Shown: positions 1 through 64,000 of the stretch, piece after piece
Layout of the letters: each line of letters starts with the position of its first letter
Numbering within the stretch: position 1 is the first letter of the stretch
NCBI RefSeq assembly: GCF_009765985.1
Contig: NZ_LMUM01000011.1
Span: forward strand, 62,001-126,000
Direction: 5' to 3'
Source of the DNA: Acidobacterium sp. S8
GTDB lineage: Bacteria > Acidobacteriota > Terriglobia > Terriglobales > Acidobacteriaceae
DNA length: 64,000 nt
Notes under the pieces: model-generated
Told to the model about the DNA's origin: nothing
What the model saw: only the letters and a program-made list of their open reading frames with translations
Database searches by the model: none
Translations under genes and position numbers: made by a program

Positions 1-513
1 GTCGAAGCCATCTCGCATAGTAAATTCTGGGATGACACTGCCTTCTTTATTCTTGAAGATGACGCGCAGGACGGCGCCGATCACGTGGATGCGCATCGCA
101 GCATCGCTCTGGTCGTCAGCAAGTATTCGCCGAAGTCAGCCCAGCCGACAGTGGACTCGACCTTCTGTACGACCGTTAGCTTTCTGCACACCATGGAAGA
201 CCTGCTCGGCCTTCCTCCGATGAATAACAATGACGCTTTCTCTCCACTCATCGCTTCGCTTTTCGCCGGAAGTGGCGATCAGCCGGTGTATGACGCGGAC
301 TACACCAATCGAGACAACGGGTTAATTTATACCGCCAATACGCCGAAATCTCCGGGCGCAAAGGAATCGAGCAAGATGGATTTCACGCACGAAGATCGCG
401 CCGATGCGCGTAAGCTGAACGTCATTTTATGGCGCGAAGCCATGGGCGATAAGCCCGTTCCCTGGATGGTGTTGCATCCTCATGGGTCGCACAAAGATGA
501 TGACGACGACTAA
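1..513 (+). CDS. Phosphoesterase (alkaline phosphatase-like), C-terminal part
   Basis: The frame is open from the first base and ends at 513, so only about 170 C-terminal residues are present. The early segment reads SKFWDDTAFFILEDDAQDG followed by DHVDAHRS. This is the metal-site region of PF04185-type phosphoesterases, which in Acidobacteriota are often fused behind a YncE/YVTN beta-propeller. The following STFCTTVSFLHTMEDLLGLPPMN stretch fits the end of the catalytic domain. Such proteins are periplasmic or secreted and hydrolyse phosphate esters; the substrate cannot be read here. The tail ends in a run of aspartates (HKDDDDD). The upstream half, including any propeller and signal peptide, lies outside the window. 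Confidence 0.8.
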   Translation, partial: VEAISHSKFWDDTAFFILEDDAQDGADHVDAHRSIALVVSKYSPKSAQPTVDSTFCTTVSFLHTMEDLLGLPPMNNNDAFSPLIASLFAGSGDQPVYDADYTNRDNGLIYTANTPKSPGAKESSKMDFTHEDRADARKLNVILWREAMGDKPVPWMVLHPHGSHKDDDDD

Positions 514-607
514 GGCTTAACGGTGCACGGAGACAGGACTGCGGGCGAAGTGGATAAATTCAGGGATTAGACAACTGATTGGTGAGCCTGGGGTAGTGAC
601 AGGAGCC

Positions 608-1594
608 TCAGGCCATTCCGGTGTAATCGGTGTCGGATGACCCGTCAGATACGGAGGGGATAGGTTGCCGGGAGTTGAAAATGTGAGCGCAGTTGCGTCC
701 GGCGACCTTGGCATTGGCTAATGCGCGTTCAGCCTCGCGAAGGACGATCAATGGCGAACGTCCTCGGCTGCTGGCGATGCCGATACTTGCGGTCACACTG
801 AAAACATCACGGTGAATGTGGTACGGCTTTTCCAGAATCCAGCCCTGCAGCCTCTCTGCCATGGCTTCCGCCTGTTCAGCTGTGCAACCTGGTAATCCGA
901 TGAGAAATTCGTCCTCGCCGCACCGTCCCAGAATGTCGTAACTCCGCAAATATCGCTTTAGCCGTTGGGAAAATTCACGCAAAACGGCATCTCCCGTACC
1001 GTAGCCGAATTCGATATTGATCTCAGAGAACTTATCGAGATCGATCATCATCAGCGTCAGCGGTGTGCGCATACGCTGGACACGGTCCGTTTCCTGGAAA
1101 AGAAGGCGCATCATCGCTTCCCGGTTCAGCAAGCCGGTCAGAGTGTCATGGGAAGCATAAAAGCGCACCGCGTCCATTTGCGACTGGAGTTCGTGGTAAA
1201 GATGACGGACTCTTTCTGCGGCACGCAGGCGAATCAGCAGCTCTGTTTCGTTGATAGGTTTCAGCAGAAAGTCATCCACCCCGGCGCCGGTCGCCATCTC
1301 GATCTTGTCCGGGTCGGGAGTGCCGCTCATCAGCATCAGCCAAAGCGCATCCTGCCGTGCCCGTCGCCGCGTCTCGGAGATGACCTCGAAGCCCTTCATC
1401 GACGGCAAATCATAGTCAAGAATCGCCATCGCCGGGGCATCCGGGCCGTTCAGACGTTTGAATGCGGCCACGCCATCGCCTAACACTTCTACCTTGTAAT
1501 TCCACCGCTCCAGCAGGACGCGCAAGGACGAGGCCGTCGCCGGGTGAGCGTCTGCCAGCAGAATAGTTATGGGTTTTTCCAGCAACACGGGCAT
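608..1594 (-). CDS. Response regulator with diguanylate cyclase (REC-GGDEF)
   Basis: An N-terminal receiver domain (phosphoacceptor Asp about residue 60, in ILDYDLP; lysine in LLKPI) is joined by a short helix to a GGDEF domain starting near HDTLTGLLNRE. The signature is GEDEF (about 226-230) rather than GGDEF. An intact-looking product-inhibition site RSYD lies five residues upstream. By family the output is cyclic di-GMP; the altered second glycine makes activity likely but not certain. I chose the ATG at 1594 because GAGGGAG precedes it at good spacing; an upstream in-frame ATG at 1612 lacks a ribosome site. There is no partner histidine kinase next to it. Confidence 0.88.
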   Translation of the reverse strand: MPVLLEKPITILLADAHPATASSLRVLLERWNYKVEVLGDGVAAFKRLNGPDAPAMAILDYDLPSMKGFEVISETRRRARQDALWLMLMSGTPDPDKIEMATGAGVDDFLLKPINETELLIRLRAAERVRHLYHELQSQMDAVRFYASHDTLTGLLNREAMMRLLFQETDRVQRMRTPLTLMMIDLDKFSEINIEFGYGTGDAVLREFSQRLKRYLRSYDILGRCGEDEFLIGLPGCTAEQAEAMAERLQGWILEKPYHIHRDVFSVTASIGIASSRGRSPLIVLREAERALANAKVAGRNCAHIFNSRQPIPSVSDGSSDTDYTGMA

Positions 1595-1876
1595 TGAAAG
1601 ACGCTCCCTCATACGTTATCGGGGATTCGCGGAATTTATTTAGGGTGAGGATCGGATCAAATTCGCAAAAATTTTCTCGAAATCAAAAAAAGTTGTTGCA
1701 ATTTTCCCAAAACAGGTAAAAACTACGCGCATACGTACAATCGGAAAAGCCTAACGGGCGTATACTAAAAACAATCAATAGCAAGGCGTAATCCAGAGAG
1801 CCACGTGAGAATTACGGAACTCGCGGGTATCTTAGGAAAATGCTCCCAGTAAACCCTCTAGACACTGGAGTGAGCT

Positions 1877-2092
1877 ATGGCTTTCGCAGTAACGACCACG
1901 CACGCTATACCGCAGAAGTTACTTCCTGCCCGGATTCAGATCTCGCGTAACCGGTTGACGATTTGCGTCCATTGCTTCCAGGTTATCGGACGCGCAAAGA
2001 CTCCGGCCGAGACCCGACTGTTGGAAGCGCAGCATGTCTGTAAGGAAAAACTGGACGATCAACGTCCGGCAGCAGCCCTCCCCTTCAACTAA
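1877..2092 (+). CDS. Small Cys/His protein of 71 residues, function unknown
   Basis: The ATG is preceded by GGAG at 1867-1870. A TATACT box at 1761-1766 is a possible -10 element. The protein holds C30-x2-C33 and H53-x-C55, a spacing that could bind one zinc ion. It has no signal peptide or membrane segment and is rich in basic residues in its first third. A strong intrinsic terminator follows 17 bases after the stop, which supports a real, separately transcribed gene. I do not recognise a named family. A zinc-ribbon regulatory or stress protein is a reasonable guess only. Confidence 0.6.
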   Translation: MAFAVTTTHAIPQKLLPARIQISRNRLTICVHCFQVIGRAKTPAETRLLEAQHVCKEKLDDQRPAAALPFN

Positions 2093-2109
2093 AAGGCCAA
2101 TTTTTGTTA

Positions 2110-2138
2110 AAAAACCGCGCCAATTTGGCGCGGTTTTT
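2110..2138. terminator. Bidirectional intrinsic terminator
   Basis: A perfect 12-bp inverted repeat (2110-2121 with 2127-2138, loop AATTT) has an A-tract at one end and a T-tract at the other. It can therefore stop transcription from both sides. It sits between the 71-aa gene and the convergent porin gene ending at 2163. Confidence 0.92.
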
Positions 2139-2162
2139 GCGTGTTTAAGGGCGATTTTTTGC

Positions 2163-3611
2163 TCAATAATCGACGTGCATTCGCACGCTTGGCACCCAAA
2201 CCGGGCCACGATCGCGGTTATACCCGGGATTGTCGATATGACTCAGCCCAAGGGCGAAGAAGAGGCCGCTTTTCACATGCCAGTTGTAGTAGCTCTCGAC
2301 AATGTTTTCCCGTCCGTAGTCAAGTCGGCCATCGCCCAGCAGGAAGCCTAAACCCCCATATTTCAGATAGTTCTGATGGTCCTGCTTGATCGCGTTGGAC
2401 ACGAATGCGACGCCGATTTTGTCGTTCTGCCGATGCCAGTCCGTGCCGCGAAGGTCTCCGCCTACGGTTACACTCTGATCGACCTCGGTGTAGGCAAAGG
2501 ATTCGTGCTGGCCTTCGTTCCAGCCAAAGCGGCTGAAAATACGCAAATTTTGTGTGATTTCCTGCTCGTTATTCCACCCAAAACCGTACTTTACGGCGCC
2601 AAAATGCTCGTGTTTTGTGATCTCTGGAGTGGCGTCTGTGCCGTCAAGATAGGCATCGACTGCTTCCCGGTACGTTCCCATATGGGCGTGATTCACGTAA
2701 CTCAGAATGCGGGTGGTGCCTTTGCGGCCGGGAAGAAGCGAGTGCCGAAGCTCGAACTCCATGTTTTGGCCGCTGGCTCGCGAAAATGCCCAGTCGAGGT
2801 CGATACCGTTGGCGACGGTTGGCATGGCGGCAAGACCATAGCGGGCGCTCCAGTTCCGGTCGTCGTATTCCGCTGTTGCCGCGACGGTATAGCCGCGGGT
2901 GTCTGCGGCATAGTCCCATGCGCCATTATTGTCGATGGTCCAGTTGGTGAATTGCAGGTGACTGTCACTGCCGATGGAATTGATGTCGAAGACATCAGGC
3001 ATGCTCATCTTGCCGATGCGGAACTCCAACCGGCGCACTGGAACCTTGCTGGCAAGGGATAGGAAGCTGCGATCGGAATCCGTGGTCTCGTCGGTGAAGC
3101 CGATGGTCTGGTGAATCTCGCCGCGAGCCAGATACGGTGTAGAGCCGAGGTTCGGATTGCGTACGACATCGAGATTGGTGAAGCCGGCCAGACCAAGCGC
3201 CTGGCTGAGCCCGCGTCCGCCCGTACTCTCCACATCGACAATAAAATCCGTGTTGTAGCGCGTGTTGCGATGAGGCTGGTAGCCGAGAAAAAGTGTACCG
3301 ACGAGCGATGTCTTGTATTCGCCAGCCCCGTGGAAGCTGTTCTGGCCCTGATAGGGCGAATGAAATGAAGGATGAGCCTGAAAAATGATGTTGCTCTGAC
3401 CGGATATCCACCATTGCGTCGTATCGCTGTGCGGAAAGACCGTATTATCGGGTTCCTTTTGTGCTTCTGCATTCTGGCGCGCCGCTGCGTCGGCTCCGGA
3501 AATGGGCAGAACGAGTTGTGGCGTGGGCGCCGAAGGAAGGAGCGCAGGAGATTGCGCGCTCGCGTAAGGCGAGCAGAGCGTCAGGCAAAGGATGGCTGTC
3601 AACTTGCGCAA
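2163..3611 (-). CDS. Carbohydrate-selective porin (OprB-like)
   Basis: This 482-aa protein opens with a signal peptide (MRKLTAILCLTLCSPYASA). After a Pro/Ala-rich linker the segment WWISGQSNIIFQAHPSFHSPY is typical of OprB-type porins. The rest alternates short beta strands and turns and ends in an aromatic residue (RMHVDY), as outer-membrane barrels do. The start is a TTG at 3611, chosen because the signal peptide begins exactly there and GGAG lies five bases upstream. The family mediates passive uptake of sugars. The gene is divergent from a CsoR/RcnR-type regulator whose predicted operator lies in the shared 144-bp gap, so it could be regulated by metal or aldehyde. Confidence 0.8.
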   Translation of the reverse strand: MRKLTAILCLTLCSPYASAQSPALLPSAPTPQLVLPISGADAAARQNAEAQKEPDNTVFPHSDTTQWWISGQSNIIFQAHPSFHSPYQGQNSFHGAGEYKTSLVGTLFLGYQPHRNTRYNTDFIVDVESTGGRGLSQALGLAGFTNLDVVRNPNLGSTPYLARGEIHQTIGFTDETTDSDRSFLSLASKVPVRRLEFRIGKMSMPDVFDINSIGSDSHLQFTNWTIDNNGAWDYAADTRGYTVAATAEYDDRNWSARYGLAAMPTVANGIDLDWAFSRASGQNMEFELRHSLLPGRKGTTRILSYVNHAHMGTYREAVDAYLDGTDATPEITKHEHFGAVKYGFGWNNEQEITQNLRIFSRFGWNEGQHESFAYTEVDQSVTVGGDLRGTDWHRQNDKIGVAFVSNAIKQDHQNYLKYGGLGFLLGDGRLDYGRENIVESYYNWHVKSGLFFALGLSHIDNPGYNRDRGPVWVPSVRMHVDY

Positions 3612-3719
3612 AACTTCTCCAGCTGAAGGAATGGATGAAAGGTATCAGAGCTAAATTTTGACCTGCGACTGTTGCAGGAGCGTTACAGAAAAGATGCGTA
3701 CAACGGCTCTTAGGATGTT

Positions 3720-3743
3720 GTATCATACCCCCCTAGGATATGC
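3720..3743. promoter_or_regulatory. Predicted CsoR/RcnR/FrmR-type operator
   Basis: Six consecutive C residues (3728-3733) are flanked by AT-rich half sites, TATCATA (3721-3727) and TAGGATA (3734-3740), which are inverted repeats with one mismatch. Known sites of RcnR and FrmR have this plan: a G/C tract bounded by inverted AT-rich arms. It lies just upstream of the ribosome site of the regulator gene at 3756 and upstream of the divergent porin. Confidence 0.75.
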
Positions 3744-3755
3744 TGAGGAAAAATC

Positions 3756-4037
3756 ATGTGCGCTGTTGACCGGGTGGATCGGGAGAAGCAGAAGCTTGTA
3801 GCCCGCATAAGACGCATTCGTGGACAAGTCGATGCGATCGAGCGATCGCTGACAAACGGTGATGATTGCGCGGATGTACTGATGCTGCTGGCGAATGTGC
3901 GCGGCGGTATCAACAGCCTGATGGGAGAGGTGATGGAGGACCATATTCGCCTGCACATGCTGACGGAAAAGAGTGCGCATCCGCCTACGGAGCTGGCCGA
4001 GGATCTGATCGATCTGATCCGGGCCTATTTGAAGTGA
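3756..4037 (+). CDS. Metal- or formaldehyde-sensing repressor, CsoR/RcnR/FrmR family
   Basis: This 93-aa all-helical regulator has the family signature RIRRIRGQVDAIERSL and VRGGINSLM. The candidate ligand residues are C38, H63 and H67. By position these match the Cys-His-His set of RcnR better than the Cys-His-Cys of copper-sensing CsoR. RcnR's N-terminal His3 is not present; a Cys lies at position 2 instead. The C-terminus (IRAYLK) is FrmR-like. GAGG stands seven bases before the ATG. Its probable operator overlaps its own promoter and faces the divergent porin. No metal exporter or formaldehyde dehydrogenase is adjacent, so the effector cannot be assigned from context. Confidence 0.9.
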   Translation: MCAVDRVDREKQKLVARIRRIRGQVDAIERSLTNGDDCADVLMLLANVRGGINSLMGEVMEDHIRLHMLTEKSAHPPTELAEDLIDLIRAYLK

Positions 4038-4087
4038 ACATAATCACGCGGATTTTTCCAGATTGCGGTCGAGTTGAAGCGGACTTG

Positions 4088-5254
4088 TTAATGGGTACGC
4101 TTAAGCGGGGTGATGGCTTGAGGTATCCGATAAATTGTGATGCTGCCAGCCTCGTTGTCTGCCGTGATTAGATCGTTTTTGCCCTTTCCAATCAGATCGG
4201 CGATGACCACCGACCCCCAGCCGCTCGGTGCCGCCTGAGAAGTCTCGGCAAATTGTCCGCGATCCTGATTCTCAAATGTGAGCAAATTCCTGCTGGATGC
4301 GCATAGAACCGCGATATCGTGAAGTCCATTTCCTTCGAGATCGCCAGCGGCGACGCTGGCTGCGCCTCGGCAACCTGTCAGGTGGAGAGGTGAGGTCGGC
4401 ATGGGCCGAAAACCGCCCTTTCCATCGCCGAGCAGGACCGTGACGGCGATCTGCGCATCGTTGGCCACGTCGCGGTCATAGGGAATGACGATGAGATCGG
4501 GATTGCCGTCATGGTTGATGTCGTCGATAGTGACCTGCCAGGGCTTTGCTCCTGCGGGGAAGGGCGAACCCGCGGCAGGATGAAGTCCCCCTTTTCCGTC
4601 TCCCAAAAGAATGGAAACGGTATCGTCGTCCAGATTCGTGGTGACGACGTCGGGATTGCCGTCATGATTAAAGTCGGCGGAACGTAAACGCTCATAAGGC
4701 CGCCGGCCGACAGCAAAGAATTTACCGGGCGTGCGAAGGCTCCCGCTGCCATCGCCAAGAAGAAGCTCGATCTGATTATCCGCCCAACTATCAGTGACGA
4801 CATCGGGAATGCCGTCTCCATTGAAGTCAGCCACCGCGATCCCGTGCGGGTGCGGATTGGAGTGGACATTGACCGGCGAACCTGAAGCGGGATGAAATGC
4901 ACCCTTGCCGTCACCCAGGAGAATCGTTAGATATGGCGATTGCGTGTTGACGATGACCAGATCCGGATTCCCGTCTCGATTCATATCGGCGATCACAATG
5001 TCGTTTGGCAGATGACCGGCTTGAAACGGCGAGCCGGGGGCGGGGTGGAAACTATCATTTCCGTCGTTAAGAAGCACGGTCACGGTGCCGTCTTCATTCC
5101 CAACGACGATATCTGGTCTGCCGTCGTGATTTAAGTCTCCTATAGCAATGCACTTTGGGCTTTTGCCTGTCGGGTAGGAGAACACGCGTCGCGGAACAGG
5201 GGACGCAGCGGAATAGAGAAAGAACGCGAAGAGCAGGAAACGTGGCAGGATCAT
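4088..5254 (-). CDS. FG-GAP/VCBS repeat protein
   Basis: A signal peptide (MILPRFLLFAFFLYSAASP) is followed by about seven repeats containing D-x-N-x-D-G-x-P-D calcium-binding loops, for example DLNHDGRPDIVVGNEDG. The repeats alternate with VLLGDGKGGF segments. Such repeats form an integrin-like beta-propeller, and the protein is expected in the periplasm or outside the cell. No catalytic domain is visible. A strong GGGAGGAG ribosome site lies seven bases before the ATG. The role is unknown; ligand binding or surface adhesion is usual for the fold. Confidence 0.85.
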   Translation of the reverse strand: MILPRFLLFAFFLYSAASPVPRRVFSYPTGKSPKCIAIGDLNHDGRPDIVVGNEDGTVTVLLNDGNDSFHPAPGSPFQAGHLPNDIVIADMNRDGNPDLVIVNTQSPYLTILLGDGKGAFHPASGSPVNVHSNPHPHGIAVADFNGDGIPDVVTDSWADNQIELLLGDGSGSLRTPGKFFAVGRRPYERLRSADFNHDGNPDVVTTNLDDDTVSILLGDGKGGLHPAAGSPFPAGAKPWQVTIDDINHDGNPDLIVIPYDRDVANDAQIAVTVLLGDGKGGFRPMPTSPLHLTGCRGAASVAAGDLEGNGLHDIAVLCASSRNLLTFENQDRGQFAETSQAAPSGWGSVVIADLIGKGKNDLITADNEAGSITIYRIPQAITPLKRTH

Positions 5255-5334
5255 GCGCGGCTCCTCCCGAATACTATGACGGTGCCGAACGATAGATTAG
5301 TTGATTAGCGTATGTGGAAACGGACTCGCTTCAA

Positions 5335-7935
5335 CTAGTGACGCAGGGATTCTATGGCCTGCGTGAGCGTGACTGACAGGTTTTCCTGCTGCGTATCGCT
5401 CAGTTTGCGACCAGAGGATGTGAGGTAGAAAACGTCAATGGCAACCTCACCTTCGGTATCGATCAACGCAACTTCGATGTTGCACTGGGCTTCGGCGAAG
5501 GTACGGGCAAGCTCGCGCAAAAGACCGGGAGTATCCTGCGCGACGACTTGCACGAGCGTGCTGTGGGATGAAGACGTGTTGTCGAAAGCGATGCGTGTTT
5601 CCACATGCACTTTGGCATGATTGCGACGGTTGGCGTGGCTGCGGGCGCGCAGGAGCGACTCGATCGGAACATGTCGAGAAATGACATCGCGAATGTTCTT
5701 GAGGAAGCGATCAACTTCGGTGGGATTCAGCTCAAGAGTCTGAAACGGATCAGTGAACTGGAAGGTGTCGAGAATGAGGCCGGCGGCGTTTGAGAAAGCG
5801 TCGGCCTTGACGATGTTCATGCCCCAGGCGGAAAGAATTCCGGCCATATCGGCAAAGAGCATAGGACGATCCGCCGTGATGAGCGTGATCTCGCTCAGCT
5901 GGCGCACGGTGCGGAAGGCGAGCTGAGCAGGCTCGACGGAAAGATCGAGAGCCATCTTGAAGTGATTGCGAATCTGCTCGGGCAGCCGCGTCTGCAGGTA
6001 ACGTTGCGGCAGCCCTTCGAGGAAAGATTTCAGCTCTTCACTGCGGTCGGGCGTGAGAGCGACGATGCGGTTCAACAGACCTGTATCGGATTCAACGTGA
6101 TAACGCTCTTCATCAACGCTACGGTCGAGGAAGTTCGATGTTGCGATGTAAAGCTGCCAAAGGTTCTCAGCTTTCCACGGTGTAAGCGCCTCTGGTGCAA
6201 CCGCTTTGATATCGGCATACGTCAGCAGACAGAGCATCTTGAGCTGCGCGTGGCTGCCTACTTTTTCCCCGAAGGCGCGTATGCTTTCAGGATCAAAAAT
6301 ATCGCGACGCAGTGCAGCTGACATTTCCAGGTGATTGCGAATGATGCGGCGTACGGTCTCGCGCTCTTCGGGGTCGAATTCGAGCCGGGCAAAGAGGCTT
6401 TCCGCCAACTCGACGCTCTGCGCGCAGTGGTCTCCGGCGCGTCGCGCTTTACCCGTGTCATGCATGAGCAAAGCCAGCAGGAAGAGATCGAGACGGTCGA
6501 TCTCCGGCAGTAGTGTGGCGAAACGCTTCTCCCATTCCTGTGCCGGCTGGCGCAATGCGTGTACGTTGTCGATCACCAGAAAGGTGTGCTCGTCTACCGT
6601 GTAGCGATGATAAGAGTCGCGGATAACGAGTGCGTCGATGCCGTGGAATTCGGGAATGACGAGTTCGAGAACGCCTAAAGCATGCATGGTGCGCAGTGCA
6701 TGTGCGGCATGCGGACCGATAAGAATGTCGCGCAGGCAATTCCACAGGAACGGGCCTTCGGGCATTTGCACGGCGAGTACAGGCAGAGCTTCGGCGATGC
6801 GGTCTTCGGCGTTCTGGCTGAGCTTGTAGCCGTGGGCAGCGACCATGCCGAAGATTCGCAGGACGCTGTCGGCATCGCTGACGGTGGAGGATTCATCGAG
6901 ATCGAGGCGGCCCTGTTCCAGGAAAAAATCTGTACCGGGAACCGGCGTGCGCTTACGTCGAAACTGCTTATAAAACGAGCGGCGCGCAGGCGGCACATCG
7001 TCCATCAGCAGGGAAGTGCGGCGGAAGATGGTGCGTGCATGCCGGTAATAGGTACGCATCCAGTACGCGGGATCGGCTGAGCCGCGGGTCTCGAGGCCGA
7101 TGCTCTGCTCGGCGGCTTCATCCTGCGCATGCCAATCGAGGGTGTTGTCGTCGCGTCCGCAGCGGTAGTGGAGGAAACATCGTGCAGCGGCGAGAAAGTC
7201 GAATGCTGTTTCGAGGTCGTTATGAACGGTGAAGAAGGAATTGGTCGTGGTTTTTGGCCAGGTCTTCTGCGCCTGCAGAGAGAACAGCAGGTTGAGCCAC
7301 TGGGAGAGATGATAATCGCGCAGGCCGCCGGGACATTCCTTGATATTTGGTTCAAGGTGAAAAATGGTATTGCCATATTTTGAGTGCCGTGCACGCGCCA
7401 TTTCGGCCAGATTTTGCACAATCGTATTCCATTCGCGCAGGGCGAGTGCGGGAAGCAGCTCATTTTCCAGACGGCGGTAGAGCGCATAGTCGCCGCATAG
7501 ATAGCGGCGGTCGAGGAGCGAGACGATAAATTCGAGATTGTCAGGGTCTACGCGATCGATCTCTTTATAGATGCGGGTCGTCGGACTCGCGCGCAGACCG
7601 ATGTCCCACATGGATTGCGTGCAGGTGCGAATGAGGTCGTGACAATCCCGCTCTGCTCTCTCGGTGGCGCATACAAAAAGCACGTCGATGTCGGAGTGAG
7701 GAAAGAGCTCCTTGCGTCCGAAGCCTCCCGTCGCAATGAGAGCAATATTGGCCGCCTCCGATTGATCCTCCAGGAGCGCCGTCCACAACTGACGGAGAAT
7801 TTTATCGACCAGAGTGGAGCGGCGACGAATGGACGCTGAGCCGTCGCCGGAGCGCTCGAAGGTAAGGCGCAGGTCGGCTGATTCTTTTTGATACAGGTCC
7901 CGCATTCGCGGGAGAGATAGCGGCTCAGGCGTCAT
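5335..7935 (-). CDS. glnD: Bifunctional PII uridylyltransferase/uridylyl-removing enzyme GlnD
   Basis: At 866 aa this has the usual GlnD length and domain order. The nucleotidyltransferase comes first ([18 protein letters not shown], about 70-88, catalytic D82 and D84). A helical linker and an HD hydrolase domain follow ([11 protein letters not shown] about 442-452 and MHDTGK about 491-496). Two ACT domains end the protein (about 690-760 and 795-866). It uridylylates PII when glutamine is low and removes UMP when glutamine is high. It is the last gene of a leftward amt-glnB-glnD group; the distance from glnB is 84 bp, so it may also have its own promoter. Confidence 0.96.
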
Positions 7936-8019
7936 GCGGCTTCAAAGTGTAGTTCGTGGTTGCGAAATCACTGTCGTGATTTCTGTCTACGTATTCTGCG
8001 AAAGGACGGGTACCGAGTG

Positions 8020-8358
8020 TTACAGGGCCGAAGGGCCGCGTTCGTCATTGCGAATGCGGATTGCCTCATCGATTTTCGAGAGAAAAATTTTGCCGTCGCC
8101 GATTTTGCCGCTGCGCGCCGAGGAAAGAATCGCCTGCACAGCTTTTTCGACCAGTTCGTCGGGAACGACCATTTCAATCTTGATTTTTGGCAAGAGGTCA
8201 ACGGTATATTCGCGCCCGCGATAGAACTCGGTGTGACCCTTCTGGCGACCGTGGCCACGTGCTTCCAGGATCGTCATGCCTTCAATTCCAACTTCGAGCA
8301 GGGCATCTTTGACTGCATCGAGCTTCGACGGCTGAATTACTGCTTCAATCTTCTGCAT
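8020..8358 (-). CDS. glnB: Nitrogen regulatory protein PII
   Basis: This 112-aa trimeric signal protein carries the T-loop with the uridylylation target Y51 in RGREYTVDLLPK. It also has the C-terminal ATP-binding signature GKIGDGKIF. It senses 2-oxoglutarate and ATP/ADP. It lies 41 bp downstream of an ammonium transporter, the arrangement typical of glnK, whose product plugs AmtB; glnD follows. The gene could equally be called glnK. Nothing in the residues separates the two names. Confidence 0.95.
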   Translation of the reverse strand: MQKIEAVIQPSKLDAVKDALLEVGIEGMTILEARGHGRQKGHTEFYRGREYTVDLLPKIKIEMVVPDELVEKAVQAILSSARSGKIGDGKIFLSKIDEAIRIRNDERGPSAL

Positions 8359-8399
8359 AGTGTCGTCTCAAGTGTTTCAGGGTAACAGGTTATGCCACG

Positions 8400-9806
8400 T
8401 TAAGAGGCGAAATCATAACCTTCTTCGCCGTGCTGCGTGAGATCGAGTCCTTCGACTTCATCCTCGCGCGAAACACGCAGGCCGACCGTAAGGTCTACAA
8501 GCTTTAAAAGGATCAAAGTGCCGACGATGGAGATGATCCAGGCAAGTGCGATGCCGACAAGTTGATTGAGCACCTGATGCCAGTTACCGTCGACGGCTCC
8601 GGATGGCAGCGCGTTGCCCTGGGCGTCTTTGAAGATGGGGTTGATGGCACTGGAGGCGAAGACCCCGGTGAGCACAGCTCCAAGAGTTCCGCCGGCACCA
8701 TGGACGCCGAAGGCGTCGAGCGAGTCGTCATATCCAAACCAGTTCTTGACCTTGATGACCATGAAGTAGCAGAAGATGCCGGAGAGCAGTCCGATGACGA
8801 TGGCCGACATCGGTTTCACGAAGCCGGCTGCTGGAGTGATGGCGACGAGTCCCGCGACTGCTCCGGAGATGCCACCCAGAGCGCTGGGCTTGCCGTTGCG
8901 GATCCATTCGGCGAGCATCCAGCTGAGGGCGGCGCCCGCGGCTCCAAAGTGCGTATTCACGAATGCGCTGGTGGCCAGAGGTCCAGAGCTGAGCGCGCTG
9001 CCTGCGTTGAATCCGAACCAGCCCACCCAGAGAAGGCAGGCTCCGATGAAGCTGAGCACAACCGAGTGCGGCGGCATAGCTTCTTTGGGGTAGCCGACAC
9101 GCTTTCCGAGATAAAGGGCGCAGACCAGAGCCGAGACGCCTGATGTGACGTGAACGACCGTGCCGCCTGCGAAATCAAGGGTAGGAAAGCGACCGCCCAG
9201 GGAGGCGTTCAGCAGGCCGCCCTTGCCCCAGACCATATGCGCCATAGGCGAGTACACCAAGATCGACCAGAGAATGAGAAAGAGGGCCATCGCGCTGAAT
9301 TTCATGCGCTCGGCAAAGGCTCCGGTAATGAGGGCGGGGGTGATGATCGCAAACATCAGCTGATAGATCATGAAGGTCTGGATCGGGATGGTTGCGGAGT
9401 AATCCGAATCCGGGGTGAGGCCGACGCCGCGCAGAAAGATGTGGTGCAGGCCGCCGATGAAGCTGGTGCCGGAGTCGAACGCCAGGCTGTAGGTGATGAG
9501 CGCCCAGAGTATGGTGATGATGGCCATCATGGCGAAGCTCTGCATCATGGTTCCGAGCACATTTTTCTTGCGCACGAGACCGCCGTAAAAGAGGGCCAGG
9601 CCGGGACCGGTCATCATCAACACCAGAGCTGAGCTGACGAGCATCCAGGCATTGTCGGCAGAAGACTGGGCAGCGGTGACCTGGGTCTGGAGTTTGGCGA
9701 GCTGGTCGGCAGTAGATGCGCCTGCGGGCGTTTGCGAGAAGGCTGGGAAAAGACTGCCACTACATAAAGCCAATACCAAAAGCAGCTTCACAATGCGAGA
9801 GTACAT
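8400..9806 (-). CDS. amt: Ammonium transporter Amt
   Basis: The protein has a cleavable signal peptide (MYSRIVKLLLVLALCSGS...) and a short extracytoplasmic segment. About eleven membrane helices follow, starting with GPGLALFYGGLVRKKNVLG. The two pore histidines are seen in VVHVTSG and GVHGAGGTLG. It conducts ammonium across the inner membrane. I placed the start at the ATG at 9806, where GGAG lies four bases upstream and the signal peptide begins. A longer open frame back to 9926 has no ribosome site. The operon with glnB and glnD suggests expression under nitrogen limitation; I found no convincing sigma-54 promoter in the upstream 290 bp. Confidence 0.95.
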   Translation of the reverse strand: MYSRIVKLLLVLALCSGSLFPAFSQTPAGASTADQLAKLQTQVTAAQSSADNAWMLVSSALVLMMTGPGLALFYGGLVRKKNVLGTMMQSFAMMAIITILWALITYSLAFDSGTSFIGGLHHIFLRGVGLTPDSDYSATIPIQTFMIYQLMFAIITPALITGAFAERMKFSAMALFLILWSILVYSPMAHMVWGKGGLLNASLGGRFPTLDFAGGTVVHVTSGVSALVCALYLGKRVGYPKEAMPPHSVVLSFIGACLLWVGWFGFNAGSALSSGPLATSAFVNTHFGAAGAALSWMLAEWIRNGKPSALGGISGAVAGLVAITPAAGFVKPMSAIVIGLLSGIFCYFMVIKVKNWFGYDDSLDAFGVHGAGGTLGAVLTGVFASSAINPIFKDAQGNALPSGAVDGNWHQVLNQLVGIALAWIISIVGTLILLKLVDLTVGLRVSREDEVEGLDLTQHGEEGYDFAS

Positions 9807-10096
9807 ATCACTCCATCCGGCTTGTTTGAAATAGACCAGTTCCCGCCGATATTGCACCGGGAGATTAGAACCTTTGTGTGCGAACGATAAGCAAAAGCGA
9901 GGCACGTGGATAGCGCGCTGTGCCACGAAATTTTTCTGAATGTGTTGCAGTTACTTTTACATATTTCATGAAAATCGCAAACTGCATTTTTTAACGAATT
10001 GTGAAGAAGCGGTTTTCGCGCCGTCGTAGGGAGCAAGACGGTAAAAAGTGGCTCCGTTTCCTGTAAATAAGAGAAAGCGGAGGTATAGTAGTAGAC

Positions 10097-10669
10097 ATGA
10101 GTGAATTGGCGCGTGACCGGTATCTGTTCGGATCGTTGGAAAGCAGCGCGAAGAACCGCGAAAAACTGCAGGAAGTCAGCTACGGATACGATCAGCCGGA
10201 TGGCGTTTTTCTCACTTCGCTGGATGCCGCGATTAACTGGATCCGCAAGAGTTCTGTGTGGCCGATGACTTTTGGCCTGGCGTGCTGCGCTATCGAGATG
10301 ATGTCAATGGGAGCTTCCCGCTTCGATGTTGCCCGATTTGGCGCGGAGGTCTTTCGCCCCTCACCACGGCAATCCGATCTGATGGTGATTGCAGGCCGCG
10401 TGTCGCAGAAGATGGCGCCCGTAATCCAGCGCCTCTACGAGCAAATGCCAGAGCCGAAATGGGTAATCTCGATGGGAGCTTGCGCAACTTCCGGCGGTGT
10501 CTTTAACAACTATGCCCTTGTTCAGGGCGTCAATCAGGTTATTCCTGTCGACGTGTACGTGCCCGGATGCCCGCCACGTCCAGAGCAGTTGATCTACGCA
10601 ATCACTCTTCTGCAAGAGAAGATTCAGCGGGAGCGGGGTAGTCTAAAACGCGTTTTGAACTTGCAATAA
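10097..10669 (+). CDS. nuoB: NADH-quinone oxidoreductase subunit B (solitary)
   Basis: This 190-aa protein has the cysteines that hold the N2 [4Fe-4S] cluster: a CC pair in [11 protein letters not shown], one in [10 protein letters not shown] and one in VPGCPPRPE. In complex I this subunit passes electrons to quinone in the peripheral arm. No other nuo gene is adjacent. The preceding gene is amt on the other strand and the next encodes an OmpA-like protein. It may be a detached member of the main complex I set or a second copy. A GGAGG-like sequence lies about 13 bases before the ATG, farther than usual. Confidence 0.93.
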
Positions 10670-11000
10670 CTGAAAAGATTCAATAATTTAGATTTGCACG
10701 AGCAGCATTAAGAGCAGATCATTCTACGCATTGTGTGGAACAGGTCTACCAAGTGGCTGTACTGTCAAGAATCATTCCGGTTTCTTCTAGTAACTGGAAA
10801 GGTGCTTATACGGCAGAGGGCCTATTTTCAGGCAACTTGTTGAAGAATTTGTGCTCTAACGTTACAAACGTGTGGTAATTTTTAATACCGTCGCAGTTTC
10901 GTCACTGGCATTGCGGTTCTGAATTTTCCGGGACGCTTGTCAGGCCTGATTTTTGGTTCAGCGTGACTTTTTAAAAAGTATGGTTTCGGAGGATAGACGC
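10670..11000. other. Intergenic region, 331 bp
   Basis: AT-rich DNA between nuoB and the OmpA-like gene. I see no open frame with a ribosome site and no clear terminator. It presumably holds the promoter and a long 5' leader of the OmpA-like gene, whose GGAGG lies at 10988-10992. No promoter hexamers were convincing. Confidence 0.4.
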
Positions 11001-12677
11001 ATGCAATCTCGTCCGTTAAGTTCCGTGAGCCGAATTCTGCTAGTTGGTTGTGCCGTGGGACTCGGAGCTTCGAGTCTTTTCGGGCAGAGTTCGACTCCAG
11101 CGCCGGCTGCCCCGGCTCAGCAACCAGTGTCCCGCATCGACGTATTTACGGGCTATTCCTACATTGCTCCTCACGGAACAGTGAATACGCCGCAACCGGA
11201 TGGAACGACTTTCAGCGACCGGTACTCCTCGGTAGATCTCGGTGCCATTGGCAGCGTCGCATACTACTTCAACCGCTATTTTGGTGGTCAGGTAGAGTTT
11301 GGCGCACATCCTGATGGCCGAAATGATTCGGCGTACACGATTCAGGGTGGACCGATCTTCCGTTATCCCACCTCGGAGGGCATTACACCATTTGTTCACG
11401 CGCTTGCGGGTGCGGTGAAGCTTGGCGGCCCAAATGCTGAACCTTATGCCTACCATGTCACCACCTGGGGTCCAGCCCTTACGGTTGGCGGCGGCTTAGA
11501 TTACAACCTGCCATTCTGGAATCATCATTTGGCTCTGCGTCTTTTCCAGGCTGATTACGAATATTGGCACGCTAACTTTGGCCCGCAACCTACAAGTGGT
11601 GGTCGCGCCAACGTCGACAGCGCGCGGCTCAGCACCGGTATTGTTTGGAAATTCGGCAATATCATTCCGCCTCCGCCGGTCCAGTACACCTGCTCGGCTA
11701 ACCCGGCTACGGTATATCCTGGCGACCCAATCACCATTACTGGCACTGCTACCAACCTGAATCCCAAAAAGACGGCTACTTACAGCTGGTCCGGACAGGG
11801 TGTGACGGTCAAGGGCGATACGGCCACGGCCAATGTGGACTCTACTGGTCTGCAGCCTGGTAGCTATACCGTTACTGGCCATGTAAGCGAAGGTCAGAAG
11901 GTCGGCCAGTTCGCAGATTGCACAGCGAACTTCACAGTCAAGCAATATGAGCCGCCAACGGTTAGCTGCTCGGTCAATCCATCGAGCGTGAACCCCGGAG
12001 ACAGCTCCACCATCACCGCAACTGGCGTCAGCCCTCAGAACCGTCCGCTAACCTATAGCTACACGGCATCTACTGGTTCCATCAGCGGCACCGGCAACAC
12101 TGCGACACTGTCTACGGCGGGTGCGCCTGCAGGCACGATCACAGTGACGGCCAACGTCTCTGACGATAAGGGCCAGACTGCTTCCGGCACTTGCTCGGTA
12201 ACGATCAATGCTCCGGCAGCTCCGGCACCGAAGACGCAGACGCTCTGCTCGATCAACTTTGATCGTGACAAGCGTCGTCCAGCTCGCGTTGACAACGAAG
12301 CCAAGGCCTGCCTCGATGATGTAGCGCTCAACGCGCAGCGCTCATCCGATGCCTCGGTCGTGGTAGTTGGCAACTCGACGGCAGAGGAACAGGCACCGCC
12401 GAAGGGCAAGAAGAAGCATGCAGCGACACCAGAGAACCTGGCGGCACAGCGTGCAGTCAACACGAAGGACTACCTGGTTAAGGAGAAGGGCATTGATGCC
12501 AGCCGTATCCAGGTCCGTACAGGCACCGCAGGCGCGAAGGAAGTGGAAAACTACCTCGTCCCGGCCGGCGCAACCTTCGACACAGACGTGCAGGGCACGA
12601 CTGCAGTCGATGAGTCCACAGTGAAGGCCCAGCCCCGCAAGGCGCTTGGTACCAAACACCACGCGAAGAAGAAGTAA
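11001..12677 (+). CDS. OmpA-like outer-membrane protein with two Ig-like domains
   Basis: A signal peptide is followed by an eight-strand-like barrel region (about 35-225, beginning DVFTGYSYIAPHG). Two Ig/PKD-like domains follow, each starting with a Cys-containing strand (YTCSANPATVYPGD and VSCSVNPSSVNPGD). The C-terminal OmpA-like domain (about 415-510) has AAQRAVNTKDYLVKEKGI matching the peptidoglycan-binding module. The end is lysine/histidine-rich (KHHAKKK). It probably links the outer membrane to peptidoglycan. I chose the ATG at 11001 because GGAGG stands eight bases upstream and the signal peptide starts there; the frame extends to 10953. A strong terminator follows. Confidence 0.85.
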   Translation: MQSRPLSSVSRILLVGCAVGLGASSLFGQSSTPAPAAPAQQPVSRIDVFTGYSYIAPHGTVNTPQPDGTTFSDRYSSVDLGAIGSVAYYFNRYFGGQVEFGAHPDGRNDSAYTIQGGPIFRYPTSEGITPFVHALAGAVKLGGPNAEPYAYHVTTWGPALTVGGGLDYNLPFWNHHLALRLFQADYEYWHANFGPQPTSGGRANVDSARLSTGIVWKFGNIIPPPPVQYTCSANPATVYPGDPITITGTATNLNPKKTATYSWSGQGVTVKGDTATANVDSTGLQPGSYTVTGHVSEGQKVGQFADCTANFTVKQYEPPTVSCSVNPSSVNPGDSSTITATGVSPQNRPLTYSYTASTGSISGTGNTATLSTAGAPAGTITVTANVSDDKGQTASGTCSVTINAPAAPAPKTQTLCSINFDRDKRRPARVDNEAKACLDDVALNAQRSSDASVVVVGNSTAEEQAPPKGKKKHAATPENLAAQRAVNTKDYLVKEKGIDASRIQVRTGTAGAKEVENYLVPAGATFDTDVQGTTAVDESTVKAQPRKALGTKHHAKKK

Positions 12678-12704
12678 ACCAAGTACGAAAGCGTGGTATT
12701 CCAG

Positions 12705-12734
12705 AAAGGCCAGCCGGGAAACCGGCTGGCCTTT
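12705..12734 (+). terminator. Intrinsic terminator after the OmpA-like gene
   Basis: A perfect 13-bp inverted repeat (12705-12717 with 12722-12734) is closed by a GAAA tetraloop and followed by a T-rich run to 12740. It lies 28 bases after the stop codon. Confidence 0.93.
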
Positions 12735-12819
12735 ACTTTTCGGGCTAGTCTGCATCGAATACAGGAGATAAACGCTGGCGAAATAACCGTTCGAGCGAAT
12801 AGATTGTTAGCAGGACATT

Positions 12820-14826
12820 ATGAAAAGCAAGCTACGGCAGGTTGGTCTCTTTGGAATTTGCATTTTTGCCGGGTTCTCTGGTCTCAATACCTTTGGTGAA
12901 AACCTTAACTGGATACCGGTAGGACCAAATGGCGGAGATGCGCGAAGTTTTGCCGTCGATCCGGCTGATTCGCAACATCTTTACATGGGCACTTTAACGA
13001 GTTGGATCTATCAGTCCACAGACGGCGGCAATAATTGGAAGCGGCTCTCAAAGCTCGGCGACGCTGATGATCTGGTCGTCGATAGTCTTCTGTCTGACTC
13101 AGCAGATTCAAAGACACTTTTTGCCGGTGTCTGGCAGGTCGACAAGCCTGCAGGCGGTATTTACATCAGCCATGACGGTGGAACGAGCTGGGCTGCAAGC
13201 CATGATATGGATGGGCAATCTGTACGCGCGCTGGCACAATCGTCGTCGAATCCAAAGATTCTGGTTGCCGGAACACTCAAAGGCGTATACCGGAGCGAAG
13301 ATAAGGGGCTGCACTGGAAGGAGATAAGCCCTCCGGAGAACGCTGAAATTCATGAAGTCGAGTCGATTGCGATCGACCCATACCATCCCGAAGTGATCTA
13401 TGCCGGCACCTGGCATCTTCCCTGGAAGACGAACGATGGGGGGGCCAGTTGGCACACCATCAAGCAGGGACTGATCGACGATTCCGATGTTTTTTCGATC
13501 ATTATCGACCCGACCCGGCCAACTGTGGTTTATACAAGCGCATGCTCCGGTATCTACCGCAGTGAAAATGCGGGAGAACTTTATCGCAAGGTGCAAGGAA
13601 TTCCTTCGACGGCGCGCCGCACGCGCGTACTGATGCAGGACCCATCCAACCGGAAAATAGTCTACGCTGGAACGACAGAAGGCCTCTACCGTACCTTGGA
13701 TGACGGTGTGAACTGGTCCCGAATCACCGGGCCCGACGTTATCATTAACGACATCTACGTCAACCCTAAAGATCCACAACATGTACTGCTGGCCACGGAT
13801 CGCAGCGGCGTCCTGCAAAGCAACGACGGAGGCACGACATTTACCGCGTCCAATGGAGGCTTCTCACAGCGCCAGGTTGCCTCAATTCTGGCCGATGCAA
13901 AACACGCGGGTACGATCTATGCGGGTGTAGTGAACGACAAAGTATATGGCGGGGTTTTTGCCACCGAAGATAGTGGAAAGACGTGGCAACAGCGCAGCCA
14001 GGGACTAGAGGGCCGCGACGTCTTTGCTCTTGCCCAGAGCGACGACGGCACGCTGCTGGCAGGAACGAGCCACGGTATCTTTCGTTGGAATGGAGCGGCG
14101 TGGACGCAGGACGGCAACCTGGTTACTTATACGGAAAAGGCCACATACAAAGTTACTCGCGGAAAGAAAACGAAGTCGGTCACACACGTTGCTCACCCGG
14201 GAAGCCCTATCGACTCGCGCGTGAGCGATATCAACACCGCCAGCTCAGTCTGGTTTGCTGCTGCCTCGGATGGAGTGTATCGGAGCGAAAATCAGGGGGC
14301 AGTCTGGACCGGGCCAGTGTTGAAGGGCGACAACTATCGTTACGTTTCAGCCAAGGATAATGTAGTGGTCGCGGCCAATCATCGGCAGTTGATGGTTTCG
14401 AATGACAGCGGTGTGACGTGGCACGAGATCACGCTTCCATCGAAGCTCTCCTATGTGCAGGCAGTGACGACGGCGCCGAAAGGCAGTCTCTGGGCTGGAG
14501 GGCGCGAAGGCCTGTTCTACAGCGAAGATCAGGGGCAAAGCTGGCAACAGCTGTCGACTCTTCCTCTGGCCGATATCAATGGTCTGCACTATAACCAGGA
14601 GATGGGACGCATCATAGTTACCTCCTGGCGTTCCACGCTGATTTTCGCCATAGATGAGAGCAGTAAGACATGGAAATGGTGGAATACTGGCTGGACAGTA
14701 CGTTCAGTCCGGTCGTTGAATGGTCGTCTTGTAGCCGCTTCTCTCTACAATGGAGTTGTCGTGCAGCCTCAAACAGAAGAAGCTGCAGCAACGACTGCGG
14801 CCAGCGGCAAAGGTGCGCAGCCATAA
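12820..14826 (+). CDS. BNR/YCF48-like beta-propeller protein, secreted
   Basis: This 668-aa protein has an N-terminal hydrophobic signal. Many repeats of the sortilin/BNR type follow, each with an Asp-box-like S-x-D-G-G-x-T/S-W motif, for example STDGGNNWKRL, SHDGGTSWAA and SEDQGQSWQQL. The repeats give one or two seven-bladed propellers. The family includes photosystem II assembly factor-like proteins and exo-sialidase-like repeats, but no sialidase catalytic residues stand out. Expected location is periplasmic or extracellular. The role is unknown; protein-protein or glycan binding is likely. The GNAT gene follows 13 bp after its stop. Confidence 0.85.
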   Translation: MKSKLRQVGLFGICIFAGFSGLNTFGENLNWIPVGPNGGDARSFAVDPADSQHLYMGTLTSWIYQSTDGGNNWKRLSKLGDADDLVVDSLLSDSADSKTLFAGVWQVDKPAGGIYISHDGGTSWAASHDMDGQSVRALAQSSSNPKILVAGTLKGVYRSEDKGLHWKEISPPENAEIHEVESIAIDPYHPEVIYAGTWHLPWKTNDGGASWHTIKQGLIDDSDVFSIIIDPTRPTVVYTSACSGIYRSENAGELYRKVQGIPSTARRTRVLMQDPSNRKIVYAGTTEGLYRTLDDGVNWSRITGPDVIINDIYVNPKDPQHVLLATDRSGVLQSNDGGTTFTASNGGFSQRQVASILADAKHAGTIYAGVVNDKVYGGVFATEDSGKTWQQRSQGLEGRDVFALAQSDDGTLLAGTSHGIFRWNGAAWTQDGNLVTYTEKATYKVTRGKKTKSVTHVAHPGSPIDSRVSDINTASSVWFAAASDGVYRSENQGAVWTGPVLKGDNYRYVSAKDNVVVAANHRQLMVSNDSGVTWHEITLPSKLSYVQAVTTAPKGSLWAGGREGLFYSEDQGQSWQQLSTLPLADINGLHYNQEMGRIIVTSWRSTLIFAIDESSKTWKWWNTGWTVRSVRSLNGRLVAASLYNGVVVQPQTEEAAATTAASGKGAQP

Positions 14827-14839
14827 GCATCCGCGAACT

Positions 14840-15301
14840 GTGATCAAACTGAGAACGTTTCAATCAACAGACCTGGAGACTCTGTACAGGATCGACCAGG
14901 TCTGTTTCCCACTGGGCATCGCTTATTCTAAAAGCGAATTGCGCTATTACCTCTGGCATCCCAAGGCCTTCACTGCGGTTGCTGAAGGCCCCGAAGGGAT
15001 TGCCGGTTTCTGCACGGGCCAATCCTATCTGAAGGATGGCACTCGGGCGGGGCACATTATCACGATCGATGTGCTGCCGGAGGCGCGCAGGCAGGGAACG
15101 GGCCGCCTTCTCTTTTGCGCCGTCGAGGAGCATTTTCGCAAAGAAGCTGTCGATTCCATACATCTGGAAGTGGCCACTGATAATGAGGCAGCGCAGAAAT
15201 TTTACAGCGCTATGGGATATGAGCGAATCGGTCGAATACCTGGCTATTACAACGGCAAGCTCGATGCAGTCGTGATGGAAAAGTTGTTTAGTGGAGAGTA
15301 G
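14840..15301 (+). CDS. GNAT N-acetyltransferase (RimI-like)
   Basis: The protein has the GNAT core: ITIDVLPEARRQGTGRLLF gives the acetyl-CoA pyrophosphate loop (R-x-x-G-x-G/A type), and EVATDNEAAQKFYSAMGYE gives the C-terminal motif. It resembles RimI-type protein N-terminal acetyltransferases, but the substrate is not shown. The open frame extends back into the propeller gene. I chose the GTG at 14840, giving MIKLRTFQ, because the fold begins there; no clear ribosome site is present, so translational coupling to the preceding gene is possible. The 3' end overlaps the convergent gene by 14 bp. Confidence 0.8.
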   Translation: MIKLRTFQSTDLETLYRIDQVCFPLGIAYSKSELRYYLWHPKAFTAVAEGPEGIAGFCTGQSYLKDGTRAGHIITIDVLPEARRQGTGRLLFCAVEEHFRKEAVDSIHLEVATDNEAAQKFYSAMGYERIGRIPGYYNGKLDAVVMEKLFSGE

Positions 15302-15845
15302 CGGCAGCTACTGCCGCGATCAACGCGGTTTTTTTGTCGTCCGTGATCGAGCCGGACGCCTTCCACAAAACCTGTCCACCCTTATCAACGAGGACGGCAA
15401 CCGCCTGCTTTTCACCTTGAATCTCTAACGATTGGCGAAACTGCTGTTTGTTGACGTAAAGAGGAACGATCCAATGCCAGGTTTCTGGATCGGTTTCAAC
15501 GCTGCGAAGTGAGGAATTGTCCCACCAGCGAAAGATCATGTTTTCCTGGTTTGAGACAGGCATCTTGTAATAGCGGAACTGAAAATTCATATGCTGAAGA
15601 GCCTGCGCCTCAGGCATCCAGCTTTCTATTTGATTGCTCTGTTCAGGCTCAAACGAGATCAAAAGCAGATTTACCTGGCCTTCAAATCCCGAGGGCAGAG
15701 TTATTTTTACTTTATCGAGGCTCTCTGTGGTGGTATCTGGAAACAATAGGGTGCTTGACGCATCTCTCTGCTGGGATGCGCGCGAAAAAGGCAGGAAAAA
15801 GAAGCAGAGACCCAGGAGAAAAAGCAATCGGGTGCGCTGGAGCAA
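15288..15845 (-). CDS. Secreted thioredoxin-fold-like protein, hypothetical
   Basis: A signal peptide (LLFLLGLCFFFLPFSRAS) precedes about 160 residues. Phrases such as ITLPSGFEGQVNLLLISFEP and VLVDKGGQVLWKASGSI are reminiscent of redoxin or ATP10-like folds, where a strand-loop after the first strand normally holds the active cysteine. No such cysteine is present here, so a redox role is doubtful. The start is a TTG with AAGG eight bases upstream. It is convergent with and overlaps the GNAT gene. Function unassigned. Confidence 0.6.
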   Translation of the reverse strand: MLQRTRLLFLLGLCFFFLPFSRASQQRDASSTLLFPDTTTESLDKVKITLPSGFEGQVNLLLISFEPEQSNQIESWMPEAQALQHMNFQFRYYKMPVSNQENMIFRWWDNSSLRSVETDPETWHWIVPLYVNKQQFRQSLEIQGEKQAVAVLVDKGGQVLWKASGSITDDKKTALIAAVAAATLH

Positions 15846-15965
15846 TCGGGAAACCTTAATCTACTGAATTATGAACTGTTCTTCTTGAGGCATAGTATCA
15901 GTGCGGCAAACTTGCGCGCTTGAGAAAGTTTAGCCGATGTGACTAGCTGAAAATTCAGCGCTTCG

Positions 15966-16400
15966 TCAGGCGATGGTCGCTCCCCATTCAGTCGGACTCA
16001 AATCGCGAACATGTTGCGAAAAAAGCCAGTGATGGCCGTCAAGATCCTCGACGCCGTATTGACGTTCTCCATAAATAGTCTCATGCAGGTCTTCTACGAT
16101 TTTCGCACCTGTGGATTGCACTCTTGCGAAATGCGTATCCACGTCGTCCACAAAGATGGTGAGCGATTGCGTTCCACAACCAAGCTGTTTCGGAGTGCCG
16201 TGGCTGTCAGCCTGTTTGAGCATGAGGCAGGCCTTTCCCGCATACACTTGGGCACCGCTTACCGGCTCGCCGTATCGGTAGTGCTCTCTGAATCCAAATA
16301 CGCGAGTGAGCCACGCGATAGCCGCGGTGATATCTGCATACATGACGTGAGGCAGCACGGTATCTATGGGCAGCGATCGGTTCGCGGTCATGCGAATCAT
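15966..16400 (-). CDS. VOC-family (glyoxalase/bleomycin-resistance-like) protein
   Basis: This 144-aa protein has the beta-alpha-beta-beta-beta pattern of vicinal oxygen chelate proteins: VLPHVMYADITAAIAWLTRVFGF at the start and YGVEDLDGHHWLFSQHV at the end. These hold the positions where metal-binding His/Glu usually sit. Likely a small dioxygenase, lyase or resistance protein; the substrate is not shown. I start it at the ATG at 16400, ten bases after GAGGAG. The same frame continues far into mqnE on the opposite strand, but that extension is antisense noise. It is divergent from mqnE with a 120-bp gap. Confidence 0.85.
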   Translation of the reverse strand: MIRMTANRSLPIDTVLPHVMYADITAAIAWLTRVFGFREHYRYGEPVSGAQVYAGKACLMLKQADSHGTPKQLGCGTQSLTIFVDDVDTHFARVQSTGAKIVEDLHETIYGERQYGVEDLDGHHWLFSQHVRDLSPTEWGATIA

Positions 16401-16520
16401 TCTATGACGGCTCCTCACGGCACAAGGCCTGATTGCGATGAAAGCGCGCGAAGCTGCGCCAAGCCGGGGCATCTGTGACGGGATCACAACTCCTGACGCA
16501 AGCATTGGATTATCATAAGA

Positions 16521-17675
16521 GTGATGACTGCAGAGACGGCGTTTCCAATGGAGCGGCGGCCATTTGCCACCGACGATGCAAGACTTCAGCCGATTGCCGA
16601 GAAAGTATTCTCCGGCGAAAGGCTGAGCTTTGATGATGGTGTGGCTTTGTATCGCTCGCCGGATATTCTGGCTGTGGGTTGGCTGGCAAATTCCGTACGC
16701 GAAAAGCTGCACGGCAACATAGCATATTTCAACGTCAACCGACATATCAATCCCACGAATGTATGCGTGGCTGCCTGCCGTCTGTGTGCCTTTGGCCGCA
16801 AGAAGGATGCGCCGGGCTCGTACACCATGGCGCTCGAACAGGCGTACGAAACGGCTGCTTCCGGTTACAGCGAGGCTGTCACTGAATTTCACATTGTCGG
16901 TGGCCTGCATCCCGATCTCCCGCTCGAATACTTTATCGACCTTGTGAGTGGATTGAAGGAGCGATTCCCGCAGGTGCATATCAAGGCGTTCACAATGGTC
17001 GAGATCGCCTTCTTTGCCCGCCGTGCCAAGCTTTCTATCAAGGAGACCCTGGAGAAGCTGCGGGATGCGGGTGTTGACTCGATGCCGGGCGGTGGAGCAG
17101 AGATCTTTGCAGACCGCGTGAGGCACATCATCTGCGATCACAAGATCGATGGCGATGAATGGCTCGATACGGCGCGGATTGCGCATCAGATCGGGTTGAA
17201 GTCGAATGCCACGATGCTTTACGGCCACATTGAAAACGAGGAAGACCGCGTGGACCACCTGCTGCGCCTGCGCGCGTTGCAGGATGAGACGCATGGCTTC
17301 CAGACCTTCATTCCTTTGGCATTTCATCCGGACAACACGCCGCTGGAGCACCTGCCGCGCACGACCGGTCTCACCGATATCAAACAGATTGCCGTGAGCC
17401 GTCTGCTGCTCGACAACTTCCCACACATCAAGGCTTATTGGCAAATGATGACGGCGAAGATTGCGCAGATTTCGCTACGTTTTGGCGCGGACGATATCGA
17501 TGGAACGGTGATCGAGGAAAAGATCTACCACGATGCGGGCGCGACAACGCCACAAGGCATGCGGCGGCAGGATCTCATGCGACTCATCCGCGAAGCCGGA
17601 CGCGAACCGTTTGAGCGCGACACGCTATATCGCACGGTAACGCGGACCGAAGACACGTTTACGGTCGCAGTCTAA
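16521..17675 (+). CDS. mqnE: Aminofutalosine synthase MqnE
   Basis: A radical-SAM enzyme of 384 aa. The iron-sulfur motif is C-x3-C-x2-C in NPTNVCVAACRLCAFGR, the MqnE/CofH-type context. HIVGGLHPDLPLEYF, SMPGGGAEIFADRVR and KSNATMLYGHIE follow as in futalosine-pathway enzymes. It joins SAM chemistry to 3-[(1-carboxyvinyl)oxy]benzoate to form aminofutalosine in menaquinone synthesis. The start is GTG at 16521 or ATG at 16524. No other mqn genes are in the window. Confidence 0.9.
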   Translation: MMTAETAFPMERRPFATDDARLQPIAEKVFSGERLSFDDGVALYRSPDILAVGWLANSVREKLHGNIAYFNVNRHINPTNVCVAACRLCAFGRKKDAPGSYTMALEQAYETAASGYSEAVTEFHIVGGLHPDLPLEYFIDLVSGLKERFPQVHIKAFTMVEIAFFARRAKLSIKETLEKLRDAGVDSMPGGGAEIFADRVRHIICDHKIDGDEWLDTARIAHQIGLKSNATMLYGHIENEEDRVDHLLRLRALQDETHGFQTFIPLAFHPDNTPLEHLPRTTGLTDIKQIAVSRLLLDNFPHIKAYWQMMTAKIAQISLRFGADDIDGTVIEEKIYHDAGATTPQGMRRQDLMRLIREAGREPFERDTLYRTVTRTEDTFTVAV

Positions 17676-17685
17676 CGGCCGGTTT

Positions 17686-18921
17686 TTATTGACAGGCTTC
17701 CGACGGCTGCTTCTGCAAAGGAACCAGTGGTTCAGGCTCAGCAAGCAGCTGGATCGATGAGGGGGCCTGAGGGGGCATCGTCTTTCGTTCGGCTGCCGCC
17801 TTGGCGCGTTCTGCCCGCTGCTTGCGTACCTCCCGTACAGCCACAAGTACCAGTCCGGCAAAGGTTGCGATCAATAAGCTGATCGCCGGCCAGCCGTGCA
17901 ACTGCGGAACTTCGTTGTAAAGTAGCGCTAATCCCACGAAAACGAAGAAAACATGCGCGCAAAAGACGTGTAAAGACGCTTTTCCGAGCGTGCGGAACGG
18001 CTCGATATTAACGACGGGCAGAATGTATCGCCGCAACCAGTAGAAAACAATGGTGAATGTCACCAGGTTGATGACCCGCAGCGGGCCAATCTGCCACTTG
18101 TCGAGTTTCATGCCAAGCGCCTGCTGGGTCAGGTGTGGTCCCAGCCACTCATGGCGTATCCCGATAAAAAACAGGCAGATCATCGCACAAATGGCCACAA
18201 CGTAGCCGGGAATGCGCTTGAGGGGAACGTCGTCCTGAGCGGATTTCGCGCCTAGCCACAGGCCCACGATCCAGACAGCCTGCCATGCGAAAAGATTGAA
18301 GGCGCCGGTTTCCTGAAGAGGGATAGGCAGATGTGTGACGCGGACGATGATGTTATGCACCAGGTCCCGCAGGCCGAATTGCGCAAATAGCCAGAAAACA
18401 CCGCTGACGCCCAGGATTCTGCCCCACCCCCGCCGCGCCGCTGAAGATAAAACGATCGGCGTGAAAAAGAGGAAGATGACGTACATCGGCAGAATGTCGA
18501 GCAACGGCGGGCAATAGAGCAGCAGCACCGAGCCCACAATCGCCACAACCGGGTGCGCGAGATAGAAATCCAGCAGATTGTTGATCGCCGCCCGATGGGT
18601 GGTCACGGCATACGCGGCAGCCACAGTAAAAGCCAGAGCCAGCATCAACAGGTGATAGGCATAAACCCGCAGCGATCGCTTCCAGAGCTTTGCGCGCACC
18701 GCCAGACCATCTGACTCAGCCTGCCTGATGTAGACGCGGCTGACGAGCAATGCGGAAAGAAAGACAAAACCTTCCGCAGAAGAGACAAAACCGATCGGCT
18801 GGTTCACAAAATCGCTAAAACGGGTGGGAAGATGCGTCAACGTCATCCAGACGAGGAACAGGCCTCGGAGCGCATCAAGCTCGGGTCGTCTCTGCGGTTT
18901 GGGAAAATGCGCATTCAGCAC
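17686..18921 (-). CDS. OpgC-family membrane acyltransferase
   Basis: This 411-aa protein has about ten membrane helices. Its start, RPELDALRGLFLVWMTLTHLP, matches the RD-x-R-G entry motif of OpgC/acyltransferase-3 proteins, with the histidine of the TH pair as the likely catalytic residue. OpgC adds succinyl groups to osmoregulated periplasmic glucans. No glucan synthase is near, so the acceptor is unknown. The C-terminus is a cytoplasmic Arg/Ala/Pro-rich tail of about 50 residues. The start is GTG at 18921. It converges on mqnE with only ten bases between stop codons. Confidence 0.82.
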   Translation of the reverse strand: MLNAHFPKPQRRPELDALRGLFLVWMTLTHLPTRFSDFVNQPIGFVSSAEGFVFLSALLVSRVYIRQAESDGLAVRAKLWKRSLRVYAYHLLMLALAFTVAAAYAVTTHRAAINNLLDFYLAHPVVAIVGSVLLLYCPPLLDILPMYVIFLFFTPIVLSSAARRGWGRILGVSGVFWLFAQFGLRDLVHNIIVRVTHLPIPLQETGAFNLFAWQAVWIVGLWLGAKSAQDDVPLKRIPGYVVAICAMICLFFIGIRHEWLGPHLTQQALGMKLDKWQIGPLRVINLVTFTIVFYWLRRYILPVVNIEPFRTLGKASLHVFCAHVFFVFVGLALLYNEVPQLHGWPAISLLIATFAGLVLVAVREVRKQRAERAKAAAERKTMPPQAPSSIQLLAEPEPLVPLQKQPSEACQ

Positions 18922-19000
18922 GGAGTACTCAATTTGTGGGTGCTTCTCATTAGAACCCCATGCCGGTGAATGGGTTGCGCGGAGGAAGGAGGATCGCTTG

Positions 19001-19039
19001 ATGGCCGCGAAAGTGGCGATGAATTTTTTCTCGATCTAA
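19001..19039 (+). CDS. Possible 12-residue leader peptide upstream of marR
   Basis: The frame encodes MAAKVAMNFFSI and ends 21 bases before the marR ATG. A near-perfect ribosome site, AAGGAGG at 18986-18992, lies eight bases before its ATG. By contrast marR itself has only a weak AAGG. A translated leader could couple to or tune marR-pirin expression. No attenuator hairpin is visible, so this may be an incidental frame. Confidence 0.35.
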   Translation: MAAKVAMNFFSI

Positions 19040-19060
19040 AGAATCTTTATATCAAGGTTT

Positions 19061-19555
19061 ATGAAAACAGATGAAAAACGCAATTCGGATGGAATTCACC
19101 TCTGGCTGGTGCTTTGGAAGGCTTTCCGGTCTGTAGAAGCGCATGCCCACCGCCATATCTCTGAGTTCGGCCTGGGTTTGAGCGACTTCGGAGTGCTGGA
19201 AGTGCTGATGCACAAGGGACCGCAGACCGTGAAAGAGCTTGGAGCAAAGGTGATGCTCACCAGCGGTTCCATGACGGCAGCACTGGACCGGCTAGAGCGC
19301 CGTGATCTGATCGAGCGCACGGGGGATAAAGGAGATCGCCGGGTACGTGTAATCAAGCTGACGAGAGCGGGTGCTGCGCTGATTCGGGAAAGCTTTGAAG
19401 ATCACAAGCAGGCGATGGAAGAGGCAGTGGCTGGCATTGGAGAGGAAGACCGTCGGGTGGCAATCGATCTGTTGCGGCGCATTGGTTTGCATGCCGTCGC
19501 ACAACTCGAAAGCGCAGACAAAAATGTGGCCGTGAAGAACGGCAGAAAGAAGTAA
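19061..19555 (+). CDS. MarR-family transcriptional regulator
   Basis: This 164-aa protein has the winged-helix pattern. The recognition helix region is TVKELGAKVMLTSGSMTAALDRLERRDLIERTGD and the wing is KGDRRVRVIKLT, followed by the dimerising C-terminal helix. MarR proteins are usually ligand-released repressors of adjacent genes. The pirin gene begins 15 bases after its stop, so the two form an operon and the regulator probably controls both. No cysteine suggests a thiol-based sensor. The lysine-rich C-terminus (VKNGRKK) is unusual but common in basic regulators. Confidence 0.9.
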   Translation: MKTDEKRNSDGIHLWLVLWKAFRSVEAHAHRHISEFGLGLSDFGVLEVLMHKGPQTVKELGAKVMLTSGSMTAALDRLERRDLIERTGDKGDRRVRVIKLTRAGAALIRESFEDHKQAMEEAVAGIGEEDRRVAIDLLRRIGLHAVAQLESADKNVAVKNGRKK

Positions 19556-19570
19556 AAAGGGGAAAAGACA

Positions 19571-20461
19571 ATGACTGATTTAAAGAAAGTACTGAATGTT
19601 TATGGACCGGGATCGAATCACTGGGTTGGCGATGGTTTTCCCGTTCGCAATATGTTTCCGTCGAATGGTTTGAATGCCGAGATTAATCCGTTTCTAATGC
19701 TGGATTACGCGGGTCCATCGTATTTTGAGCCATCGAAGAAGTCCCACGGAGTTGGCGAGCATCCGCATCGCGGATTCGAAACGGTGACGATCGCCTACCA
19801 GGGAGCGGTGTCGCATCGCGATTCGGCCGGGAGCTCCGGCATCATCTTTCCCGGTGATGTGCAGTGGATGACAGCTGCGTCCGGTGTCGTGCATGAGGAG
19901 ATGCACGAGAAGGAATTTGCGAAGAATGGCGGAACCTTCGAGATGATTCAGCTCTGGGTAAACCTGCCGAAAGAGATCAAGATGTCGGCACCTCGCTACC
20001 AGGGAATCACGAAGGAGCAGATTTCTACGGTTGATCTCGGCAACGGTTCCTATGCGAGAGTGATTGCCGGTGAGATGCGCGGCGTGCAGGGGGCTGCGAC
20101 AACTTACACGCAACTGAACCTCTTTGATCTACGCCTGACAGCGGGCACCAAAGTGGAGTTGCAGATTCCCGACGGGCACAACAGTGCCATTTTTGTTTTG
20201 AAGGGCGATGTGACGCTGAACGACGCTACCTCGATCAAAGGCGAAGCGCGCATTGCCACACTTAGCCCGGAAGGCGATCGGATTGTGCTGGAGGCGAAGG
20301 AAGATTCGACGATTCTGGTGTTGAGCGGCGAACCGATCAACGAGCCTGTCTCTAGTTATGGTCCGTTCGTGATGAATACGACGAGATTATGCAGGCTGTG
20401 CGCGATTATAACGACGGCAAGATGGGGCATCTTGCATAAAAGGAATGCGCCGTCATTCTGA
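19571..20461 (+). CDS. Pirin-family protein with a frameshifted C-terminus
   Basis: A bicupin pirin. The N-terminal cupin carries the metal ligands in GVGEHPHRGFETVTIAYQG and the later VHEEMHEKEF. The family binds iron; some members are quercetinases. The normal pirin ending is encoded in the next frame: after SYGPFVMNT, reading DEIMQAVRDYNDGKMGHLA to a TAA at 20437-20439 restores the expected end. One missing base near 20380-20382 explains this. As the sequence stands, translation runs on through about 24 unrelated residues to a stop inside a repeat at 20459-20461. The cupin core is intact, so the product may still work. A sequencing error is possible. Confidence 0.88.
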   Translation: MTDLKKVLNVYGPGSNHWVGDGFPVRNMFPSNGLNAEINPFLMLDYAGPSYFEPSKKSHGVGEHPHRGFETVTIAYQGAVSHRDSAGSSGIIFPGDVQWMTAASGVVHEEMHEKEFAKNGGTFEMIQLWVNLPKEIKMSAPRYQGITKEQISTVDLGNGSYARVIAGEMRGVQGAATTYTQLNLFDLRLTAGTKVELQIPDGHNSAIFVLKGDVTLNDATSIKGEARIATLSPEGDRIVLEAKEDSTILVLSGEPINEPVSSYGPFVMNTTRLCRLCAIITTARWGILHKRNAPSF

Positions 20462-20517
20462 GAATCACAGCTGGATTGGCTGTGTACGAGATTCTTCGCT
20501 GCGCTCAGAATGACGGC
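20449..20517. repeat. REP-like inverted repeat element
   Basis: Perfect 14-bp arms (20449-20462 and 20504-20517) bound further imperfect pairing (AGAATC with GATTCT, ACAGC with GCTGT), giving one long hairpin. The right arm's CGCTCAGAATGACGG is repeated exactly at 36759-36773 in another intergenic region. It ends in a short T-run and may also act as a terminator between pirin and the convergent acyl-CoA dehydrogenase. Confidence 0.75.
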
Positions 20518-20539
20518 TTTTTATTTTCAGTCGAATCTA

Positions 20540-21718
20540 TTAATAAGCCGGGATACCGGTCACACTCTGACCGATGATGAGGGTGTGAATATCGTGAGTG
20601 CCCTCGTAGGTCTTTACCGACTCAAGATTCATCATGTGGCGCATGATCGGGTAATCGTCGGTGATGCCATTGCCGCCGAGAATATCGCGGGCCATGCGTG
20701 CACATTCGAGCGCCATCCAAACATTGTTGCGTTTGGCCATGGAGATATGCTCGAAACTGACCTTGCCTTCATCTTTCATGCGCCCTACTTGTAGAGACAG
20801 CAGCTGCGCCTTGCTGATCTCCGAAATCATCCATGTCAGCTTTTCCTGAACGAGTTGATGGCTGGCGATGGGCTGGTCGCGGAACTGCTTACGCAGCAAC
20901 GAATATTGGAGTGCGGTGTCGTAACAGGACATCGCAGCCCCGATCGCTCCCCAGCTGATGCCGTAGCGTGCCTGGTTCAGGCACATGAGCGGCGACTTAA
21001 GGCCGCCGGTGCCGGGCATAAGATTTTTCGCTGGAACATGCACGTCCTGCAGCGAGAGCCCTGATGTCACCGACGCGCGCAGAGACCACTTTCCATGCAC
21101 GTCATAGGCCGAGAAGCCGGGACGGTCGGTCTCGACCAGGAAGCCGCGCACGCGATCGTCTTCGTCTTCTACTTTCGCCCAGATGACCGCTACATCGGAA
21201 ATTGTGCCCGAGGTGATCCACATCTTTTCGCCGTTCAGAACATACTCGTCGCCGACTTTGCGGGCGCGGGTGCGCATGCCGCCGGGATTCGACCCGAAGT
21301 CAGGCTCGGTCAATCCAAAGCATCCGAGCTTTTCGCCTTTTGCCAGCAGCGGAAGCCAATAATCTTTTTGCTCGTCTGAGCCGAATGTGAAGATCGGATA
21401 CATGACCAGGGCCGACTGCACGCTAACGAAGCTGCGTACACCGGAATCTCCGCGTTCAAACTCCTGCATCACCAAACCGTATTCCACGTTCGACATGCCG
21501 GCGCAACCGTAGCCGTGCAGATTCGCGCCGAAGAAGCCAAGTTCGCCCATCTGGGGAACCAGTTCGCGTGGGAAACGGCCTTCGCGGTTGCATTCCTCGA
21601 TGATGGGAATGAGATTATCTTCAATGAACTGGCGGGCGGTGTCGCGCGAGAGGCGCTCGTCTTCGTTGAGAAGTGCGTCGAAGCCGATAAAGTCGACTCC
21701 CTTGAACTTAAATGCCAT
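20540..21718 (-). CDS. Glutaryl-CoA dehydrogenase-like acyl-CoA dehydrogenase
   Basis: This 392-aa FAD enzyme has the acyl-CoA dehydrogenase signatures LGCFGLTEPDFGSNPGGM and GEKMWITSGTISDVAVIWAK. The catalytic glutamate lies in VKTYEGTHDIHTLIIGQ, the form typical of glutaryl-CoA dehydrogenase, which oxidises and decarboxylates glutaryl-CoA to crotonyl-CoA in lysine and tryptophan breakdown. The start is the ATG at 21718, giving MAFKFKGVDFIGFD; an upstream in-frame ATG at 21748 has no ribosome site. No transferase partner is adjacent, but an L-2-hydroxyglutarate oxidase is encoded 20 kb away. Confidence 0.88.
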   Translation of the reverse strand: MAFKFKGVDFIGFDALLNEDERLSRDTARQFIEDNLIPIIEECNREGRFPRELVPQMGELGFFGANLHGYGCAGMSNVEYGLVMQEFERGDSGVRSFVSVQSALVMYPIFTFGSDEQKDYWLPLLAKGEKLGCFGLTEPDFGSNPGGMRTRARKVGDEYVLNGEKMWITSGTISDVAVIWAKVEDEDDRVRGFLVETDRPGFSAYDVHGKWSLRASVTSGLSLQDVHVPAKNLMPGTGGLKSPLMCLNQARYGISWGAIGAAMSCYDTALQYSLLRKQFRDQPIASHQLVQEKLTWMISEISKAQLLSLQVGRMKDEGKVSFEHISMAKRNNVWMALECARMARDILGGNGITDDYPIMRHMMNLESVKTYEGTHDIHTLIIGQSVTGIPAY

Positions 21719-21836
21719 TGTGACTGATTGCTCCGTTCTGAGGCTCAAACAATTCAGACTAGCAGAGCGGCAAGACGCTGAGCAAAACCGCCTCTCGGCT
21801 CGTTGATCTCGAAGGGCTTAACACTGCAAGCGGCTG

Positions 21837-22529
21837 TTATTTGTGGGCCATCGTTTCGAGTGAAGGCCGACCGTTCGTCGAACGCAACCAAAGCTCAATC
21901 GCAATGGTGTTGATGGAGAACCCGATCCAGAAAGCAATGCCAAAGAAATGTCGCGGAGTGAGATGGGTGAGGGAGCTGGTTGCAAAAAAGATTCCCATGA
22001 CAGGCCTTGTCGTCGCGATGCCGAGCAGAATTGCAACAGCTCGCGTCATCCATTGCTGCCTTAGGATCGCTTCACCCTGTCTCCAATAAAGCCAGGCGCG
22101 GATAAGCGCAAAAAGGAAAAGAGTGTTGAAGAACAAAACAGCAGAGCGCTCGATCCAGCCGCCTACAGAGTAAGTGCTCATTGCATAAGCGGTGATGCCG
22201 ACGATGACGCCGAGAGGAAAGAGCAGGCGCATAAGCCACGTCGCATGGGCAAAACGCGGAAAATAAGAGAGCGCGAGCAACAGAACAAATGCCAGAGCCG
22301 GCAGAATATGCGCCAGAGTCAATGCGGTATGCGAGGCGAAAGCTGCATCGAGGCCGGCCATTTGTGGCGGCCCGGACTGCGACGGATGAAGAAGCGCTAC
22401 CACGCGCCGTAGAACCACAGCCACCGCGATGAAAATACAGATCCAGAACCCAATTCGCATAGCGGCGGGGAAACTACGCGCCTGCGGAAAGATACCGACT
22501 TTGGGTTCTGAAATGGAGCCTGAGTGCAT
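21837..22529 (-). CDS. DUF2306-like membrane protein
   Basis: This 230-aa protein has about six or seven membrane helices. Histidines are placed near helix ends (ASHTALTLAHILPAL, THLTPRHFFG), and an R-Q-Q-W-M-T-R segment precedes a helix. These features match the DUF2306 group, whose function is unknown, though its helix histidines suggest haem or quinone chemistry. A GAGGG ribosome site lies nine bases before the ATG. It is divergent from a TetR regulator with an operator-like palindrome between them, so it is the likely target of that repressor. Confidence 0.75.
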   Translation of the reverse strand: MHSGSISEPKVGIFPQARSFPAAMRIGFWICIFIAVAVVLRRVVALLHPSQSGPPQMAGLDAAFASHTALTLAHILPALAFVLLLALSYFPRFAHATWLMRLLFPLGVIVGITAYAMSTYSVGGWIERSAVLFFNTLFLFALIRAWLYWRQGEAILRQQWMTRAVAILLGIATTRPVMGIFFATSSLTHLTPRHFFGIAFWIGFSINTIAIELWLRSTNGRPSLETMAHK

Positions 22530-22562
22530 TTACAAATCCCTCGATGCAGGCAGAATAATATT

Positions 22563-22585
22563 TAATTTTACAAATTGTAAAGTTA
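22563..22585. promoter_or_regulatory. Operator-like palindrome between the DUF2306 and tetR genes
   Basis: The core TTTACAA-A-TTGTAAA (22567-22581) is a perfect 7+7 palindrome and extends by TAA/TTA on each side with one mismatched pair. It lies 26 bp upstream of the tetR start and 34 bp upstream of the divergent membrane gene. That is the usual site of a TetR-family operator controlling both. Confidence 0.65.
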
Positions 22586-22610
22586 AATCTTTAACGCTAA
22601 TATTCAGATT

Positions 22611-23240
22611 GTGAAGAAGGCAAAAGTACTGCCATGCAAGCGGCCCTACTCGCTGGGCAAACGGCTGGAATTGTCCGATAAAAAAAAGGCCAGGATATTG
22701 GCGGCTGCGCGTTTGCTACTGGAAAAAGACGGATTTCTGGCGCTTACTTTAGAGATTTTGGCGGGCGAAAGCGGCGTCACGAGGCAAACTGTTCACAATC
22801 TCTTTGGATCGAAGACAGGGGTACTCGAAGCGCTGTTTGATCAGATCGCCTTTAGCAGCGGCATGGAGCAGATGCGCAACGTGATGCAGCAGCCTGATCC
22901 TGACACCATGCTCGACGGATTTATCGGCGTTTTCAGTGCATTTTGGACGAAGAACAGGCTACTTTTCCGTCGTATTCATGGAATTGCCGCCATCGATCCG
23001 GAATTCGGCAGCGTACTTCTGGCGCGCAATCAGAGACGCCTTAGCGCAGCAACCCGGATTCTTAGTGTTCGGAGTTCGAAGACCGGGGAGAACTTCGCGG
23101 AGCAAACAGCACAAAGAGTCGCCGTCCTGCATGCTTTGAGTTCATTTGAGTTTTTCGATGCTCTCGCCGAAAGCTGCGGCAGCGCTGATCAGGCAGCTCG
23201 GCTGCTTCCTGGGCTCGTGAAGAAAGCTCTTGGTATGTAG
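22611..23240 (+). CDS. TetR-family transcriptional regulator
   Basis: The N-terminal helix-turn-helix reads KKARILAAARLLLEKDGFLALTLEILAGESGVTRQTVHNLFGSKTGVL. The remainder is an alpha-helical ligand domain. It probably represses the divergent DUF2306 membrane gene and itself through the palindrome at 22563-22585. The start is GTG at 22611 with no visible ribosome site, so the mRNA may be leaderless or the true start may lie slightly downstream. The inducer is unknown. Confidence 0.87.
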   Translation: MKKAKVLPCKRPYSLGKRLELSDKKKARILAAARLLLEKDGFLALTLEILAGESGVTRQTVHNLFGSKTGVLEALFDQIAFSSGMEQMRNVMQQPDPDTMLDGFIGVFSAFWTKNRLLFRRIHGIAAIDPEFGSVLLARNQRRLSAATRILSVRSSKTGENFAEQTAQRVAVLHALSSFEFFDALAESCGSADQAARLLPGLVKKALGM

Positions 23241-23254
23241 CTCGTTTGGCCAGG

Positions 23255-24088
23255 CTAAGAAAGATATTCCTTCAAGAAGGGATCGTCAGAATGCACGAGT
23301 TCGTGCGTCGATCCATCAAAGACCAGCTTTCCTTCGTTCAGGACCAGAAAACTTGTCTGTGGATCGGATTGTCCTTCTGGCAGAGGCTCCATTTTATTTG
23401 CTTCACGATTGAAGCGATGCGATGCCAGAACGAAGGCGTCCTGTAGACGATGTGTGACCAGCAGGGAACTGGTGTGGTACACATCACGCTGCTTAATGAC
23501 CAGCTCAATGATGGTGGTGGAGGTGATAGGGTCAAGGCCGCCGGTGGGCGAGTCGTAGAGAAGCAGATCGGGACGGCTGACGATAGCGCGCGCAATGGCA
23601 ACGCGACGCCGCATGCCTCCTGAAAGCTCGGAAGGAAACTTATCGAGCGTATGTTCCAGTTCGACAAAGCGAAGTGCCTCGACCACGCGCTGATTGATTT
23701 CTTCTTCCGGTATGCGCTCCTCTATCAGGCGATAAGCGACATTATCCCGGACGGTGAGCGAGTCAAAGAGCGCGCCTTCCTGAAAGACGATACCGATACG
23801 CCCGCGCAGCGCGAAAAGCTGCTGTTCCGGCATGCTGCTGATCTCTTCGCCGAAAACGGTAATGCGGCCTGTGTCGGGGCGCATCAGTCCATCGGCCATC
23901 TTGAGCAGCACGCTTTTACCGACGCCGGCTGGTCCAAGCAAAACGCGCGTCTCGCCCGGTTTAACGGTGAACGAGATGTCATCGAGTACCGATTTGCCTT
24001 CAAAGCCGATCGAGACATGCTCAAACACGACAGCAGGTTCATCATCGGTGCGCTGGGGGATTTCCGGAGCAACGGCAGCCTGGCTCAT
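23255..24088 (-). CDS. mlaF: MlaF-like ABC transporter ATPase
   Basis: This 277-aa ATPase has Walker A GPAGVGKS (about 52-59), the Q-loop in VFQEGALFDSLT and signature LSGGMRRRVAIARAI. The Walker B region is LLLYDSPTGGLDP, in which the usual catalytic Glu after Asp179 is Ser180. The TGGLDPITS context is that of MlaF/Ttg2A, which powers phospholipid transport between membranes. An insertion of about 20 residues (REANKMEPLPEGQ...) precedes the last strand. It lies eight bp downstream of the permease gene. No MCE-domain (mlaD) gene is in the window. Confidence 0.9.
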   Translation of the reverse strand: MSQAAVAPEIPQRTDDEPAVVFEHVSIGFEGKSVLDDISFTVKPGETRVLLGPAGVGKSVLLKMADGLMRPDTGRITVFGEEISSMPEQQLFALRGRIGIVFQEGALFDSLTVRDNVAYRLIEERIPEEEINQRVVEALRFVELEHTLDKFPSELSGGMRRRVAIARAIVSRPDLLLYDSPTGGLDPITSTTIIELVIKQRDVYHTSSLLVTHRLQDAFVLASHRFNREANKMEPLPEGQSDPQTSFLVLNEGKLVFDGSTHELVHSDDPFLKEYLS

Positions 24089-24096
24089 ATGCAGTC

Positions 24097-24876
24097 TTAC
24101 CTTCCGAAGATTCCAATCATGAAACGGCTGATAACGAAATCGGAAGCAATGATGAGGACGGAAGAGACAACGACAGCCTGTGTCGTCGAACGGCCCACGC
24201 CCTGCGTGCCGCCGCGCGTTGTCATGCCGTAGTAGCAGCCAATGGTTGCGATAATGAGTCCGAAGATGAGCGGCTTGACCATGCCCTGTACCAGATCGGC
24301 GTAACGCAGCGATTGATAGGCGTTGTGGAAGTATTGAGAGCTGTCTTGTCCCAACAAAAAGACGGATACAGCCGCGCCGCCAAGTATGCCGATCGCGTCA
24401 GAAATAATGGTCAGGAAAAAAAGCATGACGACAGTGGCGACGATGCGCGGCATGACCAGCTTCTTGAGCGGATCGGTGCCTAGAGCGCGCATGGCATCAA
24501 TTTGTTCTGTCACCATCATAGAGCCGAGTTCGCTGGCCATGCCCGAAGCGTTGCGACCCGAGACCATGAGACTGGTGAGAACGGGCCCCAGCTCTTTAAT
24601 CATCGAAAAGCTGACTAGCTGCCCCGTGACTGCCGCCGCTCCGAATTGCGCGAGTGTGGAGGCAGATTGAAGAGCCAGCACGCCACCGGTAAAGAAGCCG
24701 GTGAGGATGACGATGGGAATCGATCCAACGCCAATGATGTCGGCCTGTGTGAAGATATCGGCGCCATAAAAAGGGCGCCGAAAGAGATTACTGAGAGCGC
24801 GGCCTGAGATCAGTGCATATTCCTGCACTGCGGTGACACCTTTTTTTGCGGCTCGATCCAGAGTAGCTATGGCCAT
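24097..24876 (-). CDS. mlaE: MlaE-like permease
   Basis: This 259-aa protein has five or six membrane helices and family hallmarks: FTGGVLALQSASTLAQFGA, ELGPVLTSLMVSGRNASGMASELGSM and EQIDAMRALGTDPLKKLVMPR. It forms the inner-membrane channel of the phospholipid-transport ABC system with MlaF. The ATG at 24876 is preferred over an upstream TTG at 24882. The amphipathic N-terminus (LDRAAKKGVTAVQEYAL) is typical of the family. Confidence 0.9.
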   Translation of the reverse strand: MAIATLDRAAKKGVTAVQEYALISGRALSNLFRRPFYGADIFTQADIIGVGSIPIVILTGFFTGGVLALQSASTLAQFGAAAVTGQLVSFSMIKELGPVLTSLMVSGRNASGMASELGSMMVTEQIDAMRALGTDPLKKLVMPRIVATVVMLFFLTIISDAIGILGGAAVSVFLLGQDSSQYFHNAYQSLRYADLVQGMVKPLIFGLIIATIGCYYGMTTRGGTQGVGRSTTQAVVVSSVLIIASDFVISRFMIGIFGR

Positions 24877-24964
24877 GTTCAATTTATTCGCTTAAATGTG
24901 CGGGCGCGGCTTGCGGCTCACAGAGTGAGGGTACCATACGGGGCTTAGGCTAGCCTCCGCACTC

Positions 24965-26401
24965 TTATTCCTTCACCCGCTTCTTGATTTCAATATTCAG
25001 GCGTTTGATTTTCTGATTGAGGGTGGAAAGCGGAATGCGGAATTGCTCCGCCGCCTCGGTCTGGTTCCAGTTGCAGCGTTCCAGCTTATCGACGATGATA
25101 CGCTTCTCGATGTCTTCGATGATGTCGAAGAGCGATGCATTCGGATTGTGCTCGAGCAGGCTCGAAGAGTAGCTGCGTCCCGTAAGGTGCCCTGGCAGCA
25201 GATCAGAGTGGATGGTTTGATTCGAAGACAAAACAACGCCGCGCTCGATGACATTTTCAAGCTCACGCACATTGCCCGGCCAGTCGTAATCGATGAGGGA
25301 GCGGATGGCGTCAGGTGAAAGCGAGCGGAGCGGCAAATTGTTCTCGTCCGAATAGCGCTTGAGGAAGTGCGTCGCCAGCAGAGGAATGTCTTCGCGGCGG
25401 TTGCGCAACGGCGGCAGGTCGACGGTGATGACATTGAGACGATAGTAGAGATCCTCGCGAAACTTGCCTTCGCGCACAGCCTGGCGCAGGTCGACATTGG
25501 TCGCGGTGATGATGCGCACATCGACCTGGATCTCCTGTGTGCCGCCAAGTTGCATGAAGCGGCGGTCCTGCAGCACACGCAGAATCTTCGCCTGCGTGTC
25601 CATGCCCATGGTGGCAATTTCATCGAGAAAGAGCGTTCCGCCGTTGGCGACCTCGAAGAGCCCCTTCTTTGTGGCAATGGCCGAGGTAAAAGAGCCTTTG
25701 ATGTGGCCGAAGAGCGTCGATTCGAGCAGCTCCGAGGGCATGGCGCCAGTGTTAACCGGTACGAAGGGCTTGTCGCGACGCGGCGAGTTTGCATGTAGCG
25801 CCTTGGCGATCAGTTCTTTGCCGGTGCCGCTCTCGCCTTGAATGAGGATGGTAGAGCGGCTGGGCGCGACCTGCGCGACCAGATCGAAGATGCGCAGCAT
25901 GGGATCGCTCTTGCCTACGATGTTTTCAAAGTTGTAACGCTGCTTGAGTGCTCGCTTGAGCTGAACATTTTCTTCTTCCGCGTGATAGCGGGCAATAGCC
26001 GAACGGATGTCAGCGAGAAGCTTTTCGTTATCCCAAGGCTTCTGAACAAAATTCTGCGCGCCGGTGCGGATCGCCTCGACGACGTTATCCACGGTTCCAT
26101 AGGCGGTGATCATGATGACCGGCAGCTCCGGATGGCGCTCGCGTATGAGTTGCAGAATCTCGAGACCGTTCTTGCCGGGGAGCGCGAGATCGAGAAGTAC
26201 GAGATCATAGCTGGCGTGATCGATGCGATCGAGGCCTGCGTCGCCTTCAGGCGCAGTTTCTATGGTGTAGCCTTCGAGCGTGAGCAATGTTTCCAGCGAT
26301 TCACGGATCGCCGCTTCATCATCAATGATCAGGATGCGGTGCGCAGGTTCTGAATGGGAAGATGCGAGAGAGTGTGGGGCTGTTAGTGTGCCTTCAGACA
26401 T
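24965..26401 (-). CDS. NtrC-family sigma-54-dependent response regulator
   Basis: A receiver domain (acidic pair in IIDDEA, phosphoacceptor D71, lysine K121) is followed by an AAA+ domain. Walker A is GESGTGKE (189-196) and Walker B is TLFLDE (D260, E261). A Fis-type helix-turn-helix forms the end (NQTEAAEQFRIPLSTLNQKIKRL). The sigma-54 contact loop, normally GAFTGA, reads GSFTSA (236-241). It overlaps its kinase gene by eight bp, so the two form a two-component system. The signal and targets are not shown; the nearby mlaFE genes could be targets. Confidence 0.93.
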   Translation of the reverse strand: MSEGTLTAPHSLASSHSEPAHRILIIDDEAAIRESLETLLTLEGYTIETAPEGDAGLDRIDHASYDLVLLDLALPGKNGLEILQLIRERHPELPVIMITAYGTVDNVVEAIRTGAQNFVQKPWDNEKLLADIRSAIARYHAEEENVQLKRALKQRYNFENIVGKSDPMLRIFDLVAQVAPSRSTILIQGESGTGKELIAKALHANSPRRDKPFVPVNTGAMPSELLESTLFGHIKGSFTSAIATKKGLFEVANGGTLFLDEIATMGMDTQAKILRVLQDRRFMQLGGTQEIQVDVRIITATNVDLRQAVREGKFREDLYYRLNVITVDLPPLRNRREDIPLLATHFLKRYSDENNLPLRSLSPDAIRSLIDYDWPGNVRELENVIERGVVLSSNQTIHSDLLPGHLTGRSYSSSLLEHNPNASLFDIIEDIEKRIIVDKLERCNWNQTEAAEQFRIPLSTLNQKIKRLNIEIKKRVKE

Positions 26402-29222
26402 GCGCAGGTTTCCTTAACATGGGGAATTCAAGCAGGAACGTCGTGCCGGTGCCAACCTGGCTTTCGACGTGAATCTTTCCGGCATGTTCCTGGATAATGC
26501 CGTAGGTGACAGCTAGACCCAGGCCGGTGCCGCGGCGTTCGCCTTGTTTGGGAGCGCTCTTTGTGGTGAAAAAAGGATCGTAAATTCGCTGCAGGTTCTC
26601 GGGTGTAATGCCGGAACCGCTGTCAGTAATCGAGACTGCTATATGGCCGTTGCTTTCCGTGGCGATGTGCAGCGTTCCGCCACCAGTCATCGCGTCCTTG
26701 GCGTTCAGGAATAAATTGAGGAACACCTGTTGCAGCTTACCTGCATTGCCGAGAATGGGCGGGAGGTTCGGGGCAAGTTCCATCATGGCGCTGACTTGCG
26801 CCGTCTTGAACTGGTGCTCAAGCAGCGACAATGTTTCGCGAATGATGGCGTTCAGGTCTGTCTCGCGGAACTCGGTGCTGCTGGTGCGCGAGAAATTGAG
26901 CAAACTATTGACGATCTCTGAGGCGCGGAATGTCTGCGTGGTGATCTTTTCGAGCAGAGGCGAAAGGCGCTCGTCTCCCCGCAGCTGCTTAGTCAGCATC
27001 TGGGTGTAGGAGGAGATGACTGCGAGCGGTGTATTGACTTCGTGCGCCACTCCGGCGGCGAGCAACCCGATCGAGGATAGCTTCTCGGCCTGGCTCAGCT
27101 GCGACTCCAGTTCCGTGCGCTCGGTGATGTCGTCGAGAAGAATGATACGGCCCACGGTGACGAAATGGCGCGAGATCAGAGGCGCTACCGCAATATTGGC
27201 GGTGCGGGCTTCGCCTTCGCGCATTTCCAGCCGGAATTTATAGAAATTATGCACACCCGGCTCATCCTTGACGCGCTGAAACTCCTGCATGAAGGATGGC
27301 GGAAAGATCTCGGAAAGATGCTTTCCTAATGCTTCCCGGCGTGGCAGAGCGCAGAAGACTTCCATCTGCGCGTTCCAGCTTTCGATACGATCCTCGAGAT
27401 CAATGGCCAGGATGCCGACGTTGATGGATTCGACGATGTTCTCGTTGAATTCCTTCAGGCGCTCATATTCAGAGATTTTTTGTTCGAGGCTTTGATAAAG
27501 GCGGGCATTCTGGATAGCGATACCGATGTAGGATGCCAGCGATTCGAGCAACTCCATATCTTCGCTCGAAAGGAAATCCCCATCAGTGGTGCGGCCGAGG
27601 CCGATGACGGCAATTGTCCGGTCCTGCAGTCTACAAGGCAGGTAATAGTTGAGGTCGAGTGCCGCGGTCGTGCCGCGTTCAGTATCGGTAAGGTGGAGCG
27701 CCTGCTGCGGATTTTCAAGGAAGATATGCGAACCGGCACCGGGCTGGTCGAAATCAAAAAAACGAAGATTGAGCGGCTCTTTCCCTTCCAGAACAGATGG
27801 CTGCAATCCATGACCCGCCGCGAGGTGGTAGGCTCCGTTTGGTTCTGCCAGAAAAACGGCCACACGCGAGACGAGCAGCGTATGCGGCAGCCGTTCCACA
27901 ATCGAGCGGAGCAGCGCGCTCAGATCGGTCTGTGAGCTGAGTCCTCTACCAAATTCGATCAGCGTTTCGCGGTAATCGTAGCGCTTGCGGTCGAAGAGTC
28001 GATCCACACGGTCCTGAATACCGCGCTTCAAAGGATCGAAGAGCTGCGCGGTGATAATGATGGCTATAATGAGGCCCCAGGTTCCGGCGCTGGGCAACTG
28101 CTTGCGGACGACCTCTCCGGCGAGGGCAACGAGGCCGAAATAGAAGGCAACAAGTGTGGCAGTCGCAAGCGTGTAGGAGACGCCGCGTTTGAAGATCAGG
28201 TCTGTGTCCATCAGCCGGTAGCGGATGATGGCCCAACTGAATGTCAGCGGCAGAAAAACCAATGCTAAAACCGCGACCTTGGTGAGCAGGTCTGGAACCT
28301 GCCAGTCCGCCATATAAGGAATGGCTGACAGGACAGTAAACGGAGTGACGGCCAGCAGCGTGCCCCGGGTAAGCCATTTCAACTGCTGACGGCGCAACGG
28401 CTGGTCTTCCTGGCGATAGCGGACGAAGAAGAGGATGGCCGAAAGAACGTAATAGAGGGCCTGGTAGCCGACCGTAATCTGGTCGAGGCGGTGCTGCAAG
28501 AGCGCAGTTGCCGACCAGAACTGCATGGCAAAAAGCTGCAGGGCAATGACCAGGCAGCCAGGCAGATAGGTGAAGACAATGAGCCAGCGGTGAACGCGGC
28601 GGCGCTCAGAAAAAACTTCGGCAAAGTGTAGGAACAGCGCAGGTTGTAGTGCGCCTGCGATGATGTTTCCCCAGAAAATGACCTGATCGAGCGCGTTCAG
28701 CTTGCCCGTGTACTTGAAGGCATATAGAACGAAAGAAGCAAGGCAGAAAATGTAAAAGTGAGTCGCATGCTGCGCCGTCCAGCGTCGGAAAAGGACATAG
28801 AGTCCTATGCCCAGATAGACCAACGCAATGAGGCGGAACCCCTGGTTGTTACTCCGGTCGAGCGGCGCAAGAATCAGCGGTACTTCCGGCAGCTTTACCC
28901 CGGAACGGATCACAGTGTAGTGGATAGTGCCGTAGGCGCCAGTGAGAAGCATTTGCCGAGCCAGGGAAGCGGAGCGTGCAAGAGGCCGGTCATTGGCCTG
29001 AACGAGCAGATCTCCGGCCTTAATTCCGGCGCGTTCTGCAGGGCTGTTCGACAGCACTCGCTGGGCCTGCAATCCGCCGTCGGCTTCCGTCCACCAGACG
29101 CCGTCGGTGGGCAGGGGATAATTATTTTCCTGGATGTAATTGAAGGTGGCAAAAATACCCGCGGCTACAGTGAAAAAGGCCAGCAGTAGAACTGTAATCC
29201 GGGTTTGCAGCGACCTTTCCAT
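26394..29222 (-). CDS. Membrane sensor histidine kinase with PDZ, GAF and PAS domains
   Basis: This 942-aa protein starts with one membrane helix. A periplasmic PDZ-like domain follows (about 45-115, RVLSNSPAERAGIKAGDLLVQAND), then about seven helices (about 128-380), a GAF domain (about 430-570) and a PAS domain (about 590-710). The kinase core has H-box GLLAAGVAHEVNTPLAVISS and ATP-binding boxes N (LNLFLNAKDAM) and G (GTGLGLAVTYGIIQEH). The PDZ plus 7TM arrangement suggests sensing of envelope or peptide signals. It shares an operon with the NtrC-type regulator downstream. Confidence 0.92.
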   Translation of the reverse strand: MERSLQTRITVLLLAFFTVAAGIFATFNYIQENNYPLPTDGVWWTEADGGLQAQRVLSNSPAERAGIKAGDLLVQANDRPLARSASLARQMLLTGAYGTIHYTVIRSGVKLPEVPLILAPLDRSNNQGFRLIALVYLGIGLYVLFRRWTAQHATHFYIFCLASFVLYAFKYTGKLNALDQVIFWGNIIAGALQPALFLHFAEVFSERRRVHRWLIVFTYLPGCLVIALQLFAMQFWSATALLQHRLDQITVGYQALYYVLSAILFFVRYRQEDQPLRRQQLKWLTRGTLLAVTPFTVLSAIPYMADWQVPDLLTKVAVLALVFLPLTFSWAIIRYRLMDTDLIFKRGVSYTLATATLVAFYFGLVALAGEVVRKQLPSAGTWGLIIAIIITAQLFDPLKRGIQDRVDRLFDRKRYDYRETLIEFGRGLSSQTDLSALLRSIVERLPHTLLVSRVAVFLAEPNGAYHLAAGHGLQPSVLEGKEPLNLRFFDFDQPGAGSHIFLENPQQALHLTDTERGTTAALDLNYYLPCRLQDRTIAVIGLGRTTDGDFLSSEDMELLESLASYIGIAIQNARLYQSLEQKISEYERLKEFNENIVESINVGILAIDLEDRIESWNAQMEVFCALPRREALGKHLSEIFPPSFMQEFQRVKDEPGVHNFYKFRLEMREGEARTANIAVAPLISRHFVTVGRIILLDDITERTELESQLSQAEKLSSIGLLAAGVAHEVNTPLAVISSYTQMLTKQLRGDERLSPLLEKITTQTFRASEIVNSLLNFSRTSSTEFRETDLNAIIRETLSLLEHQFKTAQVSAMMELAPNLPPILGNAGKLQQVFLNLFLNAKDAMTGGGTLHIATESNGHIAVSITDSGSGITPENLQRIYDPFFTTKSAPKQGERRGTGLGLAVTYGIIQEHAGKIHVESQVGTGTTFLLEFPMLRKPAHV

Positions 29223-29570
29223 GTGTGTTCAGCGAGGATGAGACGGGTACGTTGAGTTTCTAAGCAAATCCATTGCCAAGATGGCAGTTGAAGGACATGC
29301 CGCTTGTACGACCAGTATACCTTTGATTCGGCGCAGGATACAGAATTTCGTGTGGGCAGAAATTACACATGTAACGAGAGTTAGCGCTGCGCAGATGAAT
29401 TTTTCAATATCTTTCTATGGAAAATTGTATTATTCAGGCTTGGCTGGAAACGTTGTCATTGCGCCTTTTTAATTGCCGAAGCATCTATTTAGGCCAGCTT
29501 TTCTTCTTAAAAATTGTTTAATATTGTGTGAATTTGGCGAATTTTGAGCGCATTTAAGAGAGGATAAACG
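29223..29570. other. Divergent intergenic region, 348 bp
   Basis: AT-rich DNA between the leftward kinase operon and the rightward hydrolase gene; it must contain both promoters. I see no reliable promoter pair, no palindrome of note and no small gene with a ribosome site, apart from GAGAGG serving the hydrolase ATG. Confidence 0.4.
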
Positions 29571-30476
29571 ATGGCTTTGGCGACATGGATGCTGGCCGAA
29601 AGCCCGACCATTGAGGAATTGGCTTTGCCGGTGGATGACCACCGGATGTATTACCTCCGGGCGGGAAATGGTCCTGCGCTTATCCTGCTGCATGGTCTGC
29701 TCGGATCGGCCGAGGCTTGGTATCCTTGTATCCCGAAATTGGCAGAAAATTCGACTGTTTACGCGCCGGACGCTTTGGGCATCGGAAAGTCGGAGCGTGT
29801 TCCTGATCTGGATGCGAGCCTCACGGCGCATGTGGACCGCGTAGAGAAGTTTCTCCGCAAAGCAGGCATTGAAAAGGCGGATTTTGTCGGCACCTCGCAC
29901 GGCGGGGCAGTGGCTATGATGATGGCTGCGCGGTATCCGCATCGGGTACGCAGTCTGCTTCTCCATGCCCCTGCGAACCCTTTTTCGACCGCTTCCGACC
30001 CGTTAGTCCACTTTTACCGGTCGCCTCTGGGACATTGGTTCGCGCAGCAGGTTCCGTATCTGCCCGAAAAATTGCAAGAACTGGCGCTCGGCCGGATGTA
30101 CGGGAATAGTCAACTGGTTCGCCATGACGTGCTGCAGCGTTACATGAACTCGCTGCGGGTTCCCGGTACCGTCCAGCATGTGATGAACATGATCGACGGC
30201 TGGTTCGAAAACATGAAAACGCTGGCGGCCGCACTGGACGGGATGCAGAAGGTACCCGCGTTACTGCTTTGGGGCACCCGGGACAGGGCGGTCACGTTGG
30301 AATCCGGTCGCGTGCTCGAAAAGAAGCTGGGCGCAGAAATGGTTATCCTGCCGGGGGTAGGTCACCTGCCACACGACGAAGCGCCGCTTACCTTTGCGGA
30401 TGCGATCAATGAATTCCTGCACAAGCTCAACCGCTGCGGTCAACCATCGGGACCGAAGCTCGTACAGCGTTATTAG
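29571..30476 (+). CDS. Alpha/beta hydrolase
   Basis: This 301-aa protein has an oxyanion-hole region LILLHGLLGSAEAWYP. The nucleophile elbow is G-T-S-H-G in VGTSHGGAVAMMMA, and an acid comes in LLLWGTRDRAVTLE. The catalytic histidine is in LPGVGHLPHDEAP. A cap domain lies at about 150-210. It resembles meta-cleavage-product or lipase-like hydrolases; the substrate is unknown. GAGAGG precedes the ATG. A short microprotein frame on the other strand ends four bases after its stop. Confidence 0.9.
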   Translation: MALATWMLAESPTIEELALPVDDHRMYYLRAGNGPALILLHGLLGSAEAWYPCIPKLAENSTVYAPDALGIGKSERVPDLDASLTAHVDRVEKFLRKAGIEKADFVGTSHGGAVAMMMAARYPHRVRSLLLHAPANPFSTASDPLVHFYRSPLGHWFAQQVPYLPEKLQELALGRMYGNSQLVRHDVLQRYMNSLRVPGTVQHVMNMIDGWFENMKTLAAALDGMQKVPALLLWGTRDRAVTLESGRVLEKKLGAEMVILPGVGHLPHDEAPLTFADAINEFLHKLNRCGQPSGPKLVQRY

Positions 30477-30479
30477 GTT

Positions 30480-30575
30480 TCAGTGAGAATGATCTTCGGC
30501 CTTATTCGGCCGGGTCGCCCAGAGAATTCCTACGATAAAAATTGTTGCAAACGAGCCGATCGCCAAGAGTGCCAT
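30480..30575 (-). CDS. Putative 31-residue single-span membrane microprotein
   Basis: The frame encodes one hydrophobic helix (LLAIGSFATIFIVGILWA) and a charged, His-ending tail (TRPNKAEDHSH). GGAG lies five bases before the ATG at 30575, with another in-frame ATG directly upstream at 30578. The composition and topology are typical of small subunits of respiratory or transport complexes, but no known family is recognised. It stands alone between the hydrolase and the glycerate kinase gene. Confidence 0.5.
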   Translation of the reverse strand: MALLAIGSFATIFIVGILWATRPNKAEDHSH

Positions 30576-30738
30576 CATTTCTCCGTGTAACTTGCGTTAG
30601 CAGTGCGAGTTAAATTGCATTTTCGAGTAAGTTAAGAGCCTATCAAAAGACTCTCCAATGCGTCGAGTCCGTTTCTGGCGGCCGCAATTTGAGCAGATTT
30701 CACGCACGGGATATTGTTTTGAAAATCAGAAATGAACT

Positions 30739-32112
30739 TCAGCGAACGGCGAGAAGAATTCGCAGGTCGCGAAGGTTGTTCTCGGTGGGGCCGGTGACGA
30801 TTGTGTCGCCCAGAGCGCTGAAGAGTGGGCAGCTATCAAAGCGGGCGAGATTTGACTCGGGGTCGAAATGGTATGCGCGCGCGCGTGCGATTGTGGTGGT
30901 ATCAGCAGTGGCGCCGGCAGCCGGGCTGTTGCCGTCGATTCCATCCGAACCGGCGCTGAAAACGGCGAGAGGCTGATTTTCATACTTTGCCAGATCGAAG
31001 GCTGACGCGAGTACGAACTGCTGGTTGCGACCACCGCAGCCGGGCTGAGGTCCGAGTTGCACCGTCACTTCGCCGCTCGATAAAAGGCAGAGGCGCGGAT
31101 GCTCGGCGCGCAACTCGTGAAAGCGTTTGAGCAGATAACGGGAGGCGTCGGCGTAGTCCCAGTCGTCGCAGGTATTGTCGATAACGACGCGGAAGCTGAG
31201 TTCTCGGGCGCGGTCCCGCGCTGCATTTACGAAATCGTGGTTTGAAAGCAGAGTGTCAAACTGCGAGTGCGCGAATGCCGCGTCCGCTCCTGTGCTGTGT
31301 GTTTCTGCAGATATCTCGGGAGACAGTGATTCAAAGTAGTCGCGCACGGCGGCTGGAAATTTTTCCAGCAGATGATAACGCTGGAGAATCTCGGCGCAAT
31401 CCATCGTCGTAGATTGATCGGGCAAGGTGGGAGAGGACGCGACGGCGCCGAGGTCTTTAAGCGGAACGTCAGCGAGGAGCAGCGATAGCTTTTCCGCGTC
31501 GGGCGCTGCCAGAGCAAGCCTGCCGCCTTTGACGGCGGAGAAGTATTTGCGCACCGTATTGATTTCAGTAATGGTCGCGCCCGAGGCGATGAGCGTTTCG
31601 TGAAATGCGATGGTGTCATCGAGCGAAATCTTCGGATTACGCGGCAGCTCCATCATGGCGGAGCCGCCTCCGCTGATGAGAAAAAATACAAAGGTATCTT
31701 TGCGCGCGCGTTTCAACAACTTCAACGTAGCTTCCGCGGCGGCAAATGAATCCTCGTTCGGTAAGGGGTGGCCGCCGGTAAAGTAGCGTATGCGCCAGTT
31801 GCGCTTTTTGGGCGATGTGGGTGCGGAACAAACGCCACGTATGTGAAGCTTTTTCGGTAAACGCTCGAGCAATGCGTTGAGCATGCTCATGCCTGCTTTA
31901 CCGAAAGAGATCACAAAGATCTTCTTGTACCGGTCCAGTGGAATGGAAACTGGTTTCAGCGCAGTGGAGGGATGTCGGATCAGAGTGGTGCCATCGAAAT
32001 GAAGGTGGCGATCAAAGGCTTTGCCGATATCGCAGGCGTCGAGCGCATGGTGAAAGATGTCCTGCGCTGCCGTGTGCAGTTGTTCGAGTTGTGTCGCCGC
32101 GTCAGAGGACAT
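30739..32112 (-). CDS. Glycerate 2-kinase (MOFRL/GckA family)
   Basis: This 457-aa protein shows the family landmarks: KIFVISFGKAGMSM, YFTGGHPLPNEDS, FLISGGGSAMMELP and TVRKYFSAVKGGRLA. The C-terminal MOFRL segment reads LCLLSSGEVTVQLG with PGCGGRNQQFVLA and FSAGSDGIDGNSPAAGA. It phosphorylates D-glycerate to 2-phosphoglycerate in serine, glyoxylate and sugar-acid metabolism. Its start overlaps the end of the upstream hydrolase gene by 11 bp, so they are cotranscribed. A 160-bp gap with no feature of note separates it from the microprotein frame. Confidence 0.9.
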   Translation of the reverse strand: MSSDAATQLEQLHTAAQDIFHHALDACDIGKAFDRHLHFDGTTLIRHPSTALKPVSIPLDRYKKIFVISFGKAGMSMLNALLERLPKKLHIRGVCSAPTSPKKRNWRIRYFTGGHPLPNEDSFAAAEATLKLLKRARKDTFVFFLISGGGSAMMELPRNPKISLDDTIAFHETLIASGATITEINTVRKYFSAVKGGRLALAAPDAEKLSLLLADVPLKDLGAVASSPTLPDQSTTMDCAEILQRYHLLEKFPAAVRDYFESLSPEISAETHSTGADAAFAHSQFDTLLSNHDFVNAARDRARELSFRVVIDNTCDDWDYADASRYLLKRFHELRAEHPRLCLLSSGEVTVQLGPQPGCGGRNQQFVLASAFDLAKYENQPLAVFSAGSDGIDGNSPAAGATADTTTIARARAYHFDPESNLARFDSCPLFSALGDTIVTGPTENNLRDLRILLAVR

Positions 32113-32773
32113 GGAAGTGGGTTTGCAGCCAGTTGCGCATCGAAGACTGTACGCGATCCAGTTTACCTATGAAGAAGTGCTCCGCATCATCGACCCATAC
32201 CACTTCTTTTGGCTCAGCAGCTGTATGCAGGACCTCCTGCAACTGTTTCTTTGGCCCAAACTGATCGTTTGTGCCGCTAATGAAAAGCTTTGGCTGCCGG
32301 CAGGAAGCGAGAAATTTGTAGTGATAATCGCGGCCTTCGGCGTGGACTGGCAATCCGAGCGCGATCATTCCTTTGACGCGATCATCGCCACAGCAAGCAC
32401 GCAGGCTCATGGCTGCTCCGAAGGAAAATCCTGCCGACAGGATGGGGAGCTGAAATTCCCGCGTGAGCCAGTCGAGCGCTGCGCGCACATCCTCCTGCTC
32501 GCCGCGTCCGTCATCGTGTGAACCCTCGCTTAATCCAGTGCCGCGAAAATTGAATCGCAATACCGGGAGGCCGAGCGACTGGAAGACCTTCATGGCGTGA
32601 TAGACGACTTTGTTGTGCATGGTGCCGCCGCCAAGCGGATGCGGGTGGCATACGAGTGCGGCATAGGGTGCATTGGCAGCGCCAGCATTGAGAATCGCTT
32701 CGAGCCTGCCTGCAGGTCCATACAGATCTTCGATGGTGCGGAGCACGGCGGAACCGGAAGAAATCGTAGACAT
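32102..32773 (-). CDS. Alpha/beta hydrolase, dienelactone hydrolase-like
   Basis: The segments VCHPHPLGGGTMHNKVVYHA, LRFNFRGTGLSEGSHDDG and SAGFSFGAAMSLRACC match the small CHxH-containing hydrolases often annotated as KANL3/Tex30-like or YcjY-like. The G-F-S-F-G elbow holds the likely nucleophilic serine. The acid and histidine are in FISGTNDQFG and DDAEHFFIG. The substrate is unknown. I chose the ATG at 32773; the frame opens at 32830, two bases from the divergent peptidase gene, which leaves no room for a promoter. Confidence 0.83.
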   Translation of the reverse strand: MSTISSGSAVLRTIEDLYGPAGRLEAILNAGAANAPYAALVCHPHPLGGGTMHNKVVYHAMKVFQSLGLPVLRFNFRGTGLSEGSHDDGRGEQEDVRAALDWLTREFQLPILSAGFSFGAAMSLRACCGDDRVKGMIALGLPVHAEGRDYHYKFLASCRQPKLFISGTNDQFGPKKQLQEVLHTAAEPKEVVWVDDAEHFFIGKLDRVQSSMRNWLQTHFHVL

Positions 32774-32831
32774 CGTTCTTAAACATTGTAGCGGTTCTGT
32801 TCCCGTGGGCTCTGGGGTATCCTGAGACACA

Positions 32832-33854
32832 ATGACGCTCGATCCGATTCAACTGACGCGGCGCCTGATCGATATCGAATCGATTACGTACAACGAAGGC
32901 GCGGTAGGTACATTTCTCGCGGAGTTTCTGGCCGGGCGCGGTTTCGCTGTAGAACTCACGCCGGTAAAACAGCACGCCGAAAGCCGGTCAACGACTGAGC
33001 GTTTTAACGTGTATGCCGGATCGCCAGGCGAGACGCCGGATGTTGTTTTCTCGACGCATCTGGATACGGTTCCCCCTTTCATTCCAAGCAGCGAGGATGA
33101 GACTTACATCTATGGACGCGGCGCGTGCGACGCGAAGGGCATTATCGCGGCCCAGGTGGCGGCGGCTGAGCGTCTTCGAGATGCCGGCGTTAAAGTCGGC
33201 CTGCTCTTTGTTGTCGGTGAAGAGCGTGATTCCGCCGGCGCAAAGATTGCGAATGAGCAACCAAAGGGCAGCCGATTTCTGATCAATGGAGAGCCGACGG
33301 ACAATCGGCTCGCGATCGCCTCCAAGGGCGCGTTACGGGTGATGATTCAGGCGAAGGGCAAGATGGCGCATTCGGCATATCCCGAACTTGGCGAGAGTGC
33401 GACGCATAAGTTAGTCGAGGTGCTGAACCGGTTGCTGAATATTCCGCTGCCGGTTGTGAAAGATATAGGCCCGAGTACATTGAATATCGGCTTGCTCGAA
33501 GGAGGGCGGGCGACGAATGTCATCGCCGACCACGCGGAGGCACAGTTGCTGATCCGTTTAGTTGGTCCGTCAGAGGAGACGCGTAAGGCGATTCTGGATG
33601 CCGCCGAAGGTTTGGCCGAAGTCGACTTTACCCTGGAGATTCCATTCATCCAGATGAGGCAGATCGATGGGTTGCCGAAAATGGTAGCTGCGTTTACCAG
33701 CGATGTTCCTGCGCTTATAAACTGGGGCGAGCCTGTGCTGCTGGGCCCGGGATCGATTCACGTAGCGCATACGCCGCATGAAAAGCTTGCCAAGCAGGAG
33801 CTTTGGGATGCGATTGATCTCTATGAGCAAGTTGCGATTCGCCTGGTGAGGTGA
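32832..33854 (+). CDS. M20-family metallopeptidase/deacylase (ArgE/DapE-like)
   Basis: The metal ligands are visible: H in STHLDTVPPF, D in YGRGACDAKG, the catalytic EE in VVGEERDSAG, and the final H in HVAHTPHEKL. A dimerisation domain (about 160-260) interrupts the catalytic domain. Family members remove acyl groups from amino acids (acetylornithine, succinyl-diaminopimelate) or cleave dipeptides; this protein's substrate cannot be told. The four-helix membrane gene follows four bases after its stop. Confidence 0.88.
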   Translation: MTLDPIQLTRRLIDIESITYNEGAVGTFLAEFLAGRGFAVELTPVKQHAESRSTTERFNVYAGSPGETPDVVFSTHLDTVPPFIPSSEDETYIYGRGACDAKGIIAAQVAAAERLRDAGVKVGLLFVVGEERDSAGAKIANEQPKGSRFLINGEPTDNRLAIASKGALRVMIQAKGKMAHSAYPELGESATHKLVEVLNRLLNIPLPVVKDIGPSTLNIGLLEGGRATNVIADHAEAQLLIRLVGPSEETRKAILDAAEGLAEVDFTLEIPFIQMRQIDGLPKMVAAFTSDVPALINWGEPVLLGPGSIHVAHTPHEKLAKQELWDAIDLYEQVAIRLVR

Positions 33855-33858
33855 CACC

Positions 33859-34305
33859 ATGACGCGCTGGCGGCAGTGGGGCAAAGCGACGCGGGCCACT
33901 ATGCTGGGCTGGGCGGTGGCTTTCCTGCTGACATCGCCGATCCAGGTGATCCAGGTGATTCGCAGTAGCGGGCATGATCTTCAGCTGATTCTGGCTGCGC
34001 TTGGTTTTGGGCTTTTCTTGTGGCTCGTGCTCACGCTCGCCGGCGTTCTTGTCGTCTGGCTTTGTGTTGTTTCTCCTATCGCACTTCTATGTTCCCGGGA
34101 GTGGCTGCTGCGGCATCGGTGCTGGGTCATTGCCGCGGCGATTGTTGCCGGGGTTCTGGCTGCCTGTTACATCTCTCATCTTTGGCTGTCTTTCGATCAT
34201 GCTGGGGCCGGCACTATGAATTACTGGGCCGGGGTATGCTTTGCCGTCATCTTTCCCGGTGTGACGGTGTATCGGTATCTGCGCAGGCTGACTCCGCCAT
34301 CCTAA
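33859..34305 (+). CDS. Four-helix membrane protein, hypothetical
   Basis: This 148-aa protein has four predicted membrane helices (about 13-33, 42-64, 82-104 and 117-135) and no recognised domain. It is positioned immediately after the M20 peptidase gene and is probably cotranslated. GGTGACACC precedes the ATG with a weak ribosome site. Confidence 0.65.
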   Translation: MTRWRQWGKATRATMLGWAVAFLLTSPIQVIQVIRSSGHDLQLILAALGFGLFLWLVLTLAGVLVVWLCVVSPIALLCSREWLLRHRCWVIAAAIVAGVLAACYISHLWLSFDHAGAGTMNYWAGVCFAVIFPGVTVYRYLRRLTPPS

Positions 34306-34359
34306 GTGACGGTGTGGGCGGTTTTCGTCCGCATGCCGGCAGGCGATAGACTTTGAGAG

Positions 34360-36471
34360 ATGAGTTCATACAATTCGCTCGAACATGCGGCATCTTCTTA
34401 TCTGCGCTCTGCGATGCACCAGCCGGTGCGGTGGCATGAGTGGTCGACGGAGGCTTTCGCGCTGGCCGCGGAGGAAGACAAGCCTGTGCTTCTCGATATC
34501 GGCGCGGTGTGGTGCCATTGGTGTCATGTCATGGACCGCGAATCATATGAGGATGCCTCGCTGGCCGAGGTTATCAACGAGCACTTTGTCGCCGTAAAAG
34601 TGGATCGCGATGAGCGGCCAGATGTGGACAGCCGCTACCAGGCGGCGGTGCAGGCGATGAGTGGGCAGGGAGGATGGCCGCTGACGGCGATTCTCACTCC
34701 TGATGGCAGGCCGTTCTTCGGCGGCACATATTTTCCGCGAGACGACCGGTATGGCAGACCAGGCTTTGAGCGCGTGCTGCGTACGCTGGCCGATGTGTGG
34801 AAGAGCAAGCGTGGCGATGCGCTTGAAACTGCTGGCAGTGTGCTGGCGGCGATCGAGCATGGTGAAAGCTTCTCTGGGCGCGGCGGCTCGCTCGGGCTGG
34901 AATTGATCGACAAGCTGGCGGCGAGCGCGGTGAACCAGTTCGACCCGAGGAATGGCGGATTTGGCACCCAGCCAAAATTTCCGCATCCGGCGGCACTCGA
35001 TCTGTTGATCGATCTCGCTTCCCGCACTGGCAATGAAGCGGCGAAGCAGGCTGCCGCTGTGACTCTGAGCAAGATGGCCGCCGGTGGGATCTACGATCAT
35101 CTCGGCGGCGGGTTCCATCGCTACTCGGTGGATGACCGCTGGGTGGTGCCGCATTTCGAGAAGATGCTTTATGACAATGCGGAGCTGCTGAAGAACTATG
35201 TGCATGCCTTTCAGTCGTTCGTCGATCCGGAGTTTGCGCGCGTTGCCAAGGACATCGTGCGCTGGATGGATGAGTGGCTTACGGATCGGGAGCTGGGCGG
35301 CTTCTATGCTTCGCAGGATGCCGATGTTTCTCTGGATGACGATGGGGACTACTTTACTTGGACACTTGAAGAAGCTGCGGCTGTTTTGACGGAGAACGAG
35401 ATGGCTGTCGCCGGATTGTTTTTCGATATCGGCGAGATGGGCGACATGCACCACAATCCGAAGAAGAATGTGCTGCATGTGAAATACACGGTGGATGAGG
35501 TTGCGCAGCGGCTCTCACGTAGCGTAGATGAAGTACGGCGTGATCTGGAGTCGGCAAAGAAAAAATTGTATGCGGCGCGGTTGCTGAGAACGACTCCGTT
35601 TGTGGATAAGACCATCTATACGAGCTGGAACGCACTCGCCGTTTCTGCCTACTTAGAGGCGTCTCAGGTGTTGCAATTGGCTGCTCCGCGGGATTTTGCG
35701 CTGAAGACGCTGGATCGCATTCTCCGCGAAGGCTGGAGCACTGAGGTAGGACTGGCGCATGTGATTGCTTATTCGGATCAGCAGCAGGCGCGACAACGGG
35801 TGGCCGGCGTTCTGGACGACTACGCGTTTCTGGTGCATGCCTGCGTGGATGCATGGCAGGCTACCGGGGAGATGCGTTACTACAACGTCGCGATGGAGCT
35901 TGGCGATGCGATGGTGGCTCGTTTCTACGATGCTACTGGCGGCGGATTCTTCGATACCGAGACTCCGACCGGCGAGGTGCTTGGCGCTCTGGTTGCGCGC
36001 CGCAAGCCGCTGCAGGATACTCCGACTCCGGCGGGTAATCCGTCAGCTGCGGCTGCACTACTGCGGCTGGAGGCGCTGAGCGGGCGGGAGGATTTTCGCG
36101 AGAAGGCTGAGGATACGCTGGAGCATTTTGGCGGCATTGTTGAGCACTTCGGCCTGTATGCCGGGACGTATGGGCTGGCACTGGCGCGACTGCTGCTGGC
36201 TCCGGTGCAGGTTGTGGTGATCGGGAGCGACGAGCATGCTCCGCAATTGGCAGCCATGGCTACGGCGCGTTACGCGGTGAACAAGAGCGTCATTGCCTTG
36301 CGACGTGAACAGGTGCTGGCCGAGAATCTTCCTCCGGTGCTGGCCGAGACGCTGCCCGCGTTACCTATGTTGCGAGAGCAGGGAAGTTTCGCGGTTGTCT
36401 GCCAAGGCAATAGCTGCCAGCCTCCTACCCGGAATGCTGAGGAATTGTTGCGGGAGCTCAGCGGGGTCTGA
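34360..36471 (+). CDS. Thioredoxin-domain protein of the YyaL/SPATA20 family (DUF255)
   Basis: This 703-aa protein begins with a thioredoxin-like domain whose active site is WCHWCH (CxxC), in IGAVWCHWCHVMDRESYED. GQGGWPLTAILTPDGRPFFGGTYFP follows, a hallmark of the family. The rest is an (alpha/alpha)6-barrel like that of N-acylglucosamine epimerases and glycosidases (HLGGGFHRYSVDDRWVVPHFEKMLYDNA). The family is conserved from bacteria to animals, with no settled reaction; a redox-linked glycan or protein role is proposed. Length is normal. Confidence 0.93.
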   Translation: MSSYNSLEHAASSYLRSAMHQPVRWHEWSTEAFALAAEEDKPVLLDIGAVWCHWCHVMDRESYEDASLAEVINEHFVAVKVDRDERPDVDSRYQAAVQAMSGQGGWPLTAILTPDGRPFFGGTYFPRDDRYGRPGFERVLRTLADVWKSKRGDALETAGSVLAAIEHGESFSGRGGSLGLELIDKLAASAVNQFDPRNGGFGTQPKFPHPAALDLLIDLASRTGNEAAKQAAAVTLSKMAAGGIYDHLGGGFHRYSVDDRWVVPHFEKMLYDNAELLKNYVHAFQSFVDPEFARVAKDIVRWMDEWLTDRELGGFYASQDADVSLDDDGDYFTWTLEEAAAVLTENEMAVAGLFFDIGEMGDMHHNPKKNVLHVKYTVDEVAQRLSRSVDEVRRDLESAKKKLYAARLLRTTPFVDKTIYTSWNALAVSAYLEASQVLQLAAPRDFALKTLDRILREGWSTEVGLAHVIAYSDQQQARQRVAGVLDDYAFLVHACVDAWQATGEMRYYNVAMELGDAMVARFYDATGGGFFDTETPTGEVLGALVARRKPLQDTPTPAGNPSAAAALLRLEALSGREDFREKAEDTLEHFGGIVEHFGLYAGTYGLALARLLLAPVQVVVIGSDEHAPQLAAMATARYAVNKSVIALRREQVLAENLPPVLAETLPALPMLREQGSFAVVCQGNSCQPPTRNAEELLRELSGV

Positions 36472-36506
36472 GCCTTCTTCTGCTTGGACGGAGATTGTTT
36501 ATTTTC

Positions 36507-36536
36507 AGCGGTTTACATCGGTGCATGTAAACCGCT
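36507..36536. terminator. Perfect 12-bp palindrome, probable terminator
   Basis: Arms AGCGGTTTACAT (36507-36518) and ATGTAAACCGCT (36525-36536) flank the loop CGGTGC, 35 bases after the YyaL-type gene. The T-rich run comes only 14 bases later (36551-36557), so it may work as a terminator or as an mRNA-end stabiliser. Confidence 0.55.
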
Positions 36537-36693
36537 AAGTAAATAGTCGCGTTTTTTTGCATCTCTATCCAGGATGGCAAATTGAAGCGTAATGCTCTTT
36601 TCATTGGTCGTTGTAACGAATATTATTCGGCTTCCTTCTGGAATGACGGTACCGCTAAGGATTTCACTAGCTTGCAGGACTGAAAGAAGCAGG

Positions 36694-36773
36694 CCTTGCT
36701 GTGCAAGGCTTCGCACGGACTTGTCCGTGCGGGTCCTTCGACTTCGTGCTTCGCACTCCGCTCAGAATGACGG
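36694..36773. repeat. REP-like element with tandem hairpins
   Basis: Two small hairpins (CCTTGC/GCAAGG at 36694-36708; GCACGGAC/GTCCGTGC at 36713-36730) precede a segment ending in CGCTCAGAATGACGG. That 15-mer is also present at 20502-20516. The surrounding 349-bp gap (36472-36820) holds no gene I can support; a 67-codon leftward frame at 36513-36716 is discussed under rejected items. Confidence 0.7.
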
Positions 36774-36820
36774 TTCTTGAGCGCGCAATGGGTTGCGTGC
36801 CCGGGATGATCGCGAGAGTA

Positions 36821-37822
36821 TTACATGCCTTCGCCGGTAAAGGGGTTGATCTCGTTTGGTTTGGCGGTGGTGGGGTCGATGGCCACGACTTTGGATCCGG
36901 CTTCGGTAATTTGCAGGCTGGTGGGGCCTTTTGAGCCATAGACGCGGAGAGGATCGCCGGGGAGCATTCCGTGTTCGGCGAGGGCGATGCGGATGCGTCG
37001 CTGGGTTTCGCGCATGGCGGCCCATTGCTGGTCAGCCTTGGTCTTGAGCTGTACGGGATAGATGACCTGCGAGCCTTTGATGTTATCAACGCCAAGCAGA
37101 ACCGGATCACTAATGAAGACGTCTTTGTAGGCAGGATCATTGCGGACGCCCAGTGCTACTTCCTTGAGCAGAGCGAGCACTTCGTCGGGGCTGGCGGAAA
37201 AATCGACCGAGACATTAATCGTGGCGACGGAGTAGTCGCGAGTAAGATTGGCGACGGTGGTGATCTGGGAATTGGGTATGACGTACAGTGTTCCGTCGCC
37301 GTCGCGCACGGTAGTTTTACGCAGAGAGAGCGATTCGACAATACCAGTGAGGCCGGCGAGACGGACCTTGTCGCCGACGTTGTACTGGTCTTCGACAAGA
37401 ATGAGGACGCCGTTGAGGCAATCTTTTACTATTGTCTGCGCAGCAAGGCCGATGGCAACGCCGGCGACTCCGGCGCTGGCGAGTAGTGGCTCAAGTTTAA
37501 AACCGAGCAGCGGCAGCACTTCGAGAGCGGCGAGGAAGACGATGAAACCGATGCCGGTGGCGCGAATGACGGACGTGAGCGTCCGCACCTGCGCGAGCCG
37601 CGCGCCGCTGGCGGAATGGCGTTCGGTGACGCGTACGATGCGGTGTGTAATGGCTTTGAGGACGCGGACCATGATCCAGGCAAAGACAGCGGTGACGGCG
37701 ATTTTCGGGAGTACCCGGTAGGCGAAGTCCAATACGTCGTTGAAGAACTTGGCGTCGAGCCGGGAGAGAGGTCCACCGGGAGCGGGAAACGAGAGTGCAA
37801 AATGCATATACATAATGACCAT
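36821..37822 (-). CDS. Small-conductance mechanosensitive channel, MscS family
   Basis: This 333-aa protein has about three N-terminal helices, then the pore helix GVAGVAIGLAAQTIVKDCLNG. The beta domain follows (ILVEDQYNVGDKVRLAGLTGIVESLSLRKTTVRD), then a cytoplasmic alpha-beta cage. It releases solutes under hypo-osmotic stress. The C-terminus has an extra segment of about 60 residues (DPLRVYGSKGPTSLQI...) that is longer than in minimal MscS. The ATG at 37822 is chosen over a GTG at 37828. It is divergent from, and nearly abuts, a small secreted protein gene. Confidence 0.9.
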   Translation of the reverse strand: MVIMYMHFALSFPAPGGPLSRLDAKFFNDVLDFAYRVLPKIAVTAVFAWIMVRVLKAITHRIVRVTERHSASGARLAQVRTLTSVIRATGIGFIVFLAALEVLPLLGFKLEPLLASAGVAGVAIGLAAQTIVKDCLNGVLILVEDQYNVGDKVRLAGLTGIVESLSLRKTTVRDGDGTLYVIPNSQITTVANLTRDYSVATINVSVDFSASPDEVLALLKEVALGVRNDPAYKDVFISDPVLLGVDNIKGSQVIYPVQLKTKADQQWAAMRETQRRIRIALAEHGMLPGDPLRVYGSKGPTSLQITEAGSKVVAIDPTTAKPNEINPFTGEGM

Positions 37823-37834
37823 AACCACTGTTTC

Positions 37835-37840
37835 TATAAT
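37835..37840 (+). promoter_or_regulatory. Candidate -10 box for a leaderless transcript
   Basis: TATAAT ends seven bases before the ATG at 37847, so initiation at the usual distance would begin at or next to the start codon. No ribosome site is present, consistent with leaderless translation. The -35 hexamer is weak (AATGAC-like). Confidence 0.35.
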
Positions 37841-37846
37841 GATCTG

Positions 37847-38242
37847 ATGCGATGTTTCGATGCGAGTCTGTACTGGCTCCGATTGCTTGCCGTGGTGATA
37901 ATTTTCGGTGGCGCCCTTTCCTCAACGCAGGCCCAGGTCCAGCCACAGCCCGTTCCGGCGCCACGCATTCCGGGCTCGCCTGCACAGGCTCCCAATTCCA
38001 GCGATGAAAACGATCAAGACCCGATGGCGCACCGCGCCATGGTGCAACAGGCGCAAAGACGAAATGAGCTTCGACAGCAGGATATCGTGAAGGATACCGA
38101 TAAGCTATTTTCACTGGCGCAGGAGTTGAAGACCGAGGTGGATAAAAGCAATAAAAATGAGATGTCAGTCTCAGTAATCAAGAAGGCAGAGGAAATTGAG
38201 AAGCTGGCAAAGTCAGTGAAGGAAAAGATGAAGGGAAACTAG
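37847..38242 (+). CDS. Small secreted coiled-coil-like protein, hypothetical
   Basis: This 131-aa protein has a signal sequence (LYWLRLLAVVIIFGGALSSTQAQ), a Pro-rich linker, and a helical, charged C-terminal half (ELRQQDIVKDTDKLFSLAQELKTEVDKSNK, then IKKAEEIEKLAKSVKEKMKG) likely to form a coiled coil. No known domain is recognised. The start at 37847 gives a proper signal peptide; the frame is open further upstream inside mscS. It faces away from mscS. Confidence 0.6.
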   Translation: MRCFDASLYWLRLLAVVIIFGGALSSTQAQVQPQPVPAPRIPGSPAQAPNSSDENDQDPMAHRAMVQQAQRRNELRQQDIVKDTDKLFSLAQELKTEVDKSNKNEMSVSVIKKAEEIEKLAKSVKEKMKGN

Positions 38243-38357
38243 CTGCCTGAATTTTGCTTCGCCAGACGGAAGACGGATCGTATGATGTTTCGATAACCCG
38301 GGAACAGTTACGGTTGTTGCAGTGGCTTGTTGTGATCACACTCTCAACGGAGGTCGC

Positions 38358-38915
38358 ATGTCAGCAGAAACACTCAGCAACACTCTCAAACGTGGAACCG
38401 GGCTGGCGATTGTCTGGGCCCTAGTTCTGATTCTTTGCGGCATTATCTCTCTTGCATTGCCAATCATGGCTGGAATCAGTGTGGCCATCGTCATTTCCAT
38501 CCTGATTATGATTTCGGGTGTCATTCATTTGACGACTGCCGCAGTAGCCGGAAGCCTGGGTGGTTATCTCTGGCGGACGCTGGTCGGGATTGCTTACATC
38601 GTCGGCGGCGTCTGGCTTTTCATGCATCCGGTTCTGGGACTGGTGTCATTCACGCTGGTGCTCGGCCTCATCTTCCTGATCGAAAGCGTGTTTGCGATCA
38701 TCAGTTACTTCCCGATGCGGAGCGTAGGCGGTTCGTCGTGGCTGCTTTTCGACGGCATTATCACCTTCATCCTGGCGTCTCTTGTCCTTGCTCATTGGCC
38801 TTCGAGCTCAGCCTGGGCAATTGCGACGATTGTCGGCGTGAACCTGATTCTCAGCGGCGTTTCGCGGTTGATGGCGCAGTTTGCGCTGCGGCGCGTTGCC
38901 GGAGCGCTTGCGTAA
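38358..38915 (+). CDS. HdeD-family membrane protein (DUF308)
   Basis: This 185-aa protein has six membrane helices arranged in three pairs, with family phrases LVLILCGIISLALP, WRTLVGIAYIVGGVWLFMHPVLGL and LLFDGIITFILASLVLAHWP. HdeD supports acid resistance in Escherichia coli; the mechanism is not settled. GGAGG lies six bases before the ATG at 38358, deciding the start over an upstream in-frame codon at 38322. Confidence 0.88.
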   Translation: MSAETLSNTLKRGTGLAIVWALVLILCGIISLALPIMAGISVAIVISILIMISGVIHLTTAAVAGSLGGYLWRTLVGIAYIVGGVWLFMHPVLGLVSFTLVLGLIFLIESVFAIISYFPMRSVGGSSWLLFDGIITFILASLVLAHWPSSSAWAIATIVGVNLILSGVSRLMAQFALRRVAGALA

Positions 38916-39057
38916 GAGCGCGTGAGTTGCGGACATTTTGTGATCTGCCTATAAGAGGGCAAGACGTTGCGGGCATTGGCCGATACGCAACGCAATCTTC
39001 ATCAAACTGGCGTAGGATGTTCCGTTGACCTAACAGAAACAACAGGAGCATCCTCAC

Positions 39058-40869
39058 ATGGCCACTGCTACCACCACCGTTCTCGCCAAAGCTGTTACAG
39101 GCGGCAGTTTCCTCATTGAAGAACGCCAGCCAGCCGATGTTTTTACGCCTGAAGATTTTTCTGACGAACAGAGACAGATTGCCGAAACCGCGGCGCAATT
39201 TGCGGCGAATGAAGTCCTTCCCGCCGCAGATGAGATTGAAGCGAAACATTTTGATGTGACGCGTGGCCTGCTGAAAAAAGCCGGTGACCTGGGATTGATG
39301 GCGGTCGATGTTCCGGAAGAGTATGGTGGGCTGGCGATGGATAAGGTGACGTCGGCGATTATTGCGGACCGGATGTCGGTGCTGGCCAGCTTTTCAGTTG
39401 CCTTCAGTGCACATGTCGGCATCGGTACGCTGCCTATTGTCTGGTATGGGACGGACGCGCAGAAGGAGAAGTATCTTCCGAAGCTGGCGAGCGGCGAGTG
39501 GATCGCGGCTTACGCGCTGTCGGAGGCGTCGTCCGGTTCCGATGCGATGAATATTCGGACGCGTGCTGTGCTCTCGGAAGACGGCAAGCACCATGTTCTG
39601 AACGGCGAGAAGATGTGGATTACGAACGCGGGCTTTGCCGATCTTTACACGGTATTCGCAAAGATTGCCGATCCCAACGATCCTGAATCGAAGAGTGCGA
39701 AGATGTCGGCGTTTTTGATTGAGCGCAATACGCCGGGGCTGACGGTGGGCGCGGAGGAGCACAAGCTGGGGATACGCGGGTCGTCGACCTGTCCGCTAAT
39801 TCTGTCTGACTGCACGGTGCCTGTCGAAAACCTGCTGGGCGAAGCAGGGAAGGGACATCACATTGCGTTCAACATTCTCAACATTGGACGCTTCAAGCTG
39901 GGAGCGGCCTGCGTGGGCGGCGCTCGGACTTCTCTGGCTAACGGCATCAAGTATGCGAAAGAGCGCAAGGCTTTTGGGAAGTCGATTGGCGAGTTTGGGC
40001 TGATTCAGCAGAAGCTTGCAGATTCGACGGCGCGCATTTTTGTGGGCGAGGCGATGACATACCGGACGGTGGGCATGATCGATGCTGCGTTGGCTTCGAT
40101 CCCGGAGGGTGAGGCGCACAACTCGCGTGAGATACAGAAGCGCATTGAGGAATACGCGGTGGAGTGCTCGATTCTGAAGGTGTGGGGATCGGAGATGCTG
40201 GATGCGGTGGTGGATCATGTTGTCCAGATCTACGCGGGGTACGGCTATGTGGAGGAATATCCGGCAGAGCGGGCGTACAGGGACTCGCGCATCAATCGAA
40301 TTTTTGAAGGAACGAACGAGATCAACCGGCTTATTATTACCGGTTTTCTGATGAAGCGGGCGATGACGGGACAGGTGCCGCTGCTGGCCGCGATCAAGCA
40401 GCTAATGGATGAAGTGATGTCGCCGCCTTCGCCAAATTTTGATGATGCGGCGGAGGACGCGCTTGGGCGTGAAGCTGCGATGCTTGTGAACGCGAAGAAG
40501 CTGACACTTCTGGCTGCGGGAGCTGCAAGCCAGAAGTACATGAACTCGCTTGCGGACCAGCAGGAAATTATGGCCGATCTGGCGGATATGCTGATGGAGA
40601 TTTACGCGGTGGAGTCGGCGATTTTGCGGGCGCGTAAGATGGGCAGCCATGCTGCGGCGATTGCGGCGACACAATACTACGCCGCGCATGCAATGACGAT
40701 TCTTGAACCGGCGGCACGACGGGTACTGGCTGCGGTAGCCGAGGGCGATATGCTGCGGACGCAGCTGGCGATTCTGCGGCGGCTGGTGAAACATGAGCCG
40801 GCGGATACGATCGCGATTGGCCGCGAACTGGCTCGAACTGCGCTCGATGCGGGAAAATATCCGCTCTGA
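39058..40869 (+). CDS. Acyl-CoA dehydrogenase, long (VLCAD/ACAD9-like)
   Basis: This 603-aa FAD enzyme has the dehydrogenase core: YALSEASSGSDAMNIRTRA, GEKMWITNAGFADLYTVFAKI, and the catalytic glutamate in RIFEGTNEINRLIITGFLMKRA. An additional C-terminal helical domain of about 170 residues follows, as in very-long-chain acyl-CoA dehydrogenases. It performs the first oxidation of beta-oxidation. AGGAG precedes the ATG. No thiolase or hydratase gene is adjacent. Its 3' end is only three bases from the convergent lhgO gene. Confidence 0.9.
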   Translation: MATATTTVLAKAVTGGSFLIEERQPADVFTPEDFSDEQRQIAETAAQFAANEVLPAADEIEAKHFDVTRGLLKKAGDLGLMAVDVPEEYGGLAMDKVTSAIIADRMSVLASFSVAFSAHVGIGTLPIVWYGTDAQKEKYLPKLASGEWIAAYALSEASSGSDAMNIRTRAVLSEDGKHHVLNGEKMWITNAGFADLYTVFAKIADPNDPESKSAKMSAFLIERNTPGLTVGAEEHKLGIRGSSTCPLILSDCTVPVENLLGEAGKGHHIAFNILNIGRFKLGAACVGGARTSLANGIKYAKERKAFGKSIGEFGLIQQKLADSTARIFVGEAMTYRTVGMIDAALASIPEGEAHNSREIQKRIEEYAVECSILKVWGSEMLDAVVDHVVQIYAGYGYVEEYPAERAYRDSRINRIFEGTNEINRLIITGFLMKRAMTGQVPLLAAIKQLMDEVMSPPSPNFDDAAEDALGREAAMLVNAKKLTLLAAGAASQKYMNSLADQQEIMADLADMLMEIYAVESAILRARKMGSHAAAIAATQYYAAHAMTILEPAARRVLAAVAEGDMLRTQLAILRRLVKHEPADTIAIGRELARTALDAGKYPL

Positions 40870-40872
40870 GCA

Positions 40873-42087
40873 TTAGTCGATTGCGTAAGTGCTGACGATG
40901 GTGTCGACGATGTGGCGTCCAATGGCCAAGGAGGCAGTGGCTGCTGGCGAAGGGACATTGCAGACATGAACGATGCCATCGGTGTAGGCGAAGCGAAAAT
41001 CATCAACCAATTTGCCGTCGATATCGAGAGCCTGAGCGCGGACACCTGAGCCGCCGGGTACCAGGTCGTCTCCGGTTAGTTCCGGCATGAGACGCTGCAG
41101 TGCGCGGACGAAGGCGGCCTTGCTCCAGGAGCGATTGTATTCCCCGACAGACGTGCGCCAGTATTTTGCGGCCATGATCCAGAATCCGGGGAAAGTGACA
41201 CTCTCAAATAAGTCGCGCGGCCGGAAGGATGTCTTCGAATAGCCTTCGCGCTTGAGGGCGAGGACGGCGTTGGGACCTGCTTCTACGCCGCCTCCGATGC
41301 GCCGGGTGAAGTGCACGCCGAGGAAGGGAAATCGCGGATCGGGTACCGGGTAGATGAGGCCCTTGACGTAGTGATGCTTTTCCGGGGCGAGGTCGTAGTA
41401 TTCGCCGCGAAACGGGATGATGGCGAGATCGAGCTTGGCATTTGCTAGGCGGCTGATGCGATCGCTGTGCAGACCGGCGCAGTTGATGACGAGATCGGCT
41501 TCGACCGGGCCTTGTGTAGTTTCGACGATGGTGCTGCTGCCGTTTCGTTTGAGGCCGGTGACTTCGTGCGAGAGGCGGATTGTCCCACCGGCGGCGGTAA
41601 TGAGTTCGGCGTATTTCTGTGCGACGCGGGAGTAATCGACGATGCCGGTGCTGGGAACGTGGATACCCTGAATTCCGGCAGCATGCGGCTCTATCTCGCG
41701 AATCTCGCCGGCGTGGAGCATACGGAGGCCTTCGAGGCCATTGCCTTGGCCGCGGAGGTAAAGCTCCTTGAGACGGGGCAGCTCGTCATCGCTGGTCGCG
41801 ACAATGACTTTACCGCAGATTTCATAGGGGATTTCGTTCTGCTGGCAAAAATTGATCATCGCCTTTGCGCCCTCGACGCAGAGAAGGGCTTTGAGGCTGC
41901 CGGGCTTGTAGTAGATGCCGGAGTGGATAACACCGCTGTTGTGGCTGGTCTGATGACGCGCTACGGCTGCTTCCTTTTCGATGATGCTGAGGGCGATGCC
42001 GGGAAAGCGGCGCGTGAGTTCAAGGCCGGTTGCGAGTCCGACGATTCCGCCGCCAATGATGGCAATTGTGTTTGGTGCCTTAGGCAT
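40873..42087 (-). CDS. lhgO: L-2-hydroxyglutarate oxidase
   Basis: This 404-aa flavoprotein has a Rossmann start (IAIIGGGIVGLATGLELTRRFP) and the family motif ARHQTSHNSGVIHSGIYYKPGSLKA. FRGEYYDLAPEKHHYVKGLIYPVPDP and HVCNVPSPAATASLAIG follow. LhgO oxidises L-2-hydroxyglutarate to 2-oxoglutarate and passes electrons to the membrane quinone pool, in a pathway tied to glutarate and lysine breakdown. The window also encodes a glutaryl-CoA dehydrogenase, though 20 kb away. Confidence 0.92.
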   Translation of the reverse strand: MPKAPNTIAIIGGGIVGLATGLELTRRFPGIALSIIEKEAAVARHQTSHNSGVIHSGIYYKPGSLKALLCVEGAKAMINFCQQNEIPYEICGKVIVATSDDELPRLKELYLRGQGNGLEGLRMLHAGEIREIEPHAAGIQGIHVPSTGIVDYSRVAQKYAELITAAGGTIRLSHEVTGLKRNGSSTIVETTQGPVEADLVINCAGLHSDRISRLANAKLDLAIIPFRGEYYDLAPEKHHYVKGLIYPVPDPRFPFLGVHFTRRIGGGVEAGPNAVLALKREGYSKTSFRPRDLFESVTFPGFWIMAAKYWRTSVGEYNRSWSKAAFVRALQRLMPELTGDDLVPGGSGVRAQALDIDGKLVDDFRFAYTDGIVHVCNVPSPAATASLAIGRHIVDTIVSTYAID

Positions 42088-42125
42088 AGGTTTGTAACAG
42101 CAACAGGCTCAAATAGAGGGAGGAT

Positions 42126-43163
42126 TTATTCGGAAGCGGCGCGCAAGGTGGTGCCATTTGGCCGCTGGCTCGGGCTTCGGAGCGGCGTCGGGCCAGCCTT
42201 CTGGCTCTTCTTGAGCCATTCGGTGGCCAGCTGCTCTGCTTCGAGGAGCTGCTCCATGGTAAGCGCTTTGCCTACGCTCTTGCTGGTGCGGGAAATCTGA
42301 TGGCCTGCGATGAGATACCACTTATAAGCCTGGATGAGGTCTTTTGCGTCAGTGCGGCGGGTCCAGTAGTAGCGGGCGAGCTCAAGCTGCGCGGCGGGCA
42401 CGCCCTGCTCGGCAGCGCGTTCGTATCCGACGAGGATGGAGGCGTTCTGCAGATCCTTACCCGCGTCTGTGGGGGCAGGCTCAGAAGGACTGGTGCGGCT
42501 GAGCGTCATAAACAACAGTTCCACGCGGCTGGAGACGCCGAGCTTGTCGTAGACGCGGAAGAGGTAGTTCTTGACGGTGTGTTCGCTTAGAGTGAGCTGC
42601 TTTGCGATTTCGCGATTGGTTAAGCCCTGGGCGACACAGGTGACAACTTCCATCTCGCGTTTCGAGAGCTGGTCAATGCTCTGGGCGAGCGCGGCTGAGG
42701 GATTGGGAGAGGTAGCCAGAGCTTCGACGACGAGGCCCATCTGTTCGCTGTTCGCCCATATCTGGCCCTGGTGGACTCGCCTGATGCATTTGCTGAGGGT
42801 TTCGATCGAATCCTGCCGGCTGAGAACGCCGCGAGCTCCAGCGCGAAAGGCGCCGAGGACGGATTCGGAGCGGGAAGTGTCCAGCAAAAGGACAGCGCGA
42901 AGATTCGGGTGCGAGGAGTGCAGTTGCCTCAGAATCTCGAAACCGCTGTCGGGCTGGCCGTTCAGGTCGGAACTGACAAGGAGAACATCGGCGCCCGGTA
43001 AATCAATCCGCGAGACAAGTTCCTGCGCATCGGTGCTGATCACTTCCAGATCGCCGTCGCGTCTGAGCGCGTCGGCGAGGAGCTGAGTGTGCAGCCGAGT
43101 GTCGTCGGCTACGAAAACCCGGATCGATATCTCTGCAGTCCTTGCGGACGTGATTCTACTCAT
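42126..43163 (-). CDS. NarL-type response regulator with Sel1-like C-terminus
   Basis: The protein has a receiver domain (acidic pair in VADDTR; probable phosphoacceptor in SSDLNG; the conserved lysine is replaced, LSRQDS). A LuxR helix-turn-helix follows (LSKREMEVVTCVAQGLTNREIAKQLTLSEHTVKNYLFRVYDKLGV). A C-terminal segment (about 240-310, YERAAEQGVPAAQLELARYYW, DLIQAYKWYLIAGHQ) resembles Sel1/TPR repeats. This addition is uncommon for NarL proteins and may bind a partner. GAGG lies four bases before the ATG. It is transcribed away from the exopolysaccharide locus and could control it. Confidence 0.88.
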   Translation of the reverse strand: MSRITSARTAEISIRVFVADDTRLHTQLLADALRRDGDLEVISTDAQELVSRIDLPGADVLLVSSDLNGQPDSGFEILRQLHSSHPNLRAVLLLDTSRSESVLGAFRAGARGVLSRQDSIETLSKCIRRVHQGQIWANSEQMGLVVEALATSPNPSAALAQSIDQLSKREMEVVTCVAQGLTNREIAKQLTLSEHTVKNYLFRVYDKLGVSSRVELLFMTLSRTSPSEPAPTDAGKDLQNASILVGYERAAEQGVPAAQLELARYYWTRRTDAKDLIQAYKWYLIAGHQISRTSKSVGKALTMEQLLEAEQLATEWLKKSQKAGPTPLRSPSQRPNGTTLRAASE

Positions 43164-43776
43164 GAAACCTCGATACCACTTCAGACAGATTCGCGGGGGA
43201 GTTGGGTGATGCCGGGATCAAACTGAGGTTGCATCATACAACTCATGGGAGACGAATGTTTCCACCCTCCACCAGATCGTGCAATCAAGACGAATGATTG
43301 CGGATGTGTCAAAAAGCTGCATGATGCATTCATCATCACATGTGGCAAGAGGTAAGTCTATATATTTTGCGGCAAATACACGGATTTCCAGAACGTAAAA
43401 TTGTATGAAAAATTGAGCATGATGCGTAGAAAAACATTGTTTTCATACGTCTATAGGTTCGCGGCAGCCGTGTTGATAATGATTTCGGCGATGCGATTGA
43501 TGAGAATATCGTCTCTAAGTCATATTCCTCCAGAGACAAGCTAAAAGTTTCTATTCAAGTGGAGACATGCGGCCACTGAGATGATATGCCTCTTGCAGCC
43601 TTTTGCACCCACTTGTAAGCTGGGTCTCACTTAGGGCACTGGCTGTGCAAACAGCTGCCTACCCCCTGCCCGAGTTCCCCCGTACTTCTTGCTGGATCTG
43701 TTGCGGCGATGGTATGTCCACTGGCTGCATTCGAAAATCACGCATACTGAGCTATTCAGGATTGCGTCGTTTTGCC
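43164..43776. other. Long intergenic region upstream of the exopolysaccharide leader
   Basis: AT-rich up to about 43560 and then more mixed. It must contain the leftward promoter of the response regulator and probably the main rightward promoter of the exopolysaccharide locus. A short hairpin GCTGT-GCAA-ACAGC lies near 43645. I see no supported gene; a 66-codon frame at 43603-43803 has no ribosome site. Confidence 0.4.
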
Positions 43777-44075
43777 GAAGTTATAAGGGTCATGAAGATG
43801 TGACTCAGAGGGCGAAGCTGTATGTCTGCGCCGAAAGTACTGATTGCTGATCGAATTTAGGTCAGCCCTGGCGAGCAACGAACACGGGTCCTGGTCGCAC
43901 TATCAAGCAATGCTGAAGTTAAGAGTCATCAAGATGTGACTCAGAGGGCGAAGCTACGCATATGTAGCCGCGCTGATCGAAAACAGTACAGATCGGCGGC
44001 GATCCGACATTGGCAAGCCGCATTGTTCGTTGTAGATAAATTTTTTACTGGGAACAGCCAAGAGAGGGAAAACAG
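43777..44075 (+). promoter_or_regulatory. Leader with two copies of a structured element upstream of upxY
   Basis: Copy 1 (43777-43819) and copy 2 (43915-43955) match at all but a few positions. The last 25 bases (43795-43819 and 43931-43955) are identical. Each copy contains a GTCAT...ATGTGAC hairpin, then GGGCGAAGC starting a second hairpin. The second hairpin is closed by GC/GC plus GGC/GCC in copy 1 and by GCTAC/GTAGC in copy 2, so the loops differ but the pairing is kept. A third hairpin (CGCTGATC with GATCGGCG, 43971-43998) follows copy 2. Position before a NusG paralogue suggests a nascent-RNA regulatory element. Confidence 0.6.
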
Positions 44076-44630
44076 ATGAGCACCAATCAGCAGGTGTGGG
44101 GGTTTCCAGATTCGGCTGCCGCAGTCGGCAAAGATATCGACAACTGGTACGCGGTGATGACGCGAGCGCGACACGAGAAGGTCGTGGCCCAACGGCTAGA
44201 AGAGAAGGGTGTACATACTTTTTTGCCGACCGTCACTGAAGTGCATCGATGGCGCGACCGCAAGAAGGCCGTAGAGCTTCCCTTATTCAGTTGTTATCTA
44301 TTTGTAAAGCTGATGCCCAGCAATGAAGAGCGCCAACGGGTGCTGCGGGTGGACAGCGTATTAGGTTTTGTGGGGAATGCAATCGGAGGATCGCCGATTC
44401 CAGACGAACAGATTGACGCTGTTCGGATCGTGGTGAATGGGCAGGTACCTTATTCAGATCATCCTTATCTCGAAGTGGGCCAGCGTGTGCGTATCCACAG
44501 CGGCGCCCTGAATGGCATGGAAGGCATACTCGTATCGCGCAAGGGTGATCGCAAGCTGATCATTTCTGTGGATGCGATGCAGAGATCCCTCGCCGTCCAA
44601 ATCGACGGTTACGACGTCGAACCAATCTAA
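44076..44630 (+). CDS. UpxY-type transcription antiterminator (NusG paralogue)
   Basis: This 184-aa protein has an NGN domain (NWYAVMTRARHEKVVAQRLEEKGVHTFLPT, LFSCYLFVKL) and a C-terminal KOW domain (VGQRVRIHSGALNGMEGILVSRKG). Specialised NusG paralogues (UpxY, RfaH, LoaP) load on RNA polymerase at one long operon and let it read through. Here it is the first gene of the exopolysaccharide locus, so it likely aids transcription of the following 20 kb. AGAGAGGG lies eight bases before the ATG. Confidence 0.9.
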   Translation: MSTNQQVWGFPDSAAAVGKDIDNWYAVMTRARHEKVVAQRLEEKGVHTFLPTVTEVHRWRDRKKAVELPLFSCYLFVKLMPSNEERQRVLRVDSVLGFVGNAIGGSPIPDEQIDAVRIVVNGQVPYSDHPYLEVGQRVRIHSGALNGMEGILVSRKGDRKLIISVDAMQRSLAVQIDGYDVEPI

Positions 44631-44676
44631 AACTTCTTTCAATCCATTGATTACTTCTAACAGTCAGGGCCTATTT

Positions 44677-46179
44677 GTGAAAAAAACTATCGACGCAGCA
44701 CGGCTTCTTGTCGTGAGTCACGACTCGGCCGTTCTACGTCCACTCGGGCTTCTCGGCGAATCGAACTGCTGGCATTTTGAAAATGCCGCGAGCGTATGGG
44801 AAGCGATGGAGCGGGTGCAATCGGCAACAGCGCCCGACCTGCTCCTGCTTGATTTGCCTCCCGGGGATGAAGACGGACTGCATATTCTGCGCTGGCTGCG
44901 ACGGCTACGGCCGGAACTGCCGGTGATCCTGATCGGCCATCCGGAAGACGACAGCCGGAAACAGGAAGCCATCCGTATGGGCGCATGGGACTATCTGATC
45001 CGCCCTTTCGATGAACGACAGTTGGAAATGACGATCTGGCACCATCTTTCTCAATCGCGTGAAGATTTCGAGCCCGATATCACTAGCGATGATGTAGAAC
45101 TCGTGGGCGAAGACAATTTCTTTATCGGAATCAGCCCGGTGATGCGGAAGCTGCGCGCGCAGGCCGCTCTGCTGGCTGGTGCGAACGTGCCGGTTTTGAT
45201 TCTGGGTGAGAGCGGCAGCGGCAAAGAGACGACAGGCCGGCTGATCCATAAACTATCAGTACGGTCCGCCTTCGAATTTGCAAAGGTAAATTGCGCAGCA
45301 TTACCCGGCGAACTTCTGGAGCGCGAGCTTTTCGGATATCAGCGGGACGGCGTAAGCAAGACGGGCAAGCTCGAGCTTTGCGAAAAGGGCGCGATTCTGC
45401 TGAACGAAATTACAGAAATGCCGATGGAGTTGCAGGCAAACCTGTTACAGGTGCTGACGCAGAAGCGGTTTACGCGGCCGGGAAGCCACACGCAAATCGA
45501 CGTGGATATTCGCATCATGGCCTCAAGCACGGTAAATATCGAACGCGCCATTTCCGAAAAGAGACTCCGTGAGGATCTTTACTACAGACTGAGCGCTTAC
45601 ACGATTCATGTGCCGCCGCTGCGCGACCGGCGCGACGAGCTTACGCTGTTGTCTCGCCATTTTATGCATCATCTTGCCCGGCACTACGGAGTGGCTCCGC
45701 GGGATTTTGCGCCAGCCATTCTTGATGCCTGCCAGACCTATGCATGGCCCGGGAATCTCCGCGAACTGGAGAATTTCGTCAAGCGCTATATGGTTGCGGG
45801 CGATACGGAACTGGCGTTTGAAAATCTTCATGCCGATGGCAATGGAAAGAGCCACAACGGTACAAATGGCCACACGAATTCGTCGTCGCGGGATGCACAC
45901 CTCCGCGAGAACGGAAACGGTTCGGATTCATTGAAGTCTCTGGTTCAGGGCATCAAGCTCGAGGCCGAGAAAAACGCAATCGCCGCAGCGCTGGAGAAGA
46001 CGGGATGGAACCGAAAGGCCGCCGCCCGGCTACTCAAGGTTAGCTATCGGACACTCTTGTACAAGATCGAGCAGTACCAGATGCGAGCAACCGACTCCTC
46101 TACACTTCTGGGCCGTCCAGGGCTCCGGAGCAGCAGGGGGATCGGGCTTGGATTCCGCGGCGATGACAGGAAGGAATAA
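44677..46179 (+). CDS. Degenerate sigma-54-type regulator (REC-AAA+-Fis) of the exopolysaccharide locus
   Basis: Domain order is that of NtrC: receiver (D59 in LLLLDLPPGDEDG), AAA+ (Walker A GESGSGKE, 177-184) and a Fis-type helix-turn-helix (NRKAAARLLKVSYRTLLYKIEQYQM). Several key parts are altered. The receiver has SHD in place of the acidic pair and Arg in place of the conserved lysine (YLIRPF). The GAFTGA loop is missing (LFGYQRDGVSKTGKLEL). Walker B reads ILLNE, with Asn243 replacing Asp. It therefore probably cannot activate sigma-54 in the usual way. The start is GTG at 44677, seven bases after AGGG. A Gly/Asn/Ser/His-rich linker precedes the helix-turn-helix. Confidence 0.85.
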   Translation: MKKTIDAARLLVVSHDSAVLRPLGLLGESNCWHFENAASVWEAMERVQSATAPDLLLLDLPPGDEDGLHILRWLRRLRPELPVILIGHPEDDSRKQEAIRMGAWDYLIRPFDERQLEMTIWHHLSQSREDFEPDITSDDVELVGEDNFFIGISPVMRKLRAQAALLAGANVPVLILGESGSGKETTGRLIHKLSVRSAFEFAKVNCAALPGELLERELFGYQRDGVSKTGKLELCEKGAILLNEITEMPMELQANLLQVLTQKRFTRPGSHTQIDVDIRIMASSTVNIERAISEKRLREDLYYRLSAYTIHVPPLRDRRDELTLLSRHFMHHLARHYGVAPRDFAPAILDACQTYAWPGNLRELENFVKRYMVAGDTELAFENLHADGNGKSHNGTNGHTNSSSRDAHLRENGNGSDSLKSLVQGIKLEAEKNAIAAALEKTGWNRKAAARLLKVSYRTLLYKIEQYQMRATDSSTLLGRPGLRSSRGIGLGFRGDDRKE

Positions 46180-46233
46180 CCAGGGTCACGGAAATACAGG
46201 CACGCTTTCCGGATCATCGACAGGATTTCCGTT

Positions 46234-46890
46234 ATGAGAAACAGAGCTTTTCACCGTTCGATCGCAATCAGCTTCGGATTCATACTTCTCGCTGCTGCGC
46301 TGCTGGCGCAGACGCCAGCTCCGAATCAGAGCGATAAACAGTTGAACGCAACGGCTGCCGGAGTTGCGCAGCCGATGGCGTCGGCCGCGAATCAACCGCA
46401 CGATAACACCTTCATCATCGGCAACGACGACGTTTTGTCGATCAACGTGTGGAAGGAGCCGGATATTTCGCGCTCCATTCCGGTGCGTTCGGATGGAAAG
46501 ATTTCTCTGCCGCTTGTAGGCGAGGTGCAGGCTACTGGCCGAACCCCGCTGCAGCTGGAGACTGAGATCGCCGGCAAGCTTAAAGCTTACATTGCGGTCC
46601 CCGAAGTCACCGTCATGGTGCAGCAGATCAACAGCGAAAAGTTCAACATCCTGGGACAGGTAGTAAAGCCGGGAGCATATCCGCTGACAAATGGATCGAC
46701 GATTCTGGATGCGATTGCGACGGCCGGCGGCTTCCGCGACTTTGCCAAGAAAAAAGGTGTCTACGTTCTGCGCCAAGGGGGTGGCTCTGGTGAGGAGCAT
46801 CTGGCTTTCAACTACAACGATGTGATCAAGGGTAAGAATCTTGAGCAGAACGTGAAGCTGAAGGCGGGTGACACCATTATCGTGCCGTGA
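46234..46890 (+). CDS. Polysaccharide export protein (Wza-like, SLBB)
   Basis: A signal peptide without lipobox cysteine (ISFGFILLAAALLAQ) is followed by the Poly_export domain (FIIGNDDVLSINVWKEPDISRSIPVRSDGKISLPLVGEV). One SLBB domain follows (KFNILGQVVKPGAYPLTNGSTILDAIATAGGF). It forms the periplasmic or outer-membrane ring through which the polymer leaves. At 218 aa it is shorter than Wza and resembles exporters of the exosortase-linked (XrtA) loci. No exosortase is in the window. Confidence 0.92.
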   Translation: MRNRAFHRSIAISFGFILLAAALLAQTPAPNQSDKQLNATAAGVAQPMASAANQPHDNTFIIGNDDVLSINVWKEPDISRSIPVRSDGKISLPLVGEVQATGRTPLQLETEIAGKLKAYIAVPEVTVMVQQINSEKFNILGQVVKPGAYPLTNGSTILDAIATAGGFRDFAKKKGVYVLRQGGGSGEEHLAFNYNDVIKGKNLEQNVKLKAGDTIIVP

Positions 46891-46901
46891 GGGTTGAGCT
46901 T

Positions 46902-48248
46902 ATGTTTTCACGAATCTATTTAAGCCTGTTTTTACTCGCGGCGATTCCAGTGCAATCTCAAGTTGCGCCGAGCGCTACGGGAGCTGCGGCAGGCGACGCA
47001 AGCATGCAGACTCCTCCTCCGGTCAGCGACGATAGTTATCCGACAGAAGTTGGCGCGGAAACACGCTCTAATTATCTGAACGCAGGGCTAACTGTAACCA
47101 GCGGTTATGTCAGCAACGTAGCGGTGGGCGCCAGCGAAAAACCGGTGGGTGATATGGCCTCCTCGATTCGGCCTACGATCTCGCTGGATCAAACAACTTC
47201 GCGGCTGCACCAGGCATTTACTTACAGCCCCGGATTTACTTTTTATAACAAAACAAGCGAACTGAACCAGGCGGACCAAGACCTCGCTGCGAACATGCAG
47301 TATCGGTTCAGTCCACACATCACGGGCAGTGTGCACGAGGAATTCAGGAAAAGCTCCAACGCCTTCAGCTACGGGATCGATCCTTCTGGTGTTTCGGGCT
47401 CGGCACAAACGCCACAGTCTGCCATTGTGGCCCCGGTTGGAGATCAGCTTACAAATGTGACGAGCGCCCAGCTTACTTACCAGTATTCGAGAAATGAGAT
47501 GCTCGGCGGATCGGGAATCTTCTCAATTCTGCGCTATGGCGATTCAAGCCAGCTTCCGGGATTTTCTGATTCCGATTGGAAGTCGGGGTCGGCCTTTTAT
47601 TCTCGCCGTTTGTCAACGGGACAATATCTCGGGGCGACGTATCAATATTCAAATATTGTTGCTTCTTCACCTGTCTCTTTAAATGGCGTTAATACAACAG
47701 TGGAGGGCACGACACAAACGCAGTCGATGCTGTTCTTTTTTACGACGTACTTCAATCGGAGCGTTTCGCTGTCGGTCTCGGGTGGACCGCAACATTCAGA
47801 TATCACTCAAGCACCGCTGCCTGACGAGAAGTCCTGGTCGCCGGCCGTATTGACGAGCCTGGGCTGGCAGACGCGCCATACGAGTCTAGCCGCAGGATAT
47901 ACGCACGTGACAACTGCAGGCGGGGGGCTGATGGGAGCCTACCACGCAGACAGTGCAAATCTGGCGGCCCGCTGGCAGCTATCGCGGACGTGGACTTTTG
48001 CCGCAAGCGGGAGTTACATGAATACGAGCAATATAAGCAAAGCGGTCGAGAGCTCGAATCCGAGTGGGCATACACTTACAGGCACGATAAGCGCGCAACA
48101 TCCACTTGGTGAAAAGTTCCGCATGGAACTTGGGTACACGCGTCTGCATCAGAGCTACGACAGCATCGCTTATATCGCCAACACACCTGATGTAAGCCAC
48201 GTTTACTTTTCATTGTCCTATCAATTCACAAAGCCGTTGGGTAGATAA
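46902..48248 (+). CDS. Outer-membrane beta-barrel protein of the exopolysaccharide locus
   Basis: A signal peptide (MFSRIYLSLFLLAAIPVQS) precedes about 400 residues of alternating strands with aromatic girdles (HQAFTYSPGFTFYNK, TQSMLFFFTTYFNRSVSLSVSGGP). The protein ends in YFSLSYQF plus seven residues. It resembles the uncharacterised barrels found in PEP-CTERM/XrtA polysaccharide loci and may form the outer-membrane pore for the polymer, since the upstream exporter lacks a lipid anchor. The start ATG at 46902 follows GAGGG; a GTG at 46887 overlapping the exporter's stop is also possible. Confidence 0.75.
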   Translation: MFSRIYLSLFLLAAIPVQSQVAPSATGAAAGDASMQTPPPVSDDSYPTEVGAETRSNYLNAGLTVTSGYVSNVAVGASEKPVGDMASSIRPTISLDQTTSRLHQAFTYSPGFTFYNKTSELNQADQDLAANMQYRFSPHITGSVHEEFRKSSNAFSYGIDPSGVSGSAQTPQSAIVAPVGDQLTNVTSAQLTYQYSRNEMLGGSGIFSILRYGDSSQLPGFSDSDWKSGSAFYSRRLSTGQYLGATYQYSNIVASSPVSLNGVNTTVEGTTQTQSMLFFFTTYFNRSVSLSVSGGPQHSDITQAPLPDEKSWSPAVLTSLGWQTRHTSLAAGYTHVTTAGGGLMGAYHADSANLAARWQLSRTWTFAASGSYMNTSNISKAVESSNPSGHTLTGTISAQHPLGEKFRMELGYTRLHQSYDSIAYIANTPDVSHVYFSLSYQFTKPLGR

Positions 48249-48250
48249 CC

Positions 48251-49855
48251 ATGGAAGTCTCCGAAGAGCCGAAAACACAACCGTTTGATCTGCAGAAATA
48301 TGTGGATATCGCGCGTCGACGCCACATGTTTTTCCTTCTGCCGCTGCTGATGGCATGGCTTGCGGTGTGGTGCATCGGATGGGTTTTGCCATCGACATAT
48401 AAGTCGAGCACGCTGATTCTGGTGGAACCACCAACGATGCCGAAGGAATATGTGAAGCCGAATGTGGGCGAAGATCTGCAGGACCGGCTGGCGAGTATCT
48501 CGCAACAGATCTTGAGCCGTACGCGGCTGCTGCTGATCATCGACCGACTGGACCTGTACAGCACGGGCCGCAAGAAGATGTCTCCGGATGACAAGGTTAA
48601 CCGGATGCGGAAGGATATTGATATCGAGTTGGTGCGTGACGCGCAGGACAACCAGATAACGGCGTTCAAGATTTCTTATACGGCGCGCAATGGGAGAATC
48701 GCGCAGCAGGTAACGGGAGAGCTGAGCGACCTGTATATCAACGCGAACCTGGCAGTTCGGCAGCACGAATCGGAAGGCACGACAAATTTTCTGGAAAGCC
48801 AGTTAGACCAGGCCCGGGTGGCTCTTGCACAACAGGAAGAAGAGATTCGACAGTACAAAGGACAGCATGTAGGAGAATTACCTGGCCAGCAGGCGGCAAA
48901 TCTGCAGATTCTGAGCGGATTGCAGGCGCAGCTTGGAAATGAGCAGGAGGCGCTTGGCACTGCTCAACAGCAGCGCATTTATCTACAGAGCCTGATCAGC
49001 CAATACCGCACGCTGCAAGGCGGAGGCAAGGCTGGAGATGGAAGTCCGACGAGGCTACCAGTTATCGAAGCTGAGCTCGATCGACTGAGGGCCCAACTTG
49101 CAGATCTGAGTGCTCACTATACCGATCAGTATCCGGATATTCGGAACCTGAAAGTGCAGATCGCAAAGACGGAAAAGGTCAGAGCTGATCTCATTGCTGA
49201 GTTGCATAAGCAAAGTACGGCCCCTCAGGCAGATGGCGGAGCGGGAGCTCATGATTTGGCCGACGCAACGCAGAACCCGGCACTCCTCCAGATGCAGGGA
49301 CAACTGCACGCAAACCAGATGGAAATTGGAAACCGTGAAAGGGCGGTCGTAGATCTGAAGAATAAGATAGGCGACTACCAGGTTCGGTTGAATCAAGAAC
49401 CGATTCGCGAGCAGCAAATGGCGGATCTGACGCGTGGATATGACCAATCAAAAGCCAACTACGACGAGTTGTTGAAAAAGAAGAATGAGTCGCAGATGGC
49501 GACCAGCATGGAGCAGCTCGAGCAAGGAGAGCGCTTCAGAGTGCTCGATCCTCCGAGTCTGCCGCTAAAGCCTGATTTCCCAAACCGCCTGAAGTTCTGC
49601 GTAATGGGAGTCGGCGCAGGTATGATGTTCGGGCTGATCGTCGCAGGCGGCCTTGAATTTATTGACGATCGCATCTACAGCGAAAAAGAAATCAAGAACC
49701 TGCTGCCCACGGCGGTCATATCTGAAATTCCGGAAATTGCCAGTCCAGGCGATGAGCGGAAGAGCAAAACGCGGGCGGTAATAGGGTGGGGTACGGCGGG
49801 GCTTGTCTTCGTGGTGATTCTTGCCGGATCCGCATTTAACTATCTTCACAGCTGA
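48251..49855 (+). CDS. Polysaccharide chain-length determinant (Wzz/GNVR-like)
   Basis: This 534-aa inner-membrane protein has an N-terminal helix (FFLLPLLMAWLAVWCIGWVLP) and a long periplasmic coiled-coil region (about 150-330, LDQARVALAQQEEEIRQYK). A GNVR-like segment (LNQEPIREQQMADLTRGYDQSKANYDELLKKKNESQMA) follows, then two C-terminal helices. It sets polymer length and bridges the inner-membrane machinery to the exporter. It lacks a kinase domain; the autokinase is encoded two genes on, a split arrangement typical of XrtA-type loci. Confidence 0.9.
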   Translation: MEVSEEPKTQPFDLQKYVDIARRRHMFFLLPLLMAWLAVWCIGWVLPSTYKSSTLILVEPPTMPKEYVKPNVGEDLQDRLASISQQILSRTRLLLIIDRLDLYSTGRKKMSPDDKVNRMRKDIDIELVRDAQDNQITAFKISYTARNGRIAQQVTGELSDLYINANLAVRQHESEGTTNFLESQLDQARVALAQQEEEIRQYKGQHVGELPGQQAANLQILSGLQAQLGNEQEALGTAQQQRIYLQSLISQYRTLQGGGKAGDGSPTRLPVIEAELDRLRAQLADLSAHYTDQYPDIRNLKVQIAKTEKVRADLIAELHKQSTAPQADGGAGAHDLADATQNPALLQMQGQLHANQMEIGNRERAVVDLKNKIGDYQVRLNQEPIREQQMADLTRGYDQSKANYDELLKKKNESQMATSMEQLEQGERFRVLDPPSLPLKPDFPNRLKFCVMGVGAGMMFGLIVAGGLEFIDDRIYSEKEIKNLLPTAVISEIPEIASPGDERKSKTRAVIGWGTAGLVFVVILAGSAFNYLHS

Positions 49856-49872
49856 TCTGTAGTGTTCTGCCA

Positions 49873-50832
49873 ATGTATAAAACTTTTTTCAATCTGACCC
49901 GAAACCCGTTCGAGCTGACTCCCGACCCGAGGTTTCTCTTTTCCACGCGTCGACATGATGAGGCGCTCGCAGCCCTCTATTATGGAGTGCGCCGGCATAA
50001 AGGCTTTGTGGTTGTAACGGGCGAAGTGGGCACGGGAAAGACTTTATTGCTTCGGTGCCTGCTGCAGCTACTGCAACAAAGCAAAGATGTAGCGTACGCG
50101 TATCTGTTCAATAGCCTTCTATCTCCAACAGAATTCCTGCAGTACATCCTTGCTGATTTCGGACTTCCTTCTTCAGGCAAAAACAAGAGTGAGATGCTGT
50201 TTGATCTGAGCCAGTTTTTGATTGCGCGCGGACAGAAGAAGCTAAGCACGGTTCTGATTGTGGATGAGGCGCATCATCTTTCCGCAGAAATACTCGAAGA
50301 GGTCCGACTGCTGACGAATCTGGAAACAGCGGAAGATAAGTTGCTGCAGATTGTGCTGGTAGGGCAGCCGGAGCTGGACGAAAAACTGGATTCCACCGGA
50401 TTACGCCAGCTGAAGCAGAGAATTGCGATTCGGGCACGGCTCGATCCTCTGAGTGAAAGCGAAGCGAGAGGTTACATCGAACGGCGTCTGCGAATTGCGG
50501 GAGCCGACGACCAGGCCAGCACGATCTTCTCGCCAACAGCCATTACTGCTATCTACCATCACTCGCGTGGCTTTCCACGACTGATTAACACGATCTGTGA
50601 GAATGCACTGATTACCGGGTATGCGAGAGAAATGCGGAGTATTTCCCCGGACGTCATTGAGGATGTAGCCACCGATCTGTGCCTGGGTGTGGTTCGGCCG
50701 AATGCCGGTCACAAGACGGACGGGCATAGCGAGGTTGATATACAGAGAGCTATCAACGCTCTTCTGGACCTTTACACGTTACACGAATCAGATACGAATA
50801 CACCGGAAGTACGTACCAGCGAGCGAAAATGA
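49873..50832 (+). CDS. ExeA-like AAA ATPase of the exopolysaccharide locus
   Basis: The start MYKTFFNLTRNPFELTPDPRF is the hallmark of ExeA/GspA-like ATPases, including the XrtA-locus ATPase family. Walker A is GEVGTGKT (50-57); Walker B is VLIVDEAHHL; sensor residues lie in RGFPRLINTICENAL. At 319 aa it lacks the C-terminal peptidoglycan-binding part of ExeA. Its job in these loci is not settled. Its stop overlaps the next start (ATGA). Confidence 0.9.
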   Translation: MYKTFFNLTRNPFELTPDPRFLFSTRRHDEALAALYYGVRRHKGFVVVTGEVGTGKTLLLRCLLQLLQQSKDVAYAYLFNSLLSPTEFLQYILADFGLPSSGKNKSEMLFDLSQFLIARGQKKLSTVLIVDEAHHLSAEILEEVRLLTNLETAEDKLLQIVLVGQPELDEKLDSTGLRQLKQRIAIRARLDPLSESEARGYIERRLRIAGADDQASTIFSPTAITAIYHHSRGFPRLINTICENALITGYAREMRSISPDVIEDVATDLCLGVVRPNAGHKTDGHSEVDIQRAINALLDLYTLHESDTNTPEVRTSERK

Positions 50833-51758
50833 GCCGTATATTTGACGCACTACAAAAATCGGAAATGGAGCGGGCTGGCAGCGGCGCGTCCACACTGTCT
50901 GCGGCCGCAGACCTGTTGCAGGTCGTCGAGCGCCAGTCTGTCTCAGCATGGGAAGTGGAGAAGAAAACGCAGCCCTCGATTGCTGTTGAGGAGCGGAGTG
51001 CCGTAGCGCTGCTGGATGAGACTCCTGATATCTTCTCGCAGTTTCCGGCTCTTGAAGTGTCAATCACTCCTCAGAGCCAGCTGGTGTCGCTCACCGACAA
51101 CGGAAGCCTCGCGGCGGAAAAATTTCGTTTCCTCGGCGTTCGGCTTCGGCATCTACAGCGGGAGCGCACGCTCAAGAAGGTTTTGATCACCAGCACGGTT
51201 CCCCATGAAGGCAAGAGCATGGTCGCTGCCAACCTGGCATTTATGCTCGCCCGGAAGAAGAACCAGAAAGTTCTACTAATTGATGGGGATTTGCGGCGTC
51301 CTTCTTTAGCGCAGTTGTTCGGGACCAAGCCGACACCTGGAATCTGCGAGTGGCTGCAGGAAGAGCACAATTCTCTGGGAAACATTTACCACCTGGAAAA
51401 ACTGGATTTGTGGTATCTGCCGGCGGGAACACCTTCTACTAACCCGTTGGAGTTGCTGCAATCATCCAAGCTTACCGCTCTGATGGAGCGGCTAAATTCG
51501 ATGTTTGATTGGGTTGTCATCGACTCGCCACCGGTCCTGCCTTTAGCGGACACGAGTGTGTGGTCGCGGATAGCGGATGGAGTTCTTCTGGTAACACGCC
51601 AAGGGACCACGCAAAAGAAGCAACTCATAAAAGGGATCGAAGCACTCGATCAACATAAACTTATCGGAACGCTATTGAATTCTTCCCGTAGCTCATCGCA
51701 CAGCGATTACTACTATGGATATGGCTCGCCGCCAGTGGATGCGTCTGCTCACCGGTAG
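50829..51758 (+). CDS. Tyrosine autokinase (CpsD/CapB-like)
   Basis: The N-terminus MSRIFDALQKSE is typical of kinases in XrtA-type loci. The nucleotide sites are Walker A STVPHEGKS (about 122-130), Walker A' LLIDGDLRRP and Walker B WVVIDSPPVLPLADT. The C-terminus has the tyrosine cluster SDYYYGYGSP that is autophosphorylated. It works with the Wzz-like protein to time polymerisation and export. The 221-bp gap after it shows nothing beyond the next gene's AGGAG. Confidence 0.93.
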   Translation: MSRIFDALQKSEMERAGSGASTLSAAADLLQVVERQSVSAWEVEKKTQPSIAVEERSAVALLDETPDIFSQFPALEVSITPQSQLVSLTDNGSLAAEKFRFLGVRLRHLQRERTLKKVLITSTVPHEGKSMVAANLAFMLARKKNQKVLLIDGDLRRPSLAQLFGTKPTPGICEWLQEEHNSLGNIYHLEKLDLWYLPAGTPSTNPLELLQSSKLTALMERLNSMFDWVVIDSPPVLPLADTSVWSRIADGVLLVTRQGTTQKKQLIKGIEALDQHKLIGTLLNSSRSSSHSDYYYGYGSPPVDASAHR

Positions 51759-51979
51759 CATACATCTCCGCCGCTCTTATCACCCCCTCCCAAAGTTAGA
51801 CAACGGCTGCGTCAATCCATCCAAGCTACTCGGGTTCGACAGAACACCGATCCACACATTTCTCGACCATTCAACGTAGCCGGTTTTTCCTCCCCGCCAC
51901 TTCTTTCATAGCCATCGAGCCGTTTAAGGCCCGGCCCCGGCCTATTCGGCGATCACAACTGAGGCAAGGAGAAGGTTCA

Positions 51980-53119
51980 GTGACATTACTGAGTTCAATC
52001 GAGGAAACAAAAGCACGCACGTCGTCGGCTGAGCCGCCCATCGATCGCTCAGCTCTGAATCAGGACGCATTTCGCCGCATGATCGCAATTGAGCGCAAGC
52101 GAACGGAGCGTTCCGGCAAACCCTTCCTGCTGATGCTTCTGGATGGTGGGAACCGCCATGAATCCACCCGCATGCAAAAGGCACTCGATACCATGCTGGT
52201 AGCATTGCAGGCAGCTACGCGAGAGACCGATGTGATCGGTTGGTATCAGGACCAGACCATTGTGGGAGCTATCTTCACAGGACTGGTGATCGACGACAAA
52301 GCCTCGATCCTCAATACGATTCTCACCCGGGTAAGCATTGCGCTAAGGGATAAGCTGACGTTTGAGCAGTTCAACCAGGTGAGCATTTCCTTCCATTTTT
52401 TCCCTGAAGAATGGGATGAGGATATGTCTGGGAGGCCAAGTAATGACGCTTTGTATCCCGACCTTTCGCAGCACGATCAGCGCAAGCGGGCTTTGCTGAA
52501 TATAAAGCGTCTGATGGACATCGCGGGCAGCCTGCTGACTTTGATCGTGTGCCTTCCGGTGTTACTCGCCATTGCCCTTGCGGTGAAGCTTTCTTCGAGA
52601 GGGCCCGTGTTCTTCCGGCAACAACGTGTTGGTCAACACGGAAAATGCTTTACCTTTCTAAAATTCCGTTCGATGTATATCAACAATGACCACACCGCGC
52701 ACAAGGAATACATGACGAAGATGATTGTGGGTGATGCGGCTGAACCCCTACACGGAAAAGGGGAAAAGGTATACAAGATCACGAACGATAAGAGAATCAC
52801 CTCGGTCGGAAAGTTTCTGCGCAGAAGCAGCCTTGATGAGCTTCCACAATTTCTGAATGTACTCGCAGGTGACATGTCCCTGGTCGGTCCCCGCCCCGCA
52901 ATTCCATACGAAGTTGCTTCCTACCAGACATGGCATCGCCGCCGCGTGCTTGAAGTAAAGCCCGGCATTACAGGACTGTGGCAGGTGAATGGCAGAAACC
53001 GCATCAAGTTTGATGAAATGGTTCGCCTCGATCTGCAGTACGCCAAGGCATGGTCCCCCTGGCTGGATATCAAAATTCTGGTGCGCACGCCTGGTGCAGT
53101 CCTAAAAGGGGCTTACTAG
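51980..53119 (+). CDS. Polyprenyl glycosylphosphotransferase with a degenerate GGDEF-like N-terminal domain
   Basis: The C-terminal 210 residues are a sugar-1-phosphate transferase of the WcaJ/PglC type: KRLMDIAGSLLTLIVCLPVLL, GPVFFRQQRVGQHGKCFTFLKFRSM, SLDELPQFLNVLAGDMSLVGPRPA and KPGITGLWQVNGR. It starts repeat-unit synthesis by loading a sugar phosphate on undecaprenyl phosphate. The first 150 residues lack the usual membrane helices. They look like a GGDEF fold without its motif (FRRMIAIERKRTERSGKPFLLMLL ... TRETDVIGWYQDQTIVGAIF). The start is GTG at 51980, eight bases after AAGGAG. Confidence 0.9.
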   Translation: MTLLSSIEETKARTSSAEPPIDRSALNQDAFRRMIAIERKRTERSGKPFLLMLLDGGNRHESTRMQKALDTMLVALQAATRETDVIGWYQDQTIVGAIFTGLVIDDKASILNTILTRVSIALRDKLTFEQFNQVSISFHFFPEEWDEDMSGRPSNDALYPDLSQHDQRKRALLNIKRLMDIAGSLLTLIVCLPVLLAIALAVKLSSRGPVFFRQQRVGQHGKCFTFLKFRSMYINNDHTAHKEYMTKMIVGDAAEPLHGKGEKVYKITNDKRITSVGKFLRRSSLDELPQFLNVLAGDMSLVGPRPAIPYEVASYQTWHRRRVLEVKPGITGLWQVNGRNRIKFDEMVRLDLQYAKAWSPWLDIKILVRTPGAVLKGAY

Positions 53120-53229
53120 AAGGACTAAGTCATTTTGGCGAACACATAGTTATTCGTTCAAGGGCCCATCTGATTTCGAGTAGTAGATACTCAACAGTTT
53201 TAAAAATTTTGGAAGAACGGTAGATCATC

Positions 53230-54228
53230 GTGAACTTCGGTGTTATAGGTTACGGCTACTGGGGGCCGAATATCGTAAGGAATCTTGCCAGCCTAGAAGA
53301 TTCCCGCGTGCTTGCGATCGCAGATGCAAGTCCAACAGCGCGGAAACGCGCACAAAAAGCGTATCCGGAAATTCATGTGACCTCGGACGCTTCAGAAGTG
53401 ACCTCGTCTCCTGAGATCGACGTTGTCGCAGTCATTACACCCGTCTGGACGCACTATGAGCTGGCCAAAGCTGCTCTCGAAAATGGAAAGCACGTCTTTG
53501 TCGAGAAGCCGTTTACCAGCAATACCGCTCAAGGCGAAGATCTGATTAATCTCGCGCGGCGAAAGAACCTGAAGATCATGGTCGATCATACGTTCCTGTT
53601 CACTGGAGCGGTGAAGAAGATTTCACAGCTTATGGATGAAGGAACGCTGGGAAAGCTCTATTACTATGACTCTACCCGTGTGAACCTCGGTCTGTTTCAG
53701 CATGACATCAACGTGCTATGGGACCTGGCTCCGCATGACCTCTCGATCATGGACCACCTGATCAACGGCAGCCCGGAAGCCGTGGTAGCGACGGGCCAAA
53801 ATCACCTGAATGGGCACGAAGACGTCGCCTACATGACGCTGTACTTTCCCGAAAAGGTGATTGCTCATGTGAATGTCAATTGGCTTTCTCCGGTGAAAGT
53901 TCGTACCACATTGATCGGTGGCGAGAAGCGGATGCTTGTCTGGAACGATCTGGAAGCCGATGAAAAAGTAAAGGTATATGACAAGGGCGTAGATATCAGG
54001 AATCGTGAAGGTGTTTACGAATTGCTGGTGAACTATCGCTCTGGTGATATGTGGTCTCCGCAGTTGGAGCAGGTGGAGGCGTTAAAGCAGGAACTCACCT
54101 ATTTCGTAGATTGCATCTCGAGCGGCGAAGAGCCGTTTAATAACGGCTGTGCCGGGCTGAGGGTCGTCAAGATGCTGGAAGCCGCCACCGAATCGCTGCG
54201 ACAGAAGGGCACCTTGGTTTATCTCTAG
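53230..54228 (+). CDS. Gfo/Idh/MocA-family oxidoreductase
   Basis: This 332-aa protein has an NAD-binding start (FGVIGYGYWGPNIVRNLAS), the EKP motif (HVFVEKPFTSN) and catalytic-region H in WDLAPHDLSIMDHLI. Members of this type in surface-polysaccharide loci, such as WlbA, oxidise the 3-position of nucleotide-linked uronic sugars before transamination. The DegT aminotransferase two genes on fits that step. The start is GTG at 53230. Confidence 0.9.
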   Translation: MNFGVIGYGYWGPNIVRNLASLEDSRVLAIADASPTARKRAQKAYPEIHVTSDASEVTSSPEIDVVAVITPVWTHYELAKAALENGKHVFVEKPFTSNTAQGEDLINLARRKNLKIMVDHTFLFTGAVKKISQLMDEGTLGKLYYYDSTRVNLGLFQHDINVLWDLAPHDLSIMDHLINGSPEAVVATGQNHLNGHEDVAYMTLYFPEKVIAHVNVNWLSPVKVRTTLIGGEKRMLVWNDLEADEKVKVYDKGVDIRNREGVYELLVNYRSGDMWSPQLEQVEALKQELTYFVDCISSGEEPFNNGCAGLRVVKMLEAATESLRQKGTLVYL

Positions 54229-54275
54229 ATCTCCCCTTCCACTCATTCGTACTTATTGTTAAAGGAGCAGCTGAA

Positions 54276-54932
54276 ATGCAGACTGTAGTGGTAATGGGTA
54301 AAGGCGACCTGGCGATCAAGGTAGCCAACTGGTTCCTGCAATCAGAGAAATACAAACTGACCGCCGTTGTTCCGGTTATGCCAGAGCCTAAGTGGACGCA
54401 GTCACTGGCTGAGTGGAGCAGAGCAAACGGCATCCCGGTCATCGAATCCGGCCATTACAAAGACCTGCCGCAACTCGGAGCCGGTGAGCCGATTGACCTT
54501 GCGGTATCAGTCTTCTATGACAAGATCATCAAAGCGTGGTTCATCGACCGGTGTAAGAGAATCATCAATCTTCACAATGGACCGCTTCCTAAGTACCGCG
54601 GTGTCTCTCCTATCAATTGGGCGCTGAAGAACGAAGAGCTCGAGCATGGTGTGACCATCCACGAGATCACGCCGGGGATCGATGACGGACCAATCATTGG
54701 TCAGGTGAAGTACTCCATTTACCCGGCCTTCGATGAGGTCATTGATGTATACCGGCGCGCTCTGGAATACGCATGGACGCTGTTCCAGCAAACCGCTCCT
54801 ATGCTCGACAAGATTGAAGCGCGTGAGCAAAAGCATGAGGAAGCGAGTTATTACAGCAAGCTGGATAATCCTCTACTGGGTGAACGCAGCGAATTCACCC
54901 GCCAGGCAGAACCGGTACACGCTGCGCACTGA
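54276..54932 (+). CDS. Formyltransferase-fold protein, probable sugar N-formyltransferase
   Basis: This 218-aa protein has the formyltransferase motif IINLHNGPLPKYRGVSPINWAL and the later GVTIHEITPGIDDGPIIGQ. The Asn-His pair and Asp of the catalytic triad are visible. Length and position between a sugar oxidoreductase and a sugar aminotransferase argue for N-formylation of an amino sugar from formyl-tetrahydrofolate rather than action on Met-tRNA. AAAGGAG lies before the ATG. Confidence 0.88.
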   Translation: MQTVVVMGKGDLAIKVANWFLQSEKYKLTAVVPVMPEPKWTQSLAEWSRANGIPVIESGHYKDLPQLGAGEPIDLAVSVFYDKIIKAWFIDRCKRIINLHNGPLPKYRGVSPINWALKNEELEHGVTIHEITPGIDDGPIIGQVKYSIYPAFDEVIDVYRRALEYAWTLFQQTAPMLDKIEAREQKHEEASYYSKLDNPLLGERSEFTRQAEPVHAAH

Positions 54933-54991
54933 TGAAACGCGGAGAAGTCTGAAATATAAAAACGGTTTCGATTTTTCACCATGGAGCAAAA

Positions 54992-56281
54992 ATGAATAAT
55001 GCAACGCAAATCCCGTTCCTTGATCTGATCACGCCGCATGCTGAACTCGAGGGCGAGTTGGTCGAAGTGTTCAAAGGTGTACTGAAGAACGCAGGTTTCA
55101 TCGGCGGTCCCTTGGTCGAAGAATTTGAAAATACATTTGCTGCTTTCTGTGATGCGCGCCACTCCGTTGCCGTAAGCAGCGGAACCGATGCACTGCGCTT
55201 TGCGCTCATGGCGTGTGGAGTTGAGAATGGCGATGTGGTCGTAACCGTTCCGCATACTTTCATCGCAACCACGGAGGCCATCTCGCAGGCAGGTGCTCTT
55301 CCGGAATTCGTGGATATCGACGAACGCACCTACAATATGTCGCCGGAGATGTTGCGCCGTTATCTGGATCAGCAGTGTGTGCGTGATAGCGCCGGCAAGC
55401 TGATCAGCGTGAGAAGCGGGCGTCCGGTCACTGCAATTGTTCCGGTCCACATCTACGGTCAGATGGCTGACATGGATGCGATCCTTCAACTGGCTGAGGA
55501 ATACGGCCTGGTTGTAGTGGAAGATGCGTGCCAGGCTCATGGCGCCGAATACTTCTCTGAGAAGTTCAATTGCTGGATGAAGGCCGGCTCGGTTGGCCAG
55601 GCCGCGGCATTCAGTTTTTATCCGGGAAAGAATCTCGGAGCGTGTGGTGAAGCTGGTGCAGTCACGACGAATGACGATGAAGTAGCGGCTACGATCAAGA
55701 TGTTGCGCGATCACGGCCAGGCCAGAAAGTACCACCATAATGTGGAAGGCTATAACGGGCGCCTGGATGCATTACAGGCTGGATTGCTACAGGCGAAGCT
55801 GGCTCATCTGGCGAAATGGAATGCACTCCGGCGGGATCGCGCTGCGGAATACAACCGTATCCTCGGGGATATCGAGGCCATCACTCTTCCCTATGAGCCG
55901 TCATGGTCACACGCTGTATATCACCTGTACGTGATTCGTACTTCCGATCGTGATGCCCTGGTGAACCACATGAATCTTGCAGGTATCGGCACGGGGATTC
56001 ACTATCCGATTCCTCTGCATATGCAGAAGGCCTACGTATCGCTTGGATACAGCCCGGAAGACTTTCCCGTTGCGAGAATGGTAGCCGCCGAAATCGCTTC
56101 TCTTCCGATGTTCCCTCAGCTCACCGCCGAGCAACAGGCACGTGTAGCAGACGAGCTCGTGGCATTTGCCGCTAAATCCGAATCAGCTTTGGTGACGAAA
56201 GCAGGCGATGCTGGCGAGATTGATCCTGCTCTGTTGCAAACGGTTGGCGGCAATGGACGCGGTGCTTCGCGGAGCCGGTAA
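54992..56281 (+). CDS. DegT/DnrJ/EryC1/StrS sugar aminotransferase
   Basis: This 429-aa PLP enzyme has VSSGTDALRFALMACGV, EDACQAHGAEY and the Schiff-base lysine K213 in FSFYPGKNLGACGEAGAV. The late motif GIHYPIPLHMQKAY is typical of sugar aminotransferases. It would aminate the keto sugar made by the Gfo/Idh/MocA enzyme, giving the amine that the formyltransferase or the AAC(3)-fold enzyme could acylate. The last 50 residues are an extra, low-complexity tail. Confidence 0.93.
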   Translation: MNNATQIPFLDLITPHAELEGELVEVFKGVLKNAGFIGGPLVEEFENTFAAFCDARHSVAVSSGTDALRFALMACGVENGDVVVTVPHTFIATTEAISQAGALPEFVDIDERTYNMSPEMLRRYLDQQCVRDSAGKLISVRSGRPVTAIVPVHIYGQMADMDAILQLAEEYGLVVVEDACQAHGAEYFSEKFNCWMKAGSVGQAAAFSFYPGKNLGACGEAGAVTTNDDEVAATIKMLRDHGQARKYHHNVEGYNGRLDALQAGLLQAKLAHLAKWNALRRDRAAEYNRILGDIEAITLPYEPSWSHAVYHLYVIRTSDRDALVNHMNLAGIGTGIHYPIPLHMQKAYVSLGYSPEDFPVARMVAAEIASLPMFPQLTAEQQARVADELVAFAAKSESALVTKAGDAGEIDPALLQTVGGNGRGASRSR

Positions 56282-56348
56282 TCGCTTCGTGTCGTGTGTG
56301 TTCAACAACTTCAGCAACTAACCTCCCTCTACTGTGACCTCTGAAATC

Positions 56349-57290
56349 ATGGCAGCAACTTCAAACTATGTATTGATTACACCTGCGCGGAATGAAGCTC
56401 AATTCATCGGATTGACGCTTCAGTCCATGGTGGAGCAAACGCATCGCCCATTGAAATGGGTGATAGTCAGCGATGGTTCCACCGATGGTACGGACGAGAT
56501 CGTTCGGAAATACGTTGCAGACTATTCGTGGATCGAGCTGCTGCGCATGCCAGACCGCAAAGAGAGACACTTTGCGGGTAAGGCACATGCCTTCAACGCC
56601 GGATACGAGCGAGTGAAAGACCTCGATTTCGATGTAATCGGCAACCTGGATGCGGACGTATCTTTCGATGCGGACCACTTTGAATCACTGATTGCGCGGT
56701 TCGCTGAGTACCCGCAGGTCGGCGTTCTCGGTGCTCCATTCCGGGAAGGAAATTATCAGTACGATTACCGATTTACCAGTGTCGATAGTGTTTGGGGCGG
56801 TTGCCAGCTCTTCCGCCGCGAATGTTTCGAGATGATCGGCGGGTACGCTCCGCTCGAGAGTGGTGGAGTGGATTTGGTTGCCGTGGTGACCGCTCGGATG
56901 AAGGGATGGCAGAGCCGAACATACTTCGGCAAAGTCTGCATACATCATCGCCAGATGAACAGCGCTATGAACAAGGGTCTGAAGCTCAAGTTCAAGTGGG
57001 GAGAGAAAGATTACCGCCTTGGCAGTCATCCGGTATGGCATATCTTCCGGTGCGCCTATCAGATGAAGTATTCGCCGTACATCGTCGGTGGTGCTTTGAT
57101 GCTGGCTGGATACTACTACGCTGCAATCACTCGTTGTCCACGGTCGGTTTCTGCGGAGTTCATCGATTTTCGCGGGAAAGAACAGATGAATCGCTTGAAG
57201 AGATTTATTGCTCGTAAACCCCAGATTGCGGAAGGTGCAGTTTCACCGCAGATGGCGGCTCGTCCAAGCTCGAGCGGAGGTGGCCTGTGA
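56349..57290 (+). CDS. Glycosyltransferase family 2
   Basis: The GT-A fold shows as LITPARNEAQFIGLTLQSMVEQ and WVIVSDGSTDGTDEI. The metal-binding DxD-like site is in IGNLDADVSF, and the acceptor region is in GGCQLFRRECFEMIGGYAPLESGG. It adds one sugar to the lipid-linked repeat unit at the cytoplasmic face. The ATG at 56349 is preferred; a GTG at 56334 is in frame. The end overlaps the next gene by four bases (GTGA). Confidence 0.9.
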   Translation: MAATSNYVLITPARNEAQFIGLTLQSMVEQTHRPLKWVIVSDGSTDGTDEIVRKYVADYSWIELLRMPDRKERHFAGKAHAFNAGYERVKDLDFDVIGNLDADVSFDADHFESLIARFAEYPQVGVLGAPFREGNYQYDYRFTSVDSVWGGCQLFRRECFEMIGGYAPLESGGVDLVAVVTARMKGWQSRTYFGKVCIHHRQMNSAMNKGLKLKFKWGEKDYRLGSHPVWHIFRCAYQMKYSPYIVGGALMLAGYYYAAITRCPRSVSAEFIDFRGKEQMNRLKRFIARKPQIAEGAVSPQMAARPSSSGGGL

Positions 57291-58216
57291 GATTGATCCA
57301 TCAAGGCGTGAACAGTGCACGCGCGGGCGTTCGCTCAGCTCTTCGCAGTGTATTGAGCCAGGAGCGGCGCACGGAACTGAAGCGGCTCCAGGGATTGGCG
57401 CGGAAACGTTGCGCACCGGTTCTGTCGCTAGTTCATGGGACCTTTACTACTGAGGAATTGATTGCGGATTTGTCGCGTCGACTGCCGGCCGATTTCGAAA
57501 TCCTCATGGTTCATAGTTCGTTCGATGGATTTCTTCCCATGTATAAGGGCACGGCGAAAGAACTTCTCGCGGCCCTGATCGATTTCTGCGGACCTAACCG
57601 AACGCTGGTCATGCCTTCATTTGTTATGGGTGGCCGCACCTATGATTCGTCGGCTTATTTTCGTACGCACCCATTTGATGTCCGGCGCACTCCTTCGGAA
57701 GTCGGGTTGATTGCAGAAATCTTTCGCAGGACGCCTAACGTATTACGGAGCCTGCACCCGACTTGTAGTGTCTGCGCTCTCGGGCCACTGGCGAAGGAGA
57801 TAACCACCGGTCACCACCTATCAGAAACGGGCCTCAGCCCGGATAGCCCCTTCGGAGTGATGACACGTGGCCGCACGGCGATTCTCGGCTTGGGTGTGGA
57901 ATACTATCGCTGTCTAACGCATGCCCACACGGCCGGCCACCAGATGGGCGAAGCCTTCCCCATCAAATTTTCCAATCCGTTTACGCAGGTCACTCTTATC
58001 GACTACGACGGCAGCCGTTTTGAATACAGATTGGGACTGCCTGACCGGACCAAAAAATTAGATCTGACGATTATCTGGTCCTTGCTCTCTGCAAATGAGT
58101 TGATGGAATGGCGCTATCACGGAATTCCCATGTTCCTGATTCCGAGCGCGGGAGTTTTGACAGATCGTTTGATTGAAGCTGCACACCGCGGAATCACGAT
58201 TTACGGAAAAGCCTAG
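57287..58216 (+). CDS. AAC(3)-fold acyltransferase
   Basis: This 309-aa protein matches the aminoglycoside 3-N-acetyltransferase fold (LMVHSSFDGFLPMYKGTAKELLAALIDFCGPNRTLVMPSF; RRTPSEVGLIAEIFRRTPNVLRSLHPTCSVCALG). The catalytic region is LTHAHTAGHQMGEAF. In a polysaccharide locus it more likely acylates an amino sugar than confers antibiotic resistance. The acyl donor could be acetyl-CoA or, given the carrier protein encoded 1.8 kb downstream, an acyl-carrier thioester. Confidence 0.85.
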   Translation: MRLIHQGVNSARAGVRSALRSVLSQERRTELKRLQGLARKRCAPVLSLVHGTFTTEELIADLSRRLPADFEILMVHSSFDGFLPMYKGTAKELLAALIDFCGPNRTLVMPSFVMGGRTYDSSAYFRTHPFDVRRTPSEVGLIAEIFRRTPNVLRSLHPTCSVCALGPLAKEITTGHHLSETGLSPDSPFGVMTRGRTAILGLGVEYYRCLTHAHTAGHQMGEAFPIKFSNPFTQVTLIDYDGSRFEYRLGLPDRTKKLDLTIIWSLLSANELMEWRYHGIPMFLIPSAGVLTDRLIEAAHRGITIYGKA

Positions 58217-58250
58217 ACTGAGGCATTTCAGGCGAACGGAAGAAACTGAT

Positions 58251-59951
58251 ATGAGCGAGATGAAAGATAAGCCGAACGCACGGCGCGTGCTGCTGACCGG
58301 CGATACAACGCTGGAGCCACTCGGTCGGCTGCTTGAGCGCAACCAGGAAGCGCCGGCTGTGGTCACTTCGGCAGCACCATACGGGCAGGTGTTTCAGATT
58401 CTGCTGGATGCGAATCATTCCGCTTGGACGTTTCAGCCTAACGTGCTTGTTGTATGGACTGCGGCGCACATTACGCTTCCTTCAGTCGGAAAGCTGATTC
58501 GCTTCGAAGGCGAATCGCCTGCTGCGGCTTACGAAGCCGCCATTGCAGAGGCCGAACAATTCGCCGATTCCGTCCTTCGTGCAGCGGATCGCGTTGATAT
58601 GGTACTGGTGCCTACGTGGGTAATCCCCACTTACGAGCGGTGGGTGCAAACGCTCGCATGGCGGCAGGGAATTGGCGTTGCGAATCTCATTGCCAGGCTG
58701 AACCTCCTACTCGCAGAGAAATTTGCCGCGCACCACAACATCGTTCTGCTCGACGCCGCATATTGGCAGGCAAGCCTGACCCGTTCGGCATACGATCCGC
58801 GCATGTATGCCTTCGCCAAGATACTGTACTCACAGCAGCTCTTTGAAAAAGCTGCAGCAGAGATGAAGGCGATCCTGAGAGGATCCTTGGGGCAGACGAA
58901 AAAGGTAGTCGTTTGCGATCTCGACAATACACTGTGGGGCGGCGTAGTGGGAGACGACGGCTCGCACAACATCAAGCTTGGCGCGCCAGATCCGGTAGGC
59001 GAATGCTTTTCTGCCTTTCAGCTGGTACTTAAGGGGCTCCGTTCTCGTGGCATTATGCTCGCGATCTCGAGCAAAAACGACGAAGCGTATGCACTGTCAG
59101 TAATTGAAGAGCATCCGGCGATGGTTCTGCGCAAGAGCGACTTTGTTGCGTGGCGAATCAACTGGAGAGATAAAGCGGAGAACTTGCTAAGCCTTGCCGA
59201 AGAATTGAATCTGGGTCTTGACTCGTTTGTGTTCCTCGATGACAGCCCGCAGGAACGGGAGCAGATAAGGCAGGTTCTTCCGCAGGTATACACTCCGGAT
59301 TTACCATCATCTCCCGCCGATTACGCATCGTTTCTTTCGACACTCAGTTGCTTTGAAACTTCGAGTATCGGTAAGGAAGATTTAGAGCGAACAACCATGT
59401 ATCGGGCCGAGCGCGGCCGCAAGGAAGCTCTCGATCTTAGCGGTGATGTAGAGAATTGGTTGAATTCGCTGCAGATTAAAGTGCAGGCGGCTCCGTTATG
59501 TCGGGATAGCCTGCCGCGGGCGGCACAACTGCTGAATAAGACGAACCAGTTCAATCTAAGCCTTCGTCGTTTGGACGAGAAGAGCCTCTGGGATTGGGCA
59601 GAACAACCAAGCAACGCCGCGTATACCTTCGATGTCTCCGATCGATTCGGCAACTTCGGTCTTACCGGCCTGGCCAGTCTTTCACTCACTGGGTCCGAAG
59701 CAAGAATCGTTGACTTTGTGATGAGCTGCCGAGTGATGGGCAAGAAGGTAGAAGAGGCGCTGCTTGGGTACACGCTGGCGCAGGCGAAAGCTGCGGGAGC
59801 GGAGCGCATTATGGCACCGCCGGTTGATGGCCCACGAAATGGCCCGGCCAAAGATTTCTTTGCAAGCAAGTTTTCCAGTGTCGAAAGCGGTGCGATCGAT
59901 CCGGGCCGAGTTGTCATTCCACCCCAAATCAACCTGATGGAGGAACGCTGA
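58251..59951 (+). CDS. FkbH-like HAD-IIIC protein
   Basis: This 566-aa protein has an N-terminal SGNH-like region, a HAD domain with the D-x-D-x-T nucleophile (D223, D225, T227 in VVCDLDNTLWGGVVGDDG) and a C-terminal GNAT-like region (about 430-560). FkbH proteins take 1,3-bisphosphoglycerate, remove phosphate and load a glyceryl group on an acyl carrier protein. A carrier protein gene follows 22 bases downstream. The start is the ATG at 58251 (GGAAG upstream); an in-frame ATG at 58173 lies inside the previous gene. Confidence 0.92.
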   Translation: MSEMKDKPNARRVLLTGDTTLEPLGRLLERNQEAPAVVTSAAPYGQVFQILLDANHSAWTFQPNVLVVWTAAHITLPSVGKLIRFEGESPAAAYEAAIAEAEQFADSVLRAADRVDMVLVPTWVIPTYERWVQTLAWRQGIGVANLIARLNLLLAEKFAAHHNIVLLDAAYWQASLTRSAYDPRMYAFAKILYSQQLFEKAAAEMKAILRGSLGQTKKVVVCDLDNTLWGGVVGDDGSHNIKLGAPDPVGECFSAFQLVLKGLRSRGIMLAISSKNDEAYALSVIEEHPAMVLRKSDFVAWRINWRDKAENLLSLAEELNLGLDSFVFLDDSPQEREQIRQVLPQVYTPDLPSSPADYASFLSTLSCFETSSIGKEDLERTTMYRAERGRKEALDLSGDVENWLNSLQIKVQAAPLCRDSLPRAAQLLNKTNQFNLSLRRLDEKSLWDWAEQPSNAAYTFDVSDRFGNFGLTGLASLSLTGSEARIVDFVMSCRVMGKKVEEALLGYTLAQAKAAGAERIMAPPVDGPRNGPAKDFFASKFSSVESGAIDPGRVVIPPQINLMEER

Positions 59952-59973
59952 AGCAAAAATCAGCGAATGTTCT

Positions 59974-60204
59974 ATGGAAGAAGTAATCGCAATTCTGAAT
60001 GAAATACGGCCTGCGCAGAATTTCTCGAACGCGGAGAATTTCTTCGACCAGGGCATGCTGGATTCACTTGACCTAACGGCGCTGGTAGCCGCACTTGAGA
60101 CCCATTACGACGTATTTATCGACGTTGATGAAATCGCGCCCGATAATTTCAGCAACCTATTGGCAATCAAGGCTATTCTCGCCCGCAAAGGCGTGAGCGT
60201 TTAA
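59974..60204 (+). CDS. Acyl carrier protein
   Basis: This 76-aa four-helix carrier has the phosphopantetheine serine S31 in GMLDSLDLTALVAALE. It directly follows the FkbH-like gene, so it is the likely carrier of a glyceryl (or similar) group used to decorate the polysaccharide. It is not linked to fatty-acid genes. Confidence 0.93.
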   Translation: MEEVIAILNEIRPAQNFSNAENFFDQGMLDSLDLTALVAALETHYDVFIDVDEIAPDNFSNLLAIKAILARKGVSV

Positions 60205-60221
60205 GCGCAACTCCGCGAGTT

Positions 60222-61127
60222 ATGACCTATCAACAGCCACATATCTCCGTCTGCATCTGCACCTATAAGCGTCCGGAGTTGCTTAGGCGCGCGCTCGAAG
60301 CTGCCTGCATGCAACGCAAAGATGATCTGTTCACCTTCACTATCGTGGTCGTTGATAACGATAAAAATGAGAGTGGACGAGAGATTGCTGCGCAAATGGC
60401 ATTAGAATGCCGTGTGCCTATCAACTATGTTGTTGAAGCTCGGCAAGGTATCGCTCTAGCACGCAATAAGGCTGTCGAGAGCGCCACGGGGAATTTCGTA
60501 GCTTTCATGGATGATGATGAGCTTCCGATTCAGGAGTGGCTGCTGACATTATTCAAAACGCTTCAGGGCTGCGAAGCCGATGGTGTTCTGGGTCCTGTGG
60601 ATCCTCATTTCGACGAAGATACCCCACAATGGATTATTGAGGGCGGGTTCTATTCGCGGCCAAGCCATCCAACCGGAATGAAACTTGCGTGGAGAAATTG
60701 CCGGACCGGCAATGTGCTGTTAAAACGCGAACTCTTCGCCACTGACGAGCAGCCATTTAATCCGGAGTGCTTGTCAGGCGAAGACCAGGATTTTTTCCGA
60801 AGAAAGATTGAAAAAGGGCATCAGTTCATATGGTGTCATGAAGCCACCATTTATGAAGTGGTGCCTGCTGTTCGCTGGAAACGCAGCTTTCTCATTCGCC
60901 GGGCGTTGTTCCGTGGCATCTTTGCACAACGGAACCATGGGCTCCAGCCGTTGCGGCTGCTGCAAGCGGTTGTGTCCGCGCCGGTATATGCATTAGCTTT
61001 GCCGATTGCTTTCATTTTCGGACAGGCAAAGTTCATGACATGCGTTTTCAAGTTGTCATATCACATGGGCCGATTGTTCGCTGTCGTCGGCCTGAATCCA
61101 ATTCGACAGCGCTACGTTACGGAATAG
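60222..61127 (+). CDS. Glycosyltransferase family 2
   Basis: This 301-aa protein has the GT-A start ISVCICTYKRPELLRRALEAA, an Asp-rich metal site in VAFMDDDELPIQEW, and the late acceptor/catalytic signature CLSGEDQDFFRRKIEKG. One hydrophobic segment near the C-terminus (YALALPIAFIFGQAKFMTC) may anchor it. It adds a sugar to the growing unit. The tRNA-like RNA begins 20 bases after its stop. Confidence 0.9.
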   Translation: MTYQQPHISVCICTYKRPELLRRALEAACMQRKDDLFTFTIVVVDNDKNESGREIAAQMALECRVPINYVVEARQGIALARNKAVESATGNFVAFMDDDELPIQEWLLTLFKTLQGCEADGVLGPVDPHFDEDTPQWIIEGGFYSRPSHPTGMKLAWRNCRTGNVLLKRELFATDEQPFNPECLSGEDQDFFRRKIEKGHQFIWCHEATIYEVVPAVRWKRSFLIRRALFRGIFAQRNHGLQPLRLLQAVVSAPVYALALPIAFIFGQAKFMTCVFKLSYHMGRLFAVVGLNPIRQRYVTE

Positions 61128-61147
61128 CGATAGAACTGTCGTCATGC

Positions 61148-61235
61148 GGAGAGATCGCCGTTGGTAAGGCAGCGGCCAGCTTGCTGGCTGCGATGGGAAA
61201 CCATCCGGAGGTTCGAATCCTACCTCTCTCCGCCA
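61148..61235 (+). tRNA. tRNA-Ser-like RNA without an anticodon
   Basis: An 88-nt cloverleaf-like RNA. Acceptor stem: GGAGAGA 61148-61154 with TCTCTCC 61225-61231, then G73 (61232) and encoded CCA (61233-61235). D arm: GCC 61157-61159 with GGC 61168-61170, loop containing GG. Variable arm: GATGG-GAAA-CCATC (61192-61205). T arm: 61207-61211 with 61219-61223, one G-A mismatch, T-loop TTCGAAT, and one extra C (61224). Acceptor sequence, G73 and long variable arm are serine-type. Where an anticodon arm should be, 61172-61179 pairs with 61184-61191 over eight bp (one G-U), closed by CUUG. No seven-base anticodon loop can form. It lies inside an operon and cannot read codons. Confidence 0.85.
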
Positions 61236-61277
61236 AATTTTCGAGAAGTACTAGATCGAGGACTCAGGTTATCAGGC

Positions 61278-62174
61278 ATGAAAGTGAGCAATAAGGAAAT
61301 CAGAGTAAGCGGGCGTTGGCTGAAGATCGCTCGCCTGGATGCTGACAAGTATCAGTTCCTCGAAGATGCTGGATCATTTATTGAGGAGCTGCGTAAGGCC
61401 AGAGTGAAAGCTGACATTTTTACCTTCATGCAGGGCTTACCCTCGACAGAGCCCAAATACAAATTTCCAATGGAATGGGACAATTTTGCTGCGATTCCTA
61501 TTTCCACATTCGAAAACTGGTGGATGAAGCAGATTGGATTCAAGGCGAGAAACAAAGCCAAGCAGGCCGAGAAAAAGGGTGTTGTGATTCGTGAAGTGCC
61601 GTTCAATGACGAGCTTGTTCATGGGATATGGGAAATCTACAATGAATCGCCGATTCGCCAAGGCCGACGGTTTGCACATTACGGCAAAGACTTTGCCACC
61701 GTCTATAAGGAAGAAGCTACTTATCTTGATAGCAGTGTCTTCATCGGTGCGTACCTCGAAGAGAAACTTATCGGCTTTGTGAAGCTGGTGAGCGATGAGA
61801 GCCGCACTCAGGCCGGGTTGATGAACATTGTCTCTCTCATCCAGCAGCGGGACAAGGCTCCCACGAATGCGTTGGTGGCGCGCGCTGTTCGCTCCTGCGC
61901 AGAGCGTGGAATTCCTTTTCTGGTGTATTCGAACTTCGACTACGGCAAAAAGCAGCAGGACAGCCTCAGAGATTTCAAAGAACGCAACGCTTTCCAGCGC
62001 ATGGATGTGCCACGCTACTATGTTCCGCTAACGCAGCTTGGCGCTGCTGCTGTCCGTCTCGGATTGCAGCACCGGCTCACAGACTATATTCCGGAATCGG
62101 TTGCGTCGCGTCTGCGTGAATATCGCGAAGCATGGTACAACCGCAGGTTCGAAACAGCCACGGAGGCTTCGTAG
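61278..62174 (+). CDS. Fem/GNAT-like acyltransferase, possibly aminoacyl-tRNA dependent
   Basis: This 298-aa protein resembles the second half of Fem-type and related GNAT-fold transferases. The basic segment FKARNKAKQAEKKGVVIREV is followed by an acceptor-region stretch IWEIYNESPIRQGRRFAHYG. The core is SSVFIGAYLEEKLIGFVKLVSDE, and LVARAVRSCAERGIPFLVYSNF packs near the end. Fem-type proteins move amino acids from aminoacyl-tRNA to cell-wall precursors. The adjacent anticodon-less tRNA-like RNA makes such a donor plausible here, but a plain acyl-CoA acetyltransferase cannot be excluded. The ATG at 61278 is used because the upstream part of the frame lies within the RNA gene. Confidence 0.7.
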   Translation: MKVSNKEIRVSGRWLKIARLDADKYQFLEDAGSFIEELRKARVKADIFTFMQGLPSTEPKYKFPMEWDNFAAIPISTFENWWMKQIGFKARNKAKQAEKKGVVIREVPFNDELVHGIWEIYNESPIRQGRRFAHYGKDFATVYKEEATYLDSSVFIGAYLEEKLIGFVKLVSDESRTQAGLMNIVSLIQQRDKAPTNALVARAVRSCAERGIPFLVYSNFDYGKKQQDSLRDFKERNAFQRMDVPRYYVPLTQLGAAAVRLGLQHRLTDYIPESVASRLREYREAWYNRRFETATEAS

Positions 62175-62182
62175 AGCTGATC

Positions 62183-64000
62183 ATGCCTGGAATCGTTGGA
62201 ATTATTACAAAAAAGTCGCGTGCTTGGGCGGAGCCGCAGCTGCAGAAGATGGTAGCTACCATGCGTCACGAATCCTTTTATACAGAAGGAACCTGGGCGA
62301 ATGAAGCCGCGGGAATTTATATTGGCTGGGTTGCGCGCAAGAATTCTTTTGCAGATGTAATGCCGATCTACAATGAGCAGAACGATAAGATTCTCTTCTT
62401 TTCCGGGGAGGAATATCCCGATCCCGATGTTTATGCGCAGCTGAAGCAGCGCGGTCACTCATTCGAGACCAGAAGCGCAGCATATCTCGTTCATCTTGCG
62501 GAAGAAGATTTGTCGTTTCCTCGCAGCCTGAACGGTAAGTTTCAGGGACTGCTCATCGATTCTACCTCTGGAACCGCCACGCTCTTTAACGATCGCTTCG
62601 GCATGCATCGGTTGTACTATCATGAGTCACCGGAAGCCTTCTATTTCGCCGCCGAAGCGAAATCCATTCTTGCTGTGCGCCGGGAACTGCGCACGCCAAA
62701 TCAGCAAAGTCTTGGTGAGTTCGTAGCTTGTGGTTGTGTGCTTGAAGACCGCACACTCTTCCAGGACATTCATGTGCTGCCAACGGCTTCAGCATGGGTT
62801 TTCCGAAACGGCGCTCTACAGAACAAAGGGAAATACTTCGAGCCGTCAGAATGGGAAAACCAAGGGCCTCTTGAACCGGAAGCCTACTACAGGCAGCTGC
62901 AGGAAGTGTTCTCGCGCAATTTGCCGCGCTACTTTGGCGGCGACGAGAAGGTCGGGGTTTCGCTGACAGGCGGTCTCGACACACGCATGATTATGGCGTG
63001 GTGGAAAGCTGCTCCGGAATCGCTGCCTACATATACGTTTGGCGGCCCATACCGTGAATGCCAGGACGTGATCATTGCCCGAAAAGTGGCGGAAGCATGC
63101 GGGCAGCCTTATCAGGTGATACCGCTGGGCAGTGAGTTTCTCTCGCGGTTTGCACACTATGCTGAGCGCGCCGTCTACCTGGCTGATGGATGCGTGACTG
63201 TACAGCGGTCTGCTGATCTCTATGCGAACGAGCTAGCCGCACAAATTGCCCCCATAAGAATGACTGGCAACTATGGCAGCGAAATCCTGCGGCGGCTGCG
63301 AGCATTCAAGCCAACAGCGCCAGCGAGTGGACTCTTTCAGCCGGAATTTCTTTCGCATGTCGACCGCGCGAAGGATACCTTCCATCGGCTCTCTCAAGGA
63401 CACGCAGTTACCTTCACTGCCTTTCGTCAGGCTCCGTGGTATCAGTATGGATTGCTTTCGCTTGAGCAAACGCAGCTTTCGCTGAGGTCGCCGTTCCTCG
63501 ATAACGATCTTGTTCAGACAGCGTTCAGGGCGCCTAAATCGGAGATCGTAAAGAGCGATATCTTCGAAGACAACAGCGACTGCGGACGATTGATCGCTGA
63601 CGGAAGTGCGGCTTTGCACCGCATTCCGACAGATCGCGGGCTTGGCGTTGGTGGCGGCGTATTATCGCGCATGTCGCGAGGCGTGCTAGAGTTCACCTTT
63701 AAAGCGGAATACGCTTATGACTATGGGATGCCGCAGTGGATGGCTCGCATCGATCATGCGCTGTCGCGTCTGCACCTGGAGCATCTCTTCCTGGGACGTC
63801 ATAAGTTCTGCCACTTTCGCGTGTGGTATCGGGATGCTCTCTCCTCCTATGTTAAGGAGATGCTCTTAGATTCGCGCACACTGTCGCGGCCATATGTTCA
63901 GCGCAAGACGGTGGAGGCGATGGTGAGCGGCCACCTCAAGGGAAATCGCAATTACACGACAGAGATTCATAGGTTACTTACCCTTGAACTTCAGCATCGG
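62183..64000 (+). CDS. Asparagine synthase-like ligase, truncated by the window edge
   Basis: The frame is open for 606 codons to the last base, so the C-terminus is missing. The N-terminal part has the glutaminase fold (MPGIVGIITKK, FNDRFGMHRLYY), but residue 2 is Pro instead of the catalytic Cys. Glutamine hydrolysis is therefore not expected. The synthetase part has the pyrophosphate loop in GVSLTGGLDTRMIMAWW and helices typical of AsnB homologues in polysaccharide loci. By family it would activate a carboxylate with ATP and form an amide, either with free ammonia or with another amine. It starts eight bases after the Fem/GNAT-like gene, so the two are cotranscribed. Confidence 0.85.
   Translation, partial: MPGIVGIITKKSRAWAEPQLQKMVATMRHESFYTEGTWANEAAGIYIGWVARKNSFADVMPIYNEQNDKILFFSGEEYPDPDVYAQLKQRGHSFETRSAAYLVHLAEEDLSFPRSLNGKFQGLLIDSTSGTATLFNDRFGMHRLYYHESPEAFYFAAEAKSILAVRRELRTPNQQSLGEFVACGCVLEDRTLFQDIHVLPTASAWVFRNGALQNKGKYFEPSEWENQGPLEPEAYYRQLQEVFSRNLPRYFGGDEKVGVSLTGGLDTRMIMAWWKAAPESLPTYTFGGPYRECQDVIIARKVAEACGQPYQVIPLGSEFLSRFAHYAERAVYLADGCVTVQRSADLYANELAAQIAPIRMTGNYGSEILRRLRAFKPTAPASGLFQPEFLSHVDRAKDTFHRLSQGHAVTFTAFRQAPWYQYGLLSLEQTQLSLRSPFLDNDLVQTAFRAPKSEIVKSDIFEDNSDCGRLIADGSAALHRIPTDRGLGVGGGVLSRMSRGVLEFTFKAEYAYDYGMPQWMARIDHALSRLHLEHLFLGRHKFCHFRVWYRDALSSYVKEMLLDSRTLSRPYVQRKTVEAMVSGHLKGNRNYTTEIHRLLTLELQHR

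Follow-up and report, generated by a model that had tools for sequence, protein, structure and literature searches.

The 64,000-nucleotide stretch of acidobacterial DNA analyzed here, referred to below as the window, raises the question of what an RNA with the fold of a serine tRNA and no anticodon is doing inside a polysaccharide gene cluster. We favor the reading, with a probability of roughly 70%, that this RNA is charged by the cell's SerRS, does not decode, and acts as a private seryl donor for the product of the adjacent gene, a protein with a predicted FemX fold that would transfer serine onto an exopolysaccharide precursor. The RNA probably feeds serine to polysaccharide decoration and not to protein synthesis.

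From its sequence and by RNA folding, the element at nucleotides 61148 through 61235 of the + strand is a whole gene for an 88-nucleotide serine-type tRNA fold with a long variable arm, G73, and an encoded CCA. The 5′ strand of its 7-bp acceptor stem, GGAGAGA (61148–61154), is the same as in the genome's own tRNA-Ser(GCT) and tRNA-Ser(GGA), and the 3′ strand, followed by G73 and CCA (61232–61235), occupies 61225–61235. Folding and alignment place a D arm of 3 bp, C11-G24 included, with a GTTGGTAA loop containing GG at 61157–61170, and a long variable arm of 5 bp with a GAAA loop at 61192–61205. Folding and comparison define the T arm (61207–61224), which has the loop TTCGAAT and one extra nucleotide on its 3′ side, the bulge being best placed at A61222. 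They also define the replacement of the anticodon arm, a 20-nucleotide segment (61172–61191) that forms an 8-bp stem with a CUUG tetraloop (61180–61183) closed by G-C; a 7-nucleotide loop with a serine anticodon is absent. A preliminary description of this locus had listed the same parts (acceptor stem, G73-CCA, D arm, 5-bp variable arm with GAAA, T-loop, and 8-bp stem with CUUG), and RNA folding bears it out.

The computed fold energy of the RNA is −42.8 kcal/mol (z = −3.65 relative to 200 shuffles, one of which was equally good). However, the fold alone is weak evidence because RNAfold also over-pairs the anticodon arm of the genome's canonical tRNA-Ser, yielding 3-nucleotide loops in two of them (L127 and L128), and the case therefore rests on comparison. 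Accordingly, the preliminary description was right to call the arm a designed stem and not decay insofar as relatives carry compensatory changes (see below), but full pairing, on which it had relied, is no proof on its own. When run on the 64-kb window, ARAGORN reported no tRNA and no tmRNA with a tag peptide, and thus a standard tRNA finder can overlook such genes. Rfam gave no match at the gathering level for 61148–61235; below threshold, a tRNA-Sec (RF01852) match at 61148–61231 reached 27.5 bits versus a cut-off of 47. The tRNA-Sec and tmRNA identities were dropped on the basis of this score and of the ARAGORN result.

Relatives of the RNA were sought by way of its neighbor. The protein encoded by the next gene was compared with 150 genomes of the same family, 18 of which gave a match, and reading the flanks of these matches added three anticodon-free RNAs of Ser type to that of the window, each located upstream of the enzyme gene. 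A genome collection was scanned with the protein alignment, and the best 80 of 145 loci were taken. A covariance model (R1) built from eight RNAs, including the window RNA (which scores 99.7 bits with it), was run over 99 sources and matched 10 sequences outside the training set at E ≤ 2e-18, each adjoining a relative of the same enzyme. In a plasmid collection, 30 records carry partial matches only, which span at most 52% of the query among the best 20 listed, and none covers 80%.

After identical RNAs were merged (23 rows becoming 22 distinct), and with the RNA of one additional genome (L251 of G512) counted outside the fold table of 22, there are 23 distinct members, window included. All have a replaced anticodon arm, and none of the 23 folds with a 7-nucleotide anticodon loop. 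The arm is 18, 20, 22, or 24 nucleotides long (2n+4) in 22 members and 19 in the RNA from G512, compared with 17 in tRNA. The minimum-energy loops are 4 nucleotides in 15 of the 22, 8 in six, 6 in one, and 7 in none. The 8-nucleotide loops arise where an A-C mismatch opens the stem, and each of the six has G and not U33 as its second loop base. Across the 22 members, loop sequences vary freely (CUUG, UUCG, CUUA, UUGA, AACU, GCAA, CAAA, and CUAA, among others).

Covariation was assessed in an alignment of 19 sequences (without L144–L146 and L251) that was fitted to the model, and so leans towards the structure of that model, and that contains near-copies (L058, L093). In this alignment, 97.9% of cells pair and both sides change at 11 of 28 pairs; for the replaced arm, the corresponding values are 94.7% and 4 of 8. 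All five pairing and covariation measures lie above all six slid controls and were reached by 0 of 500 shuffles. Each of the five helices, among them the odd arm, shows compensatory changes, and pseudogene decay was dropped as an explanation on account of them. The covariance-model search that the preliminary description had proposed thus returned homologues with a conserved fold and compensatory changes in the odd stem, and the outcome it named as refuting (homologues with a normal 7-nucleotide loop or an unconserved fold) did not occur. Judged by comparison of sequences, the element at 61148–61235 is a conserved anticodon-free serine-type tRNA and not a product of decay, because 23 members share the odd arm and the 19 aligned members show compensatory changes.

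Several members deviate individually. L047, L063, and L077 do not form a cloverleaf at minimum energy, and in L051 and the RNA of G512 the D arm lengthens by taking bases of the odd arm. L117 scores 44 bits with R1 versus 46.3 for a canonical tRNA-Ser and has no encoded CCA, and it is counted as a member for its arm only, in which the alignment shows 7 bp and a GCAA loop. L117 comes from a Verrucomicrobia metagenome bin and L077 from a Nitrospira bin, and either could be mis-assigned. The longest arms, in L142 (G245) and L143 (G224), have 10 bp with CAAA or CUAA loops, and these RNAs lie 8 to 9 kb from the enzyme gene. In L063, a second odd tRNA-like RNA (4722–4807; 31.8 bits with R1) begins about 890 nucleotides after the good one (3746–3836), with the same gene downstream.

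A feature on which the preliminary description was silent is common to all 23 members, namely that 13 and not 12 nucleotides separate the T loop from G73. The four ordinary tRNA-Ser of the genome (GGA, GCT, TGA, and CGA) have 12, as read from their sequences. A mechanical scan that demanded 12 came up empty next to the gene at 75 of 80 loci, some of which do carry a Ser-type RNA. With the bulge at the fourth T-stem position, 22 sequences give 96 Watson-Crick cells of 110, compared with 77 or 88 for two other placements; an extra base at the foot of the T stem (77 of 110) was dropped for this reason. According to PMC4052509 and PMC9976931, EF-Tu reads T-stem pairs 49-65 and 51-63. Because the T stem carries an extra base, we infer a second barrier to translation, wherein the bulged stem probably weakens EF-Tu binding.

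The preliminary description had held that SerRS needs no anticodon, and a review concurs, stating that serine identity is independent of the anticodon (PMC9976931). A table in this review lists G73, C72, G2-C71, R4-Y69, C11-G24, G30-C40, and a large variable region as the bacterial serine identity elements. G73, C72, G2-C71, R4-Y69, C11-G24, and the large variable region are all present in the RNA; for G30-C40, the rebuilt arm offers no clear equivalent. The acceptor stem has 7 bp in 22 of 22 scored members (one with a single mismatch), and the T stem has five pairs plus the extra nucleotide. The genome encodes one SerRS above the family cut-off, has one weak partial match to SerRS, and carries at least four ordinary tRNA-Ser. 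Charging would be possible without an anticodon because the long variable arm, G73, and the acceptor stem need none.

The preliminary description was silent on which enzyme would use the serine, and a candidate is encoded next to the RNA. The adjacent gene (61278–62174, + strand) begins 43 nucleotides after the RNA and encodes a 298-amino acid protein, which a structure model predicts to be a double-GNAT aminoacyl-tRNA-dependent transferase of the FemX/FemA/MprF fold and which we propose uses the RNA. At E 0.01, Pfam and NCBIfam yield no family for the window protein, not even Pfam FemAB (PF02388), and a sequence search of solved structures gave no FemX-type match. Among 20 aligned members, six match FemAB weakly (best E 0.0014) and six match Acetyltransf_6 (best 1.1e-6). 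Among solved structures, those closest to the structure model (pLDDT 90.7, from 51 sequences) belong to enzymes that depend on aminoacyl-tRNA, namely Sba18 (Foldseek 1.8e-11), Sbb17 (2.2e-11), FemX, MprF, and FemA; below the top four Foldseek rows, GNAT proteins of unknown function or acetyl-CoA type are among the matches. GNAT folds serve acetyl-CoA enzymes as well. By VIA-align, Staphylococcus aureus FemX gives Z 19.4 over 248 residues at 3.4 Å (model 1–265), Sba18 Z 19.2, FemA Z 17.6 (model 1–262), and the best MprF Z 16.0, whereas acetyl-CoA-type GNATs reach Z ≤ 15.8, mostly over one domain. Identity in the structural matches is about 8 to 14%. The model therefore points to a fold seen in enzymes that use aminoacyl-tRNA as their amino-acid source.

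The surrounding genes on the same strand, identified by family search, are of polysaccharide type. A family 2 glycosyltransferase gene (60222–61127) lies just upstream of the RNA, and the gene for an asparagine-synthase-like amidotransferase (62183–64000) lies just downstream of the enzyme gene and runs off the window. Further upstream (54276–59951) are genes for a formyltransferase-like protein, a DegT aminotransferase, a glycosyltransferase, an AAC(3)-like acyltransferase, and an FkbH-like protein. For the FkbH-like and AAC(3)-like genes (57287–59951), just 1 of the 19 loci with an adjacent RNA contains a relative, the window itself counted, and these genes therefore stand outside the system. 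An amino sugar made by the DegT enzyme would be a plausible acceptor of the amino acid. At the start of the cluster (44076–46179) are NusG-like and sigma-54-regulator-like genes, named by eye from the ORF list; antitermination specific to the operon is a possibility.

Nineteen distinct loci have the RNA and the enzyme gene close together, and in every one the RNA precedes the gene on its own strand, at distances of 31 to 1165 nucleotides. Three more genomes carry it on the contig of the gene, 8 to 10 kb upstream. Of 299 genomes sampled from the class and searched with cut-offs of E ≤ 1e-12 for the RNA and E ≤ 1e-40 for the protein (the stricter filters of large samples lose weak matches), seven carry the RNA and 42 the enzyme, the seven being a subset of the 42. 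A sample from the family comprised 398 genomes, of which 15 carry the RNA, 14 of them with the enzyme. When the two samples are joined (three RNA genomes are common to both), 18 of 19 RNA-bearing genomes also have the enzyme. Of the loci from these later whole-genome searches that were compared, 18 of 19 carry an already counted RNA, and therefore the genome samples and the named contigs overlap and are not independent. In a phylum sample of 396 genomes, the RNA was found only in the genome of the window, and the RNA is therefore rare outside the class.

The sole exception among the 19 is G512, in which no enzyme was found at E ≤ 1e-30. Its RNA (L251, from about 1500), with a 19-nucleotide arm that by eye forms 7 bp and a 5-nucleotide loop, directly follows a DegT gene and has Gfo/Idh and glycosylphosphotransferase genes resembling those of the window nearby, and the contig ends about 3 kb away. 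The dependence does not run in the other direction: 35 of the 42 enzyme genomes of the class sample are without the RNA at E ≤ 1e-12, and on the Ser side of the enzyme tree (described below) 58 of 81 enzymes are without a nearby tRNA-like gene. The enzyme can therefore do without the RNA, which is an accessory to it and not a requirement.

Relatives of the enzyme also adjoin tRNA-like genes of other types. Eighteen Thr-type elements, all on the strand of the enzyme, are present in loci L038, L039, L040, L041, L042, L044, L047, L111, L119 (two), L212–L215, L218, and L220–L222. Fifteen lie 11 to 230 nucleotides downstream of the gene, two overlap the matched end, and one is 395 nucleotides past a gene fragment. 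They keep G35 U36 and the listed acceptor pairs; position 34 varies among A, C, and T, and the G34 that the review lists occurs in none of them. G18 G19 are missing in 14 of the 18, and to judge by their sequences these tRNAs are probably likewise poor at translation. A glycine-type reading, suggested by U73, was dropped because the genome's own tRNA-Thr(TGT) has U73 too, and thus G35 U36 decide for threonine. Other types comprise three Asn-type, one Gly-type, and three Cys-type elements (one of the last on the opposite strand). The Gly-type tRNA (L098:4715–4790) has the anticodon TCC and C at position 33 and lies 211 nucleotides upstream of a Ser-side enzyme. L115, the second element in L216, and a damaged element in L223 were left untyped.

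When ARAGORN was run over the enzyme loci, of which only 84,497 of 1,416,460 bases lie within 300 nucleotides of a gene copy, it added to these types only three Ser-type RNAs, which it mislabelled. A broad pattern scan recovers 14 of 15 Thr loci and 17 of 19 Ser loci and has matches in 3 of 67 loci scored as having no such element ('none'), which we take for chance. The type of tRNA follows the enzyme tree (112 rows from 116 unique genes, with protein copies shorter than 250 amino acids and the gene of G368 left out), as there are 21 label changes versus a shuffled mean of 42.5. This tree was made by a quick method, with a midpoint that has a support of 89 and serves for drawing only. The adjacent Ser-type RNAs all fall on one side of the midpoint (81 rows), together with the Gly-type element and the untyped L115, and the Thr-, Asn-, and Cys-types fall on the other (31 rows).

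These observations bear on whether the RNA is a substrate at all. It could instead be a cis-acting regulatory or processing signal, either a cut site for RNase P or a sensor of charged serine that governs expression of the transferase, and its invariable place upstream on the same strand in the 19 loci fits such a role, as does the result of a weak scan of the window, which detected no terminator-like site in the stretch that separates the RNA from the gene. We nevertheless consider this unlikely, since the Thr-type elements are downstream of the gene, three Ser-type RNAs are 8 to 10 kb distant from it, and a plain cut site needs neither a long variable arm, G73, and CCA nor a type that tracks the enzyme tree. 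Somewhat more doubtful still is the idea that the charged RNA serves a different enzyme of the cluster, such as the asparagine-synthase-like protein, or that the serine is changed into a different amino acid before use. The asparagine-synthase-like gene indeed has a relative in 17 of 19 Ser loci, but also in 13 of 15 Thr loci and in 60 of 65 'none' loci, and the FemX-like gene is the neighbor whose position in the tree goes with the tRNA type. Moreover, enzymes of the asparagine-synthase-like family use ATP and glutamine, not aminoacyl-tRNA.

There is very little probability that the RNA is what is left of a former tRNA-Ser gene, preserved through chance or a mobile element. Its acceptor stem shared with two of the genome's tRNA-Ser, its patchy distribution, and the pseudogene-like allo-tRNA forms of an acidobacterium mentioned in PMC7609411 would suit such an origin, but the compensatory changes in five helices argue against a mere remnant unless the model-fitted alignment misled us, and so do the extra T-stem base in 23 of 23 members and the constant partner gene. 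Equally far-fetched is an odd translating tRNA whose arm opens and decodes, in ribosome rescue or recoding, for although the A-C mismatch gives an 8-nucleotide loop in 6 of 22 folds and one fold has a 6-nucleotide loop, no fold has a 7-nucleotide loop, loop sequences are free to vary, the six 8-nucleotide forms lack U33, and the window has no tmRNA.

Under the favored reading of a private seryl donor, the RNA would be transcribed with the polysaccharide operon and trimmed as tRNAs are. The only full SerRS of the genome would charge it by way of the long variable arm, G73, and the acceptor stem, all of which are in place. The RNA could not read codons, because comparison indicates that no anticodon loop remains, and its binding to EF-Tu would probably suffer from the bulge in the T stem. 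The linked enzyme with the predicted FemX fold would accept serine from the RNA and attach it to an amine, carried either by a sugar precursor or by a glycan of the exopolysaccharide. Relatives of the enzyme would follow the same logic with Thr-type and probably with Asn-, Gly-, and Cys-type tRNAs.

Both dedicated tRNAs for envelope chemistry and chargeable RNAs without an anticodon are already known. The former are exemplified by the non-proteinogenic tRNA-Gly of S. aureus, extra tRNAs that serve the transfer of peptides to the cell envelope with FemXAB, according to PMC4052509 and PMC9976931. As described there, these tRNAs are thought to avoid EF-Tu through changes in the T stem, where the RNA studied here has its extra base, and they have lost G18 G19 (PMC4052509), as have 14 of the 18 Thr-type elements. 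They differ in that they are Gly isoacceptors that serve peptidoglycan, whereas the present RNA is of serine type, belongs to a polysaccharide cluster, has no anticodon loop, and is encoded next to the proposed enzyme. The S. aureus tRNAs keep their anticodon loop.

The allo-tRNAs are likewise unusual serine-type tRNAs that occur in Acidobacteria, and they carry anticodons, as the preliminary description had noted and as the relevant part of PMC7609411 agrees. In that account they have 8/4 or 9/3 acceptor domains and diverse anticodons, some translate in Escherichia coli, and an enzyme partner does not figure; the RNA here has neither an 8/4 nor a 9/3 acceptor/T domain and no anticodon. Another similar RNA is tRNA-Sec, in that it is charged by SerRS, has a long variable arm, and avoids EF-Tu via acceptor and T-stem pairs, but it keeps its anticodon, and the window RNA falls well short of its Rfam cut-off (27.5 versus 47 bits). 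A chargeable tRNA-like RNA without an anticodon is also known in tmRNA, but it carries alanine, has a tag-coding part, and acts on the ribosome, and none was detected in the window. The predicted GNAT-type fold of the neighboring protein is shared by the transferases FemX/FemA, MprF, VlmA, DhpH, PacB, and Sba18/Sbb17 treated in PMC12945691, from which it differs by its low structural-match identity (about 8 to 14%) and by the lack of a family match. Neither 'dedicated tRNA' nor 'tRNA gene' is a term that PMC12945691 uses. In searches confined to openly licensed papers, we found no description of the window RNA, of an anticodon-free tRNA paired with its enzyme gene, or of such tRNA-transferase pairs.

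If the favored reading is true, this RNA would be a tRNA that has no decoding role and has kept the parts needed by a synthetase and a transferase, which would amount to a natural separation of the two halves of tRNA function. It would also suggest how aminoacyl-tRNA can be reserved for wall or polysaccharide chemistry as opposed to translation. Beyond the window, the odds seem to us slightly in favor of a wider arrangement in which polysaccharide clusters of soil bacteria hold pairs of a private tRNA and a FemX-type transferase, with the tRNA of the cluster setting the decorating amino acid (Ser-type without an anticodon, Thr-type whose anticodon keeps only the ThrRS element G35 U36, and Asn-, Gly-, and Cys-types elsewhere). 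In that event, tRNA genes would serve as amino-acid cartridges freed from decoding to differing degrees, and, if the readings hold, the amino-acid decorations of exopolysaccharides could be predicted from DNA alone.

Some loci hold more than one such element. In G224, two enzymes that come from opposite sides of the tree stand in tandem, with a Thr-type tRNA after the second and the anticodon-free Ser-type RNA 9 kb upstream. In L119, a near-identical pair of Thr-type tRNAs (5940–6015 and 6103–6178) stands in tandem after the enzyme gene. In L035, a degenerate Thr-like tRNA remnant, recognized by eye, is found just after position 7888, downstream of a Thr-side enzyme. In L047 (2336–4573), an intact enzyme gene and its anticodon-free RNA are followed by a fragment of a second enzyme gene (3691–4104) and a Thr-type tRNA with the altered T loop TTAAAAT; this second set is a decaying second pair.
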